DNA of 64,000 nucleotides from Caenimonas sedimenti (GTDB taxonomy: Bacteria; Pseudomonadota; Gammaproteobacteria; Burkholderiales; Burkholderiaceae_C). The position numbers and the translations under genes were made by a program. Where the stretch lies: assembly GCF_007833165.1 (NCBI RefSeq), contig NZ_VOBQ01000009.1, positions 124,001-188,000 of the forward strand, read 5' to 3'. Each line of letters begins with the position of its first letter. Positions within the stretch are counted from its first letter, which is position 1. Shown in pieces: positions 1 to 64,000 of this stretch. The notes under the pieces are model-generated. The model was given only the letters and a program-made list of their open reading frames with translations, ran no database searches and was not told the origin of the DNA.

Positions 1-374
1 ACGGCCTGTTGGAACAAGGTGAGATGGGGCTGGTTCTCCAGGCGCCGGCGGATCGCCGCCTTGTAGAGAATCCGGTCGGCCTGGGCACGGGTCGCCCGCA
101 CGGCCGGGCCCTTGCTGGAGTTGAGGATGCGGAACTGGATGCCGCCTTCGTCCGTGGCGATCGCCATCGCGCCGCCCAACGCATCCACCTCTTTCACCAG
201 GTGGCCCTTGCCGATCCCGCCGATGGACGGGTTGCAGCTCATCTGCCCCAGGGTCTCGATGTTGTGCGTCAGCAGCAGTGTGCGCACACCCATGCGGGCG
301 GCAGCCAGCGCGGCCTCGGTGCCGGCGTGGCCGCCACCGACCACGATGACATCGAACTCTTCGGGATAAAGCAT
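1..374 (-). CDS. mnmG: MnmG, tRNA U34 carboxymethylaminomethyl-modifying enzyme, FAD subunit (N-terminal part, runs off the window)
   Basis: MnmG works with MnmE to install the (carboxymethyl)aminomethyl group on wobble uridine 34 of several tRNAs, in the cytoplasm. About 124 codons are present, starting [18 protein letters not shown]. The dinucleotide-binding [10 protein letters not shown] motif, the [17 protein letters not shown] block and the [14 protein letters not shown] stretch are all standard for the family. The start ATG is at 374. The gene is read leftwards out of the window. Nothing here shows the neighbouring rsmG or parAB genes that often accompany it. Identification is firm from the conserved N-terminus. 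Confidence 0.97.
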
Positions 375-481
375 GGGGAGACTGGGAAAGCGCCGATCCG
401 GGCGCGGGGCGGCCTTGTGGCCGAAAGGCCACGATTTTACCGGGCGGGGTGAGTCCTTGCGCGATGTGATGCAATCGGGCG

Positions 482-1063
482 ATGAAGCTCCTCGTCTTTG
501 CCGGCAGCACCCGCGCCCAGTCGCACAACCGCAAGCTAGCGCGCGAAGTCGCCGCGCTCGCCACGGCGTCCGGTGCCGACGTCACCCATCTCGAACTGGG
601 GGACTACGACGTCCCCATGTACAACGCCGACCTGGAAGCCCAGGGCACGCCGGCCGATGTGATGAAGCTCAAGCAGCTGTTCTACGAGCACCCGGCCTGG
701 ATCATCTGCACGCCCGAATACAACGCGAGCTATCCGGCCCTGTTGAAGAACACGCTGGACTGGTTGTCGAGTCCGGTGAAGTCCGACCCGGTGTGGAAGG
801 ACGACTTCCGGTTCAGCCGGGGCAAGGTGGTGGGTGTGCTGAGCGCTTCGCCCGGTGCGCTGGGCGGACTGCGCTCGCAGAGCCATCTCGTTCCCTTGCT
901 GTTCAACCTGCACTGCTGGGTGTCGCCCAAGGTGTTCGGACTGGGCCGCGCGCACACCGCCTTCGACGAGCAGGGGAAACTGGCCGAGGAGGGCAACCGG
1001 GCCCGGGTCCAGGACGTGATCGATCAGGTCCTCTGGGCGGCGAGCCGCTTGCAGGCTGAGTAG
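482..1063 (+). CDS. NAD(P)H-dependent FMN reductase family protein
   Basis: This is a 193-residue flavodoxin-fold oxidoreductase of the NADPH-dependent FMN reductase family (ChrR/ArsH-like group), predicted to be cytoplasmic. The N-terminal phosphate-binding loop [12 protein letters not shown] (residues 8-19) and the [17 protein letters not shown] segment, which packs on the flavin in this family, are both present. Length is normal. The true electron acceptor (quinone, azo dye, chromate or flavin) cannot be told from sequence. It diverges from mnmG with about 107 bp between them and is followed closely by a small cysteine-cluster gene. The ribosome binding site is weak; the start was chosen because the conserved first strand begins at residue 2. 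Confidence 0.88.
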
Positions 1064-1084
1064 TTTGCTTCTGAAACCATAGCA

Positions 1085-1336
1085 ATGGATTGTCGCACCG
1101 GGTGTGGCGCCTGTTGCACGGCGCCCTCCATCAATTCACCGATTCCCGGCATGCCGCAGGGGAAGCCGGCGGGGGTGCGGTGCGTCCAGCTCGACGAAGC
1201 GAACCGATGCCGGATCTTCGGGCGGCCGGAACGGCCGACATTCTGCGCGGGGCTTCGGCCGTCGGCGGAGATGTGCGGTGACTCGCGCGAGCACGCGATG
1301 TTCTACCTCGCCGACTTGGAGGCACGGACTTCTTGA
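1085..1336 (+). CDS. YkgJ-family cysteine cluster protein
   Basis: This 83-residue protein has the metal-binding cysteine pattern of the YkgJ/UPF0153 zinc- or iron-chelating family. The N-terminal CRTGCGACC (C-x3-C-x2-CC) is followed by later cysteines in CRIF, FCAG and MCGDS. Members of the family are short and their biochemical role is not established. The gene follows the flavin reductase by 21 bp on the same strand, so the two may share a transcript. Downstream is the two-hairpin element near 1.4 kb. Family assignment rests on the cysteine spacing and the length. Confidence 0.8.
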
Positions 1337-1365
1337 CACCGCCCGGAGGTCCATCATGCGCCCTG

Positions 1366-1473
1366 GCGAGGAAGAACTCGTGGCTGTTCATTTCGCAGGA
1401 AAAGCGCCCGGCCGCCCGAAGCTTTTCCTGCTGATCAAGCCACTCTGAAATCTGCGCAGCAGATTTCAGAGTG
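1366..1473 (-). repeat. Two-hairpin structured element, copy A
   Basis: Read on the minus strand, directly after the aldehyde dehydrogenase stop codon, the segment has four parts. First is a perfect 15-bp stem (CACTCTGAAATCTGC, loop TGC, 1441-1473). Next is GCTTGATCAG (1431-1440). Then comes a perfect 11-bp stem (GCAGGAAAAGC, 1395-1405 with 1421-1431). Last is GTTCTTCCTCGC (1366-1377). Copy B at 31213-31368 has the same order with different stem sequences but the same loop and linkers. No T-run follows the first hairpin, so it is not a normal intrinsic terminator. The function is unknown. Confidence 0.7.
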
Positions 1474-1474
1474 A

Positions 1475-2929
1475 TCAAAACGGATAGTGCCGCGGCGTGG
1501 TCTGGATCGTGATCCAGCGCAGCTCGGTGAATTCGTAGATCCCGGCGCGCCCGCCGAAGCGGCCGATGCCGCTGCCCTTCACGCCGCCAAAGGGCATCTG
1601 CGCTTCGTCGTGCACCGTCGGCGCATTGACGTGGCAAATGCCCGAGTCGATCTTGCGCGCCACATTGAACGCGCGCGCGATGTCATGCCCGAAGACCGCA
1701 GCCGACAAGCCGTACTCGTTGTCGTTGGCGCAGGCGATCGCCTCCTCGGTGTTGCGCACGCGGACGATTGCCTTCACCGGCCCGAAGGTCTCTTCGTGAT
1801 AGATGCGCATGGCCGGCGTCACGTGATCGAGCAGCGTTGCCGGCATCAGCGTCGAGTCCGCCTTGCCGCCGCAGGCCAGCTTGGCACCTTTCGCCAGCGC
1901 GTCATCGATGAGTGCATTGCAATGCTCCACCGTCGACATGCCGATCACGCTGCCCAGCACCACCGGCTCCGGCTTGCGCGGATCGCCCAGCGGCAGGGAC
2001 TTCGCCTTGGTGGCGAACTTCCGCACGAACTCGTCGGCCACCTTCTGGTCCACGATGATGCGCTCGGTGCTCATGCAGATCTGCCCGCTGTTGGCGAAGC
2101 AGCCGAAGGCCGCCGCATTCACCGCATCGTCGAGGTCGGCGTCGTCCAGGATGACCAGCGGCGCCTTGCCCCCGAGCTCCAGCACGGCGGGCTTCAGGTA
2201 CTTCGCGCAGGTCATCGCGATCAGGCGGCCGACGCGCGTGGAGCCGGTGAAGTTGACGCGCCGCACCGCCGGGTGCGCCACCATCGCCTCCACCACCGCG
2301 CCCGCGTCGGCCGGGGCATTGGTGATGTAGTTGACGACCCCGGCCGGCAGCCCTGCCTCCTGGAACGCCTCGACGATCAGCTGGTGCGTGCGCGGGCAGT
2401 TCTCGCTGCCCTTCAGGATGACGGTGTTGCCGCAGGCCAGTGGCGTGGCGATCGCGCGCACGCCCAGGATGATCGGCGCGTTCCAGGGCGCGATGCCGAG
2501 CACCACACCGGCCGGCTGCCGCACGCCCATCGCCAGCGAACCGGGCACGTCGGACGGGATCACCTCGCCCGCGATCTGCGTCGTCAGCGACGCCGCTTCG
2601 CGGATCATGCCCGCCGCCAGCATCACGTTGAAGCCGGCCCACATGCCGGTGGCTCCGGTCTCGGCCGACACCGCTTCCACGAACTGCGGCAGCTTCGCCT
2701 CCAGCTTTTCCGCGGCCTTCAGCAGCAAGGCACGGCGCTCGCCGGGGCCGGTCTCGCTCCAGGTGCGGAAGGCTTCGGCCGCGGCCTCGACCGCCATCAC
2801 CGCATCGGCGGCGGACGCCGCGGGCGCGCGCGTGGCCACGGTGCCATCCAGCGGGTTGCGCCGCTCGAAGGTGGCGTTGTTCTCGGCCGTGACTTTCAGG
2901 CCGTTGATCAACATGGAAAGATCGGACAT
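1475..2929 (-). CDS. NAD(P)-dependent aldehyde dehydrogenase, vanillin/salicylaldehyde/benzaldehyde dehydrogenase-like
   Basis: This 484-residue aldehyde dehydrogenase oxidises an aldehyde to the acid with NAD(P)+. It carries the cofactor loop NFTGSTRVGR, the catalytic glutamate motif LELGGKAPL and the catalytic cysteine in FANSGQICMSTERI. The late EETFGPV and MPFGGVKGSG blocks are also present. Overall it looks most like the aromatic aldehyde dehydrogenase branch. The start is set by a clean AAGGAG site 8 bp before the ATG at 2929; a longer open frame upstream has no such site. It is the last gene downstream of the livF-type ATPase, separated by 64 bp containing a REP palindrome. The context suggests it processes an imported aromatic compound, which is an inference. 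Confidence 0.88.
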   Translation of the reverse strand: MSDLSMLINGLKVTAENNATFERRNPLDGTVATRAPAASAADAVMAVEAAAEAFRTWSETGPGERRALLLKAAEKLEAKLPQFVEAVSAETGATGMWAGFNVMLAAGMIREAASLTTQIAGEVIPSDVPGSLAMGVRQPAGVVLGIAPWNAPIILGVRAIATPLACGNTVILKGSENCPRTHQLIVEAFQEAGLPAGVVNYITNAPADAGAVVEAMVAHPAVRRVNFTGSTRVGRLIAMTCAKYLKPAVLELGGKAPLVILDDADLDDAVNAAAFGCFANSGQICMSTERIIVDQKVADEFVRKFATKAKSLPLGDPRKPEPVVLGSVIGMSTVEHCNALIDDALAKGAKLACGGKADSTLMPATLLDHVTPAMRIYHEETFGPVKAIVRVRNTEEAIACANDNEYGLSAAVFGHDIARAFNVARKIDSGICHVNAPTVHDEAQMPFGGVKGSGIGRFGGRAGIYEFTELRWITIQTTPRHYPF

Positions 2930-2948
2930 GGGGTACTCCTTGGTTGTC

Positions 2949-2974
2949 GTCATTCCCGCGAAGGCGGGAATGAC
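2949..2974. repeat. REP-like palindrome between livF and the aldehyde dehydrogenase
   Basis: A perfect 11-bp stem GTCATTCCCGC / GCGGGAATGAC with a GAAG loop. The same unit occurs inside the coding sequence near 49.95 kb. It is a common dispersed intergenic palindrome in Burkholderiales. It lies between two genes transcribed in the same direction and could stabilise or separate the transcripts. Confidence 0.85.
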
Positions 2975-2993
2975 GGTGCTGTTCGGTGTCTGT

Positions 2994-3794
2994 TCACGCG
3001 GCAGCCTTTTCGCGCCGGGCCGCATCGGCCGCAGTCGTCGTTTCACTGCTCGCGGCACCCAGGTAGGCTTCGCGGATGACGGTGGAGCGCGCCAGCAGCT
3101 TCGCGGGACCACTGGCCACCAGCGCGCCGCGTTCCAGCACGTAGCCGCGGTCGGCCACGGCCAGCGCCTTCTTCACGTTCTGCTCCACCATCAGCACGGT
3201 GGTGCCGGCGTCGGCGATGCGGCGGGCAATCGCGAGCAGCTCGTCGACCATGCGCGGTGCGAGGCCCAGCGACGGTTCATCGAGCATCAGCAGGCGCGGC
3301 GCGCAAACCATGGCGCGCGCCACCGCCACCATCTGCTGCTCGCCGCCGCTCATGGTGCCGGCCAATTGCGTGATGCGTTCGCGCAGCTTGGGGAAGTCGG
3401 CGAACACGCGCTCGATGCGTGAGGCGCGCTCCGCCTTGGGCACAAGCCAGCCGCCCAGCTCCAGGTTCTCCATGACGGTCATCTGCGGGAACAGCTGGCG
3501 GCCTTCGGGCACCAGCGTCACGCCGTTGCGGACGATCTCGTGGGTCTTCTCGGCCAACTCCTCGCCGTCGAGCAGCACTTCGCCACCGCGCGGGATCAGG
3601 CCGTTCAATGCGCGCAGCAAGGTCGTCTTGCCCGCGCCGTTGGGGCCGAGGATCACGGTGAGGCCCGGCTTCACCTCGAAGGTCACGTCACGCAGCACCA
3701 GGAAGGGACCGTAGCCCGCGCGCAGGCCGCGCACCTTCAGGTGTGCCGGCGCGATGCCACCTGCCAACGCGAACGGTCGATCGCGGTAGTGCAT
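2994..3794 (-). CDS. livF: Branched-chain-type ABC transporter ATP-binding protein LivF
   Basis: This 266-residue ABC ATPase is one of two nucleotide-binding subunits of a branched-chain amino acid/amide/aromatic acid importer (HAAT family), on the cytoplasmic face. It has Walker A GPNGAGKTT (residues 50-58), the signature MSGGEQQ (148-154), Walker B LLMLDEPS (168-175) and the H-loop-type segment LMVEQNV. LivF proteins are typically about 235-270 residues with this VEQN ending. Its start ATG overlaps the livG stop by one base (ATGA), indicating translational coupling. The C-terminal tail is longer and alanine-rich compared with the shortest homologues. Confidence 0.93.
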   Translation of the reverse strand: MHYRDRPFALAGGIAPAHLKVRGLRAGYGPFLVLRDVTFEVKPGLTVILGPNGAGKTTLLRALNGLIPRGGEVLLDGEELAEKTHEIVRNGVTLVPEGRQLFPQMTVMENLELGGWLVPKAERASRIERVFADFPKLRERITQLAGTMSGGEQQMVAVARAMVCAPRLLMLDEPSLGLAPRMVDELLAIARRIADAGTTVLMVEQNVKKALAVADRGYVLERGALVASGPAKLLARSTVIREAYLGAASSETTTAADAARREKAAA

Positions 3795-4576
3795 CACGAC
3801 ACGCCCTCCACCATCTCGTCGCCCAGGTAGGCCTCGACCACCTCCGGGTTGCGTACCACTTCGCGCGGCGTGGCATCGGCGATCTTGCGGCCCTGGTGCA
3901 GCACCAGCACCCGCTCCACGTGGCGCAGCAGCACAGTGACCGCGTGCTCGATCCAGACCACGGTCAGGTCGAGCTCGTCGCGCAGGCGGCGGATCAGGCG
4001 CGCCATCTCCTCGATCTCGGATTCGGTCAGGCCCGCCGCGACTTCGTCGAGCAGCAGCATCTTCGGGCGGGTCGCCAGCGCCATGCCGATCTCCAGCAGC
4101 CGCTGCTGCGACGGCGTCACCGCGCCGGCCGGCAGCGCCGCCTGGTCCGACAGGCCGATCAGCTGCAGGATCCGCGTCGCATCGCGCAGCGTCCACGGCA
4201 CGGTGGCCTCCTCGCCCCACAACCAGTACTTGCGCGGCCGGCGCCCGGCGAACTTCAGGCCGAATTCGATGTTGTCGCGCACCGGCAGGTCGGCGAAAAC
4301 GCGCGGCGTCTGGAAGGTGCGCGCCAAGCCGTGCGCGGCGAAGCGGTGCGGCCCCTTGCCGGTCAGGTCGTCGCCGCTCACCAGGAGACGCCCGGAGGTC
4401 GGTACCTGCACACCGGTGATGGCGTTGAAGAAGGTTGTCTTGCCGGCGCCGTTGGGGCCGATGATCCCGACCAGCTCCCCGGCGTCGAAGCGCGCACTGA
4501 CGGCATCCACCGCAACCAGGCCGCCGAAGCGCACGGTCACCGATTCGGCCAGCAGCAGCGGCGTGCCCTCATGCAT
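3794..4576 (-). CDS. livG: Branched-chain-type ABC transporter ATP-binding protein LivG
   Basis: This 260-residue second ATPase of the importer has Walker A GPNGAGKTTFFN, a Q-loop region and the LLLDEVAAGLTESE Walker B/D-loop region characteristic of LivG. It ends in VVEAYLGDEMVEG, typical of the family. The usual signature LSxGQQ is replaced by VTPSQQRLLEIG, a variant of the signature core worth noting. The ATG at 4576 (MHEGTPLLLAESV) was chosen because the ABC fold begins immediately after it; it overlaps the livM stop by 8 bp. It pairs with LivF to drive transport through LivH/LivM. Confidence 0.92.
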   Translation of the reverse strand: MHEGTPLLLAESVTVRFGGLVAVDAVSARFDAGELVGIIGPNGAGKTTFFNAITGVQVPTSGRLLVSGDDLTGKGPHRFAAHGLARTFQTPRVFADLPVRDNIEFGLKFAGRRPRKYWLWGEEATVPWTLRDATRILQLIGLSDQAALPAGAVTPSQQRLLEIGMALATRPKMLLLDEVAAGLTESEIEEMARLIRRLRDELDLTVVWIEHAVTVLLRHVERVLVLHQGRKIADATPREVVRNPEVVEAYLGDEMVEGVS

Positions 4577-5585
4577 AGCGGTTCTTCCGTGCGCGTGCCT
4601 TGTCGCGCTGCTTGTCGCCGCTCCATTCGTAGCGGCGCTCCTTCCACCAGGCTCGCGTCGCATCGCGCCAGCCGCGGAACGTCTCCCAGCGCAGCGACGC
4701 CAGGCCGCCGGGCAGGTACAGCACCGACAGGATCAGCAGCAGCCCCAGCGCCATCATGTACACCTGCGGCGCCTTCAGCCGCAGCGTCTCGGCCAGCAGG
4801 CTGAAGACGATGGCGGCGATCAGCGGACCCCACAGCGTGAGCGCGCCCCCGATCAGCGCGATCAGCACGGTCTGGAAGCCGATGAACGGATTGAACACCG
4901 TGTGCGGGTCGATGTAGGTCCAGCGCACCGACATGGCCGCGCCCATGGCGCCGGCGAAACCGGCCGTCATCGCGAAGCCGGCCAGCTTGACCCAGCGCGT
5001 GTTCACGCCCAGCGTCTGGGCGCGTTGCTCGTCGGCGCCGATGCCGGCCAGCGCCAGGCCGAAGCGCGTGCGCCGCACGACGATGGAGGTGCCCACGGCG
5101 AGCAGCGCCAGCGACAGCACGGTGAGGTAGATCGTGTCGCGCTCCGGCACCACCGTCAGCACGCGGCCGACCGTCCCCGTCACGCTCTTCTCGAAATAGG
5201 TGATGGCATGGCGGATCAGCTCGGTCATGCCGAAGGTCAGCACCGCGAAATAGGTGCCGCGCAAGTGCAGCACCGCGGCCCCCATGATCAGCGCGATCAC
5301 CATCGCGATGCCTGCGCCCAGCGCCACCGACTGCACCCACGAGAGCTTCTCCAGCGACAGCGCGCAGGTATAGGCGCCGATGCCGAAGAAGGCCGAAGTC
5401 GCCAGCGAGAGGTAGCGCGTGAAGCCGCAAAACAGCGCCCAGCTCGAAGACAGCGCCACGTACATCAGGCAGGTCAGCGCCATCGACACGACGAATTCGC
5501 TGCCCCAGTAGGGCAAGGCCAGGGACCAGCCCGCCACGCCGAACAGCACCAGCAGGTCGCGCACGAGGAGTTGTCTGCTCGTCAT
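4569..5585 (-). CDS. livM: Branched-chain-type ABC transporter permease LivM
   Basis: This 338-residue inner-membrane permease has about eight to ten predicted hydrophobic segments. The family motifs are YLSLATSAFFGIGAY near residues 57-71 and an EAA-like loop with GIGADEQRAQTLGVN near 190-205. Together with LivH it forms the translocation path. It overlaps the livH stop by 4 bp and the livG start by 8 bp, so the genes form a tight operon. The tail after residue 300 is basic and probably cytoplasmic. Confidence 0.92.
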   Translation of the reverse strand: MTSRQLLVRDLLVLFGVAGWSLALPYWGSEFVVSMALTCLMYVALSSSWALFCGFTRYLSLATSAFFGIGAYTCALSLEKLSWVQSVALGAGIAMVIALIMGAAVLHLRGTYFAVLTFGMTELIRHAITYFEKSVTGTVGRVLTVVPERDTIYLTVLSLALLAVGTSIVVRRTRFGLALAGIGADEQRAQTLGVNTRWVKLAGFAMTAGFAGAMGAAMSVRWTYIDPHTVFNPFIGFQTVLIALIGGALTLWGPLIAAIVFSLLAETLRLKAPQVYMMALGLLLILSVLYLPGGLASLRWETFRGWRDATRAWWKERRYEWSGDKQRDKARARKNRYA

Positions 5586-6487
5586 GCTTTGCGGCTCTTT
5601 CGCGTGAACAGCCCTTCAGGCCGCAGCAACAGCACCCCGATGAACACGCAGTACGACAAGAGGGCTTTCAATGACGGGTTGGTGTAGTGCATGCCGATCG
5701 CTTCCACGACGCCGAGCAGCAGCCCGCCCGCCAGCGCTCCACCCATGCTGCCGAAGCCACCCAGCGTGATGACGATCAGCGCCGTCACCGTGTAGGGCTC
5801 GCCCATCGACGGCGAGATCGTGTACGCCATCGACAGCAACGCGCCCGCCACGCCCGACAGCCCCAGCCCGATGCCGAACATCAGCGGATGCAACACCCGC
5901 GTGTTGATGCCCACCAGCTGAGCGCCCACCGGGGACTGCATCAATGCCCGCACGCCCTTGCCCAGCAAGGTCATGCGCAGCAGCACGATCATGGCGATGG
6001 CGAACACCAGCGCCAGGAAGAACACCAGCAGCTTGTTGCCGGCGAACTGCGCACCGCCGAACTTCACCGGCTCGGTCATGAAGTCGTAGCCGCGCAAGTC
6101 GCCGCCCCAACCCCAGCTGACGAAGTTCTGCACCAGGAACATCAGGCCGAAGGCGACCATGAGCCCGCGTGCCTCGAAGATGTCGAGATTCGGTGAGGTC
6201 GCGGTGAGGCGGCGGAAGCAAAGCCAGTGGATGGCCAGGCCCAGCACCATCAGGATGGCGAACGACACGGGCACCATCAGCAGCGGCGGGAAGCCGAACG
6301 ACGTCTGCATCATCCACGTCAGGTAGGCACCCACCATCAGGAACTCGCCGTGGGCGATGTTCAGGATGCGCATCAGGCCGTATTGCAGGTTGAGGCCGAG
6401 CGCCACCAACGCATAGATGCCGCCGGTGATCAGCCCGGAGGTGAGGAGTTCGAGCCAGGCACCAAGTGAGAGCACGGAGGACAACAC
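5582..6487 (-). CDS. livH: Branched-chain-type ABC transporter permease LivH
   Basis: This 301-residue membrane protein has the LivH hallmark segments GGIYALVALGLNLQYG and LNIAHGEFLMVGAY near the N-terminus, and GFGSMGGALAGGLLLGVVEA near the C-terminus. It is the first permease gene after the binding-protein gene. The start is uncertain: GTG at 6487 lies inside a strong hairpin (6484-6507), and another GTG at 6475 is possible. Neither has a clear ribosome binding site. The hairpin may lower expression of the membrane subunits relative to the binding protein. Confidence 0.92.
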   Translation of the reverse strand: MLSSVLSLGAWLELLTSGLITGGIYALVALGLNLQYGLMRILNIAHGEFLMVGAYLTWMMQTSFGFPPLLMVPVSFAILMVLGLAIHWLCFRRLTATSPNLDIFEARGLMVAFGLMFLVQNFVSWGWGGDLRGYDFMTEPVKFGGAQFAGNKLLVFFLALVFAIAMIVLLRMTLLGKGVRALMQSPVGAQLVGINTRVLHPLMFGIGLGLSGVAGALLSMAYTISPSMGEPYTVTALIVITLGGFGSMGGALAGGLLLGVVEAIGMHYTNPSLKALLSYCVFIGVLLLRPEGLFTRKSRKA

Positions 6488-6507
6488 GCCCCGTGTCCGG
6501 GGCGTGT
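6484..6507 (-). promoter_or_regulatory. Intercistronic hairpin between binding-protein gene and livH
   Basis: A perfect 9-bp stem ACACGCCCC / GGGGCGTGT with a 6-nt loop lies 20 bp after the binding-protein stop codon and covers the livH start codon. There is no T-run. Such hairpins commonly protect the 3' end of the binding-protein message or limit translation of the next gene; that role is inferred here. Confidence 0.7.
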
Positions 6508-6527
6508 CCTTGCAGGTTGATGGGGGG

Positions 6528-7739
6528 CTATTTCCAGGCCGGCTTCGCCGGATTCAACTTCGCCGTCGCGACCTTCTGCGGCCACACGATCTCCATCTCG
6601 CCGTTCTGCCACTGCCCCACCGTCCCCGGCGTCGCGGTGTTTTCGCTGCCGGTGAACTTGACGTCGCCGATGATGGTCTTGTGCGTGGTGTTGGCCACGT
6701 AGTCGCGGATCGCCTTGCGGTCCAGTCCATGCTGCTTCACCGCGTTGGTCAGGATCTCCAGGCCGGCCCAGCAATGGCCGCTCGCCCAGCGATCCGGCTC
6801 CTTCTGCGCGCCGAACTTCTTCACGTGCGCGTCGAAGTACGCCTTGGCACCCGGGCTGGTCTTGGCATTCCACGAACCCATGCCCAGCACGCCCTCGGCG
6901 CCGGCCGGCGTCATCACGTTCCGGTACAGCTGGAAGGCGGTGCCCACCGAAGCGTAGAAGAACTTCGGGTTGAAGCCGATCTCCTTGGCCTGGCGCGACG
7001 CCAGGATGGTGTCGGGCGGATAGGTGAAGCCGATGAAGGCGTCGGGGTTCTTGTCCTTGATCGAACGCAGCACCGGCGACAGGTCTTTCACGCCACCCGG
7101 GTAGCTGGTGTCCTGCACCAGGTTGATGCCGCTGCCGGCCAACGCCACCTTCAGCGCCGCATAGTTCTCCAGGCCGAACAGGTCGTCCACGTAGACCACG
7201 GCCACGCTCTTGGCGCCGTTCGCCTTCAGCATGTCGACCAGCGCGTCGCACATCGGCTTGGGCTGCTGCAGCAGCAGGAAGAAGTACGGCAGCTTCATCT
7301 CGGCCAGCCGGCGCGAGAGTGCCGTCGGTGCCAGGAAGGGATAGCCGAAGCGATTCGCGAGCGGCGCCACGGCGAAGTTGGCGTTGCTGCCCCAGGGCGG
7401 CAGCACCAGGTCGACCTTGTCGCTGCCCATCAGCTTCTCGTAGGTGCGCACACAGGTCTCGACGTCGCTGCGGTCGTCCGACGAAATCAGTTCGATCTGG
7501 CGCTTGGTGCCCTTCACGTCCAGCCCGCCCGCGGCGTTCTGCTGCTCGGCCCAGAGCAGGTAGTTCGGCTCCTGGCTCACCTGGGCCCCGCCGGTCCAGG
7601 GGCCGGTGCGCGCCATCGCATAGCCCACGCGCACGGGGCCGGCCTGCGCCATCAGGGACGGGGCGGACAGCGCCCCCACCGCGGCCGCCGTGCCCTGGAT
7701 GAACTGGCGGCGATTCTTCATGGCCTTCACTGCTTGCAT
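6528..7739 (-). CDS. ABC transporter substrate-binding protein (Leu/Ile/Val-binding fold)
   Basis: This 403-residue periplasmic binding protein has a twin-arginine-like start (MKNRRQFIQGTAAAVGALSAPSLMAQA). It is followed by the type-I periplasmic fold typical of amide/aromatic-acid binding proteins, VRVGYAMARTGPWTGGAQVS. It should capture the ligand and deliver it to LivHM. The start ATG at 7739 follows an AAGGAG site with good spacing; a second Met six codons later (7721) is possible. It is the first gene of the liv operon, divergent from the AraC regulator at 160 bp. The ligand is unknown, although the linked aldehyde dehydrogenase and AraC type hint at an aromatic compound. Confidence 0.9.
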   Translation of the reverse strand: MQAVKAMKNRRQFIQGTAAAVGALSAPSLMAQAGPVRVGYAMARTGPWTGGAQVSQEPNYLLWAEQQNAAGGLDVKGTKRQIELISSDDRSDVETCVRTYEKLMGSDKVDLVLPPWGSNANFAVAPLANRFGYPFLAPTALSRRLAEMKLPYFFLLLQQPKPMCDALVDMLKANGAKSVAVVYVDDLFGLENYAALKVALAGSGINLVQDTSYPGGVKDLSPVLRSIKDKNPDAFIGFTYPPDTILASRQAKEIGFNPKFFYASVGTAFQLYRNVMTPAGAEGVLGMGSWNAKTSPGAKAYFDAHVKKFGAQKEPDRWASGHCWAGLEILTNAVKQHGLDRKAIRDYVANTTHKTIIGDVKFTGSENTATPGTVGQWQNGEMEIVWPQKVATAKLNPAKPAWK

Positions 7740-7898
7740 GGGATGTCTCCTTCCGCACCTTGCGGCGGTGCCTGCATCGTAGAAACCGCGGCCGCTCGCC
7801 GCTGTGCTGAACGCGCACATTCGCTTGTCTGGGTGTGCAAGTCGCTCCGGGTTTTCCCTGGGTCACCCGCCCATGCGCACCCCATAATCCTGCGATCC

Positions 7899-8840
7899 AT
7901 GGCCGATTCCACCCTGCTGAGCACCGACGTCGTCGCCCCGCGCGACCGGGCGCCGCAATGGCGCGAGTGGGTGTCGAAGCATTTCGGCGGCCTGCAGTCC
8001 GACCTGTACGGCGACAGCGAGTTCGATGGCCACATGCAGGCCTCGCACGCGGGCGACGTGATCCTGACCCGCCTCGAAGCCAACCGGCACCGCGTGCTGC
8101 GCACGCCCTCGATGGCGCGCACCAGCGAGACGGCCTACCTGAAGATCGTCGCGCCCTGGCAGGGCAGCGCCACCGTGCAGCAGCAGGGGCGCGAAGCCTG
8201 CGCGCGTGACGGCGCCTGGGTGATCTACGACACCACCGGCAGCTACGAGATCGCCAACCCGGAACGGGTGGACCACCTGATCGTGATGGTGCCCAAGGAC
8301 GGCCTGGCCGAGCGCAACCTGCGCTTCGACGGGGTCATGGCGCGCCGCCTCGGCACCAGCGGCATCTCGCGGGTGGCGCTGGAGACCATGCGCAACACCT
8401 ACCAGGAGCTGCCGAACATGAGCCCGGCTGCCGCGCAGGGCGCGGGCGAGCTGATCAAGCAGCTGGTGCATTTGTCGCTGCAGGAACTGAGCGGCCTCGA
8501 AACCGCCGTGACCCAGCGCGAAGCCCTGCGCGACCGCATCCGGTCCCACGTGCAGAAGAACCTGCGCGACCCGGCGCTGTCGGTGGACGCGATCGCGCGC
8601 GCCCTGAACTGCAGCCGGCGCCACCTGTACAACGCGTTCGGCGGCGAGGGCGAGTCCATCGCCGCGTACATCCAGCGCTTGCGGCTGCAGGCCTGCATCC
8701 GCGACCTGCAGCAGGCCGGCCCGCACGCGCGGCCGATCACGGACATCGCGCTGTCCTGGGGCTTCGGCAATCCTTCGCACTTCAGCCGGGTGTTCCGCGA
8801 CCACACCGGCAAGAGCCCGAGCGAGTTTCGCGGCGGCTGA
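7899..8840 (+). CDS. AraC-family transcriptional regulator (AraC-binding-like N-domain)
   Basis: This 313-residue regulator has a sensor N-domain of the AraC_binding_2 kind (residues about 10-190, as in XylS/NphR-like proteins). A C-terminal double helix-turn-helix covers about 215-310, with SVDAIARALNCSRRHLYNAF and the typical last helix ITDIALSWGFGNPSHFSRVFRDHTGKSPSEFR. It sits 160 bp from, and divergent to, the liv/aldehyde dehydrogenase operon, so it most likely controls that operon in response to an aromatic acid or related ligand (inference). The ATG at 7899 was chosen because the conserved domain begins soon after. Confidence 0.9.
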   Translation: MADSTLLSTDVVAPRDRAPQWREWVSKHFGGLQSDLYGDSEFDGHMQASHAGDVILTRLEANRHRVLRTPSMARTSETAYLKIVAPWQGSATVQQQGREACARDGAWVIYDTTGSYEIANPERVDHLIVMVPKDGLAERNLRFDGVMARRLGTSGISRVALETMRNTYQELPNMSPAAAQGAGELIKQLVHLSLQELSGLETAVTQREALRDRIRSHVQKNLRDPALSVDAIARALNCSRRHLYNAFGGEGESIAAYIQRLRLQACIRDLQQAGPHARPITDIALSWGFGNPSHFSRVFRDHTGKSPSEFRGG

Positions 8841-8862
8841 CGCCGCCGCGCGGCACCGCGCC

Positions 8863-9258
8863 ATGCCTCCCATCCCCGACCACGAGATCGAATTCACCGC
8901 CATGCGGGCCAGCGGCCCGGGCGGGCAGAACGTGCACAAGGTGTCGAGCGCGGTGCACCTGCGCTTCGACATCCGCGCGTCGTCCTTGCCGGAGGAAGTG
9001 AAGGCCCGGCTGCTGGCCATGACCGACCAGCGCATCACCAAGGACGGCGTGGTCGTCATCAAGGCCCAGGCCACGCGCAGCCAGGACCAGAACAAGCTGG
9101 AAGCGATGGCGCGGCTGGAGGAACTGGTGGCCGCCGCGGCCCATGTCCCGAAGCGCCGGCGCGCGACCAAGCCGACCTACGGCTCCAGGCAGCGGCGGCT
9201 GGAGGGCAAATCCATCCGTTCCGGCATCAAGGCGGGGCGCGGCAAGGTGCAGGACTGA
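8863..9258 (+). CDS. arfB: Alternative ribosome-rescue factor ArfB (YaeJ/ICT1 family)
   Basis: This 131-residue peptidyl-tRNA hydrolase rescues ribosomes stalled without a stop codon. The catalytic GGQ is at residues 20-22 in RASGPGGQNVHKVSSAVHLRFD. The C-terminal basic tail (PKRRRATKPTYGSRQRRLEGKS) is the part that enters the empty mRNA channel in known ArfB. The length is normal for ArfB and far shorter than a release factor. It starts 22 bp after the AraC gene on the same strand; the two are probably functionally unrelated. Confidence 0.95.
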   Translation: MPPIPDHEIEFTAMRASGPGGQNVHKVSSAVHLRFDIRASSLPEEVKARLLAMTDQRITKDGVVVIKAQATRSQDQNKLEAMARLEELVAAAAHVPKRRRATKPTYGSRQRRLEGKSIRSGIKAGRGKVQD

Positions 9259-9273
9259 CGCGCTGGCCGCCGT

Positions 9274-10020
9274 TCAGTGGTCCACGCCCAGTTCCTGCAG
9301 CTTCTCCGTCGAGGCGATCTCGATCCTGCCGTAGCCGAGCACCACCGCGCCGGCCTGCACCAGCACCCGCAGCTCCTTGCTCAGGGTCTGGCGCGTGACG
9401 CCCAGCATCATCGCCAGCGACTCCTGCGACACCGGCACCACCGGCCGCGCGCCTGGCGACTGGGTCGCGTCGCCGCGCGCCAGCAGCAGCAGGCGGCGGG
9501 CGATGCGGGCGCGGGTGGAGCGCAGCGTCGCATCTTCCACCATGCCGTAGAGCGAACGCACCCGGGCCGCCAGCATGCGGCTCACGGCATGCGAGAACGC
9601 GGGCTTCTTCATCAGCGCATCGAAGTCGGCACGCGGCAGCGCCAGGACCTCGCACTCGCGCAAGGCCGTGGCGTCATGCGTGCGCGGCTGGCCGTCGATC
9701 AGCGAGATCTCGCCGAACCAGTTGCCCGCCTCCAGCACGGCCAGGATCGCTTCCTTGCCGTCCTCGCGCAGGCTGGAAGCCTTGATGGAGCCGCTGGACA
9801 AGCCGTAGAACGCGCCCGTACCGGCGGGCACCGCGTCGCCCTGGCGGAACAGCATCTCGCCCGGCCGCAGGCGCACGCGGTCGCAGGCGGCCAGCACGGC
9901 GCGGCGGTCGCCCAGGGCCAGCGCACCGAACCAGGGGTTGGCGGACAGCCTGTGCAGCAGCTCGGCGCTGGCGGACAGTGACACGGTGGCGACTCCCAAG
10001 GGCAGGGACAACCCGCACAT
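9274..10020 (-). CDS. Crp/Fnr-family transcriptional regulator
   Basis: This 248-residue protein has a cyclic-nucleotide-binding-type beta barrel. The segment LRPGEMLFRQGDAVPAGTGAFYGLSSGSIKASSLREDGKEA leads into GNWFGEISLIDGQPRTHDATA. A C-terminal winged helix carries VSQESLAMMLGVTRQTLSKELRVL. No N-terminal FNR-type cysteine cluster is present, so it is not an oxygen-sensing FNR of the classic kind. It is divergent from the HD-aldolase operon with only 73 bp between starts, making it the likely regulator of that operon and of itself. The effector is unknown. Confidence 0.9.
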   Translation of the reverse strand: MCGLSLPLGVATVSLSASAELLHRLSANPWFGALALGDRRAVLAACDRVRLRPGEMLFRQGDAVPAGTGAFYGLSSGSIKASSLREDGKEAILAVLEAGNWFGEISLIDGQPRTHDATALRECEVLALPRADFDALMKKPAFSHAVSRMLAARVRSLYGMVEDATLRSTRARIARRLLLLARGDATQSPGARPVVPVSQESLAMMLGVTRQTLSKELRVLVQAGAVVLGYGRIEIASTEKLQELGVDH

Positions 10021-10030
10021 TGTCCAAATA

Positions 10031-10048
10031 TTGACAGTTGATGGTCAA
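10031..10048. promoter_or_regulatory. Inverted repeat, candidate Crp/Fnr-type operator
   Basis: TTGAC-N8-GTCAA lies in the 73-bp gap between the Crp/Fnr gene and the HD-domain gene. Its position and dyad form suit a dimeric Crp/Fnr-family regulator acting on both divergent genes. The arms differ from the E. coli FNR and CRP consensus sites. Confidence 0.45.
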
Positions 10049-10093
10049 GCCCGGGCCAAGAATGCACACTCCAAGGAAGCCACGAAGCCCCCC

Positions 10094-10672
10094 ATGAACG
10101 CCCGCGCCCAATTCACCCGCATGCAGGACAGCACCGCCGCCGACTGGCAAGTCATCGGCGGCGAATTCATGCAGTTCACCCAATCCCTGCCGGATCGCGT
10201 GATGAAGCACCTGCAGATCCTGGAGGGCGACTACGGCGGCTTCCCGGTCGACCGCTACACGCACTCGCTGCAGACCGCCACGCGCGCGCTGCGCGACAAC
10301 CGCGACGACGAATACGTGGCCTGCGCGCTGCTGCACGACATCGGCGACACGCTGGGCTCGTTCAACCACCCGGACATCGCCGCCGCCGTGCTCAAGCCGT
10401 TCGTGAGCGAAGCGAACCACTGGATGGTGCAGCACCACGGCATCTTCCAGGGCCACTACTTCTTCCACCACGTCGGGCTCGACCGCGACATGCGCGAGCA
10501 GTTCCGGGATCACCCGCACTTCGCGCGCTGTGAGGAGTTCTGCGCGCTCTACGACAACCCGGCCTTCGACCCCAAGGCCGAGACGCTGCCGCTGGCCGAA
10601 TTCGAACCCCTCTTGCGCCGCCTGATGGCACAGCCCCGCAACTCGATCTACCTGAAGAAGGAAGCCGCATGA
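10094..10672 (+). CDS. HD-domain protein, possible PhnZ/TmpB-type oxygenase or phosphohydrolase
   Basis: This 192-residue soluble protein is a minimal HD domain. H57 lies in RYTHSLQTATRALRD, the HD pair H81-D82 is in CALLHDIGD, and further histidines occur in EANHWMVQHHGIFQGHYFFHH. The size and single-domain form resemble both metal-dependent phosphohydrolases and the mixed-valent di-iron HD oxygenases of phosphonate breakdown. Sequence alone does not decide between them. The last four bases overlap the class II aldolase start (ATGA). With the following transporter this looks like a small catabolic operon controlled by the divergent Crp/Fnr protein. Confidence 0.75.
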   Translation: MNARAQFTRMQDSTAADWQVIGGEFMQFTQSLPDRVMKHLQILEGDYGGFPVDRYTHSLQTATRALRDNRDDEYVACALLHDIGDTLGSFNHPDIAAAVLKPFVSEANHWMVQHHGIFQGHYFFHHVGLDRDMREQFRDHPHFARCEEFCALYDNPAFDPKAETLPLAEFEPLLRRLMAQPRNSIYLKKEAA

Positions 10673-11427
10673 ACATCGCATCGCTCAAGGAAGTCGTCAG
10701 TGAAGCCGAGTGGAACCTGCGCGTGGACCTGGCAGCGGCCTACCGCCTGGTCGCGCTCTACGGCTGGAGCGACCTCATCTTCACCCACATCACCGCGCGC
10801 ATCCCCGGCCCCGAGCACCACTTCCTGATCAATCCCTACGGGCTGATGTTCGACGAGATCACCGCGTCGTCGCTGGTGAAGGTCGACCTGGCCTGCAACA
10901 AGCTGATCGACTCGCCCTTCCCCGTCAACCCGGCCGGCTTCGTCATCCACAGCGCCATCCACGCGGTGCGGGAAGACGCGGGTTGCGTGCTGCACACGCA
11001 CAGCCGCGCGGGCATCGCGGTCAGCGCGCAGAAGAACGGCGTGCTGCCGATCAGCCAGCAGAGCACCTTCGTGCTGGGCTCGCTGGCCTACCACGGCTAC
11101 GAGGGCGTGGCCGTGCGCGACGAGGAGAAGGCGCGGCTGCAGCAGAACCTGGGCGACAAGACCTTCCTGATGCTGCGCAACCACGGCCTGCTGACGGTGG
11201 GCCCCACGGTGGCGGATGCCTTCCTCTCCATGTACACGTTCGAGAACACCTGCCGCATCCAGATCGACGCGCAAGCCGGCGGCGGGGAGCTCACCACCGT
11301 GGACCCGCGGATCATCGACGGGGTGGCCGAAGCGCGGCGCAAGGTCACCATGGGCCAGGGCTCCAACCTGGTCTGGCCGGCCTTGCTGCGCAAGGTGGAG
11401 CGCACCGACCCCTCGTACAAGAACTAG
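10669..11427 (+). CDS. Class II aldolase/adducin-family protein
   Basis: This 252-residue protein is a zinc-dependent class II aldolase/adducin-fold enzyme. The zinc ligands lie in VLHTHSRAGIAV and MLRNHGLLTVG, and the substrate-phosphate region is near FTHITARIPGPEHHFLINPYGLMFDEITASSLVKVD. Members act on sugar phosphates or related aldols, and many in proteobacteria remain unassigned. It overlaps the HD gene and is followed 12 bp later by a BASS-type transporter. The three genes together suggest uptake and cleavage of a small acid or sugar acid; the substrate cannot be named. Confidence 0.87.
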   Translation: MNIASLKEVVSEAEWNLRVDLAAAYRLVALYGWSDLIFTHITARIPGPEHHFLINPYGLMFDEITASSLVKVDLACNKLIDSPFPVNPAGFVIHSAIHAVREDAGCVLHTHSRAGIAVSAQKNGVLPISQQSTFVLGSLAYHGYEGVAVRDEEKARLQQNLGDKTFLMLRNHGLLTVGPTVADAFLSMYTFENTCRIQIDAQAGGGELTTVDPRIIDGVAEARRKVTMGQGSNLVWPALLRKVERTDPSYKN

Positions 11428-11439
11428 CCGGGGCCGGCC

Positions 11440-12351
11440 TTGGACTTCATCCAGCTCCTGCCGACGCTGCTGCTGGTCGCGCTGGCGCTGGTGATGTTCG
11501 GGCTGGGCCTGTCGCTCAGCCTGGCCGATTTCAAGCGGCTGCTGCAGCACCCGAAGGCGGTCTTCATCGCGCTGCTGCTGCAGGCGGTGCTGCTGCCCGC
11601 GGCCTGCTACGGCATCGTGGTCGGCCTGGGGCTGTCGCCGGTGTACGCGGTCGGGCTGATGCTGCTCGCGGCCTCGCCCGGGGGCGTGTCGGCCAACCTG
11701 TTCAGCCACCTGTTCGGCGGCAACGTGGCGATGAACATCTCGCTCACGGCCATTAACACCATCTTCTCCATCGTGACGCTGCCGCTGATCGCCAACTTCG
11801 CGATCAACGCCTTCATCCAGAGCGGCCAGGTCGTGCCGCTGCAGGTCGGCAAGGTGCTGGAGGTGGTCGGCGTGGTGCTGGTGCCGGTGGCCATCGGCAT
11901 GGCGGTGGCGGCGCAGCGTCCGGGCTTCGCCGCCAGCATGGAAAAGCCGTTCAAGATCTTCAGCGCGCTGGTGCTGGCAGCCTTCGCGCTCATCGCCATC
12001 GGCAAGGAATGGTCGGCGCTCACCGCCAGCTTCTCCAGCATCGGCCCGGCGGTGGTGCTGTTCAACCTGGTCAGCCTGCTGGCCGGCTACTACCTGAGCC
12101 GCGCGGCGGGCCTCGACAAGCCGCTGGCCACCGCCATCAGCTTCGAGATCGGCATCCACAACTCCACGCTGTCGCTGTTCATCGCGCTGTCGGTGCTGAA
12201 CAACTTCCAGCTCGCCCTGCCGTCAGCGATCTATTCAGTGGTGATGTACCTGACCGCTACGCTGTTTGGATGGCTGGTTCTGCGTCGCGGTGGTCGACCT
12301 GCGCATGGGGCTCAGGCTTCGGCGGACGCGGGTCGTGCTCCAGCACGCTGA
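11440..12351 (+). CDS. Bile acid:sodium symporter (BASS) family transporter
   Basis: This 303-residue inner-membrane protein has about nine to ten hydrophobic helices. The BASS signature regions are LMLLAASPGGVSANLFSHL and ISFEIGIHNSTLSLFIAL. Such transporters carry organic acids with sodium. The start is a TTG at 11440, 12 bp after the aldolase stop, placing it third in the HD-aldolase operon. The 3' end overlaps the oppositely oriented transglutaminase gene by 95 bp, so the last 30 or so residues (a basic, non-membrane tail) are encoded antisense to that gene's C-terminus. Confidence 0.88.
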   Translation: MDFIQLLPTLLLVALALVMFGLGLSLSLADFKRLLQHPKAVFIALLLQAVLLPAACYGIVVGLGLSPVYAVGLMLLAASPGGVSANLFSHLFGGNVAMNISLTAINTIFSIVTLPLIANFAINAFIQSGQVVPLQVGKVLEVVGVVLVPVAIGMAVAAQRPGFAASMEKPFKIFSALVLAAFALIAIGKEWSALTASFSSIGPAVVLFNLVSLLAGYYLSRAAGLDKPLATAISFEIGIHNSTLSLFIALSVLNNFQLALPSAIYSVVMYLTATLFGWLVLRRGGRPAHGAQASADAGRAPAR

Positions 12352-13123
12352 CCTCCTTGCGCGTCATCCGGACCGAGCCGAACATCGTGCTGAACGCCAC
12401 GTCCTTGGCGTCGCGGCCGGTGCCGATGCGCACCAGCCGGTCGACCGGCGCCATGCCGGTCGGATCGAACAGGACCCAGCGGCCGCCCACCCACGCCTCG
12501 AACACCGCGTGGAAATCCTGCGGCGGCTCGTCGAACCACACATAGCCCACCACCAGCCGCGCCGGGATGTTGAGCGCGCGGCAGAACGTGATGCCCAGGT
12601 GCGCGAAGTCGCGGCAGACGCCGGCCCGCTGCACGAACACTTCCTGCGCCGTTGTCGTCGACGTGCTGCTGCCCGGCTTGTAGGTGATCTCGTTGCGCAC
12701 CCATTCCTCGATCGCGCGCACGCGGCCGATGCCGGGCGGCAACTGGCCGAACATCTTCTGCGCGGCGCTGCCCATCACGTCGGACTCGCAATAGCGGGTC
12801 GGCAACAGGTAGCGGAAGACGGCATCCGGCACCTGGCCGACCGGCGTCTCCGTCAAGGCGGGGTCGATCTCGACCGTCTCGACTTCGACCTCGGCCTGGT
12901 AGTTCACCAGCAACGGCCCCGGGGCCGCGTCGAACCGGATGAAGCGATTGCCGCTGCGCGGGTCTTCGAAGCTATGGGGCGCCACGCCGGAGGAGATGGC
13001 GAGCCGCTCGCTCCGGATCTTCTGCGTCGGCCAGTGCGCCGCTTCGATGTTGAAACAGAAATGCGTGGGCGACAGGATCTCGTACTCGAGCACCGTTTCC
13101 ACGGTGGAGAGGTGCGTCTTCAT
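12257..13123 (-). CDS. Transglutaminase-like domain protein
   Basis: This 288-residue protein has an N-terminal beta domain (residues 1-95) and a transglutaminase/cysteine-protease core. The catalytic Cys is in QRAGVCRDFAHLGITFCRALNIPAR, His in DFHAVFEAWVGGRW and Asp in VLFDPTGM. Bacterial members are usually predicted proteases or amidases rather than cross-linkers. No signal peptide is visible. Its end overlaps the BASS transporter gene tail-to-tail by 95 bp. The start ATG at 13123 matches the usual start of the family's N-domain. Confidence 0.87.
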   Translation of the reverse strand: MKTHLSTVETVLEYEILSPTHFCFNIEAAHWPTQKIRSERLAISSGVAPHSFEDPRSGNRFIRFDAAPGPLLVNYQAEVEVETVEIDPALTETPVGQVPDAVFRYLLPTRYCESDVMGSAAQKMFGQLPPGIGRVRAIEEWVRNEITYKPGSSTSTTTAQEVFVQRAGVCRDFAHLGITFCRALNIPARLVVGYVWFDEPPQDFHAVFEAWVGGRWVLFDPTGMAPVDRLVRIGTGRDAKDVAFSTMFGSVRMTRKEVSVLEHDPRPPKPEPHAQVDHRDAEPAIQTA

Positions 13124-13191
13124 GCGGCCAATGTAGAGCCGCCCGGACTCGCTGCTGATCGGCAGCCGCCGCCAGCGCTTGTAGGACGCGG

Positions 13192-14457
13192 CTACTTGCC
13201 GAACAGGCCGCGCAGCTTGTCGGCCGCCCTTTCGCCGGCACTGGCGCCCACGCTCGTGCCCACGCCCGGCGCGATCACCGTGCCGACCACCGCGCCCAGC
13301 AGCGCCCCGCGGGTCATCGAAACCGCCGGCGCATCGGCCGTGCCGCTCACCACCAGCGGCACGCCGACCGCGCCTTTGGCCGTCGGCACATCGACGTTGA
13401 TGCGGCCGCTGAGGCTGCGGTTGGCCGCCATGGTCACGTTGCCGTTGGCCGCCAGCGGACCCGAGGTGGCCACCAGGTGGGTCAGATGCACGGTCTTGCC
13501 CTGGGTGTGCACTTGCCCCGCCAGCGCGTTCAGCCGGGTCATGCCGCCGCGGTTGAGGCCCGCGGTCTCCACCGCCCGCGCCAGGTCGATGCCGCGGACG
13601 AGCGCATCGCTCACGTTGAAGTGCGTCTGCGTGGCCAGCACATCGCCGAGCTGCCCGATGTCGCGAAACTCCGCGCGCAGCGCCGTCTGCGCCCGCAGCT
13701 TGCCGGTGAGCGTCTTGCTCGGCGCGGTGAGCGCCGCCACCTCGACGCCCTCGGTGGTGAGCTGCCCGGTCAGCGACACTGCGCCGCTGGGCAACTCGTC
13801 CAGCTGCAGCTTGCCGGCGATCGTCCCGCCGCCCACCTTCACGTGCACCGGCCAGTCGTCGCCATTGCGCTTGATGGTGCCGCTGGCGCCGGCCAGCCGC
13901 CCGTCCACCACCTTGAAGTTCGCGACATCCAGCAGGCCGTCGCGGCCCAGGCCGAACTCGGCCTCGACGGTCATCCGCTGCTGGCCGTCGGACCAGGTCA
14001 CCTTCTTCAATTGCACGCGGCGCGGCGAGCGGATGCCGCTGCGGCGTTGCCGTGCGCGCTTCTCCGGCTCGGTGGCCTTGGCGCGCTTCTGCAGGGTCGC
14101 GCCGATCGCATTCACGCTGGACTGCGGCACGACCGCGTCTTCGACGATCAGGGTGTCGATCTCGACGTCACCGGCCGCGAGCGACGTCCAGTCCGGCCGG
14201 GCTTCCAGACGGGCGATGGTGATCGGCGGGTTGGTGGCGATGCGCACGTCCTCGGCGGCCACCGCCGGCAACGGCTACATGTCGACGGAGAGTTTGCCGA
14301 TCTGCAGCGGCACGCCCAGCACCTGCGTCGCCTGCTGCTGCATCCGCACGCGGAAGTCGTCCGTGCGCAGCCACTGCTGAACCGACAGCACGGCCGCGGC
14401 AGCAGCCAGCGCGCACAGCACCAGCGCGCCTACGAGCCACTTCAGGATCCGTCCCAT
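13192..14457 (-). pseudogene. AsmA-like inner-membrane-anchored protein, interrupted by one amber codon
   Basis: The frame starts at 14457 (MGRILKWLVGALVLCALAAA, a single N-terminal membrane segment). It runs in phase to the stop at 13192 except for one TAG at 14275-14277. Around it the reading is LSVDM-stop-PLPAVAAEDVRIATNPP. AsmA-type proteins commonly have Trp-Pro here (VDxWPLPAV), so a TGG to TAG change is the simplest explanation. The part after the stop (about 360 residues) has AsmA_2-like repeats and ends in a glycine-rich segment. AsmA proteins affect outer-membrane lipid assembly. Internal re-initiation is possible but would leave the fragment without its anchor. A sequencing error is the main alternative. 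Confidence 0.75.
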
Positions 14458-14539
14458 GCCCGACATTGTGGCTCTGCAAAATCCGCAGGGAAACGCTAGC
14501 ATGCGTCTTTACCCCCCGCATACACAGAAAGAAACACAA

Positions 14540-15148
14540 ATGAAGCTGTACTACTCGCCTGGCGCCTGTTCGCTGTCGCCCCAGATCGTGCTGCGTGAAG
14601 CCGGCCTCGCCTTTGAACCGGTCAAGGCCCCGACCAAGACCCACCAGCTCGACGACGGCACCGACTACTACACGATCAATCCGCTGGGCTATGTGCCCAT
14701 GCTGGAACTGGACGACGGCACCCGGTTGCGCGAGGTGCCGGTCATCCTGCAATACATCGCCGACCAGGTGCCCACGAAGAACCTGGTGCCGGCCGCCGGC
14801 ACGCTGCCGCGTTACCGGTTGCAGGAGTGGCTGACCTTCATCGGCATGGAGCTGCACCGCTCCATCGGGGCGCTGTTCAACCCGGCCCTCCCGGAGGAGG
14901 CGAAGCACGTGTTCCGCGATCGCGGCCTCAAACGCCTGGCCTGGCTCGATGGCGAACTGGCCGGCAAGGATTTCCTGCTCGGCGAGCACTTCAGCGTGGC
15001 GGACGCCTACCTGTACGTGGTGACGCGTTGGGCCAAGCCGTTGGGGATCGACCTCGGGCCGTATCCGAACCTGGTCGCGCACCAGGAGCGCGTGGGCGCC
15101 CGGCCGGCGGTGCAGGAGGCGTTGAAGGTGGAAGGCCTGCAGGCGTAG
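14540..15148 (+). CDS. Glutathione S-transferase
   Basis: This 202-residue cytosolic GST starts with the thioredoxin-fold motif MKLYYSPGACSLSPQIVLREAGL, typical of bacterial beta-class enzymes with the SPGACS segment. It continues with the G-site VPMLELDDGTRLREVPVILQYIAD and the C-terminal helix DFLLGEHFSVADAYLYVVTRWAK. It conjugates or otherwise uses glutathione on electrophiles; the substrate is unknown. The start is the ATG after GAAAGAAACACAA. It is divergent from the broken AsmA gene. Confidence 0.93.
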   Translation: MKLYYSPGACSLSPQIVLREAGLAFEPVKAPTKTHQLDDGTDYYTINPLGYVPMLELDDGTRLREVPVILQYIADQVPTKNLVPAAGTLPRYRLQEWLTFIGMELHRSIGALFNPALPEEAKHVFRDRGLKRLAWLDGELAGKDFLLGEHFSVADAYLYVVTRWAKPLGIDLGPYPNLVAHQERVGARPAVQEALKVEGLQA

Positions 15149-15151
15149 CAA

Positions 15152-15190
15152 GTAGGCTGGCGGTGAGCGCGAAGCCGAACCCCAGCCTAC
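15152..15190. repeat. GTAGGCTGG palindromic repeat
   Basis: Outer arms GTAGGCTGG and CCAGCCTAC enclose a GCGGTGAGCGCGAAGCCGAACC-type core. The same family occurs twice, in inverted orientation, at 18112-18222. It lies between the convergent GST and DUF4442 genes, where it may act as a bidirectional transcript end. Confidence 0.75.
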
Positions 15191-15654
15191 GAAGCGGCCC
15201 GCCTTCGCACGTACAAGGTCTTGTGCACCCGCGCGACGACGGCACCCGCTTCATCGCGCACCTCCACCACGCGTTGCGGCTCGAACTTCGCGCCATCGGC
15301 GGTGCGGGCGCGGATTTCCTCCAGCTGCGCATCGTCCCAGTCGAACACCGCCTGCACCGTGCCGCGCCCCGGCTGGACGAAATCGATGGCAGCCGCCTTG
15401 TCCCACACCTGGTAGCCGCGTCCCAGCAGCGGGATCAGCAGCAGCGCGTAATGCGGGTCGCACATCGCGTACAGGTTGCCGCCGAAGTGCGTGCCGAAGG
15501 CGTTCATGTTGTAGAAGCGCTGGCGCATGCGCACGACCAGCCGCCGCCAGTCGGGCGCGACTTCGCCCACTGAAATGCCCGTGCCCCAGTAGGGCGGCCA
15601 CAGGTGCATGACGGTGCGGAAGCGGCGTGTGCTGCCGAAGATGGGAGCGGTCAT
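15187..15654 (-). CDS. DUF4442-family hot-dog thioesterase-like protein
   Basis: This protein of about 155 residues matches the DUF4442 family of hot-dog-fold proteins. The NMNAFGTHFGGNLYAMCDPHYALLLIPLLG segment and the closing VVARVHKTLYVRRR are the recognisable parts. These proteins resemble acyl-CoA thioesterases but lack assigned substrates. The ATG at 15654 (MTAPIFGSTR) was preferred; an in-frame GTG at 15675 would add seven residues, and neither has a clear ribosome binding site. It lies 46 bp upstream-to-stop from the MFS gene on the same strand. Confidence 0.8.
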   Translation of the reverse strand: MTAPIFGSTRRFRTVMHLWPPYWGTGISVGEVAPDWRRLVVRMRQRFYNMNAFGTHFGGNLYAMCDPHYALLLIPLLGRGYQVWDKAAAIDFVQPGRGTVQAVFDWDDAQLEEIRARTADGAKFEPQRVVEVRDEAGAVVARVHKTLYVRRRAAS

Positions 15655-15700
15655 GCGCCCATTCTGGGCAGCCACGGTGCGCCGTCCATGACCTCCCAGG

Positions 15701-16888
15701 TCAACTCAAGGGGCGCTGCCGCCACGCCAGCCCCGCGCCCAGCCACAGGGCCACCGCCGACAGCAGCAACCCGCGCTGCAGCCCGCCCGGCCCATCCGCG
15801 ACCCAGCCGACCACCGTCGGCCCGACGATCTGCCCGGCCGCGAACACGATGGTGAAGGCGCTGATGCCGCGCGCCCAGTGCGCGGCTGGCAGGTTGTGGC
15901 GGACCAGCGCGGTGGTCGAGGCGACCACCGAGAGGAAGACGGCGCCGAACAGCAGGCCGGAGGCGAGCAGCGCGGCCCAGGCCGAGGTGAGCACCGGCAG
16001 CAAGGTCGCGCATCCGAGCAGCGCATTCAGGATCGCCAGCGACTCGCCGCCGCGAAAGCGATCCAGCAGGCCGGCCCAGATGCGCGACGATGCGATCACC
16101 GCACAACCCAGCAAGGCATAGAAGGCCGTCACCGCGCCGGGCGTCACACCCTGTTCGCGCAGCAGCGCCACCACGAAGGTCATGTAGCCGATGTAGCCCA
16201 CGCCGAACATGAAGTAGCCGGCCAGGCCCCAGGCAAAAGGACGCCACACGGCGGGAGCCTCCGCCGGCGCCGCGGCGGCGGGATCAGGGGCTGCCTGGCC
16301 CTGCGCCAGCACGCGCGCCGGCCAGCGCAACGCCAGCGTTCCCAGCGCGCACGCCAGCGCCAGTGCCCACCACGCCCAGGCCCAGGCGTGCGGCCGCTCG
16401 CCGGCCGCCTGCATGGCCGCCGGCACCAGCAGCGCCGAAGCCACGATGCCGAAGCCCGTGCCGCCGTAGTACAGCCCCAGCAGGAAGCCGCTGCGCGACG
16501 GCTGCTGTGCACCCAGCCGCGCCGCGAGCAAGCCGCCGGCAATGAAGACGAAGGCGCTGGCCACGCCGGCCAGCAGGCGCTGGGCCAGCAAGGGTGCGGC
16601 CGCGGTGAAGAATCCACTGAGCACCATGAAGACGCTGGCCAGCGCCGAGCCGCCGACCAGCAGCACGCCCGGGCCCCAGCGCTGCAGCAAGCGCGGCGTC
16701 ACCAGCGCGCCCGCCAGGTAGCCCAGTGCGTTCGCCGTGTTCATCGCCCCGGCCAGGGTGTAGCTCCACTGCAGGTCCGCGCGCATGGGCGGCAGCAACA
16801 GGCCGTAGGCGAAGCGGGTGATGCCCAGCGACACCGCCGCGCCCAGGGACAGCGCGAGCGCCAGGGGGAGCAGCGAAGCGGGCGGCAT
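15701..16888 (-). CDS. MFS transporter, YbfB/YjiJ family
   Basis: This 395-residue protein has twelve predicted membrane helices. The YbfB/YjiJ-type N-terminus is LSLGAAVSLGITRFAYGLLLPPMRADLQWSYTLAGAMNTANALGYL. It probably exports or imports a small solute, but the substrate is unknown. The second half shows the expected GYIGYMTFVVALLREQG and ASTTALVRHNLPAAHWARGISAFT segments. It is divergent from the old-yellow-enzyme gene, with 103 bp between starts. Confidence 0.87.
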   Translation of the reverse strand: MPPASLLPLALALSLGAAVSLGITRFAYGLLLPPMRADLQWSYTLAGAMNTANALGYLAGALVTPRLLQRWGPGVLLVGGSALASVFMVLSGFFTAAAPLLAQRLLAGVASAFVFIAGGLLAARLGAQQPSRSGFLLGLYYGGTGFGIVASALLVPAAMQAAGERPHAWAWAWWALALACALGTLALRWPARVLAQGQAAPDPAAAAPAEAPAVWRPFAWGLAGYFMFGVGYIGYMTFVVALLREQGVTPGAVTAFYALLGCAVIASSRIWAGLLDRFRGGESLAILNALLGCATLLPVLTSAWAALLASGLLFGAVFLSVVASTTALVRHNLPAAHWARGISAFTIVFAAGQIVGPTVVGWVADGPGGLQRGLLLSAVALWLGAGLAWRQRPLS

Positions 16889-16991
16889 GCCCGGCCATTG
16901 TCGCTGCGGCCCCGCACCACCCTACGCCGGCAAGGTTGAACGCAAGCCGCTAGGCTGATGCCCTTCCCCGACCCAACCCCGGAGCCCGTCC

Positions 16992-18101
16992 TTGACCTCC
17001 CTGTTCGATCCGCTGCAAGCCGGCACGCTGCACCTGCCCAACCGCATCGTGATGGCACCGCTGACCCGCAACCGCGCCCCCGGCGCCGTGCCGACACCGC
17101 TGATGGCGGAGTACTACGCGCAGCGCGCGACCGCAGGCTTGTTGATCACCGAAGCCACGCCGGTGAGCCCGCAGGGCCAGGGCTATGCCGACGTGCCCGG
17201 GATGTACACCACCGAACAGCTCGCCGCCTGGAGGAAGGTCACCGATGCCGTGCACGCCCAAGGCGGTCGCATCGTGGTGCAGCTCTGGCATGTCGGCCGG
17301 GTCTCGCACACCAGCCTGCAGCCCGGCGGCCAGCAGCCGGTGGCGCCCTCGGCCATCACGGCGAAGACCAAGACCTACCTGATCGAGAACGGCGTGGGCA
17401 GTTTCGCGCCCACCTCGGAGCCGCGCGCGCTCGACGCCGCCGAGCTCCCGGGCATCGTGCAGGACTTCCGCCATGCCGCGCGCCACGCCGTGGCCACGGC
17501 CGGATTCGATGGGGTGGAAATCCACGGCGCCAACGGCTACCTGCTCGACCAGTTCCTGAAGACCGGCGCGAACCACCGGCAGGATGCCTATGGCGGCTCC
17601 ATCGAGAACCGCGCGCGCCTGCTGCTGGAAGTGATGCGCGCCGTGGCGGGCGAGATCGGCGGCGGCCGCGTCGGGCTGCGCCTGTCGCCGGTGACGCCGG
17701 CCAACGACATCGTCGACGCCGATCCGCAGCCGCTGTTCGACCACGTCGTGCGTGAACTGGCGCCATTGGGCCTGGCGTACCTCCACGTGATCGAAGGCGC
17801 GACCGGCGGGCCGCGTGAAGTGGAGGGCCGGCCGTTCGACTATGTGGCGTTGCGCAAGGCCTGGCGCGACGCCGGTGCCAAGGGCGCCTGGATGGTGAAC
17901 AACAGCTATGACAAGCCGCTGGCCGAGCTGTCGCTGGCGACGGGCGCCGACCTGGTGGCTTTCGGCCGGCCGTACATTGCCAACCCGGACCTGGTGGAGC
18001 GCCTGCGCGCCAATGCGCCGTTGAACACGCCGGACCGGGCGACGTTCTATGGCGGCGGGGCGGCGGGGTACACGGACTATCCGGCGTTGATGAAGGGGTG
18101 A
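16992..18101 (+). CDS. nemA: Old-yellow-enzyme alkene reductase (NemA-like)
   Basis: This 369-residue FMN-dependent ene-reductase reduces activated C=C bonds and often nitroesters or maleimides with NADPH. Conserved blocks are NRIVMAPLTRNRA, QLWHVGRVSH, FDGVEIHGANGYLLDQFLK (catalytic His/Asn region) and SIENRARLLLEV. VAFGRPYIANPDLVERL is the C-terminal phosphate-binding region. The start is TTG at 16992; the barrel begins right after it. It stands alone between the divergent MFS gene and an inverted repeat pair. The symbol reflects family resemblance rather than proven orthology. Confidence 0.9.
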   Translation: MTSLFDPLQAGTLHLPNRIVMAPLTRNRAPGAVPTPLMAEYYAQRATAGLLITEATPVSPQGQGYADVPGMYTTEQLAAWRKVTDAVHAQGGRIVVQLWHVGRVSHTSLQPGGQQPVAPSAITAKTKTYLIENGVGSFAPTSEPRALDAAELPGIVQDFRHAARHAVATAGFDGVEIHGANGYLLDQFLKTGANHRQDAYGGSIENRARLLLEVMRAVAGEIGGGRVGLRLSPVTPANDIVDADPQPLFDHVVRELAPLGLAYLHVIEGATGGPREVEGRPFDYVALRKAWRDAGAKGAWMVNNSYDKPLAELSLATGADLVAFGRPYIANPDLVERLRANAPLNTPDRATFYGGGAAGYTDYPALMKG

Positions 18102-18111
18102 GCGTGCGCAC

Positions 18112-18222
18112 GCTGGGGTTCGCCTTCGGGCTCACCGCCAGCCTACGCGTTCGACCGCGCTGCATCGCCGGCGTACCCCGCGGGCTTCGTAGGCTGGGGT
18201 GAGCCCGCAGGCGAACCCCAGC
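18112..18222. repeat. Inverted pair of GCTGGGGTTCGCC palindromic repeats
   Basis: Unit 1 (18112-18147) runs GCTGGGGTTCGCC..GGGCTCACC..CAGCCTACG. Unit 2 (18188-18222) is its near-perfect reverse complement. Together they can fold into one long hairpin about 110 nt long. They separate the convergent nemA-like and copA genes and probably act as a transcription boundary. The family also occurs at 15152-15190. Confidence 0.8.
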
Positions 18223-18226
18223 TTGC

Positions 18227-20416
18227 TCAGGGCCGCCAGCGCTTCAGCAACATCGCATTCGCCATCACGCTCACGCTCGACAGCGCCATGGCTGCCCCTG
18301 CCAGCACCGGGTTGAGGTAACCCAGAGCCGCCAGCGGGATCCCGGCCACGTTGTATGCGAAGGCCCAGAACAGGTTCTGCCGGATCTTCGCGACCGTGCG
18401 GCCCGAGATCGCCAGCGCGCCTTCCACCAGCCGGAGGTCGCCGCGCATCAGCGTCACGCCGGCGGCATGCATGGCGACGTCGGTGCCCGTGCCCATGGCG
18501 ATGCCGACATCGGCGGCGGCCAGCGCCGGCGCGTCGTTGACGCCATCGCCCACCATGGCGACCACCTGGCCCGTGGCCCGCAGCTGTTCGATCTGCGCGG
18601 CCTTGTCGCCCGGCAGCACCTCGGCGCGCACTTCGTCCGGTCGCAGTCCCAGCCGGGCGCCCATGGCCAGCGCGGCGGCGCGGTTGTCGCCGGAGAGCAG
18701 CACGATTCGCACACCGCGGGTGCGCAGGTGGGCCAGGGCCTCGGCGGCACCCGGCTTGGGCTCGTCGGCGAACGCCAGCAGCGCCCGCAGCACCAGGCCT
18801 TCCGTGGCGCGCTCGACCAGGCCCGACAGCGTCGCCCCTTGGCGCTGGAGCCGGTCGACCTCGCCCTGGAGAAGCCCCGGTGTGACCCCCAGTTCGTGCA
18901 GCCAGCGCAGGCTGCCGATCAGGTAGCTGCGCGCCGCCACCTCGCCCTCGGTGCCGCGCCCCGGAACCGCCCGCACCGCATCCGGCGACGCGATCGCCAT
19001 GCCAAGTTCGCGCGCGTGGTCCAGCACGGCCGACGCGAGTGGATGCTCGCTGCCGCTCTGCAGGCTGGCGGCCGCCGCCAGCGCCTGCGCCTCATCGACA
19101 CCGGGCGCGACGCTGAATGCCACCAGGCGCGGCCGGCCGAGCGTCAGCGTGCCGGTCTTGTCGAAGGCGACCACGTCGACGCGGTGCGCCAGTTCCAGCG
19201 CCTGCGCATCCTTGATCAGGATGCCGTGCTTCGCCGCCACGCCGGTGCCGGCCATGATGGCTGCCGGTGTGGCCAGGCCGAGCGCGCAAGGGCACGCGAT
19301 CACCAGCACCGCCACCGCGTGGATCAGGGCGGCTTCGAAGCCGGCGCCCGCCAGCAGCCAGCCGCCCAGCGTGACCCCGGCGATCGCCAGCACCACCGGC
19401 ACGAACACGGCCGACACCCGGTCCACCAGGCGTTGCAGCGGCGCCTTGGCCGCCTGCGCGTCTTCGACCAGCCGGATGATGTGCGCCAGCACGCTTTCGC
19501 CACCGACTGCCGTCGCCCGCAGCACGACGCGGCCGTCTCCGTTGATGCTGCCGCCGGTCAGGCGCGCGCCCACGCCCTTGGCCACCGGCAGCGGCTCGCC
19601 GGTCAGCATGGATTCGTCGACTTGCGTCTCGCCCTGCTCCACCACGCCGTCGGCGGGCACGCGCTCGCCGGGGCGCACCACCAGACGGTCGCCGGCCAGC
19701 ACCTCGGACAACGGCAGGTCGGCCTCGCCGCCGGTGCGCAGCAGCACGTGGGCGATCTCCGGCCGCAGCGCATGCAAGGCCCGGATCGCCGCCGTGGTCT
19801 GCCGCTTGGCGCGCGTCTCCAGCCACTTGCCCAGCAGCACCAGCGTGATGACGACCGCGGAGGCCTCGAAGTAGAGGTGCTGCGCGCCCTGGCCCAGCCA
19901 GAGCCACATGGACAGGGCCCAGCCCGACGTGGTGCCGATGGCCACCAGCAGGTCCATGTTGCCGGTGCCGGCTTTCAGGGCATGCCAGCCGGCCCGGTAG
20001 AAGCGCGCGCCCAGGACGAACTGCACCGGCGTGGCCAGCAGGAACTGCAGCCAGGCCGGCAGCATCCAGTGGCGGCCGGCCAGGTCGCCCAGCATGGGCA
20101 GCACCAGGGGCAGCGACAACACCAGCCCCAGCGCCACCGGCGCAAAGCCGGCCCAGGGCGATGCGTCGGGAGCCAGGGCCTGCTCGGCCGCCCGCGGCTC
20201 GTAGCCGGCGTCGCGCACGGCCCGCCGGATGCGCGCCTCGGTGTCGCCCGCCGCGTCGTAGCGGATGCGCGCGGACTCCGTCGCCAGGTTCACGTTGGCA
20301 TCCTGCACGCCCGGGACCTTCTTCAGGGCGCGCTCGACCCGGTTCACGCAGGTGGCGCAGGTCATTCCGGCGACGCCGAGGTCCAGGGTGGCGGTGGAAG
20401 CGGTCGAATCAGTCAT
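18227..20416 (-). CDS. copA: Copper-exporting P-type ATPase CopA
   Basis: This 729-residue P1B-type ATPase exports Cu(I) from the cytoplasm. It has one N-terminal metal-binding domain with GMTCATC (residues 17-23), the membrane CPC motif in [17 protein letters not shown], and the phosphorylation motif DKTGTLT. The SEHPLA motif, the [10 protein letters not shown] hinge and a TGEP actuator loop are also present. It diverges from the copZ-like and cueR genes across a region with two CueR-type palindromes. The predicted transcript start lies at or very near the ATG, so the message may be leaderless. Confidence 0.95.
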
Positions 20417-20433
20417 GGCGCCATGGTCAAGCC

Positions 20434-20453
20434 TGCCATGATGGCAAGGTCAA
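20434..20453 (-). promoter_or_regulatory. CueR-type operator/promoter for copA
   Basis: Reading towards copA, TTGACC (-35, complement of 20448-20453) is followed by TTGCCATCATGGCAG, whose dyad core is TGCCAT-G-ATGGCA (20434-20446). This matches the layout of MerR-family copper promoters, with the dyad inside an over-long spacer. Counting a 19-bp spacer puts the -10 at about 20423-20428 and the transcript start near 20416, the copA ATG. Confidence 0.75.
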
Positions 20454-20501
20454 GCCCGGTGCGGCAACCCTTCTCGCCAAAGGGTTGGGTTGCATGCCCG
20501 C

Positions 20502-20532
20502 TTGACCTTGCCATCATGGCAAAGTTCAGACT
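20502..20532 (+). promoter_or_regulatory. CueR-type operator/promoter for copZ-cueR
   Basis: TTGACC (20502-20507) is followed by the perfect dyad TTGCCAT-C-ATGGCAA (20508-20522). With a 19-bp spacer the -10 would be CAGACT (20527-20532). The dyad is nearly identical to the one facing copA, so CueR should act on both divergent units. Confidence 0.75.
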
Positions 20533-20561
20533 GGCACGCTCATCGACAGGAAGGACGAATC

Positions 20562-20759
20562 ATGAACCAGAGTTTCCAGGTGCAGGGCATGACGTGCGGG
20601 CACTGCGTCCGCGCCGTCACCCAGGCCGTGCAGTCGGTCGACCCCGCGGCCGAGGTGAAGGTGGACCTGGCCAGCGGCCAGGTGCAGGTGCAATCGGGCG
20701 GAGATCCCGCAGCCATCGCGCGGGCCATCGAGGAAGAAGGCTACCAGGTGGCCCGCTGA
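20562..20759 (+). CDS. copZ: Heavy-metal-associated domain copper chaperone (CopZ-like)
   Basis: This 65-residue single HMA-domain protein has the Cu(I) site GMTCGHC at residues 9-15 and the usual ferredoxin-like beta-alpha-beta pattern ending ARAIEEEGYQV. It should carry Cu(I) to CopA in the cytoplasm. A good AGGAAGGA site precedes the ATG at 20562. Its stop overlaps the cueR start (TGATG), so the two are translationally coupled under the CueR-type promoter. Confidence 0.92.
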   Translation: MNQSFQVQGMTCGHCVRAVTQAVQSVDPAAEVKVDLASGQVQVQSGGDPAAIARAIEEEGYQVAR

Positions 20760-21166
20760 TGGCCTGGCCCGTCAACATCGGGGAAGCCGCACGCCTGTCC
20801 GGCGTCTCGGCCAAGATGGTGCGGCACTACGAAGGGCTGGGCCTCCTGCCCAAAGTGGGCCGCACGGACGCCGGCTACCGGCAGTACTCCGAGGCGGAAG
20901 TCCACACGCTGCGTTTCATCAAGCGCTCGCGCGACCTGGGCTTCTCGATGGCGGAGATCGGCGAACTGGTGAGCCTCTGGCAGAACCGGCGCCGGGCCAG
21001 CGCCAGCGTCCGCCGGGTCGCCCAGCGGCATGCGGACGAACTGGGGGCGCGCATCGTGGCGATGGAGGAGATGCTCAAGACGCTGCACCACCTCATTCAT
21101 TGCTGCCAGGGCGACGAGCGCCCCGACTGCCCGATCCTCGAAGACCTGGCCGGCGGCCCGGCCTGA
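20759..21166 (+). CDS. cueR: Cu(I)-responsive MerR-family regulator CueR
   Basis: This 135-residue MerR-family regulator has an N-terminal winged helix (NIGEAARLSGVSAKMVRHYEGLGLL), a dimerisation helix and the metal loop C-QGDERPD-C-PILEDL. Cys116 and Cys124 are spaced exactly like the Cu(I)-binding pair of E. coli CueR. It should sense cytoplasmic Cu(I) and activate copA and its own operon by twisting the 19-bp-spacer promoters. The gene order copA/copZ-cueR makes a self-contained copper efflux module. Confidence 0.93.
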   Translation: MAWPVNIGEAARLSGVSAKMVRHYEGLGLLPKVGRTDAGYRQYSEAEVHTLRFIKRSRDLGFSMAEIGELVSLWQNRRRASASVRRVAQRHADELGARIVAMEEMLKTLHHLIHCCQGDERPDCPILEDLAGGPA

Positions 21167-21173
21167 CGGCCCG

Positions 21174-21515
21174 TCAGGGGGCGATCGGGCTGTGGCTGCG
21201 GCGGTGGGCGGCATCCACAGCGCGTTGCAGCTTCAAGTCTTCACCGGCCTGCGCGCGCCGCACCACGTTGGCCGGGCCGGCACCCATCGTCCGGGTGTCG
21301 GGCTCGCCGCTGCTGCGGGCCAGCTGCTCGAGGTAGCGCTTCTTCGCCAGCACCGGTTCGATCTCGACGGTTCCGACGCTGTTGCGCTCCTCGGCCGGCG
21401 GCGGCGCCGTATCGATGCGCGTATTCGGGGCCTGCGCCTGCGCCAGCACGGCGCCGGCGGACAGCAGTGTGGTGGCCAGCACCGTGGCGGCCGCTCGCAC
21501 AAAAGCCTGGGTCAT
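21174..21515 (-). CDS. Exported hypothetical protein
   Basis: This 113-residue protein has a clear signal peptide (MTQAFVRAAATVLATTLLSAGAVLAQA, cleavage near AQA). It is followed by a short hydrophilic, proline- and arginine-containing chain with no recognised domain. The start at 21515 has an AAGGAG site 7 bp upstream. Its stop is only 8 bp from the convergent cueR stop. The upstream 224-bp gap before the Spy-like gene is shared with that divergent gene. No function can be assigned. Confidence 0.72.
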   Translation of the reverse strand: MTQAFVRAAATVLATTLLSAGAVLAQAQAPNTRIDTAPPPAEERNSVGTVEIEPVLAKKRYLEQLARSSGEPDTRTMGAGPANVVRRAQAGEDLKLQRAVDAAHRRSHSPIAP

Positions 21516-21739
21516 GGTGCACTCCTTGGGATGTTCCTGATTGGTTGAGGCCACTGTGCGCGTGCCCGGCCGTGCGCCATGTGGCCCGGCGTGCCAGCTT
21601 GCCGTAGGAGGCGGGCGACCCGGCTTGTGCTCTCCGGCGGGCGCCGTGGCTGGCCCAGCTTTACCGCGCAGCAACGGGAGCGCGATGGGGGTGTTACAGA
21701 TCGTGCGCACACTGGCTCCACCTTGAAAGGAAGCCTCTC

Positions 21740-22198
21740 ATGAACAAGTTGCACAAGCACCTGCTCGCCGCCAGCCTGGTGGCCGGCCTCGGCCTCTCGG
21801 CGGCGTTCGCCCAGTCGCCGCCCGCGGGCGGCCGGCATGACCCCGCCCGCCACGAGCAGCGGATCGCCAAGATGCAGGAGCGCCATGCGCAGAAGCTCGC
21901 CGACCTGAAGGCCAAGCTGCAGATCCACGCCGCCCAGGAAACCGCCTGGAACGCGTGGGTCGCGGCGATGCAGCCGCGCGCCCGTGGCCAGCGTCCGGAC
22001 CTCGCGGCGATGACCACGCCCCAGCGCATCGACTTCATGCGCGCACGCCGTGCCGAGCGCGCGGCCGCCATGGACCAGCGCGCCGAAGTCACCAAGAGCT
22101 TCTATGGCGTGCTGTCGGCGGCGCAGCAGAAGGTGTTCGACGCGGAAACCCTGCGCATGGGCAAGGGCCATCGCGGGCACCGCGGCCACCACGGCTGA
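21740..22198 (+). CDS. Periplasmic Spy/CpxP-like protein
   Basis: This 152-residue exported protein has a signal peptide (KHLLAASLVAGLGLSAAFA). The mature part is helical, charged and rich in His, Arg and Gln, with LTxxQ-like positions (AAQETAWNAW, LSAAQQKVFD). This arrangement is typical of the Spy/CpxP family of periplasmic chaperone or stress proteins. The C-terminus GHRGHRGHHG is histidine-rich and could bind metal, which may be relevant next to the copper module. An AAGGAAG site precedes the ATG, and an intrinsic terminator follows. Confidence 0.8.
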   Translation: MNKLHKHLLAASLVAGLGLSAAFAQSPPAGGRHDPARHEQRIAKMQERHAQKLADLKAKLQIHAAQETAWNAWVAAMQPRARGQRPDLAAMTTPQRIDFMRARRAERAAAMDQRAEVTKSFYGVLSAAQQKVFDAETLRMGKGHRGHRGHHG

Positions 22199-22233
22199 TC
22201 ACGAACCAGCTTCGGGGACGAAGAAGCAAGTTC

Positions 22234-22263
22234 GGCCTGGGCCTCGCGGCCCAGGCCTTTTTT
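22234..22263 (+). terminator. Intrinsic terminator after the Spy/CpxP-like gene
   Basis: A perfect 10-bp stem GGCCTGGGCC / GGCCCAGGCC with a TCGC loop is followed by six T residues. It lies 36 bp after the stop codon. Confidence 0.93.
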
Positions 22264-22281
22264 CATTCCAGCGACGAACGG

Positions 22282-22674
22282 TCAGTTGTTGGTCGAGACG
22301 TTGGGGGCACCGTTGGTGAAGGTGCTCGCCTCACCGGCGCGGCCGGGGACGTTGTTGGTGGCGGCGGCACGGCCCATGCGGTACTTGTCGTCCGTGGGGT
22401 CGGTCGCCACGGAGGCCGGGCTCACGTACACCGGGGTCAGCGGACCGGCGCCCAGCACCGCGGTGTTGCTGGGCGAGACCGTGATGTAGGTCGGGTTGCT
22501 CGGCAGCCCGCCGTAGGGCGAGTTGGACGTGGCCACGTTGGGCGCGCCACCCGTGAAGGTGCTGGCTTCACCGGCACGCGTCGGCAGGTCGGTGGTGAGC
22601 TGGGCCTGGGCCAGGCCGGCGGCGGCGAAGAGGCCGGCGGCCAGCAGGGTCCGGGTGAAAGAGGTCTTGGTCAT
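22282..22674 (-). CDS. Exported protein with terminal GEAST repeats (paralogue 2)
   Basis: This 130-residue protein has a signal peptide (FTRTLLAAGLFAAAGLAQAQ) and the same short motif at both ends of the mature chain. RAGEASTFTGGAPNVATSN lies just after the signal and RAGEASTFTNGAPNVSTNN at the C-terminus. Between them is a Ser/Pro/Thr-rich region. It is a paralogue of the next gene upstream on the same strand (22839-23321). A ribosome site AGGGAG precedes the ATG at 22674. I do not recognise a named family; a cell-surface or envelope role is a guess based on export and composition. Confidence 0.75.
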   Translation of the reverse strand: MTKTSFTRTLLAAGLFAAAGLAQAQLTTDLPTRAGEASTFTGGAPNVATSNSPYGGLPSNPTYITVSPSNTAVLGAGPLTPVYVSPASVATDPTDDKYRMGRAAATNNVPGRAGEASTFTNGAPNVSTNN

Positions 22675-22838
22675 GGTGGTGCTCCCTGGGGTAGTTGGCG
22701 CTGAAAGCCCGGCGGTGCCGGGAACAGCGCAACTCTGGGGCTGAGCCTTGCGCGCTCGCATCGGACGCGTCAGACGGCTGAAGTAGGACACGTGGTGGCA
22801 GGCGCGGCAGGAGCCGGCCTGCAACCCCGCGTAGAGCG

Positions 22839-23321
22839 TCAGTAAACGTAAACGCGGTGACCAAACTGGTCGTAGAGCGGCCCGTGGAGGATGGTCGTGC
22901 CGCCGGAAGCGAAGTTGTTGGTCGAGGCGTTCGGCACGCCCCCGGTCATCGTGCTGGCCTCACCGGCGCGGCCCGGCACGTTGGTGGTGGCCGATGCGCT
23001 GCCCTGCTGGTAGGTGTCATGCGTGCGGTCGGCGGTCAGCGGATAGGGGCTGGTGTAGACCGGTGCCGCGCCCATGATGTAGGTGGTGGAAGGAGCCACG
23101 CTGTACGTGACCGGCGGGGCGACGCTGTAGGTGTACGAGCGCGCCAGGATCCCGCTGTCCTCGTAAGGCGAGTTCGTGGTCGCGGCATTGGGCACGCCGC
23201 CGCTGAAGGTGCTGGCTTCGCCCGCCTGCATCGGCACGTCGGTCGTTTGCGCCTGGGCCAGGCCCGCGGTGGCGAGCACGCCGGCGGCGAGCAACGCACG
23301 GGTGATGGTGGTCCTGTTCAT
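22839..23321 (-). CDS. Exported protein with terminal GEAST repeats (paralogue 1)
   Basis: This 160-residue protein has a signal peptide (TRALLAAGVLATAGLAQAQ). QAGEASTFSGGVPNAATTN follows the signal and RAGEASTMTGGVPNASTNN comes near the end, followed by an extra FASGGTTILHGPLYDQFGHRVYVY tail that paralogue 2 lacks. The middle is rich in Tyr, Ser and Pro with repeated YSVAP units. The GGAG site before the ATG supports the start. The two genes are separated by about 165 bp and look like a tandem duplication that has since diverged. Confidence 0.75.
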   Translation of the reverse strand: MNRTTITRALLAAGVLATAGLAQAQTTDVPMQAGEASTFSGGVPNAATTNSPYEDSGILARSYTYSVAPPVTYSVAPSTTYIMGAAPVYTSPYPLTADRTHDTYQQGSASATTNVPGRAGEASTMTGGVPNASTNNFASGGTTILHGPLYDQFGHRVYVY

Positions 23322-23462
23322 GATGAGCTCCGTATCTTGTGGGGGAAGGCCCGGGCGTGCCGGGTACGTACCTCCCACTTTGGAGCACTGCCTGCCCGGC
23401 CCTATCGGACGCGCCCGGGCGCCCCCGTAGGACGCCGCGTCCCGCCGCGCAGGCCCCGGCCT

Positions 23463-24017
23463 TCAGAAGCGGCGCGCGTAGCGCAGCAGCACGAAGTCTT
23501 CGCCGGGGTTCGGCTTGCGGATGTCGGCGTTCGAAATGTGGACGTAGCGCAAGCCGATTTCCTGCCGCCCGCCGTCGAAGCTGTAGCCCAACCCCACGAT
23601 GTCGTAGAAGTTGAACTTGGTGCTGAACTGCTTGATGGGCGTGATGTAAGGCCGGTTGGTGTAGCTGAGCCCGATCCCACCTTCCAGGAACCAGGGCGAG
23701 CGGCCCTCGGCCGGCCGCAGCCGCAGCACTGGCAACAGTCCGGCTTGATAGAACCACTGGTGCCCTTTGCTGAAGTCCTCGGCGCGCCACGCGCTCAGGA
23801 AGACTTCGCCCTGCACACTGGCCTGCAGGCCCCAAACGGAATGCCGCCAGTCAGCGTCCCACACCGCGCCCACCGTGGCACTGGCGGCGTGATGCCGGCT
23901 CCACCCACCTTGAAGGTAGTAGGCGTCGGGTTGCCAGTCGGCGGCGGCCGGGGCCACGAACAGTGCCGCCAACAAGGGCGGAATGAGGGAAGCGAGACGC
24001 ATCTTGCTGTTGTTCAT
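23463..24017 (-). CDS. pagL: Lipid A 3-O-deacylase PagL (acyloxyacyl hydrolase)
   Basis: This 184-residue outer-membrane eight-stranded barrel enzyme removes the 3-O-linked acyl chain of lipid A. After the signal peptide (ending APAAA near residue 26) come alternating beta strands and the conserved end region IGLRYVHISNADIRKPNPGEDFVLLRYARRF. This holds catalytic His160 and Ser162, spaced as in known PagL, and the terminal aromatic residue expected of barrels. It is transcribed separately from its neighbours. A role in lipopolysaccharide remodelling fits the family. Confidence 0.9.
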   Translation of the reverse strand: MNNSKMRLASLIPPLLAALFVAPAAADWQPDAYYLQGGWSRHHAASATVGAVWDADWRHSVWGLQASVQGEVFLSAWRAEDFSKGHQWFYQAGLLPVLRLRPAEGRSPWFLEGGIGLSYTNRPYITPIKQFSTKFNFYDIVGLGYSFDGGRQEIGLRYVHISNADIRKPNPGEDFVLLRYARRF

Positions 24018-24170
24018 CGGGCTCCAGTCTGCAACAAACCGCTGAGGTTGGGGGGAAGGGGTCAGCAGGAACCGACGCCGCCTCGGCCCTTCGTCCTACA
24101 GCCGCCACCTGCGCGACATCGAGTCGCCAATGCAACCGCCGTGCCACGGCTGCGATCCTAAGCTGTCCGC

Positions 24171-24614
24171 ATGACATCTGCCGCCGCTTTCGCCGACCTG
24201 CAGCGCCTGGTGCTCGCCATGCCGATGGCGCGCACCCTGGGATTGCGCTTCCTTGATGCACAGCCTGGCGCCGTGGAGCTGGAAATGCCGGTGGCCGACG
24301 CCTTCAGCTTTCGCCCGGGCCAGTTGCAGGCGACGGCCGTCTTCGCCATCGCCGATTTCGCGGCCGTGTCGGCGGCCGGCACCTTGCTGCCCGCGGGCTG
24401 GGTCAACGCGACGATCGACGGCGCGATCAAGCTGGTGGCACCGGCACGGGGCGCGGCCTTGCGCGCCCGCGGCCGGGTGATCGATGCGGGCCAGTTGCTC
24501 ACGGTCTGCGCGGCCGACGTCTTCGCCATCGATGCGGACGGCCACGTCACGCTGTGCGCGACCTGGCTCGGCACCGCGCGCAACATCGCGCCAGCCCGCA
24601 CGACAGCAACTTAG
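24171..24614 (+). CDS. PaaI-type hot-dog thioesterase family protein
   Basis: This 147-residue hot-dog-fold protein resembles the PaaI/DUF4442 thioesterase group: MARTLGLRFLDAQPGAVELEMPVADAFSFRPGQLQATAVFAIADFAAVSAAG. The Gln-Ala-Thr after the loop occupies the place where an acidic catalytic residue often sits, so activity is uncertain. It probably acts on an acyl-CoA. It stands alone, 74 bp before the ybhP-like gene. Confidence 0.78.
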   Translation: MTSAAAFADLQRLVLAMPMARTLGLRFLDAQPGAVELEMPVADAFSFRPGQLQATAVFAIADFAAVSAAGTLLPAGWVNATIDGAIKLVAPARGAALRARGRVIDAGQLLTVCAADVFAIDADGHVTLCATWLGTARNIAPARTTAT

Positions 24615-24688
24615 CCTGCCGTCCTACGCCTCGGCAGTGAGCCGGGCCGTACAACAGGCTCTCCCACCAGAACGAGAGCCGAGCGCCC

Positions 24689-25456
24689 ATGAGCGAGACT
24701 GTGTCTTCAGCCCCGCAGCTGACCGTCATGACGGTCAATATCCACAAGGGTTTCACCAGCTTCAACCGCAAATTCATCCTGCCGGAACTGCGCGACGCGG
24801 TCCGCAAGGTCGGAGCCGACGTCGTGTTCCTGCAGGAGGTCCTGGGCACGCACGACGACCACGGCAAGAAGATCGAGGACTGGCCGGACGCGCCCCACTA
24901 CGAGTTCCTGGCCGACAGCATCTGGCCGCAGTTCGCGTACGGTCGCAACATGGTCTATCCCAAGGGCCACCACGGCAATGCCGTGATGTCCAAGTTCCCG
25001 ATCGTCGGGCACCAGAACCACGACGTGTCGATCGCCGGGCCGGAAAAGCGCGGCCTGCTCCATTGCGTGGTGCGCGTGCCCGGGCACACGCAGGACGTGC
25101 ATGTGATCTGCGTGCACCTGGGCCTGGCCGAGAACCACCGGCAACAGCAGCTGGACCTGCTGTGCAAGATCACCCATTCCGAGATGCCACCGGAGGCGCC
25201 GCTGATCGTCGCCGGCGACTTCAACGACTGGCGCAAGCGCGCGCACGACATCCTCTGGCGCGAGGCCGGGCTCAGGGAGATCTTCGTCACCGCCTATGGC
25301 GAATCGGCCAAGACCTTCCCCGCGATCTTCCCGGTGCTGTCGCTGGACCGCATCTACGTGCGCAACTGCTCGGTGCACCTGCCGGTGGTGCTGCCGCGCC
25401 GCCCATGGGCCCACCTGTCCGACCATGCGCCGCTGGCCGCGGAGATTCACTTATGA
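24689..25456 (+). CDS. ybhP: Endonuclease/exonuclease/phosphatase-family protein YbhP
   Basis: This 255-residue EEP-fold metal-dependent phosphoesterase has MTVNIHKGF (metal Asn), LQEVLG (Glu), a GDFNDW motif (Asp/Asn) and the C-terminal SDHAPL catalytic Asp-His. It begins the three-gene order EEP-clsB-ybhN, the same as ybhP-clsB-ybhN in E. coli, and its stop overlaps the clsB start (ATGA). A role in phospholipid metabolism is suggested by this conserved linkage, but its substrate is not established. Confidence 0.88.
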
Positions 25457-26697
25457 GCCATGGGCGCTGGATTCCTGGCAACGACATCCGGCTGCTGGAA
25501 AACGGCGAGGAGTTCTATCCGCGCGTGTTCGCCTGCATCGCCAACGCGAAGACCGAGGTGGTGCTGGAAACCTTCATCCTGTTCGAGGACAAGGTCGGGC
25601 TGCAGCTGCAGGAAGCATTGGTCGCGGCGGCCAAGCGCGGCGCCCAGGTCGACCTCACCATCGACGGCTGGGGCTCGCCCAGCCTGTCGCAGCACTACCA
25701 GCAGGTCCTGCGCGACGCCGGCGTGCGGCTGCACGTGTTCGACCCCGGCCCGCGGCCCTTCGGCTGGCGGCCGCAGTTCTTCCATCGCATGCACCGCAAG
25801 ATCGTCGTGGTGGACCGCGAGGTCGCCTTCGTCGGCGGCATCAACTATTCGGCCGACCACCTGGGCGATTTCGGACCCGAGGCCAAGCAGGACTACGCGG
25901 TGGAGATCCGGGGCCCCCTGGTGGCCGAGATCCACCGCTTCGTCCACACCTCGCTGGCCCAGGGCCAGCGCTACATGCGCCAGCACCGTCAGTGGTGGCG
26001 CTGGCGCAAGCAGTTGCGCACCACGCCCGCCGCGCTGCCCGCCGCCGGCGGCGCCGACGCGCTGTTCGCCGTGCGCGACAACAACTCGCACGTCAACGAC
26101 ATCGAGCGCCACTACCGCATCGCGATCCGCGCGGCGAAGAAGCGCATCGTGATCGCCAACGCATACTTCTTCCCCGGCTACCGGCTGATGAAAGAGCTGC
26201 GCCGCGCCGCGCGGCGTGGGGTCGACGTGCGGCTGATCCTGCAGGGCCAGCCCGACATGGCCTTCGTGAAGACGGCGGCCATGATGCTTTACCACCACCT
26301 GCTGAAGTCGGACGTGCGCATCTACGAATACTGCGACCGCCCGCTGCACGGCAAGGTCGCGCTGATGGACGACGAGTGGTCCACCGTGGGCTCCAGCAAC
26401 CTCGACCCCATGAGCCTGGCGCTGAACCTCGAGGCCAACGTCGTGATCCGCGACCGGGCCTTCAACGCGCTGCTGTCGGAGCGCCTCGACAAGCTGATGT
26501 GCCACAGCTGCAACCAGGTCACCCTGGAAGGCATGGGCGAGCTGAAGGGCTGGTCGCTGGTGCACAGCTTCCTGGCCTACCACTTCACGCGCCGTTACCC
26601 GCAGATCGCGAGCTGGCTGCCGAGCCGGCTGCCCCGCCTGTTGCCGGCGTCCCTGATCCCGGCATTCGCGACCCCCAAGGACGATCGTGATCCGTGA
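25453..26697 (+). CDS. clsB: Cardiolipin synthase B
   Basis: This 414-residue phospholipase D-superfamily enzyme makes cardiolipin at the inner membrane from phosphatidylglycerol or similar lipids. The first HKD motif is [19 protein letters not shown] and the second is [22 protein letters not shown]. No N-terminal membrane segments are seen, which matches ClsB rather than ClsA. It is coupled to ybhP by a 4-bp overlap and to ybhN by an 11-bp overlap. The ATG at 25453 is the natural start after ybhP. Confidence 0.93.
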
Positions 26698-27637
26698 CAA
26701 GCCCTGGTGGCCCTGGCTGAAGCGCGCGCTGACGTTCGCCTTCTTCGCACTGGTCATCGGGCTGCTGGTCAAGTACGCGCGGGGGGTCGACTGGGGCGAC
26801 GTCAAGGAGAGCCTGCTCGCCTTGCCGCGCCACGTGCTGTGGGAGGCGGCCGCCCTGTGCGCCTGCAGCCACCTGCTGTACAGCTGCTTCGACCTGGTCG
26901 GGCGGCGCTACACCGGCCACCGTCTTCGGGTTCCGCAGGTGATGCAGGTCAACTTCATCAGCTACGCCTTCAACCTCAACATGGGTTCGCTGGTCGGCGG
27001 CGTCGCCTTCCGCTTCCGCATGTATTCGCGGCTGGGCCTGGCCACGGCCACCATCACGCGCGTGCTCACGCTGAGCATGCTCACGAACTGGCTGGGCTAT
27101 CTGCTGCTGGCCGGCATCGTCTTCACCGTGGCACCGCTCGCCTTGCCGCCGGACTGGAAGCTCGACAGCGAAGGCCTGCAGTTGCTGGGCATCGTTCTGC
27201 TGGCCCTGGCGCTCACCTACCTGCTGCTGTGCGGCTGGTCGAAGAAGCGCAGCTGGACGCTGCGCGGCCACGAACTGCTGTTGCCCCGGCCGACCATGGC
27301 CATCGTGCAATTGGCGATGTCGTGCGCCAACTGGATGATCATGGCCGGCGCGGTTCATGTCCTGCTGCAAGGCAAGGTGCCTTACAGCGACGTGCTGAGC
27401 GTGTTGCTGGTGGCCGCAGTCGCTGGGGTCATCACGCATGTGCCGGCTGGCCTGGGTGTGCTGGAAGCGGTGTTCGTGGCGCTGCTGTCGCACCGCGTGC
27501 CCGATGCCCAGTTGCTGGCGGCGCTGCTGGGCTACCGCGCGCTCTACTACATCGGCCCCTTGCTCGCGGCGGCCGTGATGTATCTCAGTGTCGAGTTGCG
27601 TGCACGCAAACAACTGCCCGTGCCGCAGCGCCCCTAA
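26687..27637 (+). CDS. ybhN: YbhN-like integral membrane protein (lysylphosphatidylglycerol synthase TM family)
   Basis: This 316-residue protein has about eight membrane helices of the UPF0104/LPG-synthase transmembrane type: INFISYAFNLNMGSLVGGVAFRFRMYSRLGL-like core and HVPAGLGVLEAVFVALL. It lacks the catalytic domain of MprF. The start is GTG at 26687, within the clsB 3' end. In E. coli the equivalent gene is also downstream of clsB; a lipid transfer or flipping role is often proposed but not proven. Confidence 0.88.
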   Translation: MIRDKPWWPWLKRALTFAFFALVIGLLVKYARGVDWGDVKESLLALPRHVLWEAAALCACSHLLYSCFDLVGRRYTGHRLRVPQVMQVNFISYAFNLNMGSLVGGVAFRFRMYSRLGLATATITRVLTLSMLTNWLGYLLLAGIVFTVAPLALPPDWKLDSEGLQLLGIVLLALALTYLLLCGWSKKRSWTLRGHELLLPRPTMAIVQLAMSCANWMIMAGAVHVLLQGKVPYSDVLSVLLVAAVAGVITHVPAGLGVLEAVFVALLSHRVPDAQLLAALLGYRALYYIGPLLAAAVMYLSVELRARKQLPVPQRP

Positions 27638-27664
27638 GTGAGTGCAAACAGCTCACAATCGCCC

Positions 27665-28354
27665 ATGGAAGCAAAACTGCAAGGCCCGATCGATCTCGCA
27701 GGCTTCCGCGATGAAGCCACGCATCTGCTCGCGCGTCAGGTTCGGCCGGAAGAAGTCGTGTGGAGCCTGCATCCGGTGGCGGGTGACCAGTACCTGCAGC
27801 CGGCACTGGCCTCGGCCAGCCGCCCACGCAATGTCGCGCGGGCCGCCACCGCGATCGTCCCGGCCTCTTTCCTGCGGCTGTCCGAGTTCGTGGTCTTGCA
27901 CCAGGACCCCGAGCGCTTCGCCCTGCTCTACCGCCTGCTCTGGCGGCTGGTGCACGAGCCCGGCCTGCGCAACGATGCCGCCGACCCCGACATGCTGCAT
28001 GCCCAGCACATGGCGCATGCGGTGCGGCGCGACGTGCACAAGATGAAGTCGAACCTGCGCTTCATCGCGCTCGCGCCGGATGAGCAAGGCGAATGCCTGC
28101 AGGTCGCCTGGTACGAGCCCACGCACCATGTGGTCGAGACCGTGGCGCCCTGGTACGCCAAGCGCAGCGTGGCGGCCCACTGGGCCATCTTCACGCCGGA
28201 GCGCAGCGTGCGCTGCGACGCCGGCCAGTTGATTTACGCGCCGGGCATCCCCGCCGCCCGCGCGCCCGGCGAGATGGCACCCGATGCCTTGTGGCAGGAC
28301 TGGTTCGACACCTTGTTCCGGCCGCAGCAGGTGGTGCCCGCGTCCGGTGCCTGA
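27665..28354 (+). CDS. TIGR03915-family DNA metabolism protein (DUF4130)
   Basis: This 229-residue protein belongs to the DUF4130/TIGR03915 family, which is almost always linked or fused to the UdgX uracil-DNA glycosylase relative. Recognisable parts are PERFALLYRLLWRLVHEPGLRNDAADPDMLHAQHMAHAVRRDVHKMKSNLRF and APWYAKRSVAAHWAIFTPERSVRCD. Its activity is not known. The ATG at 27665 was chosen; an in-frame GTG directly after the ybhN stop (27638) would add nine residues. Its stop overlaps the udgX start by 8 bp. Confidence 0.85.
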   Translation: MEAKLQGPIDLAGFRDEATHLLARQVRPEEVVWSLHPVAGDQYLQPALASASRPRNVARAATAIVPASFLRLSEFVVLHQDPERFALLYRLLWRLVHEPGLRNDAADPDMLHAQHMAHAVRRDVHKMKSNLRFIALAPDEQGECLQVAWYEPTHHVVETVAPWYAKRSVAAHWAIFTPERSVRCDAGQLIYAPGIPAARAPGEMAPDALWQDWFDTLFRPQQVVPASGA

Positions 28355-28970
28355 CGGACGGCCCGCGCCGGCACCGGTGCGGGTGGCCTCGCTCGCGGAA
28401 CTGAAGGCCGCCACCATGGCGTGCCGCGAATGCCCCATCGGCGAGTTCGCCACCCAGTCGGTCACGGGCGAAGGCAAGCTCAAGCCGAAGCTGATGCTGG
28501 TGGGCGAGCAGCCGGGCGACAAGGAAGACCTCGAAGGCCATCCCTTCGTCGGACCCGCCGGCAAGCTCCTGGCGCGCGCGCTCGAAGCGGCCGGGATTCC
28601 GCAGGCCCAGACCTTCGTCTCCAACGCGGTGAAGCATTTCAAGTTCGAGCTGCGCGGCAAGCGCCGCATCCACAAGAGCCCGGCGGTGCGCGAGATCGCG
28701 GCCTGCCATCACTGGCTGGAAGACGAGATCGCCCTGGTGCAGCCGAAGGCGCTGGTGGCGCTCGGGTCGACGGCCGCGCGCTCGCTGCTGGGGCGCCCGG
28801 TGCCGGTCATGGCGGAGCGCGGCCACTGGCTCCCGCGGCCGGACGGCCGCGAGGTGCTGGTGACGCTGCACCCGTCAGCGCTGCTGCGCGTCGATCCCGA
28901 GTCGCGCGACGCGGCGTTCCATCCGTTCGTCGCGGACCTGCGGCAGGCAAAGCGGCTGTTCCGCCGCTGA
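28347..28970 (+). CDS. udgX: UdgX-type uracil-DNA-binding protein/glycosylase
   Basis: This 207-residue iron-sulfur uracil-DNA glycosylase superfamily member excises uracil and stays covalently attached to the DNA. The active site GEQPGDKED and the UdgX-specific KRRIHKSP loop are both present; the histidine is residue 109 from this start, the same number as the reactive His of the mycobacterial protein. CRECP supplies two of the cluster cysteines. The start is a GTG inside the end of the TIGR03915 gene. The radical-SAM partner usually found with this pair (TIGR03916) is not in this window. Confidence 0.92.
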   Translation: MPDGRPAPAPVRVASLAELKAATMACRECPIGEFATQSVTGEGKLKPKLMLVGEQPGDKEDLEGHPFVGPAGKLLARALEAAGIPQAQTFVSNAVKHFKFELRGKRRIHKSPAVREIAACHHWLEDEIALVQPKALVALGSTAARSLLGRPVPVMAERGHWLPRPDGREVLVTLHPSALLRVDPESRDAAFHPFVADLRQAKRLFRR

Positions 28971-29261
28971 GGTGCGCGGGAGGTCCGCGCAGGCGGCGGC
29001 CGGCGGCGGATTCATGGATTGCTCGATGATGGCCGGGCGGCGCAGCCGGAGCTCGGCGCCCTCCGTGCCTTGCAGGCCGATGCCCCCTTGCGGCGGCCCC
29101 GCCTGCGCGCCCTGGCCGCCCTGCGCACCGGCCATCGCGGGCCGGCCTTCGAACATGGCGCCCGCGCCCGTGCTCTGGCCCGCGGCTTCGAACGCGAGCA
29201 GGGCCAGTGCCACGATCGCGGCGACGCCTAGCCAGTGGGTGGGGTGGTGCTTGATGCGCAT
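28875..29261 (-). CDS. Exported hypothetical protein overlapping the udgX 3' end
   Basis: This is a predicted 128-residue protein with an N-terminal hydrophobic signal (HWLGVAAIVALALLAFEAAGQ) followed by a Gly/Gln/Ala-rich chain. A good AGGAG site lies 7 bp before the ATG at 29261. The last 32 codons are antisense to the end of udgX, so the true stop could be real but the C-terminal sequence is constrained by that gene. No family is recognised. It is divergent from minC. Confidence 0.5.
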   Translation of the reverse strand: MRIKHHPTHWLGVAAIVALALLAFEAAGQSTGAGAMFEGRPAMAGAQGGQGAQAGPPQGGIGLQGTEGAELRLRRPAIIEQSMNPPPAAACADLPRTSAAEQPLCLPQVRDERMERRVARLGIDAQQR

Positions 29262-29411
29262 GGCGGACTCCTGGGGACTGCGGACAGTGTCGGTCCGGCG
29301 CGCGGCCCCGCCCAGGCGGCGGGGTGCCACAACCCGCGTAGGAAGATGGAGACAACCCGGTAACACCTCGCTGCTACACTGCGCCGCTTTCGCTGTGCCA
29401 CCGCTGTACCG

Positions 29412-30134
29412 ATGACGGTTTCCCTCGCGGGCCGCGCGCCCGCCACGTTCGAACTCAAGAGCGCGAACCTGCCGCTGCTGGCCTTGTTGCTGAAGACGGC
29501 CGACCTGGGCCAGCTGGCGCAGGAAATGCAGGTGCGTTTCGGCGACATGCCCGATTTTTTCGACCACGATCCGCTGGTGATCGATCTGGCGCCGTTGCCG
29601 GCCGAGGCGATGGTGGACTTCGATGCGCTGCTCGAGGTGCTCAAGCCCTACCGTGTGGTGCCGGTCGCGGTGAAGGGCGGCAATGCGGGGCAATTGCGGG
29701 CGGCTCAGGAAGCAGGGCTGGCCTTGTCGCAGGAGGCTGACGTTGTCGCCGCGCGCGCCCCCGCCCCCGCCCTCCCCCAGGGGGGGAGGGAGGAAGTCAA
29801 CCCGTCCGCGCTCGTGATCGAGAAGCCATTGCGCTCCGGCCAGCAGGCTTATGCGCGCGGCCGCGACCTGGTGGTCCTGGCCATGGTGAACGCCGGCGCC
29901 GAAGTCATCGCCGACGGCCACATCCACGTTTACGCACCGCTGCGCGGCAAGGCCATCGCCGGCGCGCGCGGCAACACCGAAGCACGCATCTTCACGCAGT
30001 GCCTCGAACCCGAGCTGGTGTCCATCGCCGGCATCTACCGCAGCTTCGAGGAGCCGCTGCCGGCGGACCTGCAGGGCCGGCCCAAGCAGATCCGCCTCGA
30101 AGGCAGCAAGCTCCGCATCCAGGGAATCCCATGA
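29412..30134 (+). CDS. minC: Septum-site inhibitor MinC
   Basis: This 240-residue MinC blocks FtsZ assembly away from midcell. The N-terminal FtsZ-binding domain covers about 1-105 and the C-terminal beta-helix domain, which binds MinD, starts at about SALVIEKPLRSGQQAYARGRDLVVL. It ends with the expected EARIFTQCLEPELVSIAGIY and KQIRLEGSKLRIQ segments. The linker (about residues 115-135) contains a GC palindrome that looks inserted. It overlaps minD by 4 bp (ATGA), making a minCDE operon. Confidence 0.95.
   Translation: MTVSLAGRAPATFELKSANLPLLALLLKTADLGQLAQEMQVRFGDMPDFFDHDPLVIDLAPLPAEAMVDFDALLEVLKPYRVVPVAVKGGNAGQLRAAQEAGLALSQEADVVAARAPAPALPQGGREEVNPSALVIEKPLRSGQQAYARGRDLVVLAMVNAGAEVIADGHIHVYAPLRGKAIAGARGNTEARIFTQCLEPELVSIAGIYRSFEEPLPADLQGRPKQIRLEGSKLRIQGIP
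29771..29789. repeat. GC-rich palindrome inside the minC linker
   Basis: CCTCCCCC-AGG-GGGGGAGG sits in the sequence coding for the flexible linker between the two MinC domains. It follows a CCCCCGCCC run. It has the look of a short REP-type unit tolerated in a linker. Confidence 0.7.
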
Positions 30135-30946
30135 GCAAGATCATCGTCGTCACGTCCGGCAAGGGCGGGGTCGGCAAGACCACCACCAGCGCCAGTTTCG
30201 CCAGCGGCCTCGCGCTGCGCGGCCACAAGACCGCCGTCATCGACTTCGATGTCGGCCTGCGCAACCTCGACCTCATCATGGGCTGCGAGCGCCGCGTGGT
30301 CTACGACTTCGTCAACGTGATCCACGGCGAGGCCACGCTGAACCAGGCCCTCATCAAGGACAAGCACAACGAGCACCTGCACGTGCTGGCGGCCTCGCAG
30401 ACGCGCGACAAGGAGGCCCTGTCGAAGGACGGCGTGCAGAAGGTGCTGGACGACCTGGCGGCCATGGGCTTCGAGTACATCGTGTGCGATTCGCCGGCCG
30501 GCATCGAAACCGGCGCGCTGATGGCCATGCACTTCGCCGACGAGGCGCTGGTGGTGACCAATCCCGAGGTGTCCTCGGTGCGCGACTCCGACCGCATCCT
30601 GGGCATGCTGTCGTCGAAGACGAGGCGCGCGATCGAGGGCAAGGAGCCGATCAAGGAGCACCTGCTCATCACGCGCTACAACCCGAGCCGGGTCGACCAG
30701 GGCCAGATGCTGTCGCTGGAGGACATCCAGGACATCCTGCGCATTCCGCTGATCGGCGTCATCCCGGAAAGCGAATCGGTGCTGCAGGCCAGCAACCAGG
30801 GCCTGCCCGCCGTGCACCTGAAGGGCACCGACGTCTCCGAGGCTTACCAGGACGTCGTGGCGCGCTTTCTCGGCGAGGACAAGCCGCTGCGCTTCATCGA
30901 CGCGCAGAAGGCGGGGTTCTTCAAGCGCATTTTCGGAAGGGGCTGA
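30131..30946 (+). CDS. minD: Septum-site determining ATPase MinD
   Basis: This 271-residue membrane-associated ATPase recruits MinC and oscillates with MinE. It has the deviant Walker A SGKGGVGKTTTSA at residues 9-21, DFDVGLRNLD (switch), CDSPAGIETGA (Walker B/switch II) and a C-terminal amphipathic helix (AGFFKRIFGRG) for membrane binding. Length and motifs are standard. It starts inside the minC stop and is followed by minE after 3 bp. Confidence 0.97.
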   Translation: MSKIIVVTSGKGGVGKTTTSASFASGLALRGHKTAVIDFDVGLRNLDLIMGCERRVVYDFVNVIHGEATLNQALIKDKHNEHLHVLAASQTRDKEALSKDGVQKVLDDLAAMGFEYIVCDSPAGIETGALMAMHFADEALVVTNPEVSSVRDSDRILGMLSSKTRRAIEGKEPIKEHLLITRYNPSRVDQGQMLSLEDIQDILRIPLIGVIPESESVLQASNQGLPAVHLKGTDVSEAYQDVVARFLGEDKPLRFIDAQKAGFFKRIFGRG

Positions 30947-30949
30947 GCC

Positions 30950-31213
30950 GTGTCCCTGCTTTCCTTCCTGCTCGGCGAGAAGAAGAAGACCGCCAGCGTC
31001 GCCAAGGAGCGGCTGCAGATCATCCTGGCGCACGAGCGCAGCGGCCGCAACCCCGGCCAGCCCGACTACCTGCCCGCGCTGCAGCGCGACCTGGTCGCCG
31101 TGATCGGCAAGTACGTGAAGATCGACCCGCAGGACATCAAGGTGCACCTGGAGCGCCAGGACAACTTCGACGTGCTGGAAGTGAAGATCGAGCTGCCCGA
31201 GGTGGCACGCTAG
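30950..31213 (+). CDS. minE: Topological specificity factor MinE
   Basis: This 87-residue MinE has an N-terminal membrane/MinD-binding segment ([30 protein letters not shown]) and a C-terminal dimerisation domain ([28 protein letters not shown]). The start is GTG at 30950. The reading frame ends GAG-GTG-GCA-CGC-TAG. The 13 bases ending in that TA are repeated at 31369-31381, where they are followed by A, so the pre-insertion gene would have ended CGC-TAA. The inserted element thus left the protein unchanged. Confidence 0.96.
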
Positions 31214-31381
31214 ATGGTTTCACTTGGAAAAGCTCGCTGCGCGACTTTTCCAAGTGGTTGATCAGTGCAAGGAAGCCCGGCAAAGCCGGTTCTTCCTCGC
31301 AAGGGGGACGTCGCTGCACGATGTTCCGCGCCATCCACGGGCCGCTGCGCGGAGCAGAACTCAAGCCAAGGTGGCACGCTA
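31200..31381 (+). mobile_element. Two-hairpin element, copy B, with 13-bp flanking direct repeat, inserted at the minE stop
   Basis: Direct repeats AGGTGGCACGCTA at 31200-31212 and 31369-31381 bracket 156 bp (31213-31368). The inside begins with a stem CACTTGGAAAAG / CTTTTCCAAGTG (31221-31256, loop TGC) and GTTGATCAG (31257-31265). A second stem GGAAG.CCGGC / GCCGG.CTTCC (31271-31295) runs into TTCTTCCTCGC. This order matches copy A at 1366-1473. The perfect flanking repeat is the expected mark of insertion with target duplication. No protein-coding capacity is seen, so any transposase must act in trans. Confidence 0.65.
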
Positions 31382-31393
31382 ACATTTCGTTTC

Positions 31394-31422
31394 TTGACGG
31401 CCGGGCTGGTCGGCGCGATAAC
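31394..31422 (+). promoter_or_regulatory. Sigma-70-type promoter for the SRPBCC gene
   Basis: TTGACG (31394-31399), a 17-bp spacer and GATAAC (31417-31422). The expected transcript start is about 31429, exactly the ATG of the next gene. Confidence 0.6.
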
Positions 31423-31428
31423 CGCACG

Positions 31429-31911
31429 ATGAGCCCTCCCGTGATGGTGCGCGTGGCGCACCGCTACAGCGCGCCCGCGGAGCGCGTGTTCGACGCCTGG
31501 CTGACGCCCTCGCAGGCCTCCCGGTTCCTCTTCGCCACCCGCACCGGCAACGTGATGCAGTGCGAGATCAACCCGGTCGTGGGCGGCGGCTTCGTCGTCA
31601 CCGACCGCCGGCCGCTGGCCGACGGCGACGAGAGCGTGTTCGACGTCGTGCATCGCGGCAACTACGTCACCATCGAGCGGCCCCGGCTCATCGTGTTCGA
31701 TTTCCTGGTGGCCTCCTATTCGGACGAAACCACGCGGGTGCGGCTGGACTTTGCGGCGCAGGGCGCCAACGCCAGCGAGCTGACGCTCACCCACGAACTA
31801 GGCGACCACAACGAAGCCCAGGCCATGGAAGACGCCACGCGCAAGGGCTGGGCACAGATGCTGGCCAACCTGGAGCGCGAGCTGTTCCCCAAGCGGGTCG
31901 GCTTCCTCTAG
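31429..31911 (+). CDS. SRPBCC/AHSA1-domain protein
   Basis: This 160-residue START-like (SRPBCC, activator-of-Hsp90-homologue type) protein begins VRVAHRYSAPAERVFDAWLTPSQASRFLFATRTGN. It continues with the characteristic Gly-rich GGGFVVTDRRP and ends RKGWAQMLANLERELF. These proteins bind small hydrophobic ligands; many are uncharacterised and often sit beside ArsR regulators, which is not the case here. There is no room for a ribosome binding site if transcription starts at the predicted position, suggesting a leaderless message. Confidence 0.87.
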   Translation: MSPPVMVRVAHRYSAPAERVFDAWLTPSQASRFLFATRTGNVMQCEINPVVGGGFVVTDRRPLADGDESVFDVVHRGNYVTIERPRLIVFDFLVASYSDETTRVRLDFAAQGANASELTLTHELGDHNEAQAMEDATRKGWAQMLANLERELFPKRVGFL

Positions 31912-32097
31912 TCTCTGCTGTTTCCATCCGCGAAACACTGCATCCCGAAAACGCGCGCTTGTCGGCGCGTCTTTCCTTCCCATCTGCCATGCATCGATGA
32001 GCCGACCCAAGACTCACCGAGGCTGGACAGACGGGCGACGAGCGCGGCCCGCCATGCCCGGATTCAAAGCAACCGCTCGATGGAAAGAAACCTGATC

Positions 32098-32460
32098 ATG
32101 AACCGCCACATCGCCGCCGCCTTTGTCGTCGCCGCTGCCGCCTTCGCCGGCAGCGCCTTCGCTGAAACTCCCACCGTGGTGAAGGACGACTTCGTCTCCA
32201 CCGCCAGCCGCGCGCAGGTGAATGCCGAACTCGTGGCCTTCAAGCAGGCCGGCGTGAACCCCTGGTCCACCCAGTACAACCCGCTGCGCTTCGTGCAGGG
32301 CACCAGGACGCGCGCCCAAGTGGTTGGCGAATACCTCGCCAGCCGCGACCAGGTGGCCGCCCTGACCGGTGAAGACAGCGGCAGCACCTGGTTGGCCCAG
32401 GCTGCACCGCGGAACGCTTTCGGCGACACCCTGGCCGGTCTGCCTGTCAGTACCAGGTAA
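32098..32460 (+). CDS. DUF4148-family exported protein
   Basis: This 120-residue protein has a strong signal peptide (MNRHIAAAFVVAAAAFAGSAFA, cleavage before ETPT). The Burkholderiales DUF4148 pattern follows, SRAQVNAELVAFKQAGVNPWSTQYNPLRF, with RTRAQVVGEYLASRDQVAALTGEDSGS repeating it. The second unit echoes the first (TRAQV), as usual in the family. The function is unknown. An upstream ATG at 32080 would add six residues, but 32098 gives a proper signal-peptide start. Confidence 0.82.
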   Translation: MNRHIAAAFVVAAAAFAGSAFAETPTVVKDDFVSTASRAQVNAELVAFKQAGVNPWSTQYNPLRFVQGTRTRAQVVGEYLASRDQVAALTGEDSGSTWLAQAAPRNAFGDTLAGLPVSTR

Positions 32461-32574
32461 GAAGCCAGGCAAGCGCCCTCTTTAGAGGCAGCTCCCGACG
32501 GAAGGCGTTGCGCACAAGCCGCAATGTCGTCCGTTGGACAGCGCGGGCGGCGCAAAACGCCTCAAAATGCTGCA

Positions 32575-32799
32575 ATGCACACGCCCGCAGCCGACACGTT
32601 CGATCCCGGCCACGTAGTGGAAGCCAAACTGGCTCCCCACGCACTGCTGGATTTCGATCCCATGCTGCGCCGCCTGCTGGGTGGGCACCAGCTGTTCGTG
32701 AAGCAGGCCGACGGCCGCTGGCGGCCGCGCGGCTGCTCGCTGGGCTTGGCGCAGTGCTTCGACTACGCCGACCTGCTCGGCCCGGCCCCGCAGGGCTGA
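32575..32799 (+). CDS. Small hypothetical protein
   Basis: This is a predicted 74-residue protein (MHTPAADTFDPGHVVEAKLAP) ending in CSLGLAQCFDYADLLGPAP. No signal peptide or recognised domain is seen; the two cysteines are eight residues apart. Its stop lies one base from the stop of the oppositely oriented small gene at 32800. The frame has normal high-GC codon use, which supports it modestly. Confidence 0.5.
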   Translation: MHTPAADTFDPGHVVEAKLAPHALLDFDPMLRRLLGGHQLFVKQADGRWRPRGCSLGLAQCFDYADLLGPAPQG

Positions 32800-33021
32800 T
32801 CAGCGCGGTCCGGCCTTGTTGCCCTGGTTCGGGGCACCGCGCCTGGCTTGCGACTGGTTGTTGCCGATCTGGCTTTCCCGGTCATGCCGGCTCAGCGGCG
32901 TGCGCTGGCCCTCGTTCTTCTGCGTGGGCTTCTGCTGACCCTGCTTGTTGAAGTCGTTCTCGACCTTGCCGCTCAACGCGGCCTGCTTGTCCTGGGCTTG
33001 GTTCTTGTACTGGTGGGTCAT
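32800..33021 (-). CDS. Small hydrophilic, Gln/Asn-rich protein coupled to the SDR gene
   Basis: This 73-residue polar protein (MTHQYKNQAQDKQAALSGKV) has many Gln, Asn, Lys and Arg residues and no hydrophobic core, so it is probably disordered. Its start overlaps the SDR stop by one base (the TCAT/ATGA arrangement), implying translational coupling. No family is recognised. Low-complexity stress-related proteins of this size exist in Burkholderiales, but a role is only a guess. Confidence 0.6.
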   Translation of the reverse strand: MTHQYKNQAQDKQAALSGKVENDFNKQGQQKPTQKNEGQRTPLSRHDRESQIGNNQSQARRGAPNQGNKAGPR

Positions 33022-33845
33022 CACTGCTCCTTGGATTCCGTGGACTTGCCGGTGCCGGGTTCCGCCAGCTTGCGGTGCATCTCCGCCGTCGCCTGCGCCG
33101 GCATGACCTTGCTCATGGCGACCTGCATCTTGTTCTTCCAACCCGCCACGACATCGGCCTCGCCCTTGAGCATGGCGTCGAAACCGATGCGCGCGACTTC
33201 CTCGGCATCCTGCTTTTTGTCGGTGCCCACCTTGGTGTCCAGCATGTCCGCCCGTGCGAAGAACTCGGTGTCCGTCGGGCCGGGCATTAGGCAGCTCACG
33301 GTGATGCGCGTGTCCTTCAGCTCGTTGCGCAGCGCCAGCGAGAAGGAATCGATGAAGGCCTTGGTGCCGTTGTAGACGGCCTGGAAGCTGCCTGGCTGGA
33401 AACCCGCGATGGATCCGGTGATGAGGATGCGGCCATGGCCTTCGCCGCTGGCGCGCTCGCGCATGCGGTTGGCGATCTGATGAATCAGGTGCACCGTGCC
33501 CGTGATGTTGGTGTTGATCACGTGCAGGATGGCCGGGAAGTCCTGGTCGAGGAAGGCGCCACCCAGCCCGTGGCCGGCATTCGCCAGCAGGGCGTCGACC
33601 TCGCGCCCGCCGATCGCCGAGATGAGTTTCTTGACGCCGTCCGTCGAGGCCAGGTCGCACTCGACCGCATCGACTTTCGCGGCGCCGAGCGATTTCAGGT
33701 CGCTGACCGCCGCATCCAGTGAAGTGTCAGCCGCGACGACGAGGTCGTAGCCGTGTTCGACGGCGCAGCGGGCCAGGTGGTAACCGATCCCCGATGAGGC
33801 GCCGGTCACGACCGCGAGGGGGCGGGGAGCCTTGAGTTCATCCAT
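33021..33845 (-). CDS. Short-chain dehydrogenase/reductase
   Basis: This 274-residue NAD(P)-dependent SDR has the cofactor motif TGASSGIG, the NAG motif LLANAGHG, catalytic Ser in ITGSIAG and the YNGTK active-site pair. The C-terminal 35 residues (KVMPAQATAEMHRKLAEPG) extend past the usual fold. The ATG at 33845 follows an AAGGAG site; nine further codons upstream lack one. The substrate is unknown. It is followed by the coupled small polar gene. Confidence 0.88.
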   Translation of the reverse strand: MDELKAPRPLAVVTGASSGIGYHLARCAVEHGYDLVVAADTSLDAAVSDLKSLGAAKVDAVECDLASTDGVKKLISAIGGREVDALLANAGHGLGGAFLDQDFPAILHVINTNITGTVHLIHQIANRMRERASGEGHGRILITGSIAGFQPGSFQAVYNGTKAFIDSFSLALRNELKDTRITVSCLMPGPTDTEFFARADMLDTKVGTDKKQDAEEVARIGFDAMLKGEADVVAGWKNKMQVAMSKVMPAQATAEMHRKLAEPGTGKSTESKEQ

Positions 33846-33917
33846 TGCATTTCTCCTTGCAGATGAACCCAATCTAGGCAGGCCCGGTGCCCCTGTGTGT
33901 CGGACAAGGCCCCGCGC

Positions 33918-34316
33918 TCATTCCACCATCAGCATCGCCTCGATCTTGTTGCCGTCGAGGTCGCGCACGAAGGCGGCGTAGTACTTGTCGTCGTATTCCT
34001 TGCGATAGCCCGGCGCGCCGTCGTCCTTGCCGCCCAGGGCCAGCGCCTTGGCGTGGAAGGCCTTCACCTCTTCCACCGAGTTCGCCAGGAAGGAGATGTG
34101 CACGCCATTACCCACGCTGGCCCGGCCGCCGTCATGCGGCGCCTGGATCCAGAACTCGGGAAACTTGCGGCCGTAGCCCGCGCCACCGGGAAAGTCCATC
34201 ACGCACTTGATCTGCAGAGTCGCCAGCAGGGCGTCGTAGAAGACCTTGGCGGTGGGGTAGTCGTTGGTACCGAGCGAGACGTGCGAGAGGACGCTGTCGG
34301 GGAGTTGCGTGGCCAT
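33918..34316 (-). CDS. VOC-family (glyoxalase/bleomycin-resistance-like) protein
   Basis: This 132-residue vicinal-oxygen-chelate domain protein starts VLSHVSLGTNDYPTAKVFYDALLATL, has FWIQAPHDG and GVHISFLANSVEEVKAFHAKAL, and ends YYAAFVRDLDGNKIEAMLM. His and Glu at the expected metal positions are present. The activity could be a lyase, dioxygenase or binding protein. It lies 72 bp upstream of the SDR gene on the same strand. Its own upstream side faces the origin-like region. Confidence 0.85.
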   Translation of the reverse strand: MATQLPDSVLSHVSLGTNDYPTAKVFYDALLATLQIKCVMDFPGGAGYGRKFPEFWIQAPHDGGRASVGNGVHISFLANSVEEVKAFHAKALALGGKDDGAPGYRKEYDDKYYAAFVRDLDGNKIEAMLMVE

Positions 34317-34439
34317 GGGAAGTGCCTCCAGGATGTGTTGAGTGCCGCAGCGTAGTGGCCCGGCCGGCCGGGACTTGTCAGTTGCGCTTGTCAACCCGAG
34401 GGGCGGATTGTGGGCCAAGCCGCGCGAAGCGCAAGAGCC

Positions 34440-34720
34440 TCCCTGGCGCCGCTTCCGGCTGCGCACTCTCTTCCTGGTTTCTCTTCAGATTCAAGATAGC
34501 AGTAGTAGATAGGCGCCGGCCACTTGTGTGGATAACCGCCCTTTGCCCCTTGCGGATCAAGCAGTTACGAACGGGACAGGCATGTGGGCGGCGCCCTGTC
34601 CCTGCTGTCGTGCATCTGGGACAACTTCGGCGGCGCCGCCGCCCGTGTGGACAACCCGGCAGTTGTGCCGGTTTGCTCCACAGGCTTGTGCGTACTGAAT
34701 ATTTTTTGTGTCAGGCGGTG
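34440..34720. other. oriC: Replication-origin-like region (DnaA-trio, GC cluster, DnaA boxes)
   Basis: This 435-bp gap between the VOC and MFS genes holds no credible gene. Reading rightward: an AT-richer stretch (34470-34500), ATAGCAGTAGTAGATAG (34497-34512, in-phase TAG trios), GCGCCGGCC (34513-34521) and TGTGGATAA (34527-34535, a perfect DnaA box). Weaker boxes follow at 34551 (TGCGGATCA), 34646 (TGTGGACAA) and 34674 (TGCTCCACA). Near 34699 is an AT run (GAATATTTTTTG). Trio, GC cluster, then box is the basal unwinding arrangement known from bacterial origins. It is not adjacent to dnaA, and the gyrB-dnaN pair 26 kb away would be transcribed against a fork from here, so an alternative DnaA-binding role is possible. 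Confidence 0.65.
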
Positions 34721-34751
34721 CGGTGGCGTTGCCGCAACGCAGCCGGCTTGG

Positions 34752-35924
34752 TCAGCGTGCCTTCAGCAGCACGGCCGCGACCACGGCGGAGCCCAGCGCC
34801 GCGACCGCTGCAGCCAGGTACACAGCGTCAAGCCCCGCGGCATGCGCGAGCGCGCCGCCGAGCGGCGGCGACAAGCCCATGGCGAGATCCTGGAAGGCGA
34901 CATAGGCGCCCATCGCCGCGCCGCGGCTTTGCGGCGGTGTGCGCCGCACCGCCTCCACGCCGAATCCCTGGAAGGCCAACGCATAGCCGGCGCCGGTGAG
35001 CGCGGCTCCCACGCAGGCCAGCACCGGCCCCGGTGCCAGCCAGATCGCGAGCTGCCCCAGCGCCACCAGCAACACCGTGAACACCGCCACCTGCGCGCCG
35101 CCCAGCTTGTCGGGCAGGTGCCCGAACGGCAATCGCGCAGCGATGAAGCCCGCTCCCATGCTGGTGAAGGCCAGCGCCGCGCCGCCCCAGCCGCGTTGCG
35201 CGAACAGCAGCGCGATGAAGGCCACCACCATGGCGTAGCCCATCGAACACAGCGTGAGCCCCAGCCCGGGCAGCTGGATGGCACCCAACACCTTGTAGAA
35301 CGGCAGCCGCGGCGCCGTGCTGGGCTTGAGCCTCGGCAACGCCGCCACCAGCGCAAGCGCCAGCAGCGGAATGGCGATGGTGGCGACCGCGATGCCCGCG
35401 AAGCCGAACCGACCGTGCACCGCCACACCCACCGGCGCGCCGGCCGCGTAGGCGGCAAAGAGGAACATGCCCACCCAGCCGATCACCTTGCCGGCATGCT
35501 CCGCGCCCATGCGTGCGATGCCCCAGCTGAGGATGGAGGTGATGATGAAACTCTCGCCCACGCCCGTGATCAGGCGTGCGGCGACGAGGATGGCGACGGA
35601 GACGGTGGGTTGGCCGGTGAAGGCCAGCGAAGCCAGGTAGGTGAGCCCCACGCAGCAGGTGACGAGCAACCCGGCCATCGCGGCGAAGCGCGGCCCGCGC
35701 GCGTCCGACACCTCCCCCGCCCACATGCGCGCGAAGAAGGACGAGGCGAACTGGCTGCCCATCACCACGCCCACGATCACGGTGCTGAAGCCCAGCGTCT
35801 GGCTCACGTGCAGCGGTACCACCGGCATCGCCATGCCCATGGCGAAGTAGCCGGTGAAGACGGCCAGCGTCAGCGGCAACAGGGGGATGAAGGCGGCGAA
35901 CAGGCTGTCGCCCGGCGCCTTCAT
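34752..35924 (-). CDS. MFS transporter, YhhS/arabinose-exporter-like
   Basis: This 390-residue protein has twelve predicted helices of the major facilitator type. It carries the cytoplasmic loop MGSQFASSFFARMWAGEVSDARGPR and GVGESFIITSILSWGIARMG, as in YhhS-type proteins. The substrate is unknown. Its ATG overlaps the stop of the upstream ATPase gene (ATGA), although the two are not obviously related in function. It ends next to the origin-like region. Confidence 0.87.
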   Translation of the reverse strand: MKAPGDSLFAAFIPLLPLTLAVFTGYFAMGMAMPVVPLHVSQTLGFSTVIVGVVMGSQFASSFFARMWAGEVSDARGPRFAAMAGLLVTCCVGLTYLASLAFTGQPTVSVAILVAARLITGVGESFIITSILSWGIARMGAEHAGKVIGWVGMFLFAAYAAGAPVGVAVHGRFGFAGIAVATIAIPLLALALVAALPRLKPSTAPRLPFYKVLGAIQLPGLGLTLCSMGYAMVVAFIALLFAQRGWGGAALAFTSMGAGFIAARLPFGHLPDKLGGAQVAVFTVLLVALGQLAIWLAPGPVLACVGAALTGAGYALAFQGFGVEAVRRTPPQSRGAAMGAYVAFQDLAMGLSPPLGGALAHAAGLDAVYLAAAVAALGSAVVAAVLLKAR

Positions 35925-37072
35925 GGCAGCATGGCCCACAGCGGCACCGCCTCGATGCCCTCGGCCATCTTGAACCGGTGCTGGCCCGGGTGCACCACAT
36001 ACAGGGCATCCAGCTTCAGGTCGTCGATGGCGATGCGCATCGATGGCGTCACCGCAGGCGCGTCCGCCCGCTTGAACTCGACGCCGATCCGGCGGCTGCC
36101 CTGGAACATCAGCAGGTCGAGCTCCGCGCCCTGGTGCGTGGCCCAGAAGTAGGCCTGCTGCGGACGCGCCAGGCGCAGTACCTGCTCCAGGGCAAAACCC
36201 TCCCAACTGGCGCCGGCGCGCGGGTGCGTGGCCAGCTGGGCCATCGTACGCACGTCCATCAAGGCGTGCAGCAAGCCGGTGTCGCGGAAGTAGAGCTTGG
36301 GCGCCTTGACCTGGCGCTTGCCCAGGTTTTCGTGCCAGGGCTGGAGCTGGCGCAGCATCATGGTCTGGGTGAGGATGTCCAGGTAGCGCCGGATGGTCGG
36401 TTCCGACACGCCGAGGGACCGCGCGGGATCCGCGGCCGACCAGGTCTGGCCGTGGTAGTGCGTGAGCATGGTCCAGAAGCGCAGCATGCCCGGGGCGCTG
36501 ATGTTGAGCCCGAACTGCGGCAGGTCCGTTTGCAGATGCTGGGCGATGGCCTGCTGGCGCCAGGCGAAACTGTCGTCATCGGTGGCAGCCAGCCAGGAGC
36601 GAGGAAAGCCGCCGCGCAGCCACAGGCGGCTGGCCGTTTCATCGTGCCACGGCGCGGTGCGGGGCAGGACCTCTCGCAGGTCGAAGCCGGCGGCCTCGAC
36701 GACCTCTACCCGCCCCAGCAAGGACTCGCCGGCCTGCCGTGCCAGGTGGGGCGAGGCGCTGCCCAGCAGCAGGTACTGGCCGGGCGCATCGGAGCGATCC
36801 ATCAGCACGCGCAACAACGGGAACAGGTCCGGCCGGCGCTGCACCTCGTCGATGACGACCAGCCCCCGTGCTTGCTCGAGCGCCAGCGCGGGTTCGGCCA
36901 GCCGGCGTTCGTGGGGCGGGTATTCCAGGTCGAAATACTGGGGCGAATCCCGCCGCACGAAGGCCTGCGCCAACGTGCTCTTGCCGGCCTGGCGCGGGCC
37001 CACCAGCACCACGCCGCGCGAGCGCGCCAGCGCGCGCCGGACCGCGGCTTCCAGTGCGGGGCGGGGGAGCAT
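35921..37072 (-). CDS. AAA_14/DUF4143 ATP-binding protein
   Basis: This 383-residue protein combines a P-loop ATPase with a C-terminal DUF4143 domain. Walker A GPRQAGKST is at residues 25-33, Walker B GLVVIDEVQ at 69-77 and the sensor in QYLLLGSAS. The DUF4143 part (about 175-370) has APKLYFRDTGLLHALM and the nuclease-like ELDLLMFQGSRRIGVEFKRA (an E/D-xD-EFK pattern). Such proteins are widespread, mobile in distribution and of uncertain role. It is coupled to the MFS gene by a 4-bp overlap. Confidence 0.87.
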   Translation of the reverse strand: MLPRPALEAAVRRALARSRGVVLVGPRQAGKSTLAQAFVRRDSPQYFDLEYPPHERRLAEPALALEQARGLVVIDEVQRRPDLFPLLRVLMDRSDAPGQYLLLGSASPHLARQAGESLLGRVEVVEAAGFDLREVLPRTAPWHDETASRLWLRGGFPRSWLAATDDDSFAWRQQAIAQHLQTDLPQFGLNISAPGMLRFWTMLTHYHGQTWSAADPARSLGVSEPTIRRYLDILTQTMMLRQLQPWHENLGKRQVKAPKLYFRDTGLLHALMDVRTMAQLATHPRAGASWEGFALEQVLRLARPQQAYFWATHQGAELDLLMFQGSRRIGVEFKRADAPAVTPSMRIAIDDLKLDALYVVHPGQHRFKMAEGIEAVPLWAMLP

Positions 37073-37086
37073 GGACCGATGGTACC

Positions 37087-37785
37087 TTACGGACCAGGAA
37101 AAAGGAAAGCCTGACTTTCGAATTTCATGGTGGCGGGGACCGAGGCGGCCGCTCCGGGGCGGGGCTCGCCGCGGGCGCCCAGGTACTTGGCAATCGCCTC
37201 GCCCACCCTCTTCTTCGGCGCCTTGCCCACCTTCACCAGCAACTCGTGCCCCGGTTCGTACGCGTCGTAGCGCCGCTCCAGGTCGCGCCGGATGCGCTTC
37301 AGCAGCGCCGCAGCGACCTCCGCATCGGCCATCGCCCGGTGGGCGCGCGAGGAATACGACAGGTCATGGAACGCCGCCAGCGAACCGAGTCGGAAACTCA
37401 TGGCCTCCGGGTACAGCCGGCGCGACAGCAGCATGGTGCAGGCGAAAGGGTTGGCTGCCGGCGCGTCGGGCCCGAGCCGCTCCAGCTCGGCGGCCCAGAA
37501 GCGGCGGTCGAACGATGCGTTGTGCGCGACCAGGGGCGCGTCGCCGACGAAGCGCGCCGCCGCGGCCATCACCTCATCGGCCGGCGGCGCCGCGTCGATC
37601 ATCTCGTTGGTGATCCCGGTGAAGGCCTCGATGAAGGCGGGGATGCGCACCCCGGCATTCATCAGCGACTCGAAACGGCCAACCTCGCGGTCCCCTTCCA
37701 CCATGACGATGGCGATCTCCGTCGCGCGGTCGCCCATGGCGGGTGAGAGGCCGGTGGTTTCGAAGTCGATGACGGCGATGGGCAT
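37087..37785 (-). CDS. DEDDh 3'-5' exonuclease (DnaQ-like)
   Basis: This 232-residue exonuclease has ExoI IDFETTGLSPAMGDRATEIA (Asp7, Glu9), ExoII VAHNASFDRRFW and ExoIIIe SRAHRAMADAEVAA, the full DEDDh set. It removes nucleotides from 3' ends of DNA or RNA. It lacks polymerase III epsilon's C-terminal interaction tail. The ATG at 37785 begins exactly at the first strand. It is divergent from the 2-hydroxyacid dehydrogenase gene, with only 31 bp between starts. Confidence 0.9.
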   Translation of the reverse strand: MPIAVIDFETTGLSPAMGDRATEIAIVMVEGDREVGRFESLMNAGVRIPAFIEAFTGITNEMIDAAPPADEVMAAAARFVGDAPLVAHNASFDRRFWAAELERLGPDAPAANPFACTMLLSRRLYPEAMSFRLGSLAAFHDLSYSSRAHRAMADAEVAAALLKRIRRDLERRYDAYEPGHELLVKVGKAPKKRVGEAIAKYLGARGEPRPGAAASVPATMKFESQAFLFPGP

Positions 37786-37816
37786 GGCGGCGAGCTTAAC
37801 GCCACAATCTCGCCTG

Positions 37817-38815
37817 ATGCCCACCTGCCCCACCATCCTTCTCTGGACGCCGTTCACCGGCCAGCAGCGCATGCTGGCTGAAGGCTTGCGCAACGCCGCC
37901 TGCGAGCTGGTCGCCGTGGCCAGCGAAGCCGAAGCCATCGCCGCGCTGGCAAGCGCCGACGGCGCCCTGTTCGCCGGCGTCGCGCAAGGCTACAGCCCCG
38001 CCCTCGCCCAGGCCGTCCTGCAGGCGCCCCGGCTGCGCTGGCTGCAGCTCATCTCCACCGGCCAGGAGGCGGTGGAGCAGCACGGCCTGCCGCCGCGCGT
38101 CGCCGTGACCAGCGTGGGCGACACCGCCGCCGGCGTGGTGGCCGAGCACGCGGTCGCCCTGCTGCTGGCGCTGGGGCGCCGCCTGGGCGATGCCGCCGTG
38201 CAGGGCGCCCGCGCCGAGTGGAACCGTGCCTATGCGGCGCGCATGGATTCGCTGGATGGCCGCACGCTGTGCCTGGTGGGCTACGGCCGCATCGGCAAGG
38301 AGACCGCGCGGCGCGTGCAGGGCTTCGGCATGCGCTGCATTGCGGTCAACCGCAGCGGCGTCGGCGACGTGGTGGGCAGCGTGCAGCAGGTGCTGCCGCT
38401 CGCGCGCCTGCACGAGGCGCTGGCGCAGTCCGATGCCGTGTCGCTTTCGCTGCCCGGCACGGCAGAAACGCATCGCCTGTTCGGCGCGGCCGAATGGGCG
38501 GCCTGCAAGCGCGGCGCGCTGGTGGTGAACGTGGGGCGGGGGACCGTGGTGGACACGGCCAGCCTGGTGGCCGCGCTGCACTCGGGGCACCTGGCAGGCG
38601 CGGGACTGGACGTGACCGACCCCGAGCCGCTGCCTGCCGACCACGCGCTGTGGAAAGCACCGGGCGTGCTGATCACCCCACACGTGGGCGGCGCGGGCAA
38701 TCCGCAGGGCGTGGCGCGGCTCGCGGCGTTGATCGTCGAAAACGTGCGCCGGTTCGGCGCGGGGGAGGAACTGCTGCATCCCGTGCAGATTCAACCGTCA
38801 GGAGACGCCGCATGA
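37817..38815 (+). CDS. D-2-hydroxyacid dehydrogenase
   Basis: This 332-residue NAD(P)-dependent dehydrogenase of the D-isomer-specific family has the cofactor loop LVGYGRIGKETARRV. The catalytic Arg is in VNVGRGTVVD, the Glu region in GLDVTDPEPLP and the His in ITPHVGG. It may reduce glyoxylate, hydroxypyruvate or another 2-oxoacid. The ATG at 37817 begins MPTCPTILLWTPF. The stop overlaps the following lipoprotein start (ATGA), which is probably coincidental packing. Confidence 0.9.
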   Translation: MPTCPTILLWTPFTGQQRMLAEGLRNAACELVAVASEAEAIAALASADGALFAGVAQGYSPALAQAVLQAPRLRWLQLISTGQEAVEQHGLPPRVAVTSVGDTAAGVVAEHAVALLLALGRRLGDAAVQGARAEWNRAYAARMDSLDGRTLCLVGYGRIGKETARRVQGFGMRCIAVNRSGVGDVVGSVQQVLPLARLHEALAQSDAVSLSLPGTAETHRLFGAAEWAACKRGALVVNVGRGTVVDTASLVAALHSGHLAGAGLDVTDPEPLPADHALWKAPGVLITPHVGGAGNPQGVARLAALIVENVRRFGAGEELLHPVQIQPSGDAA

Positions 38816-39645
38816 ACTTCCGCGGTCTGTGTGCCGCCGTGTTGGCCGCCTTCGCACTCGCGGGCTGCTGCGGCGAGGAGGGCTCGGAGAACCCCACGCT
38901 GTTTGCCGCGGTCTGCCAGGCCGAAAAGGACTTGGCCGAGCCCAACACCGGCCTCTGGTGGAACCCGCAGGAGAACGGCCGCGGCTTCTTCATCGAGCGG
39001 CAGGACGAGCGGATCCTGGTGAGCGCCTACGTCTTCGACGACGATGGCCGGGCGACCTGGTCCACCGGCTTCGCGACGCAGCAGTCCGATGGCAGCTACA
39101 CCGGCACGCTGACCCGCTACAGCGGCGGGCAGACGCTGGAGGGCTCTTACCGGCCGCCCGACACGTCGAGCGCCATCGCCACCATGGTCCTGGAATTCGA
39201 CACGGCAACCACTGGCACGCTGGAAGTGAAGTTGACCGGCAGCGACGACAAACACCTGATCACCCTCGAGCAGTTCCGCGGCGATGGCGGGCCGCCGTCG
39301 AACGCGACTTTCGCCAACGGGACCTGGTGGAACGAAGACGAGAGCGGCCGCGCCTTTGTGATCGAAGTGCAGGGCAACAACGTCACGCTGGGCAGCTTCA
39401 TGTACGACAAGGATGGGAGCCCGGTGTGGTACCGGGCGACCGGCCAGCTGGCGACCACTTCGTCCTTCACGCTCACCCTGACGCAGTTCGCTGACGGGCA
39501 GACGCTGACCGGGCCGTACCAGCAGCCAAGGACCCTGTCGGCCTCGCTCGGGTCGGTGACGTTCCAGGCGAGGACGGCGACCAAGGCGACGATGACCTTG
39601 CCGGACGGCCGGCAGGTTCCGTTGCAGCGTTTCACCTTCGACTGA
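38812..39645 (+). CDS. Lipoprotein with two WWNP-type repeat domains
   Basis: This 277-residue protein has a lipoprotein signal (lipobox LAGC, Cys19). Two copies of a domain of about 110 residues follow, each opening with GLWWNPQENGRGFFIE (about residue 45) or GTWWNEDESGRAFVIE (about 170). The copies continue with a SYVFD/SFMYD-x-DG-x2-W segment, SYTGTLTRYSGGQTLEGSYRPP-like turns and a final T-LPDG-QVPLQRF. The pattern suggests repeated beta sheets. Such GxWWNPxESGRG domains occur in exported proteins of several Proteobacteria without a known function. The ATG at 38812 sits in the preceding stop. Confidence 0.8.
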   Translation: MNFRGLCAAVLAAFALAGCCGEEGSENPTLFAAVCQAEKDLAEPNTGLWWNPQENGRGFFIERQDERILVSAYVFDDDGRATWSTGFATQQSDGSYTGTLTRYSGGQTLEGSYRPPDTSSAIATMVLEFDTATTGTLEVKLTGSDDKHLITLEQFRGDGGPPSNATFANGTWWNEDESGRAFVIEVQGNNVTLGSFMYDKDGSPVWYRATGQLATTSSFTLTLTQFADGQTLTGPYQQPRTLSASLGSVTFQARTATKATMTLPDGRQVPLQRFTFD

Positions 39646-39732
39646 CGCGCTTCCTTCGCGCCAAAAAAGGCCGCGAGGCGGGGCCCGCGAGCCCGACAAT
39701 GGCGCACGCAGCCTTGTTGCGGGAGCCGGCAC

Positions 39733-40876
39733 TTGAACTTCAGAACGCTTCTTGCCGCGGCGCTTGCCGCTGTCGTCCTGGCCGCCTGCGGCGGTGGTGG
39801 ACCATCCGCCGCACCCGCGCCCGAGGTGGTTCTGAAGGCGGCCTTCCCCGTCCCCGGCGACGCCGTCTGCGGTGTTCTGGTACTGGATCGTCACCGGCGA
39901 AACGCAGACGGTCCTGTACGACCAGTTCCTGATCGAGGTGTATGACCAGGCCGGCACCAGGCTGGGCAGCCTGGGCGATGGCTACTCGAACCTGAACGCG
40001 GCCACCAATTGGAAGCAGGGCGCGGTGAACCTGAGCGCCTACAAGGGGCAAACGGTGGAATTGCGCTTCAGTGCCATCACCGATGGCAGCGGACCCACCA
40101 CGTTCTACATCGACGACGTGAGCCTGTCCTCGGTGACCGCCGGCAACTATGGGCTGGCGGCCCCCGCCAACGGCATGTGGTGGAACCCGCAGGAGAGCGG
40201 CCGCGGCTTCTTCATCGACCGGCAGGGCAACCAGATCTCGCTGGGCGCGTACATGTACGAAGAAAGCGGCTCGGCCACCTGGTACACCGGCCTGGCCACG
40301 CTGCAGGCCGACGGCACCTACCAAGGCGCGCTGATCCGCTACGCGGGCGGGCAGACGCTGACCGGGAGCTACCAGGCGCCCGGCACCACGCAGACGGTGG
40401 CGCAGGTGACTTTGCTGTTCACCACGGGCACCACCGGGACGATCGTGGTGGAGATGACGGGCGGTGGCGGGCGCAACATCCAGATCCAGTTGTTCCGCGC
40501 CGGCAGCGGCCCTGCCGCGTCGAACGCCCAGTTCAACAACGGCACCTGGTGGAACGAATCGGAAAGCGGCCGCGGGTTCGTGCTCGAGGTGCAGGGCAAC
40601 ACCGTGATGCTGGGCAGCTTCATGTACGAAGCGAGCGGCCAGCCGGTCTGGTACCTGGCCACGGGTTCGCTGGCCAGCGCGTCGTCGTTCACGCTGCCGC
40701 TGGTGCAGAACGCCGGCGGGCAGTCGCTCAATGGCAACTACAAGGCGCCCGCCGCGCTGTTCGCGCCGATCGGGTCGGTGACGTTCCAGGCGACCAGCGC
40801 AACCACGGCGACGCTGACGTTGCCAGGCGGAAGGCAGATCCCGTTGAAGCGCCTGGTCTTCAACACCGGTACCTGA
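39733..40876 (+). pseudogene. Second WWNP-repeat lipoprotein gene, frameshifted near 39.87 kb
   Basis: The frame starting TTG at 39733 encodes a lipoprotein signal (MNFRTLLAAALAAVVLAACGGGG, Cys19). After about residue 44 it loses all similarity to sense sequence. The adjoining frame, open from 39872, gives FWYWIVTGETQTVLYDQFLIEVYDQAGTR, a jelly-roll half-domain ending FYIDDVSLS. Two WWNPQESGRGFFID / WWNESESGRGFVLE domains like those of the neighbouring gene follow. The first half of the jelly-roll is missing, so a deletion and a frameshift together are likely. The 3' part is still open for 334 residues, indicating a recent loss or programmed recoding; the latter has no direct support. Confidence 0.7.
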
Positions 40877-40891
40877 GGCGGGACTTTCTCC

Positions 40892-41263
40892 TCAAGCCTC
40901 CGGCCGCATCCACAACCACACCGCCACGCAAGCCATCGCCATCGGAACCGCCACGCGCAGCCACAGCGCGAGGGGCGACAGCAGCAGCACGACGGCGCTG
41001 AGCGTCATCATCCCGGAGGCCGCCCATTTGGCACGCCGCGGCACCGCGCCGCGCTCCCGCCATTGCCGGATCGATGCGCCGTAGCGCGGGTGGGCCAGCA
41101 GCCAGGCCTCGAGTTGCGGCCAGCCCTTGCCGCCAGCCCAGGCGGCCACCAGCAGGAAGGGCACGGTCGGCAAGCCGGGCAGCACCACGCCGATCATGCC
41201 GAGGGCGACGCACGCAACGGCCAGGGTGCGCCAGAGCAGCTGGGAAAGTGGCCGCGGGATCAT
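40892..41263 (-). CDS. YbaN/DUF454-family inner-membrane protein
   Basis: This 123-residue protein has two to three membrane helices. The DUF454 signature is LGMIGVVLPGLPTVPFLLVAAWAGGKGWPQLEAWLLAHPRYG, followed by the basic loop PRRAKWAASGMM. The function of the family is unknown. It ends 15 bp from the broken lipoprotein gene (convergent) and lies 22 bp downstream of the LysR gene on the same strand. Confidence 0.88.
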   Translation of the reverse strand: MIPRPLSQLLWRTLAVACVALGMIGVVLPGLPTVPFLLVAAWAGGKGWPQLEAWLLAHPRYGASIRQWRERGAVPRRAKWAASGMMTLSAVVLLLSPLALWLRVAVPMAMACVAVWLWMRPEA

Positions 41264-41285
41264 GCGGATGATTCTGTGCCGGGAG

Positions 41286-42236
41286 TCAACGCGCCATCAC
41301 CGCCGCATCCAGCGCCCGCAACGCATCCATGTAGATCGCCGACACCCGGCGATACATCAGGGCCACCACGGTCTCCGGCAACGCGGGTCCCACGTCCACG
41401 ACCACCAGCCGCCTGGCCTTGATCTCGGCCTCCGCCGCCATCAACGGAACCACGGCCAGCCCCAGCCCCGCGGAAGCCAGCCGCACATTGGCCGCGAGCG
41501 AACCCGACTCCACCGCCGGAGCCGGAGCCCGGTTGCCGCGCGCGGTGAACATCTCGTCGAGCGAGCGCCGCTGGTGCGTGCTGGCCGGCGGCAGGATCCA
41601 GGGGTAGCGCAGCAAGTCCGGCCAGCGGTGCTTCTTGCGCGCCACGCCCAATTGCGGCGACGCGATCACCACCATCGGCACTTTCAGGAACGGCCGGATG
41701 TCCAGCATGGAGAGATCGAGCGCATCCACCGCGCGCGGCGAATACAGCGACAGCACGGCATCCACCTCGCCGCGCAGCAGCTGCTCGATCAGCGAATGCA
41801 GCCGGCCTTCGTGCACCTGGATCGTGTCGACGGCGCCGCCGGCGCCATCACGCAGCCGGCGCAGCACCGCGGGTGCCACGTGCTCCGCCACGAAGGGCGG
41901 CATGCCGAGACGCAACAAGCCGCCAGCACTGGCGCCGCTGGCCGCCACCTCCTCCGTCAAGTGCCGCAGCTCGTTGACCAGCAGCCGCGCGTGCTTGGCC
42001 ACGCGCAAGCCCGCGGCCGTGGGCGTCATGCCCTGCCGCGATCGCTCGAACAGCACCTGGCCCAGCGAGCGCTCCAGCTCCTTGATGGCCTTGCTGACGC
42101 CGGCCCGCGTGATGTGCAGGCGCTGCGCCGCCTCGGCCAGGTTGCCGCACTCCGCGACTTCATGCACCAGTTCCAGCTGGGCGAAGCGCAGGCGGCGGCC
42201 GATGGAAAGGGGGACGCTGCTGGGGGCGGTGGCCAT
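41286..42236 (-). CDS. LysR-family transcriptional regulator
   Basis: This 316-residue regulator has an N-terminal winged helix (FAQLELVHEVAECGNLAEAAQRLHITRAGVSKAIKELERSLGQVLFERSRQGM) and a periplasmic-binding-like effector domain (about 100-300). It is divergent from the Bug-type binding-protein gene at 42343, with 106 bp between starts that include TTAAC-N5-GTTGA and a TTGACA hexamer at 42257. It most likely activates that gene and the NTF2-like gene after it. The effector is probably an organic acid, by inference. Confidence 0.9.
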   Translation of the reverse strand: MATAPSSVPLSIGRRLRFAQLELVHEVAECGNLAEAAQRLHITRAGVSKAIKELERSLGQVLFERSRQGMTPTAAGLRVAKHARLLVNELRHLTEEVAASGASAGGLLRLGMPPFVAEHVAPAVLRRLRDGAGGAVDTIQVHEGRLHSLIEQLLRGEVDAVLSLYSPRAVDALDLSMLDIRPFLKVPMVVIASPQLGVARKKHRWPDLLRYPWILPPASTHQRRSLDEMFTARGNRAPAPAVESGSLAANVRLASAGLGLAVVPLMAAEAEIKARRLVVVDVGPALPETVVALMYRRVSAIYMDALRALDAAVMAR

Positions 42237-42342
42237 GCGGCCATGTTAACGGCGGGTTGACACCCCACGAGAAAAGCGCGCTATGCGCAGCCGAGCCCGG
42301 CGCCTACGATCCCGGCAAGACCAGAACAGCGGAGACCAAGCC

Positions 42343-43353
42343 ATGCACGATCCCCACCGCGCCGCACCACGCCGCCGCGACATCCTTGCGCTCGGCGCCG
42401 CCGCCCTCGCACCCTTTGCCGCGATCAACGCCCGCGCGCAAGACACCTTCCCCGTCGCCGGCCGCCCCATCCGCATCGTCATCCCCGCCCCACCCGGTGG
42501 CCCCGCCGACATCCTGGCCCGCGCGATCGCCAACCACCTGGCGCCCCTGCTCGACAACGTCGCCATCATCGTGGAGAGCCGCCCCGGCGGCGCCAGCGTG
42601 CCGGCGGCCTTGGCGGTCGCACGCGCACCGGCCGACGGCCACACCATCATGCTGGGCCTGAACACCACGCACACCCAGGTGCCGCACATGTTCAGCAAGC
42701 CGCCGTTCGACCCGTTCGCCGAATTCACGCCCATCACGCAGGTCTACCGCAGCGGCTCGGTGCTGGTGGCGCACCCGTCGGTGCCGGTCAACGACCTGAA
42801 GGAGCTGGTCGCCTGGAGCAAGACGCAGCCCGACGCCGTGCCCGCCGGTTCGCCCAGCCCCGGCACCAACGGCCACTTCTACATCGAGATGCTGAATCAG
42901 GCCGGTGCCAGGCTGAACCACATCCCCTACAAGGGTTCGGCCGACGCCATGCGCGACCTGCTGGGCGGCTTCACCAAGCTGCAGTTCGATGCGCTCGTCA
43001 CTTCGCTGCCGCATATCCAGAGCGGCAAGCTGAAGGCCCTGGCCGTCACCGGCACCACGCGCATCAAGCAATTGCCGAACGTGGCGACGGCGCGCGAGCA
43101 AGGCTTCCCGGCGCTCGACATCACCGGCTGGATGGGCTTTTTCGGCCCGGCGAACCTGCCGCCCGCCACGCTCGACAAGTTGAACAAGTCCATCGTGGCG
43201 GTGCTGCGCAAGCCGGAGCTGCGCGCGCAGTTCGAGCCGCAGGGCGTGGACTTCACCGGCACCACGCCGGGCGAGTTCGCCACGCTCGTGCGCAACGACC
43301 ACGAGGTGTGGGGCCGCATCATCAAGCAGACCGGCATCAAGCTGGACCAGTGA
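42343..43353 (+). CDS. Bug-family (tripartite tricarboxylate type) extracytoplasmic solute-binding protein
   Basis: This 336-residue periplasmic receptor has a twin-arginine-like signal (PRRRDILALGAAALAPFAAINARAQ). The Bug fold opens with RPIRIVIPAPPGGPADILARAIA and has the GSPSPGTNGHFYIEMLNQAGARLNHIPYKGSADAMRDLLGG loop. These proteins bind carboxylated compounds; most genes lack a dedicated transporter nearby, as here. It is under the divergent LysR gene and is followed 2 bp later by an NTF2-like gene. Confidence 0.9.
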   Translation: MHDPHRAAPRRRDILALGAAALAPFAAINARAQDTFPVAGRPIRIVIPAPPGGPADILARAIANHLAPLLDNVAIIVESRPGGASVPAALAVARAPADGHTIMLGLNTTHTQVPHMFSKPPFDPFAEFTPITQVYRSGSVLVAHPSVPVNDLKELVAWSKTQPDAVPAGSPSPGTNGHFYIEMLNQAGARLNHIPYKGSADAMRDLLGGFTKLQFDALVTSLPHIQSGKLKALAVTGTTRIKQLPNVATAREQGFPALDITGWMGFFGPANLPPATLDKLNKSIVAVLRKPELRAQFEPQGVDFTGTTPGEFATLVRNDHEVWGRIIKQTGIKLDQ

Positions 43354-43355
43354 GC

Positions 43356-44048
43356 ATGACCACGACGATCACCGAAGAAGCCATGCAGGCGCTGCTGGCA
43401 CGCATCGACGCGCTGGAGCGCCGCGTGCAGACCGCCGAAGACACCGAGGCCATCAACAAGCTCACGCGCGCCTACGGCTACTACCTCGACAAGGCGCTGT
43501 GGGACGAAGCGCTGGACCTGTTCACCGACGACTGCAGCATCGAGATCTCGGCGCTGGGCGTCTACATCGGCAAGAAGCAGGCGGCCGTGCTGTTCAAGGA
43601 GCTGCTGGGCAAGGGCCCGGCCAAGAGCGACGAGAACGGCCTGCTGTGGGGCCAGCTGTACAACCACCTGATCGTGCAGGGCATCGTGAACATCGACCAG
43701 GACGGCCGCAACGCCAGCGGTCGCTGGCGCTGCTTCATGCAGATCGCCGAGTTCGGCAAGAGCGCCGTGTGGGGCGAAGGGCCTTACGAGATGCGGTACC
43801 GCAAGGGCGAGGATGGCATCTGGCGGATCCGCAAGCTGCATTTCTATCGCACGTACCACACGCCCTTCGATGAAGGATGGGCGAAGGCGAAGTCGCCGGC
43901 CGGTGGGGTGCGCGCACATCTGCCGCCGGATTTGCCGCCGAGCGTGGCGTACGAGCCCTGGCCGGCGGTGTTCGTGCCGCCGTTCCACTATGCCAACCCA
44001 GGATCGGGCAGCAGGCGTTACGCGCGCGAAGATTCAGAGCAGGTCTGA
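43356..44048 (+). CDS. NTF2-like (SnoaL_4) family protein
   Basis: This 230-residue protein has an N-terminal helix and a cone-shaped NTF2-like domain: EAINKLTRAYGYYLDKALWDEALDLFTDDCSIEISALGVYIGKKQAAVLFKEL. SGRWRCFMQIAEFGKSAVWGEGPYEMRYRKGEDGIWRIRKLHFYRTYHTP follows. This group includes dehydratases, isomerases and hydroxylase small subunits. The product probably acts on the compound bound by the upstream Bug protein, since it starts 2 bp after that gene; the reaction cannot be named. Confidence 0.82.
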   Translation: MTTTITEEAMQALLARIDALERRVQTAEDTEAINKLTRAYGYYLDKALWDEALDLFTDDCSIEISALGVYIGKKQAAVLFKELLGKGPAKSDENGLLWGQLYNHLIVQGIVNIDQDGRNASGRWRCFMQIAEFGKSAVWGEGPYEMRYRKGEDGIWRIRKLHFYRTYHTPFDEGWAKAKSPAGGVRAHLPPDLPPSVAYEPWPAVFVPPFHYANPGSGSRRYAREDSEQV

Positions 44049-44073
44049 CGGGCCTTGCTCCCTCTCCCCCGAC

Positions 44074-44505
44074 CTATCGCACCATCACTTCCCGGCAAAA
44101 CGCGTCGACGGTCACCACCGGGCACAAGCCGCGCGACCCATCGAGCACCAGCAGATCCTTGTCTCCGGTCACGAGCATTCGGGCCTTTCCCGTGACGGCC
44201 ACGTGCAGGAACACCAAGTCGAACGGATCGCGGCACGCCGGCACCACTGGTGGAGGGTCGGGCACGCGGACCACTTGCACCCAGGGCACGTAGTCGGCGA
44301 GCAGGTCTTGCTGCTCGCTCGCGGACAGCTTGAACTTCGGACAGGCCAGCACGCGAGCCAGCTCGCGCACGGTCGCCGTGCTGGCAAGCGGGAGGAAGCG
44401 CCCCTCTTGCCAGCCGGCCCGCAAGCGCGAGGCAGGCCCGCCAGCGAACAGCAACGCTGACAGGATCACGTTGGTGTCGAGCACCACCCGCGGCGGCGCA
44501 GTCAC
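44074..44505 (-). CDS. PIN-domain toxin (COG1569 type)
   Basis: This 143-residue PIN-fold ribonuclease has the first acidic residue in VVLDTNVILSALLF and the second in TVRELARVL. The C-terminal pair is in DPFDLVFLHVAVTGKARMLVTGDKDLLVL. It should cleave RNA when freed from its antitoxin. The start is GTG at 44505, overlapping the antitoxin stop by 4 bp (GTGA), a typical toxin-antitoxin arrangement. The RNA target is unknown. Confidence 0.87.
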   Translation of the reverse strand: MTAPPRVVLDTNVILSALLFAGGPASRLRAGWQEGRFLPLASTATVRELARVLACPKFKLSASEQQDLLADYVPWVQVVRVPDPPPVVPACRDPFDLVFLHVAVTGKARMLVTGDKDLLVLDGSRGLCPVVTVDAFCREVMVR

Positions 44506-44813
44506 TTCCGACGCGCGGGCTTCTTGCCGGCCGCCTTGGGCGCTGCTGCCGGCGCGTATCCCGTGGACGGCTCGGCTGCGCCGTGAGCCGGAGCGCCGCC
44601 GCGCGCCCAAGTGACGGCATCCGCCATGTCGGTGTCGCTGAGCCCCAGCTCGGCCAGCTTGGCCCGCACGGCATCGCCCCGTTGGATGCGCACCGGGGTC
44701 AACACGATCTGCCCCTGCCGGACTTCGACGTCGAAGTAGTCGACCGCGCCGACGGCGGCGATGGCCGCTTTGGGCAAGGTGAGCTGGTTCTTGGAGGTGA
44801 TCTTGGCGAGCAC
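44502..44813 (-). CDS. AbrB/MazE-type antitoxin
   Basis: This 103-residue protein has an N-terminal SpoVT/AbrB swapped-hairpin DNA-binding domain (MLAKITSKNQLTLPKAAIAAVGAVDYFDVEVRQGQIVLTPV). A helical, then Ala/Pro/Lys-rich tail follows that probably wraps the PIN toxin. The start is GTG at 44813, 15 bp inside a 19-bp perfect palindrome that is the likely autoregulatory site. Confidence 0.87.
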   Translation of the reverse strand: MLAKITSKNQLTLPKAAIAAVGAVDYFDVEVRQGQIVLTPVRIQRGDAVRAKLAELGLSDTDMADAVTWARGGAPAHGAAEPSTGYAPAAAPKAAGKKPARRK

Positions 44814-44828
44814 GGCAGGATTTCCCCG

Positions 44829-44847
44829 AAGTAAGGAATCCTTACTT
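44829..44847. promoter_or_regulatory. Palindromic operator of the AbrB-PIN pair
   Basis: AAGTAAGGA-A-TCCTTACTT is a perfect dyad 15 bp upstream of the antitoxin start. It also overlaps the mtfA stop codon. Its position fits autorepression by the antitoxin or the complex. Confidence 0.75.
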
Positions 44848-45719
44848 TACCAGATGGGCCGAGCGCCTCCGGCCGAGGCTTGGATGTGTGGCAATGTGAC
44901 GGGCCGAACCGCCGCTCCGAACCATTCCGCCGGGCTGAGCCCGTAGTACTGGCTCAGCTCCTCGTAGATCGCGGGATGCACGTAGCGCATCGCCTGGGGC
45001 AACTCGAAGAACACCTCGGAGCACACCGCGAAGAACTCGGCAGGGTTGGTCGCTCCATAGTGCGAGAGCAGCGTCTGCTCGCCCAACGCGGCGTTGCGCT
45101 GGTGCTGCTCGAATTCGCGGCTCATGATAGTGGCCCACCGCTGGCGCCGCGCCTGGCTTGCAACGGTGAACGGCGCGCCGTTGGCACGGCCCTTGGCCTG
45201 GTCCAGCTGGTGCGCGAACTCATGGACCACGAGGTTGTGGCCAAAGCCGGTGGAATGCTGCACGTCGGCCCATGACAGCACGACCTGGCCGAGGGACGAC
45301 GACTCGCCTTGCAGGACCTGCACGTGTTCATGAACCAGGCCATCGCCAACGGCGTCCAGGCGCCTGGCCACGAACTGACCTGGGTAGAGCAGGATCTCGC
45401 GGACGTGCGAGTAGGCGCGCATGCCCCGCGCCAGCACGAGCAGGCAGGCGTGGCCCGCGATGACCACGCGCATCTGCTCCGTCACGTCCAGCCCGGCACA
45501 ACCGATGAAGGGCTTGCGCGCCACGAACTCCAGCACCAGCGAATCGTGCCGCAGCCGGAGCGCTTCGGGCAGCCTGGCGCGCAACTCGACATGCTGGTCC
45601 AGCCACGACCGCCATTGCGCCGGCAACTCGGTATCCGAGGAGCCCGCGGGAAGCCAGGCGCTGGCGCGGTGCTTCGCCGCGCGAAGGAGGGAGGCCGCGA
45701 ACGAAGACAGCTTGCGCAT
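44847..45719 (-). CDS. mtfA: MtfA-type zinc peptidase (M90 family)
   Basis: This 290-residue cytoplasmic metallopeptidase has the zinc motif HEFAHQLDQAKG and the downstream Glu region NPAEFFAVCSEVFFELP. The family-typical ending is VHPAIYEELSQYYGLSPAEWF. In E. coli MtfA binds Mlc and has aminopeptidase activity; a regulatory role here is inferred only. An in-frame ATG at 45764 would add 15 residues. A short copy of its C-terminal coding region lies at 52097-52187 in the accessory island. Confidence 0.87.
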   Translation of the reverse strand: MRKLSSFAASLLRAAKHRASAWLPAGSSDTELPAQWRSWLDQHVELRARLPEALRLRHDSLVLEFVARKPFIGCAGLDVTEQMRVVIAGHACLLVLARGMRAYSHVREILLYPGQFVARRLDAVGDGLVHEHVQVLQGESSSLGQVVLSWADVQHSTGFGHNLVVHEFAHQLDQAKGRANGAPFTVASQARRQRWATIMSREFEQHQRNAALGEQTLLSHYGATNPAEFFAVCSEVFFELPQAMRYVHPAIYEELSQYYGLSPAEWFGAAVRPVTLPHIQASAGGARPIW

Positions 45720-45794
45720 GGCCACATCGCCCTGCAGTTGGTACGAAGAGTACATGAGCTTCACCGGCGCGTTTTCAAGCGGCCCCTCGCGGAT

Positions 45795-46682
45795 TCAGGT
45801 CTTCTCCCGCAACCGCCGCACCACCACCTCCAGCAACCCCGCGGCCTGCGCCGGTACCGGCCTTCTCGGATGTGCCAGCGACACCAGATGCCGCCGCAAC
45901 ACCGGCCGCGTCACGTGATGCTCGCGCAAACTCCCCGCCGCCAGCCACCCACGCAACGCGGTGCGCGGCAGCAGCGTCGCATGCTCCCCGCGCTCCACGA
46001 TCTGCGCGATCGCGCCAAGCGAATCCACCTCCACCGCGCAGGCGATCTGCAGCCCCGCCGCATCCGCGAACCCTTCCAGCGCCGCCCGCAAGCCATGCTG
46101 CCGCGTCGGCAGCACCAGGCGCAGCTTCAGCGCATCGCGCAAGGGCATGCGGACCGGCAAGGGTGGATGCGCCAACCCCACCGCCAGCACGAACTCCTCG
46201 TCCAGCACCGGCTCCGCCAGCAACGCCAAACGCCGCGGCCGATTCACGATCGCGGTATCCAGCTGCCCGCTCGCCACGCCCTGGATCAGCGCCTCGCTGT
46301 AAGCCTCCGTCACCGACACCGTCACCCGCGGAAACCGCGCAGAGAACTCCACCAGCGCCTCCGCCAGCACGTCCTGCGCGATGCTCGCCGGCAGCCCGAT
46401 GCGCGCGTGCCCCGCCAGCTCACCCCCGGACGACAGCAGCTGCGCCCGCGCCCGCTCGAAGTCGGCCAGCACCGGCATGAACAGCGCATACATCTGCGTG
46501 CCGTGCGCGGTGGGCACCATGCCACGGTTGCTGCGCACGAACAGCTGGCGCCCCAGCGCTTCCTCGAGCCGCGCGATCTGCATGCTCAAGGCCGGTTGCA
46601 CGATGTTCAACCGGCTGGCGGCGCGCGTGACGGAGCCCTCTTCATAGAGGCACACGAAGTACTGAATCTGGCGGTAGTCCAT
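45795..46682 (-). CDS. LysR-family transcriptional regulator
   Basis: This 295-residue LysR regulator starts MDYRQIQYFVCLYEEGSVTRAASRLNIVQPALSMQIARLEEALGRQLFVR, with the effector domain after residue 90. It resembles the NAC/CbbR-like branch with PALSMQI at the recognition helix. It is divergent from the second Bug-family gene; the 111-bp gap contains a GGATCAA/TTGATCC dyad. It probably controls that gene and the following SDR. Confidence 0.9.
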   Translation of the reverse strand: MDYRQIQYFVCLYEEGSVTRAASRLNIVQPALSMQIARLEEALGRQLFVRSNRGMVPTAHGTQMYALFMPVLADFERARAQLLSSGGELAGHARIGLPASIAQDVLAEALVEFSARFPRVTVSVTEAYSEALIQGVASGQLDTAIVNRPRRLALLAEPVLDEEFVLAVGLAHPPLPVRMPLRDALKLRLVLPTRQHGLRAALEGFADAAGLQIACAVEVDSLGAIAQIVERGEHATLLPRTALRGWLAAGSLREHHVTRPVLRRHLVSLAHPRRPVPAQAAGLLEVVVRRLREKT

Positions 46683-46713
46683 GGGCGCGCTGGTATCTGG
46701 CCGGATGATAGTT

Positions 46714-46742
46714 GGATCAAAAAGCATGAATTGACTTGATCC
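46714..46742. promoter_or_regulatory. Candidate LysR operator
   Basis: GGATCAA (46714-46720) and TTGATCC (46736-46742) form a perfect inverted repeat with a 15-bp spacer, located in the gap between the divergent LysR and Bug genes. The internal TTGACT could be part of a promoter. Confidence 0.6.
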
Positions 46743-46793
46743 CAGACGCCGCCCAAGATGGCACCACAAATCCAGCATCAGGAGACAAGTCCC

Positions 46794-47750
46794 ATGCCCA
46801 TCGCGCGCATCCTCGCAGCGGCCGCCCTCGCCTTCGCCACCCTCACCGCCACGGCGCAAAGCTATCCGACCAGGCCGGTCAAGGTCGTCATCCCCTTCCC
46901 GCCCGGCGGCACGCTCGACACCCTCGGCCGCGCCCTCGCCCAGAAGCTGCAGGAGCAACTGGGCCAGCCCTTCGTCGTCGAGAACAAGCCCGGCGGCAAC
47001 GGCATCATCGGCGCCGACTACGTGGCCAAGGCCGCGCCCGACGGCTACACCCTGCTCTTCAACGCCAGCACCTTCATCAGTGCGCCGATGACGATGAAGT
47101 CGGTGCCCTACGCCGTCAACAAGGACTTCGCGCCCATTGCCCTGGTCGCCAAGGCGCCGCTCTCGGTGGCCATCAACAAGAACCTGCCGGTCACCGACAT
47201 CAAGTCACTGCAGGCCTATGCCAAGGCCAACCCGGGCAAGCTGACCTTTGCCGTGGGCTCGGTGGGCTCGGGCGGCCACATGGCCACCGAGCTGCTCAAG
47301 CGCCAAGCCGGCATCGAATACACCGTGGTGCCTTACAAGGGCACGGCGCCGGCGTTCCAGGACTTGATCGGCGGGCAGATCGCCGGCTTCATCGATCCCA
47401 TCCTCGGCTCCCTGCAGTACCACAAGAGCGGCATGCTGCGCGTGATCGCCGTCACCTCCGACAAGCGCACGCCCAACCTGCCCGAGGTGCCCACCGTGGC
47501 CGAGACGCTGCCCGGCTACGAGTTCTACAGCTGGTACGGACTGTGGGCGCCGGCCAAGTCGCCGCAAGACATCGTGAACAAGCTCAACGCCGAAACCAAC
47601 AAGGCGCTGGCCGCCGAGATCCAGGCCAAGTTCAGCGCGCAAGGCCTGGTGTTCTCGCCCGGCAGCGTGGACGACTTCGCCAAGTTCCAGGAGGCCGACA
47701 TGGCCAAGGCGCAGAAGATCATCACCGAAGGCAACATCCGTGTGGAGTGA
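46794..47750 (+). CDS. Bug-family extracytoplasmic solute-binding protein
   Basis: This 318-residue periplasmic receptor has a signal peptide (ARILAAAALAFATLTATAQ) and the Bug opening YPTRPVKVVIPFPPGGTLDTLGRALA. The conserved loops PFVVENKPGGNGIIGADYVAKAAPDGYTLLF and YTVVPYKGTAPAFQDLIGGQIAGFID are present. It binds an unknown carboxylate. It is followed 6 bp later by an SDR gene and preceded by the divergent LysR gene. It is only distantly similar to the Bug protein at 42343. Confidence 0.92.
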   Translation: MPIARILAAAALAFATLTATAQSYPTRPVKVVIPFPPGGTLDTLGRALAQKLQEQLGQPFVVENKPGGNGIIGADYVAKAAPDGYTLLFNASTFISAPMTMKSVPYAVNKDFAPIALVAKAPLSVAINKNLPVTDIKSLQAYAKANPGKLTFAVGSVGSGGHMATELLKRQAGIEYTVVPYKGTAPAFQDLIGGQIAGFIDPILGSLQYHKSGMLRVIAVTSDKRTPNLPEVPTVAETLPGYEFYSWYGLWAPAKSPQDIVNKLNAETNKALAAEIQAKFSAQGLVFSPGSVDDFAKFQEADMAKAQKIITEGNIRVE

Positions 47751-47756
47751 AGCCTT

Positions 47757-48470
47757 GTGAAGTCAACTGAAGCAAGCCCACTGGCCGTGGTCACGGGCAG
47801 CAGCTCGGGCATCGGCCAGGCCATCGCGCGGCAGCTGCTGCAGGGCGGCTGGCGCGTCACCGGCCTCGACATCGCGCCGCCGCAGATCGAACACCCGCAC
47901 TTCAAGGCGACGACGGTGGATCTGTGCGATGCCGCCGCCTGCGAAGCCGCTGCGCAGCAAGCAGCGGGCGAAGAACCAGCGCAGGCCCTGGTGCACGCCG
48001 CCGGCATCCTGCGCGTGGCGCGCCTGGGCGAGCTGGATGGCGATGCCGGCGCACGCATGTGGAACCTGCATGTGCAGGCCGCTACGCGCCTGGCCAACCG
48101 CATGCTGCCGCCGATGATGCAGGCGCGCCGCGGCCGCGTGGTGCTGGTGGGCAGCCGCGTGGCGCGCGGCATGGCGGGGCGCAGTCAGTACGCGGCCACC
48201 AAGGCGGCCCTGGTGGCTCTGGCGCGCAGCTGGGCAGCCGAGGCGGCGCCCGCCGGCGTCACCGTCAACGTGGTCTCCCCGGCCGCCACCGCCACTGCGA
48301 TGCTGCAAGACCCGGCCCGCCAGGCCGTCCCGCCGCGCCCCACGCCCATGGGCCGGCTGATCGATCCGCAGGAGGTGGCGGCGCTGGTGGCCTTCCTGCT
48401 CGGCCCGAGCGCGGGCGCGATCACGGGGCAGGACATCCAGGTGTGCGGCGGCGCGTCGCTGGAGGCTTGA
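47757..48470 (+). CDS. Short-chain dehydrogenase/reductase
   Basis: This 237-residue NAD(P)-dependent SDR has TGSSSGIGQAIARQL, a divergent NAG region (ALVHAAGIL), VLVGSRVARGMAGRSQYAATKAAL (catalytic Ser/Tyr/Lys) and a typical end SAGAITGQDIQVCGG. The length is normal. The start is GTG at 47757, 6 bp after the Bug gene. Together they form an LysR-controlled pair likely to bind and oxidise the same type of compound. Confidence 0.9.
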   Translation: MKSTEASPLAVVTGSSSGIGQAIARQLLQGGWRVTGLDIAPPQIEHPHFKATTVDLCDAAACEAAAQQAAGEEPAQALVHAAGILRVARLGELDGDAGARMWNLHVQAATRLANRMLPPMMQARRGRVVLVGSRVARGMAGRSQYAATKAALVALARSWAAEAAPAGVTVNVVSPAATATAMLQDPARQAVPPRPTPMGRLIDPQEVAALVAFLLGPSAGAITGQDIQVCGGASLEA

Positions 48471-48565
48471 GGGGATGAACGCATCGGCGATGCGACGGGT
48501 GCTCAGATTCCAGAGGCCTTCATTCCTGGCTGAATGGGATCTCTAAGTTGTTGATCTATTTGGAC

Positions 48566-48604
48566 TTTCGGTATTTGTTGCGGCAATACCGACCCGTACC
48601 GAAA
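48566..48604. promoter_or_regulatory. Three-armed repeat, candidate operator of the HTH-MNT/HEPN pair
   Basis: TTTCGGTATT (48566-48575), AATACCG (48585-48591) and TACCGAAA (48597-48604) are alternating half-sites. The first pairs with both the second and the third. They lie about 75 bp before the HTH-nucleotidyltransferase start in a visibly AT-richer stretch, where an autoregulator would bind. Confidence 0.55.
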
Positions 48605-48677
48605 ATGACGAAACGTCGCGCGAGCACCTTCTCAACTGCTGCAAATAAAGCGACAATTGGCGCCTTCATTGCATCAT

Positions 48678-49277
48678 ATGAGCCTCGCAACCATCCTCTT
48701 CCCCGAGTACCGGCGGCGCGTGCTCGGCCTCTTGCTGCTGCGCCCGGAAGAGGCCCTCCACGGCCGCGAAATCTCGCGTCGCACCGGCCTGCCCGCCGGC
48801 ACCATCACGCGCGAGCTGACCAAGCTGGCCGAGGTGGGGCTGCTAAATCGCGACACGCGCGGCAACCAACGCGTGTACAGCGCCAACACCGCCTCGCCCG
48901 TCTTCAAGGAGCTGGCCAGCATCCTGCGCAAGACCTCTGGCATGGCCGACGTGCTGGCACAAGCCCTGGAGCCGCTGGCGGCTTCACTGCAAGTCGCGTT
49001 CGTGTTCGGCTCGATGGCGCGGGGCCAGGAGACGGCGGGCAGCGACATCGACATGATGATCGTAGGCGACACCGGCTTCCGCCGGATCGTGGAAGCTTTG
49101 CACCCCACCGAAGCAGTGCTGGGCCGGGAGATCAACGCCAAGATCCTGTCGCCGCTGGAATTCGCCGACAAGGCAAACCAGAAAGACGCCTTCCTGGCCG
49201 ATGTGCTGGCCAAGCCCAAGATCTTCCTCATCGGAGGCGAAGATGACCTTGAAGAACTTGCTGGGCATCAGCCTTGA
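48678..49277 (+). CDS. Winged-helix/MNT nucleotidyltransferase (antitoxin of a HEPN-MNT pair)
   Basis: This 199-residue protein combines an N-terminal winged helix (residues about 10-75, HGREISRRTGLPAGTITRELTKLAEVGLLNRDTRGNQRVY) with a minimal nucleotidyltransferase domain. The catalytic motif GSMARGQETAGSDIDMMIVG is at 111-130 with both Asp residues intact. MNT antitoxins can AMPylate their HEPN partner; the fused DNA-binding domain would also allow autoregulation at the upstream half-sites. Its last 35 bp overlap the HEPN gene. Confidence 0.85.
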   Translation: MSLATILFPEYRRRVLGLLLLRPEEALHGREISRRTGLPAGTITRELTKLAEVGLLNRDTRGNQRVYSANTASPVFKELASILRKTSGMADVLAQALEPLAASLQVAFVFGSMARGQETAGSDIDMMIVGDTGFRRIVEALHPTEAVLGREINAKILSPLEFADKANQKDAFLADVLAKPKIFLIGGEDDLEELAGHQP

Positions 49278-49680
49278 TGCCGTCCAGCCAGACAAGGCGC
49301 AGATCGCCAAGCTGCTGGCGGCCGCGCAACGGAACATTGCGGACGCGCAGCTGCCGGGGCTGAGCACCGAGAACCGCTTCGATGCGGCCTACAAGGCCAT
49401 CATGCAACTGGCGATGGCCGCGCTGCATGCCAACGGCTACCGCACGCTCACCAGCAAGCCCGGCCACCACCAGACCGCGATCCAGACTTTGCCCAGCTCC
49501 ATCGGCCTGGAGAACGCCAAGGTGATCGTGCTTGACGCGCTGCGCAAGCAGCGCAACCTGGCGGACTACTCCGGCGACCTGGTGCCTGAAGCGGCGGCCG
49601 TCGAGGCGCTGCAAAGTGCAAGGGACTTGCAGGACCACGTGCGCGCCTGGCTGCAAGGCCACCGCTCCGACCTGCTTTGA
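49243..49680 (+). CDS. HEPN-domain protein (predicted ribonuclease toxin)
   Basis: This 145-residue all-helical HEPN protein has FDAAYKAIMQLAMAALHANGY and LDALRKQRNLADYSGD. The latter is where HEPN ribonucleases carry an R-x4-6-H motif; here it reads RNLADY, so the usual His is replaced by Tyr. It overlaps the MNT gene by 35 bp. A rearranged fragment of a second copy, lacking 13 codons, occurs at 54254-54375. It may be a toxin whose activity is blocked by the MNT partner. Confidence 0.8.
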   Translation: MTLKNLLGISLDAVQPDKAQIAKLLAAAQRNIADAQLPGLSTENRFDAAYKAIMQLAMAALHANGYRTLTSKPGHHQTAIQTLPSSIGLENAKVIVLDALRKQRNLADYSGDLVPEAAAVEALQSARDLQDHVRAWLQGHRSDLL

Positions 49681-49692
49681 GGAACGCGACCC

Positions 49693-50652
49693 ATGGGCGA
49701 TGAAGAAACCATCGGCATCGTCGGCCTGGGCTTGGTCGGCCAGGCGCTGGGCGCGCGTCTGCGCGCCGCCGACCTGCGCACGCTGGGCTACGACCGCAGT
49801 GCGGAGGCGATGGCGGCCTTCGCGCAGGCGGGCGGCGAGGCCGCCAATTCACTCGCGGAGCTGGGCGCGCGGGTGCGCACGGTGCTGCTGGCCGTCTTCG
49901 ACACGCAGGGGGTCCTGGAGGTGGTGGAGGGTGAGGGTGGGCTGCTCTGCCCCGTCATTCCCGCGAAGGCGGGAATCCAGGGCTCCCCAGAAAAGGATGT
50001 CATCCCAGCGAAGGCTGGGATCCAGGAGGTCTCAGTCCACCGCATCATCGACTGCAGCACCGGCGACCCCGCGCAGCTCGAAGCTCTCAACGAGCGCCTG
50101 AAGCAGCAAGGCATCACCTTCATCGAATCCCCCCTCTCCGGCTCCAGCCAGCAAATCGCCGCCGGCGAAGCCACCGCCCTGGTCGGCGCCGAAGACGCAG
50201 CCTGGCAGTCAGCCCAACCGCTACTGGCCCTACTCGCCGCCCAGTGCATCCACGCAGGCCCTCCCGGCATGGGCGCCAAGGCCAAGCTGGCGACCAACCT
50301 GGTGCTGGGCCTGAACCGCGCGGTGTTCGCGGAAGGCCTGGTGTTCGCCGAGAGCCAGGGGATTGCGCCGCAGAAGTTCCTGGAGCTGGTGCTGGCGACG
50401 CCGGCGCGGTCGGATGCGGCGGCGGTCAAGGGGCCATTGATGGTGAGCGGGGACTTTGCGCCGCGGTCGCGGATCAGGCAGCACTTGAAGGATGTGCGGT
50501 TGATGCTGGACACCGCGGATCGAGCAGGGGTGCAGCTGCCGTTCTCGGACACACACGCGGCGGTGCTCCAGGCAGCCGTCGCCGATGGCCATGGAGACAA
50601 GGACAACGCTGCCATCGTCTTGCAGCTTCGGGCCGCGAAACTGACAGGTTGA
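49693..50652 (+). CDS. NAD(P)-dependent 3-hydroxyisobutyrate dehydrogenase-like oxidoreductase
   Basis: This 319-residue beta-hydroxyacid dehydrogenase has GIVGLGLVGQALGARLRAAD (cofactor), FIESPLSGSSQQIAAGEATALVG (substrate region) and the catalytic Lys in GMGAKAKLATNLVLG. Its first domain carries about 25 extra residues (CPVIPAKAGIQGSPEKDVIPAKAGIQ) encoded by two REP palindromes. These lie in the segment between strand and helix before DCSTGDPA, so the fold could tolerate them. The substrate is unknown. Confidence 0.87.
   Translation: MGDEETIGIVGLGLVGQALGARLRAADLRTLGYDRSAEAMAAFAQAGGEAANSLAELGARVRTVLLAVFDTQGVLEVVEGEGGLLCPVIPAKAGIQGSPEKDVIPAKAGIQEVSVHRIIDCSTGDPAQLEALNERLKQQGITFIESPLSGSSQQIAAGEATALVGAEDAAWQSAQPLLALLAAQCIHAGPPGMGAKAKLATNLVLGLNRAVFAEGLVFAESQGIAPQKFLELVLATPARSDAAAVKGPLMVSGDFAPRSRIRQHLKDVRLMLDTADRAGVQLPFSDTHAAVLQAAVADGHGDKDNAAIVLQLRAAKLTG
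49954..50026. repeat. Two REP palindromes inserted in frame in a coding sequence
   Basis: GTCATTCCCGCGAAGGCGGG followed by AATCCAG, then GTCATCCCAGCGAAGGCTGG followed by GATCCAG. They encode two VIPAKAGIQ peptides separated by GSPEKD. The unit at 2949-2974 is the same family. Confidence 0.9.
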
Positions 50653-50722
50653 GCGCGCGCAACCAGCGCCCGCTTTCCTGGGTAGGCTGGCTGGCACTCT
50701 GGCGCTAAGATCAGACTCACCC

Positions 50723-52090
50723 ATGAAGAGCGCCCTCTTCGTCGACTTCGACAATGTCTTCACATCGCTGCGGCAGCTGCAGCCCGGTGCCGCAGAACGG
50801 TTTGCCCGCCACCCTGACGTGTGGCTCCGGTGGTTGACGGACTCATTGCCTTTGCCAGAACCTCACGACGAGCGCGCGCGACGCCGCGTGCTGGTGAGAA
50901 GGTGCTACCTGAATCCCACCTGGTATCAAAGCTACCGGCATGCTTTCTTGCGCGCCGGCTTTGAAATTGTCGATTGCCCTCCCGTCACCAGCCAAGGCAA
51001 GACGAGCACGGACATTCACCTCGTCCTCGACGCCGTGGATCTGCTGCAGCACGACACTGGGTATGAAGAGTTCATCGTCTTTTCCGCCGACGCCGACTTC
51101 ACACCGCTCCTGCGCAAGCTTCGCCGGCATGACCGTCGGACGACGGTGCTGGCGATTGGATTTCCGTCCGCCGCCTACCAGGCATCGGCAGACATTCTCA
51201 TTCCCGAGCGGCTCTTTGTCGGTGAGGCGCTTTACCCCGCGGCGGTCGCCAGCGACGCGACACCTTCTTCACCGGCGACAGTCGAACCCAAACGCGCCGA
51301 ATCTACCGCGACGAACGGAACCTCATCGGTTGCCAAGGCCCCGGCCTCTGCTCCGACCACGCAGCCGCTTGCCCCACCGCCGAGAGTCTCCAGGCCCGCC
51401 AGCGCCAGCGAGCTGTCCGAAATTGCGCATCTACTCTGGCAGCTGGTGGATGAGTCCCCAGTGGGGCTGAGTGGAGGTCAGGTCGCATCGCGATTGAAGA
51501 CCGACTTCCCGGATTCTCTTGAGAATTGGAACGGTTGCTCCGGCTTCCGCCCATTCTTCACCTCTTTGAACCTGGCCCGCCTGGCATGGGCAAGCGGATC
51601 GGGAGGCCGGCTGCTGGACCCCGCGCGCCATGAGGTGGAAGGGCGGCCGCTGCCAGACGAGCCGGATTCACGCTGGGCAGGAGAAGGGGAAGTCTTTCAG
51701 GTGGTGAAGGAAGTGTGTTCACTCACCAAGGCACCCATGTTCGCCCCGAAGGACATGAGGGAGGTCCTCAAGGCGCTGAGCGTCGACCTGGCAACCACGC
51801 CCTTTCAGCTCAATGTGACTGCCCCCCGGGTTTGCGAGGCCTGCCTCTCGTCCGCCGGATTGCGTGTGCGGCAGCGCGACGTCACTTTTCTCATCCGGGG
51901 CATGCAAATGAACGGGCACGTTTTTGGACAGGGTCAGGACGATGTCGGCACCTTGGGAACCCGCTTGGTCGGGCAAATCCTGTTTCTCTGTACGCGTGAG
52001 CAAATGGTCGTCGACCAAGCTGGTGAGTTGGCAATTCGATACTGGGTCACGGGGGAAAGAGCGGAGACTAAGCCGTCCTTGGAAGAGTGA
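50723..52090 (+). CDS. NYN-domain protein with LOTUS-like region (predicted RNase)
   Basis: This 455-residue protein has an N-terminal NYN/LabA-type nuclease domain. The acidic residues are VDFDN (Asp8, Asp10, Asn11), STDIHLVLDAV (Asp97) and FSADADFTPLL (Asp123, Asp125). A Pro/Ala/Thr-rich linker (about 175-225) follows. A winged-helix segment SELSEIAHLLWQLVDESPVGLSGGQVASRLKTDFPD comes next, resembling OST-HTH/LOTUS domains, and a second similar segment lies near 310-380. LOTUS-NYN combinations are predicted RNA-processing enzymes. It begins the accessory run after the oxidoreductase. Confidence 0.85.
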   Translation: MKSALFVDFDNVFTSLRQLQPGAAERFARHPDVWLRWLTDSLPLPEPHDERARRRVLVRRCYLNPTWYQSYRHAFLRAGFEIVDCPPVTSQGKTSTDIHLVLDAVDLLQHDTGYEEFIVFSADADFTPLLRKLRRHDRRTTVLAIGFPSAAYQASADILIPERLFVGEALYPAAVASDATPSSPATVEPKRAESTATNGTSSVAKAPASAPTTQPLAPPPRVSRPASASELSEIAHLLWQLVDESPVGLSGGQVASRLKTDFPDSLENWNGCSGFRPFFTSLNLARLAWASGSGGRLLDPARHEVEGRPLPDEPDSRWAGEGEVFQVVKEVCSLTKAPMFAPKDMREVLKALSVDLATTPFQLNVTAPRVCEACLSSAGLRVRQRDVTFLIRGMQMNGHVFGQGQDDVGTLGTRLVGQILFLCTREQMVVDQAGELAIRYWVTGERAETKPSLEE

Positions 52091-52096
52091 AACCTC

Positions 52097-52187
52097 CTAC
52101 GAGAGCACCGACACTCCGAACCAATCCGCCGGACTGAGCTCGTAGTACCGACTCAACTCCCCGTAGATCGACGGATGCACGCGTGCC
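52097..52187 (-). pseudogene. C-terminal remnant of an mtfA-like gene
   Basis: On the minus strand the segment reads VHPSIYGELSRYYELSPADWFGVSVLS followed by a stop. This closely matches the MtfA end VHPAIYEELSQYYGLSPAEWFGAAV encoded at about 44.9 kb. Similarity stops abruptly upstream at about 52187. It is a leftover of a second, diverged copy rather than a recent duplicate. Confidence 0.8.
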
Positions 52188-52244
52188 ACCCCTCACCGTC
52201 CGCAAGAGCATCGTACTTGTGTTGAGCACGTGATCGCCGCGTTG

Positions 52245-52578
52245 CTAGCTCTCGTCTCGTACGACCCAACCGATAGGACCAAGCTCGTCTGAACTCAGCC
52301 CTATTCCGGTGGAGAGTCGAAGCACAGTCTCCTCAAGCCCTCTAGTCTCCAGAGGCATCTCAAACAGGACGCCCTTCGACCCATAGCGCCCAGTCACGAG
52401 TAAGCCGTTCGAATCTCAAGTTGTTCACTTCGGTAACGCAAATGTCCAGCGATCCTGACTTGAGCGTGTAGGCAGGTAGCCGATCGGCAAATGCCTGCCA
52501 GTCCTCGACAAATCCAAGGGTCGGCAACATTTCTCGTACCGATACGTTGACCTCACCCGCGCTCGTTCCACTGCCCAT
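52245..52578 (-). pseudogene. Hypothetical gene with an apparent frameshift
   Basis: From the ATG at 52578 the frame encodes MGSGTSAGEVNVSVREMLPT through WALWVEGRPV and stops at 52360 (72 residues). The next frame continues sensibly as GVLFEMPLETRGLEETVLRLSTGIGLS to a stop at 52245. A one-base change near 52375 would join them into a protein of about 110 residues. No family is recognised. The stretch is lower in GC than the flanks. It could also be two overlapping small genes. Confidence 0.45.
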
Positions 52579-52667
52579 CCGAGCCCCTCCAATCAGCTGA
52601 ATAGTAGCGACATGCCCCTTGGCCGCAACCCCCACCCTGGCTAGACTCCCCCCAGGAGGCACGGGCG

Positions 52668-54253
52668 GTGGCAGTATTCCCCCAAGGCAAAACACGAATC
52701 CGAGACCGCATCCGCGGCGGCGAGAAAAAGCTCTTCGAAGCGCTGGCGCGCCACCTCGAGGACGACTACACCGTCTGGCACAACATCCCCATCCTGGGCT
52801 CCAGCCGCGAGCCCGACTTCGTCATCCTGCATCCGCAGCGCGGCCTGCTGATCCTGGAAGTGAAGGATTGGAAGCTGAGCACCCTGCGCGACGCCAACCC
52901 CATGCGCGTGGAGCTGCAGACCGAGCGCGGCCTGGTGGCCGTGGCCCACCCGCTCTCGCAAGCGCGCGGCTACGCGATGGACGTGCACCGCCTGCTGGAA
53001 AAGCACCCCGAGCTGTGCCACCCCGCCGGCCCGCACCAGGGCAAGGTGATCATCCCCTGGGGCTGGGGCGCCGCGCTCACGCACATCAAACGCGCCGACC
53101 TCCCGGACGCTTCCAACTTCGACGCGGTCTTCGAACCCGTCAAAGTGCTGCTGGCCGACGACCTGGCGGACGACGTGGACGCCCTGCGCTTCCAGGAGCG
53201 CCTGTGGGGCATGTTCGTCGTGCACTGGCGGCCCGCGCTCACGCTGCCGCAGCTGGCGCTGGTGCGCGCCCTGCTGTTCCCCGAACTGCGCATTGGCGAA
53301 CAGAAGGCGCTGCCGCTCGATGCGCCCATCCCCGCGCTGGTCGTGCGCGACGTGCTGCAGGTGATGGACCTGCAGCAGGAAGCCATCGCCCGCACGCTGG
53401 GCGAAGGCCACCGGCTGATCCACGGCCCGGCCGGCTCCGGCAAGACGATGCTGCTGGTCTACCGCGCCATCCAGCTGCAGGCGGCGGCGCGGGCCGGCAA
53501 GCCCATCCTCGTGCTTTGCTACAACAAGGCGCTGGCCGATCGCATCGATGCCATCCTGCGGCTGAAGGGCGCCGGCCCGCAAGTGCACGTGCGCACCTTC
53601 CACAGCTGGGCGGCGGAGCTGGTCCGCACCTACCAGCTGGGCCGCGTCGACGGCCCACGGGACAACGCCTTCTACGAAGCGGTGGCGCAGCTTGCTTGCA
53701 ACGGCATCGCGAGCGCCCGCGTGCCCCCGGGCCAATACGCCGCCATGCTGATCGACGAGGCGCACGACCTGGCCGACGCCTGGATCGCCGCGGCGGTGCG
53801 CATGGTGGACCCGGCGACCAAGTCGCTGCTGGTGCTCTACGACGACGCGCAATCCATCTACCAGAAGACGCGGCGCAAGCTGAGTTTTGCCAGGCTGGGC
53901 GTGGAGGCGCGCGGCCGCACCGAGGTGCTGAAGATCAACTACCGCAACACCCGCGAGGTGCTGGCCGTGGCGCTGGAGTGCGCGCGCCCCATCCTGCAGG
54001 CGCGCGAGCTGACGGACGGCGACGAGGTGCCGCTGGTGCTGCCCGATTCAGCCGGCCGCAGCGGGCCAATCCCCATGCTGCGCAAGTTCGCCAGCGTCGA
54101 CGCCGAGCTGCGCTCCGTCAGCGAAACGATCCAGGCGATGCACGCGGAGGGCCGGCGGCTGGGCGAGATGGCCGTGCTGGCGCGCCAGTGGTGGCCGCTG
54201 GAGAAGCTGCAGGCGATGCTGGAGCGCGCGGGCATCGCGGTGATGCAGAGCCT
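52668..54253 (+). pseudogene. NERD-domain/UvrD-type helicase, truncated
   Basis: About 528 codons match the intact helicase at 55694. The NERD nuclease motif is PDFVILHPQRGLLILEVKDW (Asp50, Glu64, Lys66), Walker A HGPAGSGKTMLL, Walker B MLIDEAHD, and INYRNTREVL follows. The similarity ends at GIAVMQS, before motif V (TMHASKGLEF in the partner) and motif VI (YVAATRA). The frame stays open to 55040, but that stretch is out-of-frame HEPN remnant and the antisense of the next gene. It therefore cannot be a working helicase, though the NERD part could still be made. The start is GTG. Confidence 0.82.
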
Positions 54254-54375
54254 AGAACCGTTTCGACGCTGCCTACAAAGCCATCATGCAACTGCCGATG
54301 GCCGCGCTGCACGCCAATGGCTACCGCACGCTCACCAGCAAGTCCATCGGCCTCGAGAGCGCCATTGTGATGCGT
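54254..54375 (+). pseudogene. HEPN gene fragment fused to the truncated helicase
   Basis: Read in the +1 frame relative to the helicase, the DNA gives NRFDAAYKAIMQLPMAALHA through NGYRTLTSKSIGLESA. This is nearly identical to residues 43-92 of the HEPN protein at 49243, except that 13 codons between TSK and SIGLE are absent. The first codon that aligns (GAG in the intact gene) reads TAG here. It marks a recombination point in the island. Confidence 0.88.
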
Positions 54376-54401
54376 CGGGATACCTGTGCCTCCGGCACGG
54401 C

Positions 54402-55544
54402 TCAAGCAATGGCCGAATCTCTCGTGATTCGCACGACCCCATTCCCATCGATCTCCACATGCCGATCCGCGGTGAGCCGCGCGAGTGCCGCTGCCACCTT
54501 CTCCGCTGGTGGCTTGCCACCATCCAGCAGCGACCGCAGCATGCCGAGCAAACGCGCTTGCTTTGTCGGCGGGTGCTTGTGGTTGCGGACGCCCGCCAGC
54601 ACATGCGCGTATTCCTTGTCGGTCACCACGCTGGCGCCCGCTGCTGCGGCCACTGGCAAGGTCTGTTTCGGAGCGACCCGGACCGGCTTGTCGGTAACGA
54701 CGATTGTCGCCTTCGCGGGTGCAGCCTTCTTTGCAGCAGCAGGAGGGGGCTTGGCCGCCGCCTTCTTGGCCGCACCCACCACGGGTGCTGCCACCTTCTT
54801 CGCCGCAGCCTTCTTGGCGGGCGCGGCCTTTGCCGCCGCGGCGCCGACCGCAGGATGCGGGAGGCCGATCAACGCGGCACGAAAGCCCAGCTCCTTCGCG
54901 TGCTCCAGCATCGGCAGGTAGCCTTTGTCGTTCGAGATGACGACGATGCGCGCTTCGGGATGTCTGGAAATGATGTAGCCCATGTACAACGACAGATGGA
55001 AGTCCAGCGCGTTCTTGCCCGGCCGCGTGATCGGCACTAGCGTGCGCCGCTCCCCGAATCCGGTGTGATGCTCCTGCGCCTTCTGGGTCTTGCCATGAAA
55101 CACCCACAGATGGGACGCGTCGGGCACGAGAGCGCGAAGCCTGGCGTCGTTGGGTTGCACGTTTTCCCAATCGATCAGGACGTGCACCTCCTCGACGGCC
55201 GGCCGGGCCGGGCCGGCCAGCACGCCCGGTCGCGTGGGAGGGTTCTTGCTTGCGTTCCGATCGAGCTTCCGATCGACGGCCCGTTGCAAATCGACGCCGC
55301 AGCCATCGGCCAGCTGCAGCATGTTCAGCAGCACTTCCGCCATCTCGTCACCGATGCCTTGCTGCACGACCTTGTCGCGCGTCGCCGCCACGGACTGCTC
55401 CGGTGACATCCAGAGAAAGGTGCGCGCCAACTGGGCCGAGTCCACCATGATCGCCGTGGCGAGGTTCTTGGGCGTATGGAAATGCTCCCAGCCGCGCTCC
55501 GCCGCGAACTGGCGCAAGGTCTTCTGCAGCTGCTCCAGGTCCAT
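54402..55544 (-). CDS. MazG-like/NYN fusion protein with H1-like Lys-Ala linker
   Basis: This 380-residue multidomain protein begins with a MazG-like nucleotide-pyrophosphohydrolase fold (residues 1-100): LRQFAAERGWEHFHTPKNLATAI through LQLADGCGVDLQRAVDRKLDRNASKNP. Some metal-ligand positions are changed (VDSAQLA where EVGELAE-like is usual). An NYN/PIN-like nuclease spans 118-229 with IDWEN (Asp125, Asn128), ALDFHL (Asp181) and ISNDKGY (Asn205, Asp206). Lys/Ala/Pro repeats follow (233-282, AAAKKAAAKP), then a small winged-helix-like end (306-375). The ATG at 55544 has an AGGGAGG site. It lies between the two NERD helicases on the opposite strand. I infer an RNA or nucleotide-targeting role. 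Confidence 0.8.
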   Translation of the reverse strand: MDLEQLQKTLRQFAAERGWEHFHTPKNLATAIMVDSAQLARTFLWMSPEQSVAATRDKVVQQGIGDEMAEVLLNMLQLADGCGVDLQRAVDRKLDRNASKNPPTRPGVLAGPARPAVEEVHVLIDWENVQPNDARLRALVPDASHLWVFHGKTQKAQEHHTGFGERRTLVPITRPGKNALDFHLSLYMGYIISRHPEARIVVISNDKGYLPMLEHAKELGFRAALIGLPHPAVGAAAAKAAPAKKAAAKKVAAPVVGAAKKAAAKPPPAAAKKAAPAKATIVVTDKPVRVAPKQTLPVAAAAGASVVTDKEYAHVLAGVRNHKHPPTKQARLLGMLRSLLDGGKPPAEKVAAALARLTADRHVEIDGNGVVRITRDSAIA

Positions 55545-55693
55545 TGAGAGCCTCCCTGGAGCAGAAGGATACATCCGGCCCACCCCTACGCGCCTCTCGC
55601 TGCTGGCATCGCGCGGCGCGCCAAAGCGACAACACCTCTTGCACACTCGGTCAAGACAACTGATGATTCACCGAGCAGTGGAGGCAAGAGGAA

Positions 55694-57505
55694 GTGGCTG
55701 TACTCATTCCCGCATTCGGATCCTGTAGGTTCGATTCGACCGGCGAGCGGCGCCTGGCGGAGCGTCTGGAACAAAAGCTCGACGACGATTACTTGCTTTG
55801 GCACAACGTGCCCATCGGGCCAAAGCAGACGCATCCCGATTTCGTCATCATCCATCCGCGCCGTGGCGCGCTGATCCTGGAGACGAAGGACTGGCATCTC
55901 GAGACAATTCGAAGTGCCACCCGTCAGCGGTTCGACATCGCGCCCGATGGCATTCCAAAGACGGTGATCAATCCGCTGGCGCAAGCGCGGCACTGCGCCA
56001 TCCAAGTGATCGACGCGCTGCAGCGCGACAAGCAACTCATTCATGCCGAAGGGCCGCACCAGGGCAAGTTGATCTTTCCCTGGGGACACGGCGTTGTCTT
56101 CACACGCATCACGCGCAGGCAGTTCGATGCGGCCGGTCTCGGCGAAGCGATCGAACCGCATCTCGTCATCTGCCAAGATGAAATGCTGGAATCCGTGGAG
56201 CCCGAAGCCTTCCAGCAACGGCTGTGGGACATGTTTCCCCATGCCTTCGGCAAAGTCCTTTCACTTCCGCAACTGGATCGGGTCCGGTGGATCATGTTTC
56301 CGGAAGTCCGGGTCGTCTCACAAGGGGGTCTGTTCGACAACGATGCCAGCGTCGAGGCTGAACTCCCCGACATCATGCGGGTCATGGACCTCCAACAGGA
56401 GCAGCTGGCCCGCAGCCTGGGCGACGGTCATCGCGTCATCCATGGCGTGGCGGGCTCCGGCAAGACCATGATCCTGGGCTACCGCGCGCTGCAGCTGGCG
56501 CAGGCGGCGGCGGCCAAACCGGTCTTGGTCCTTTGTTACAACGAGCCGCTGGCCGTGAAGCTGGCCGCCATGATGGACGCCAAGGGGTTGCAGGATCGCG
56601 TGCACGTGCGCAACTTCCACAAGTGGTGCCGACAGCAGCTCGTCGCGTATGGTCAGCCGGTGCCGCCACAGGGCCCACGTATGTTCGACAAGATGGTCGA
56701 GAACGTCATCCAGGCAGTTGACCGCAAGCAGGTCCCGTCTGGCCAGTACATGGCGGTGCTGATCGACGAAGGCCACGATTTCCAGCCGGAATGGTTCAAG
56801 CTCGTGGTCCAGATGGTGGATCCCACCACCAACAGCTTGCTCGTGCTGTACGACAGCGCGCAGAGCATCTACGAGAAGGCGGGAAAGAAGCGCGGCTTCA
56901 GCTTCAAGAGCCTTGGCATCCAGGCTCAGGGCCGCACGACCATCTTGAAGATCAACTATCGCAATACGCGGCAGATCCTGGACCTGGCCAGCAAAGTGGC
57001 GGCGGGCGTGCTGCAACCTGACGCGGCGGACGAAGACGGCACACCGCTCTTGCATCCGATCAGCTGTGGCCGCGACGGCCAAGCACCCATGGTGATTCGC
57101 CTACCGTCCGTGAAGGACGAACTGCGAACCATCCGTGAACTGCTGACCAACGCCCATGCCGAAGGGCACGCCTGGGGCGACATGGCCGTCCTGTGCCGCC
57201 GCCACGAGATGATGGACGAATGCGCGCGGGAGTTGGCCCGTAACGGTGTCCCGCACCAAGTGAGGCACCGCTCTGGAGACTTCCGCCCGTTGGATGACAC
57301 CGTCAAGGTCATGACAATGCACGCGAGCAAAGGACTTGAGTTCCCGGTCGTGGCGCTCCCTGGTGTTGGACAGCTCCCGGAAGCGAATGAGGACGCGCAA
57401 GAGGAAGCGCGAGTTTTCTATGTCGCCGCGACTCGGGCGACCCACCGACTGATCGTGACGGCTAGCGGAACGGGTGCTTTCGGCGAGATGCTGTCACCCC
57501 CATAA
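55694..57505 (+). CDS. NERD-domain UvrD/REP-type helicase, intact
   Basis: This 603-residue superfamily 1 helicase has an N-terminal NERD nuclease-like domain (about 14-130, DFVIIHPRRGALILETKDW with Asp49, Glu63, Lys65). Walker A is GVAGSGKTM (251-259) and Walker B is VLIDEGHD. INYRNTRQIL, the motif V region TMHASKGLEFPVVALPG and motif VI ARVFYVAATRATHRL complete the set. NERD-helicase proteins are found in defence islands and in the Nhi anti-phage system; a similar role is inferred here. The start is GTG. It is 148 bp from, and divergent to, the MazG-NYN gene. Confidence 0.9.
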   Translation: MAVLIPAFGSCRFDSTGERRLAERLEQKLDDDYLLWHNVPIGPKQTHPDFVIIHPRRGALILETKDWHLETIRSATRQRFDIAPDGIPKTVINPLAQARHCAIQVIDALQRDKQLIHAEGPHQGKLIFPWGHGVVFTRITRRQFDAAGLGEAIEPHLVICQDEMLESVEPEAFQQRLWDMFPHAFGKVLSLPQLDRVRWIMFPEVRVVSQGGLFDNDASVEAELPDIMRVMDLQQEQLARSLGDGHRVIHGVAGSGKTMILGYRALQLAQAAAAKPVLVLCYNEPLAVKLAAMMDAKGLQDRVHVRNFHKWCRQQLVAYGQPVPPQGPRMFDKMVENVIQAVDRKQVPSGQYMAVLIDEGHDFQPEWFKLVVQMVDPTTNSLLVLYDSAQSIYEKAGKKRGFSFKSLGIQAQGRTTILKINYRNTRQILDLASKVAAGVLQPDAADEDGTPLLHPISCGRDGQAPMVIRLPSVKDELRTIRELLTNAHAEGHAWGDMAVLCRRHEMMDECARELARNGVPHQVRHRSGDFRPLDDTVKVMTMHASKGLEFPVVALPGVGQLPEANEDAQEEARVFYVAATRATHRLIVTASGTGAFGEMLSPP

Positions 57506-57571
57506 GCCCCAGATTTGATCCGGTCTTCGGGCCATGCCCCGGCGCCGTGATTGCTACCGCCTGTGTACGTG

Positions 57572-59551
57572 TCATGCAAGCACGGGAAAGCCCATACCAG
57601 AAAGGTAGTTGAAAGTGCCGTCGTAGAAGAGTGCAGATCTCGTTGCGTCACTCTCGTCGCCTTCAGGAACAACAATGACCATCCCTTGACGCGCTCGAGT
57701 TAGCAGGACCCGATAGGCATTCTTTTGAAACCCCCGACGCTCCTGCGCCAGAATTCGCTGCCATCTCGAGCCCACAAACGAATGGTGTTCCCAGGATGAG
57801 CCGTTGTGCCGAAAGTCGCCGTCCCACACCACACAAGTCCAATCCAGCTCCAACCCCTGGACATGAAATTCCGTCGCTACGTCTTCAAGATAATACGAAG
57901 AACGCACATCGTCTTTGTCGTGCAAGAACCAGTGAACAGGGTCAACGGGCGCCTTCACGTGAATGGCATGTGGCCTGAGCCTCTGGGCCTGCGACGACAC
58001 AACGATACCGTAACGCTCGGACCCTCTGGCTTGCTCCCGGATCCACGCCCTTGCTCGAGGGACACTACGGCAAAGCATGATCGGGTACCGATCCTGAAGT
58101 GAAAGGAACATTTCACGCGCGCCCGGGCCGTCCAAGTCCAAGAGCTTCTTAACCAGGGTCGAGAGATGTTCGGCGCGAAACGAGCGCACGGACACCGCCA
58201 AATGCAAGTCATTGTCGGCATGAAGTAGCGCGTGCCTGGTTGCCTCTTTCAGCGTATCTCGCGCCGCGTATTCATTTCCTTCAAGCTCCGGAGAGATGTG
58301 GATATGCCAGTGGGGAAACGACCGGCGGACGGCATGCACCCATTCGCTGATTCCAGCCTCACCGGTGTTGATCTCTTGGCCGCCCCCAACCAGACAAACC
58401 ACCACAGCCCAATCCTTGTGCCTGTCGAGACAGGAAATGAGGAATTCAGGCTCAGATTGAGAGAAACCCGGCCTGTTCTTCTTGCGCTGCATGAACGAAG
58501 CTGTTTGCTCAAGATTCCAAGCGCGCTGGGCCTCGTCAAATACTGCAATGTGATCCGAGGGAGCACCTCCATCGCGTAGGTACTCGTCGCGAAAGTGATG
58601 AACATTTTGAATGAAGGCCTTGACTCGGCTCTTGGCCTCGGTCTTTCGGAGGGTACCTCCCACCTCACTGGCGCGCCGAACCTGATCGCGAGCCAAAGCC
58701 TCCTGCATGACAGCGACGAGAGGGCCATTGCCAGAAAGGAAGACGCTGTGCAGTTCACCCTTCTCCGCGTGCTTCGTGGCGATGTTGAGGCCAACGAGTG
58801 TCTTGCCTGCACCAGGGACACCCGTCACGAAGCAGATGGCCTTTGTCCCGCCGGCGCGGCAGTCGCTGACGATCTTCTCGATGGCGGCAGACGTCGCCGT
58901 GAGGTTCTTGACGCCAGCGTCACTCCGCGAGATCTCCGCGACGCCATGTTCGGCGTAGAGCGCCATTGCGGCCTCGATGATGGTCGGGGTCGGCTTGTAT
59001 CGACCTGCTTCCCACTCTTCTGCGCAAATCTGTTCTGGAGCTGCCCATTCGAGTACTGCCCGCAATGCCAATGGAAGGGTACGCTCGTTCGTGAGCAAGG
59101 GTCGAAAAACCCCATCATCAATAGCGCTCTTCTCAGGTTTGATAAGACCGTCGGGCGCGGCGGTGGCGACTAGGACAGGGACAAGAACCTTGTCATGGGA
59201 TGATTCGTGGAAGTTCTTCAGATCCAACGCATAGTCCCATACCTGGTCCCGCGCGTGCCCGGTAAATCGCTGGTCTCCTACCTTGAACTCCAGCAGGAAC
59301 AAAGTGGAGCGGATCAGTGCGACGACATCGATGCGCTTTCCGAGGCGAGGAACGGCGTACTCAAAGTACACATTGCCTTGCCCGGAATAAGGAACGAGCA
59401 ACTGCTGGAGGATTCGAACCTGCTCCTGCCACGCGAATCGCTGCGGGAGTTCAACGGAGAACTCCGAAGACGTAAGCAGGATTCCAAGTACGTGATCTGG
59501 GTGCCGCTGCAGGAATGCTTCGATTGAGTCCGAGTAGTAGGCGCGACTCAT
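57572..59551 (-). CDS. DUF2075 P-loop helicase with N-terminal PD-(D/E)xK-like segment
   Basis: This 659-residue protein has an N-terminal nuclease-like core RIDVVALIRSTLFLLEFKVG (Asp75, Glu88, Lys90) preceded by YFEYAVPRLGK. A DUF2075/Schlafen-type ATPase follows with Walker A TGVPGAGKTLVGLN (243 onward), Walker B HIAVFDEAQRAW and CLVGGGQEI. The end is VLLTRARQGMVIVVPEG (motif VI-like arginine). Such fusions are frequent in defence regions. The ATG at 59551 starts at the conserved domain. It is 61 bp downstream of the HNH gene on the same strand. Base composition is lower in GC than the neighbouring housekeeping genes. Confidence 0.87.
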   Translation of the reverse strand: MSRAYYSDSIEAFLQRHPDHVLGILLTSSEFSVELPQRFAWQEQVRILQQLLVPYSGQGNVYFEYAVPRLGKRIDVVALIRSTLFLLEFKVGDQRFTGHARDQVWDYALDLKNFHESSHDKVLVPVLVATAAPDGLIKPEKSAIDDGVFRPLLTNERTLPLALRAVLEWAAPEQICAEEWEAGRYKPTPTIIEAAMALYAEHGVAEISRSDAGVKNLTATSAAIEKIVSDCRAGGTKAICFVTGVPGAGKTLVGLNIATKHAEKGELHSVFLSGNGPLVAVMQEALARDQVRRASEVGGTLRKTEAKSRVKAFIQNVHHFRDEYLRDGGAPSDHIAVFDEAQRAWNLEQTASFMQRKKNRPGFSQSEPEFLISCLDRHKDWAVVVCLVGGGQEINTGEAGISEWVHAVRRSFPHWHIHISPELEGNEYAARDTLKEATRHALLHADNDLHLAVSVRSFRAEHLSTLVKKLLDLDGPGAREMFLSLQDRYPIMLCRSVPRARAWIREQARGSERYGIVVSSQAQRLRPHAIHVKAPVDPVHWFLHDKDDVRSSYYLEDVATEFHVQGLELDWTCVVWDGDFRHNGSSWEHHSFVGSRWQRILAQERRGFQKNAYRVLLTRARQGMVIVVPEGDESDATRSALFYDGTFNYLSGMGFPVLA

Positions 59552-59612
59552 ATGATCAATGCCAACCACGTTTAGGCTCGATTCGGCTCCGCATCTTGGC
59601 TCCGTGATCTGG

Positions 59613-60575
59613 CTAGGGCGAGTTAGGGAATGGTCGCAGTCTTTTGATCCGCCACTCAAGCGATTCTCGCTTAGGCGTGAATCGCGGCTCACGAGGAAGG
59701 ATGATAGGCCTGCCTTCCAACCCCACCAGGAGCGCGAAATCTGGCACGCGGCTGTCAAGCGTCGTACTAACGTGCCAGTTCAGATCCGGGCCGGGTGCGA
59801 TCAGCCGCTTGTCCATGGCCCAATGCATATCAGGACAGAGTGCCAATCCGTTCCGAGGGTCGTCGTCGCCTGCTTCGCTAAACGGGTGGATGTGTGCCGC
59901 CTCCACCATGGCCTCCCCGGTCGACAACACTATGCGCACCCCAGTTGCTGCGCAGCGATAGTCGTACACCTCTGTTACCAATCTGCGGAAGGCGGGGCTG
60001 CGAACGTATTCCGGTGGTGGCCCTTCACTTGCGATCACTGTTTCAGTTCGAAGTTGACGCTCATAGGTGCTCGCTTGAGCGCTGACGGACGCTACGACCC
60101 GCAGCTCCTGTAGCCCCCGATCGAGCCAGTGAGTCGCGACGCTCTCACCCAGCGCATCCAAACAGACGGGATCTTGGAGCAGTGCGAACAGCTCTTGATC
60201 CAGCTCGGCGTACGCGATGTTCTCGGTGATATCCCCAAGGCTACGGGCAGTACTCATCGCTCGAACGACGTCCTCTCGGCCTGGCAATGGCCGCAAGTGC
60301 CAAAAGCTCGGCTGACCGCCGCGCAAGTTTCCACTCAAATGGAAAAATGGAAAGTAGGGATTCGCGTGATCACCGGGCGTGCGAACTGCGCTGAAGAACT
60401 GGTGATAGCGCTCCAATAGCGGCGGAGCGAAGTAGATCCGGTTTGCACGCACGCCACCAGCACGCGCCAAATCGAGCAGCGCGAGCAGCATGCAAATCTT
60501 ATGAGGGCTGGCCCGACCGCCAGCCATATTGACGACGAGGCGCTTGAACTTGTCCTGATACTCAGCCAAGCTCAC
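59613..60575 (-). CDS. HNH endonuclease with ScoMcrA-type N-domain (putative modification-dependent restriction enzyme)
   Basis: This 320-residue protein has an N-terminal domain (1-100: RLVVNMAGGRASPHKICMLLALLDLARAG and NPYFPFFHLSGN.FWHLRPLPG). It resembles the sulfur/modified-DNA-binding heads of ScoMcrA-type enzymes. The C-terminal HNH_2 motif is YDYRCAATG, VEAAHIHPFSEAGDDDPRNGLALCPDMHWAMDKRL (His228, His230, Asn242, His251). It should cut DNA carrying a foreign modification such as phosphorothioate; the modification is inferred. The GTG start at 60575 is 9 bp after the gyrB stop, and no ribosome site is visible, so translation may depend on gyrB. Confidence 0.82.
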   Translation of the reverse strand: MSLAEYQDKFKRLVVNMAGGRASPHKICMLLALLDLARAGGVRANRIYFAPPLLERYHQFFSAVRTPGDHANPYFPFFHLSGNLRGGQPSFWHLRPLPGREDVVRAMSTARSLGDITENIAYAELDQELFALLQDPVCLDALGESVATHWLDRGLQELRVVASVSAQASTYERQLRTETVIASEGPPPEYVRSPAFRRLVTEVYDYRCAATGVRIVLSTGEAMVEAAHIHPFSEAGDDDPRNGLALCPDMHWAMDKRLIAPGPDLNWHVSTTLDSRVPDFALLVGLEGRPIILPREPRFTPKRESLEWRIKRLRPFPNSP

Positions 60576-60584
60576 AGCGGTCGC

Positions 60585-63260
<2,676 letters not shown>

Positions 63261-63275
63261 TCATCCCGGCGAACC

Positions 63276-63355
63276 TGTCATCCCGGGCTTGACCCGGGAT
63301 CCATGGTGGAGGGGTGCCATGCCGCCATGGATTGCGGGTCGAGCCCGCAATGACA
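63276..63355. repeat. 80-bp cloverleaf-like inverted repeat between dnaN and gyrB
   Basis: The outer arms TGTCAT / ATGACA enclose two inner hairpins (CCCGGGCTTGACCCGGG and TGCGGGTCGAGCCCGCA). Between those is ATCCATGG / CCATGGAT around a GC loop. The GTCATCCCGGG-type arms are shared with dispersed genomic repeats. It is not a tRNA: there is no acceptor end or anticodon arm. Confidence 0.8.
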
Positions 63356-63367
63356 GGCATCGGGGCA

Positions 63368-64000
63368 TCAAATCCGCATCGGCATCACCACATACTTGAA
63401 CGCCGCGTTGTCCGGCACCGTGAACAGCGCCGAACTGTTGGCATCCGCCAGCTCCAGCTTCACCATGTCCTGCTCCATGTTCGCCAGGGCGTCGATCAGG
63501 TAGGTGACGTTGAAGCCGATCTCGATGGCGTCGCCGGCGTAGTCGATGTCGAGTTCGTCGACGGCTTCTTCCTGCTCGGCGTTGTTGCTCGCCACGCGCA
63601 GGGTGCCGCCGTCGATGTTCAGGCGCACGCCCTTGAACTTCTCGCTGGTCAGGATGGCGGTGCGCTGCAGGCTGGCCAGCAAAGGCGCCCGGCCCAATGT
63701 CACCGCGTTCTTGTGGTTCTTGGGGATGACGCGGTTGTAGTCGGGGAACTTGCCTTCGACCAGCTTGGTGACGAACTCCATGCCTTCGAAAGCGAACTTC
63801 GCCTGGTTGTTGGCGAACTGCATTTCGATCGCGCCTTCCTTGTCGGACAGCAGGCGCTGCAGCTCCAGCACGGTCTTGCGCGGGAGGATCACTTCTTGCC
63901 GGGGCACTTCCACATCCAGGGCCGAAGAGGCAAAAGCCAGGCGGTGCCCGTCGGTCGCCACCAGCGAAAGCTGCTTGGCCTCGGCCACGAACAGGATGCC
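63368..64000 (-). CDS. dnaN: DNA polymerase III beta subunit DnaN (C-terminal part, runs off the window)
   Basis: The sliding clamp holds DNA polymerase III on DNA. The visible C-terminal part includes FVAEAKQLSLVATDGHRLAFASS, the domain III segment SEKFKGVRLNIDGGTLRVASNNAEQEEAVDEL and the invariant ending YVVMPMRI, which forms part of the protein-binding pocket. The start lies to the right of the window; dnaA would be expected beyond it. It is on the same strand as gyrB and 173 bp upstream of it, with a repeat-filled spacer. Confidence 0.97.
   Translation of the reverse strand, partial: GILFVAEAKQLSLVATDGHRLAFASSALDVEVPRQEVILPRKTVLELQRLLSDKEGAIEMQFANNQAKFAFEGMEFVTKLVEGKFPDYNRVIPKNHKNAVTLGRAPLLASLQRTAILTSEKFKGVRLNIDGGTLRVASNNAEQEEAVDELDIDYAGDAIEIGFNVTYLIDALANMEQDMVKLELADANSSALFTVPDNAAFKYVVMPMRI

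Follow-up and report, generated by a model that had tools for sequence, protein, structure and literature searches.

In the 64,000-nucleotide stretch of Caenimonas sedimenti DNA analysed here (hereafter the window), one gene appears to join a nucleotide pyrophosphatase-like domain to a ribonuclease-like domain, which raises the question of what the two are doing in one protein, and with which neighbours. Read from the translated frame, the layout is a four-part one, with MazG, PIN7, a linker and a winged-helix-like (wHTH) end in a single chain (Table 1), and the gene starts with an ATG at 55544 with AGGGAGG upstream. All four parts had been named in a preliminary description of this DNA, and all four were recovered here. 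The MazG-like N-domain scores 29.6 bits with the Pfam MazG-like profile (cut-off 27), and phmmer against PDB sequences aligned residues 3-102 without a gap to RS21-C6/dCTP pyrophosphatase 1 (E 6.6e-14 with the full protein as query, 4.8e-15 with just this domain), which makes this part a homologous helical MazG domain of the all-alpha NTP pyrophosphatases (RS21-C6/DCTPP1 group). The nuclease core with its acidic residues is matched far better by Pfam PIN7 (PF18475; 90.3 bits, cut-off 34, E 1.5e-25) than by Pfam NYN, which is just over threshold (25.4 bits, cut-off 24.2). The Lys/Ala/Pro repeat comprises 31 Ala, 13 Lys and 10 Pro among the 76 residues from 230 to 305, and the last ~70 residues are predicted to form three helices and two strands (block pLDDT 80-87). 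The MazG part (0.86) and the PIN part (0.83) have a high third-position GC, as for coding DNA of such GC; the values for the linker (0.72) and the wHTH (0.73) do not exceed first-position GC and are uninformative for these two parts. PADLOC gave no significant match to the fusion protein (best E 0.037, Cas8c), and in PHROGs it matched a pyrophosphatase family (5e-10) and, weakly (0.075), one unknown.

Table 1 Features of the fusion gene and of the two helicase genes that flank it (positions in the window).
Feature	Position	Strand	Basis
MazG-PIN7-linker-wHTH fusion gene, 380 aa	54402..55544	-	ORF, Pfam, phmmer vs PDB, alignment
RS21-C6/DCTPP1-type MazG domain, residues 1-103, degenerate metal site (D35, Q38, E67, E70, N74)	55236..55544	-	
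PIN7/NYN nuclease domain, residues 119-229	54858..55190	-	Pfam, alignment, model
Lys/Ala/Pro-rich linker, residues 230-305, mostly pLDDT <50	54630..54857	-	
Small winged-helix-like domain, residues 306-380, also in MazG-less PIN7 proteins	54405..54629	-	
Intact NERD-UvrD helicase, divergent neighbour, PADLOC C3a187; judged to lie outside any conserved module	55694..57505	+	
NERD-UvrD helicase with shortened end, neighbour; stops at partial HEPN-gene copy (54251-54365)	52668..54250	+	

A full-length model from two sequences was poor (mean pLDDT 52.6, about 40 in MazG), and a model of residues 105-380 from seven sequences reached a mean of 70.2, with PIN blocks at 81-90 except one of 58 and the wHTH at 80-87. 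In it, a domain of alternating beta and alpha elements is followed by a linker of low confidence and then by three helices with two strands. With both models, Foldseek against the PDB returned nothing below E 0.001, the best being Cam1 (0.0018); matches to Csm6/Cam1 and to DtxR-type regulators, all at E >0.001, were set aside as generic fold likeness, and the NYN domain of MARF1 (5yaa) was matched weakly (TM 0.51 by target, E 0.045). When the PIN part of the window copy was searched as a single sequence against the PDB, no solved relative was found, and its matches to designed "Cake" proteins were rejected as chance sums of weak repeats. The C-terminal domain had no credible match in Pfam, where the only match at E up to 1 was Cas_Csd1 (0.27).

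How far does this arrangement extend beyond the window? A protein of Aquabacterium humicola (L037) has the same four parts and is 61% identical over residues 1-228. A search profile made from these two proteins was applied to 399 family genomes, among them the window's own, and detected 28 further full-length fusions in 27 of the 398 other genomes, with one fusion taken as L037's own contig and two held by G446. MazG and PIN7 lie in a single open frame in 29 of 29 fusions, the first 27 residues being unmatched in one of them (G245/L083). With 28 further examples, the MazG-PIN7 fusion is genuine. At a cut-off of E 1e-40, 399 genomes sampled across the order yielded one further fusion, from another family (G808), and 398 sampled across the phylum yielded none besides the window's. 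Since 36 other genomes of the same genus gave no full-length match, the fusion gene looks accessory within the genus.

The C-terminal domain bears on how the fusion arose. Its profile was found in 27 of the 29 fusions at independent E <0.01, the other two (L072 and L091) being cut by contig ends, and in nine of 11 other PIN7 loci (L098-L108; not found in L106 and L108, and detected only at 0.001-0.004 in L103 and L107). Proteins of viral contigs (L118, L120-L123) align across both the PIN7 and the C-terminal domains. Because this domain is common to PIN7 proteins that have no MazG, it was probably a PIN7-linker-wHTH nuclease that gained an N-terminal MazG, in one or more events and perhaps with later splits. 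In the tree, the fused MazG domains grouped, with support of 98, with six stand-alone rows from four genomes, and no clade united all the fusions to the exclusion of other rows. An alignment combining MazG-only with PIN-only rows came out misaligned and was discarded. The L092-L094 fusions carry two C-terminal winged-helix-like matches instead of one.

We then come to the metal site of MazG, where the pattern of active enzymes, E-x-x-E ... E-x-x-D, reads D35, Q38, E67 and E70 in the window copy. That expected glutamates are lost here had been proposed from the window protein itself, and an alignment of 29 rows, the window and 28 relatives, bears it out as E35D, E38Q and D70E. Position 35 is Glu in all 28 relatives, position 38 Glu in 27, position 67 Glu in 27 as in the window copy, position 70 Asp in all 28, and position 74, which is Asn in the window copy, Tyr in 27. 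These five positions correspond, in a pairwise alignment, to 63, 66, 95, 98 and 102 of mouse RS21-C6, of which we take 63, 66 and 95 to be metal ligands; in that numbering the window changes are E63D, E66Q, D98E and Y102N. Mtb-MazG is described in PMC10014863 as binding Mg2+ via Glu119, Glu122, Glu138 and Asp141, with activity that needs both Mg2+ and the dimer. The four ligands are all intact in 26 of the 28 relatives, and a ligand is lost in three of the 29 fusions, namely the window copy, L081 (E67K) and L091 (E38A). L081, from G302, is a second degenerate MazG site among the fusions, combining E67K with Y74H. Stand-alone MazG rows of a wider alignment (L083 left out; two genes present twice, L067/L096 and L068/L097) have E35, E38 and D70 in 50 of 50, E67 in 49 and an aromatic residue at position 74 in all 50 (48 Tyr, 2 Phe), and the stand-alone MazG of the window's own genome (L203) retains the four acids. 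With three of four metal ligands changed and the conserved pocket Tyr gone, the MazG of the window copy is very probably no pyrophosphatase; some weak hydrolysis may persist, as Asp and Glu are able to bind metal.

At ten positions, which all fall within 32-75 and none in PIN, the window copy departs from residues common to at least 26 of the 28 relatives, and one further departure is the gap column 236, beyond the PIN part. Among 41 conserved MazG columns (L083 again left out) it departs at nine, comprising four of six active-site columns versus five of 35 others, a clustering that is modest (one-sided Fisher p 0.015) with the six active-site columns picked by hand. In the PIN domain, D125, E127, N128, D181, N205 and D206 are invariant in all 29 fusions, and we infer from the alignment that selection has probably retained the nuclease site while the MazG site decayed. 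By mean identity, L081 and the window copy are the fusions in which MazG is most diverged relative to PIN. This neat picture of PIN kept and MazG lost is tempered by the joint tree, because no PIN tip is longer than that of the window copy (0.41), whose PIN part has thus evolved fast outside the active site as well; the MazG tip of the window copy (0.63) comes second to that of L081. Long branches in both domains could also mean that the gene is on its way out, with MazG decaying under relaxed selection as the whole accessory region decays, and the gene does adjoin a shortened helicase and a partial HEPN copy. However, the frame contains no stop, the start has a ribosome-binding site, the PIN residues are all retained and third-position GC is of coding type in the MazG and PIN parts, and we consider such decay quite unlikely.

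We lean instead, with modest confidence, towards an accessory PIN7-wHTH ribonuclease to which a MazG bundle has been added, the bundle being retained in the window copy as a scaffold or ligand pocket. The wHTH in 27 of 29 fusions, the PIN acids in 29 of 29 and the MazG ligand loss in three of 29 are consistent with this reading. The PIN7 domain would cut RNA using a divalent metal, RNA rather than DNA being suggested by analogy; PMC11346440 describes a CRISPR-associated NYN protein that cuts ssRNA and depends on Mn2+ to do so. The basic tail and the wHTH would hold the nuclease on RNA, and the helical bundle of MazG may multimerise it, MazG enzymes being described as dimers or tetramers (PMC10014863). 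In most relatives the MazG domain would probably hydrolyse (d)NTPs as well, and in the window copy it would hydrolyse nothing and act as a scaffold, a ligand pocket being the most it could still provide.

A more elaborate possibility is that the degenerate pocket binds nucleotide without hydrolysing it and gates the nuclease, making a nucleotide-responsive ribonuclease. The MazG frame is open with a coding-type third-position GC of 0.86, E67 and N97 are retained, and N97 aligns to Asn125 of RS21-C6, which is equated in PMC2954211 with a sugar-recognising Asn of the C. jejuni dUTPase. The same pocket has nevertheless lost two other putative sugar contacts. In RS21-C6, Asp98 makes a water-mediated contact with the sugar (PMC2954211); it aligns to and is replaced by E70, and position 74, by our reading, is a site of aromatic stacking on the sugar, an analogy with Tyr102/Phe103 of another protein in that text. 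A scaffold role would fit the ligand loss in three of 29 fusions just as well as a sensor role does, and we regard nucleotide gating as unlikely. Slightly less likely still is the broader proposal of an RNase family wired to a nucleotide pyrophosphatase, with nucleotide state controlling RNA decay and the window copy a pure sensor that has lost catalysis. If this broader proposal were true, intact and dead MazG would form a natural pair separating clearing from sensing.

Four groups of known proteins resemble the fusion. RS21-C6/DCTPP1 shares the ungapped MazG homology described above; the window protein differs from it by the replacement of three of four ligands and the pocket Tyr and by the fused nuclease. 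PIN7-wHTH proteins of same-family genomes and viral contigs share the PIN7 core, the NALDFH and S-N/K-D motifs and the C-terminal domain, but they have no MazG, and in the viral examples the linker is short. Ribonucleases of the NYN type, for example MARF1 and the CRISPR-associated NYN protein, are linked to it by the Pfam NYN score just over the cut-off and by the weak 5yaa fold match, whereas they have other accessory domains and the window protein fits PIN7 far better. LK-nuclease proteins with OST-HTH (LOTUS), as described in PMC2848206, likewise combine a nuclease of the PIN superfamily with a winged-helix domain, but the window protein has no OST-HTH/LOTUS match in Pfam at E up to 1 and has an extra MazG. 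In the open-licence PMC literature, as far as the texts retrieved go, we found no mention of MazG joined to a PIN or NYN nuclease, which is weak evidence of absence. The MazG-PIN7 design is real and little known. By its predicted activities the family couples the clearing of nucleotides to the cutting of RNA within a single chain, and its natural variants with and without MazG catalysis offer a means to ask why the two domains joined.

Does the fusion work with a neighbour? The preliminary description placed the gene between one broken and one intact NERD helicase, which is correct, and went on to propose that the gene and the divergent helicase form a two-gene module for defence or RNA decay. 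In the window the two genes are adjacent and divergent, and the intact helicase matches PADLOC C3a187 at E 3.7e-168. This arrangement did not recur at the other loci surveyed. None of 29 other fusion loci (28 plus L202) has a NERD helicase within flanks of up to about 8 kb on each side, the flank being under 2 kb on at least one side, at contig ends, in seven of the 28 (L072, L076, L082, L084, L085, L087 and L091). In the reverse direction, this NERD helicase turned up in 52 of the 249 other genomes in the sample, and 38 loci from 38 of these 52 genomes had no PIN7 gene beside the helicase and, in one case (G254), a stand-alone MazG. Both genes occur in five genomes (G162, G176, G242, G254 and G271), in G271 with about 280 kb between them and in the others on separate contigs. 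The single case in G254 could be read in favour of a link: at this locus (L168, about 8.3 kb) the MazG gene, with its four acids retained, lies within 100 nt downstream of the helicase. The two-way neighbourhood survey nonetheless largely refutes the module in the DNA covered, and we give it hardly any probability.

We also compared the other neighbours of the fusions, for which 97 open reading frames were picked by a GC-based rule and 83 scanned. No conserved operon partner was seen among the neighbours compared. Those that recurred in the related group L092-L095 (TRAP transporter, ABC exporter) and in the close pairs L079/L080 (P-type ATPase) and L037/L069 (SNF2 protein) were rejected as partners, being shared synteny, and four neighbours of 404 aa (L074, L077, L080 and L083) proved mutually unrelated. 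A further reading gives the nuclease DNA, or nucleic acid bound in the nucleoid, as its substrate and has MazG clear modified dNTPs, which would make an anti-phage system in the relatives with intact MazG. DCTPP1 is indeed reported to hydrolyse dCTP and C5-modified dCTPs (PMC7162842), and when 20 neighbours were rescanned singly the three matches were all AbiE, with AbiEi beside the fusion at L069 and AbiEi and AbiEii beside that at L202. On the other hand, the best 25 of 95 Pfam families among the 83 neighbours are mainly transport, regulatory and metabolic, and among the best 25 of 49 PADLOC families none occurs in more than four neighbours (mad3 in four; LmuA, RTasMBL and Avs1a in two each; the others in one). 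We find an anti-phage role of this kind very improbable, and some further fusions may adjoin defence genes, given the other PADLOC matches (among them mad3, LmuA, PD-T7-1 and a type IV restriction enzyme).

The surroundings of the gene in the window can be placed relative to gyrB, which was recognised by eye and then via its relatives. The DNA up to 18 kb past the gyrB 3' end was surveyed in 20 of the 32 other same-genus genomes with a gyrB match, and in none of the 20 did it contain relatives of the fusion, NERD, MNT, HEPN or NYN genes. A relative of the S41 helicase-like gene lay within 4 kb of gyrB in two of the 20 (L209, and L219 together with HNH), and a distant one (29%) lay at 15.8 kb in L222. 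We infer that the fusion-gene region beyond gyrB is a variable place and a late arrival. In the window itself, 57572-60575 holds the PDC-S41 helicase-like protein and an HNH protein, adjoining gyrB; the HNH protein is related to phosphorothioate-DNA restriction enzymes at 77.5 bits, below the model cut-off of 180. On the other side, an MNT nucleotidyltransferase gene overlaps a HEPN-like gene (PADLOC PDC-M05B, 5.3e-69) at 48657-49680, and a similar MNT/HEPN pair adjoins the PIN7-only gene of L103. A 115-nt part of the HEPN-like gene (49367-49481) recurs as an 85% copy at 54251-54365, at the end of the shortened NERD helicase and adjoining the fusion gene's 3' end. The gene at 50723-52090 encodes another NYN protein (Pfam NYN 1.3e-17), one that has no MazG. 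The open reading frame at 49693-50652 looks dehydrogenase-like by eye and includes a palindromic repeat at 49957-49977, with VIPAKAGIQ read twice; one further copy of this repeat, with one mismatch, is found at 2952.
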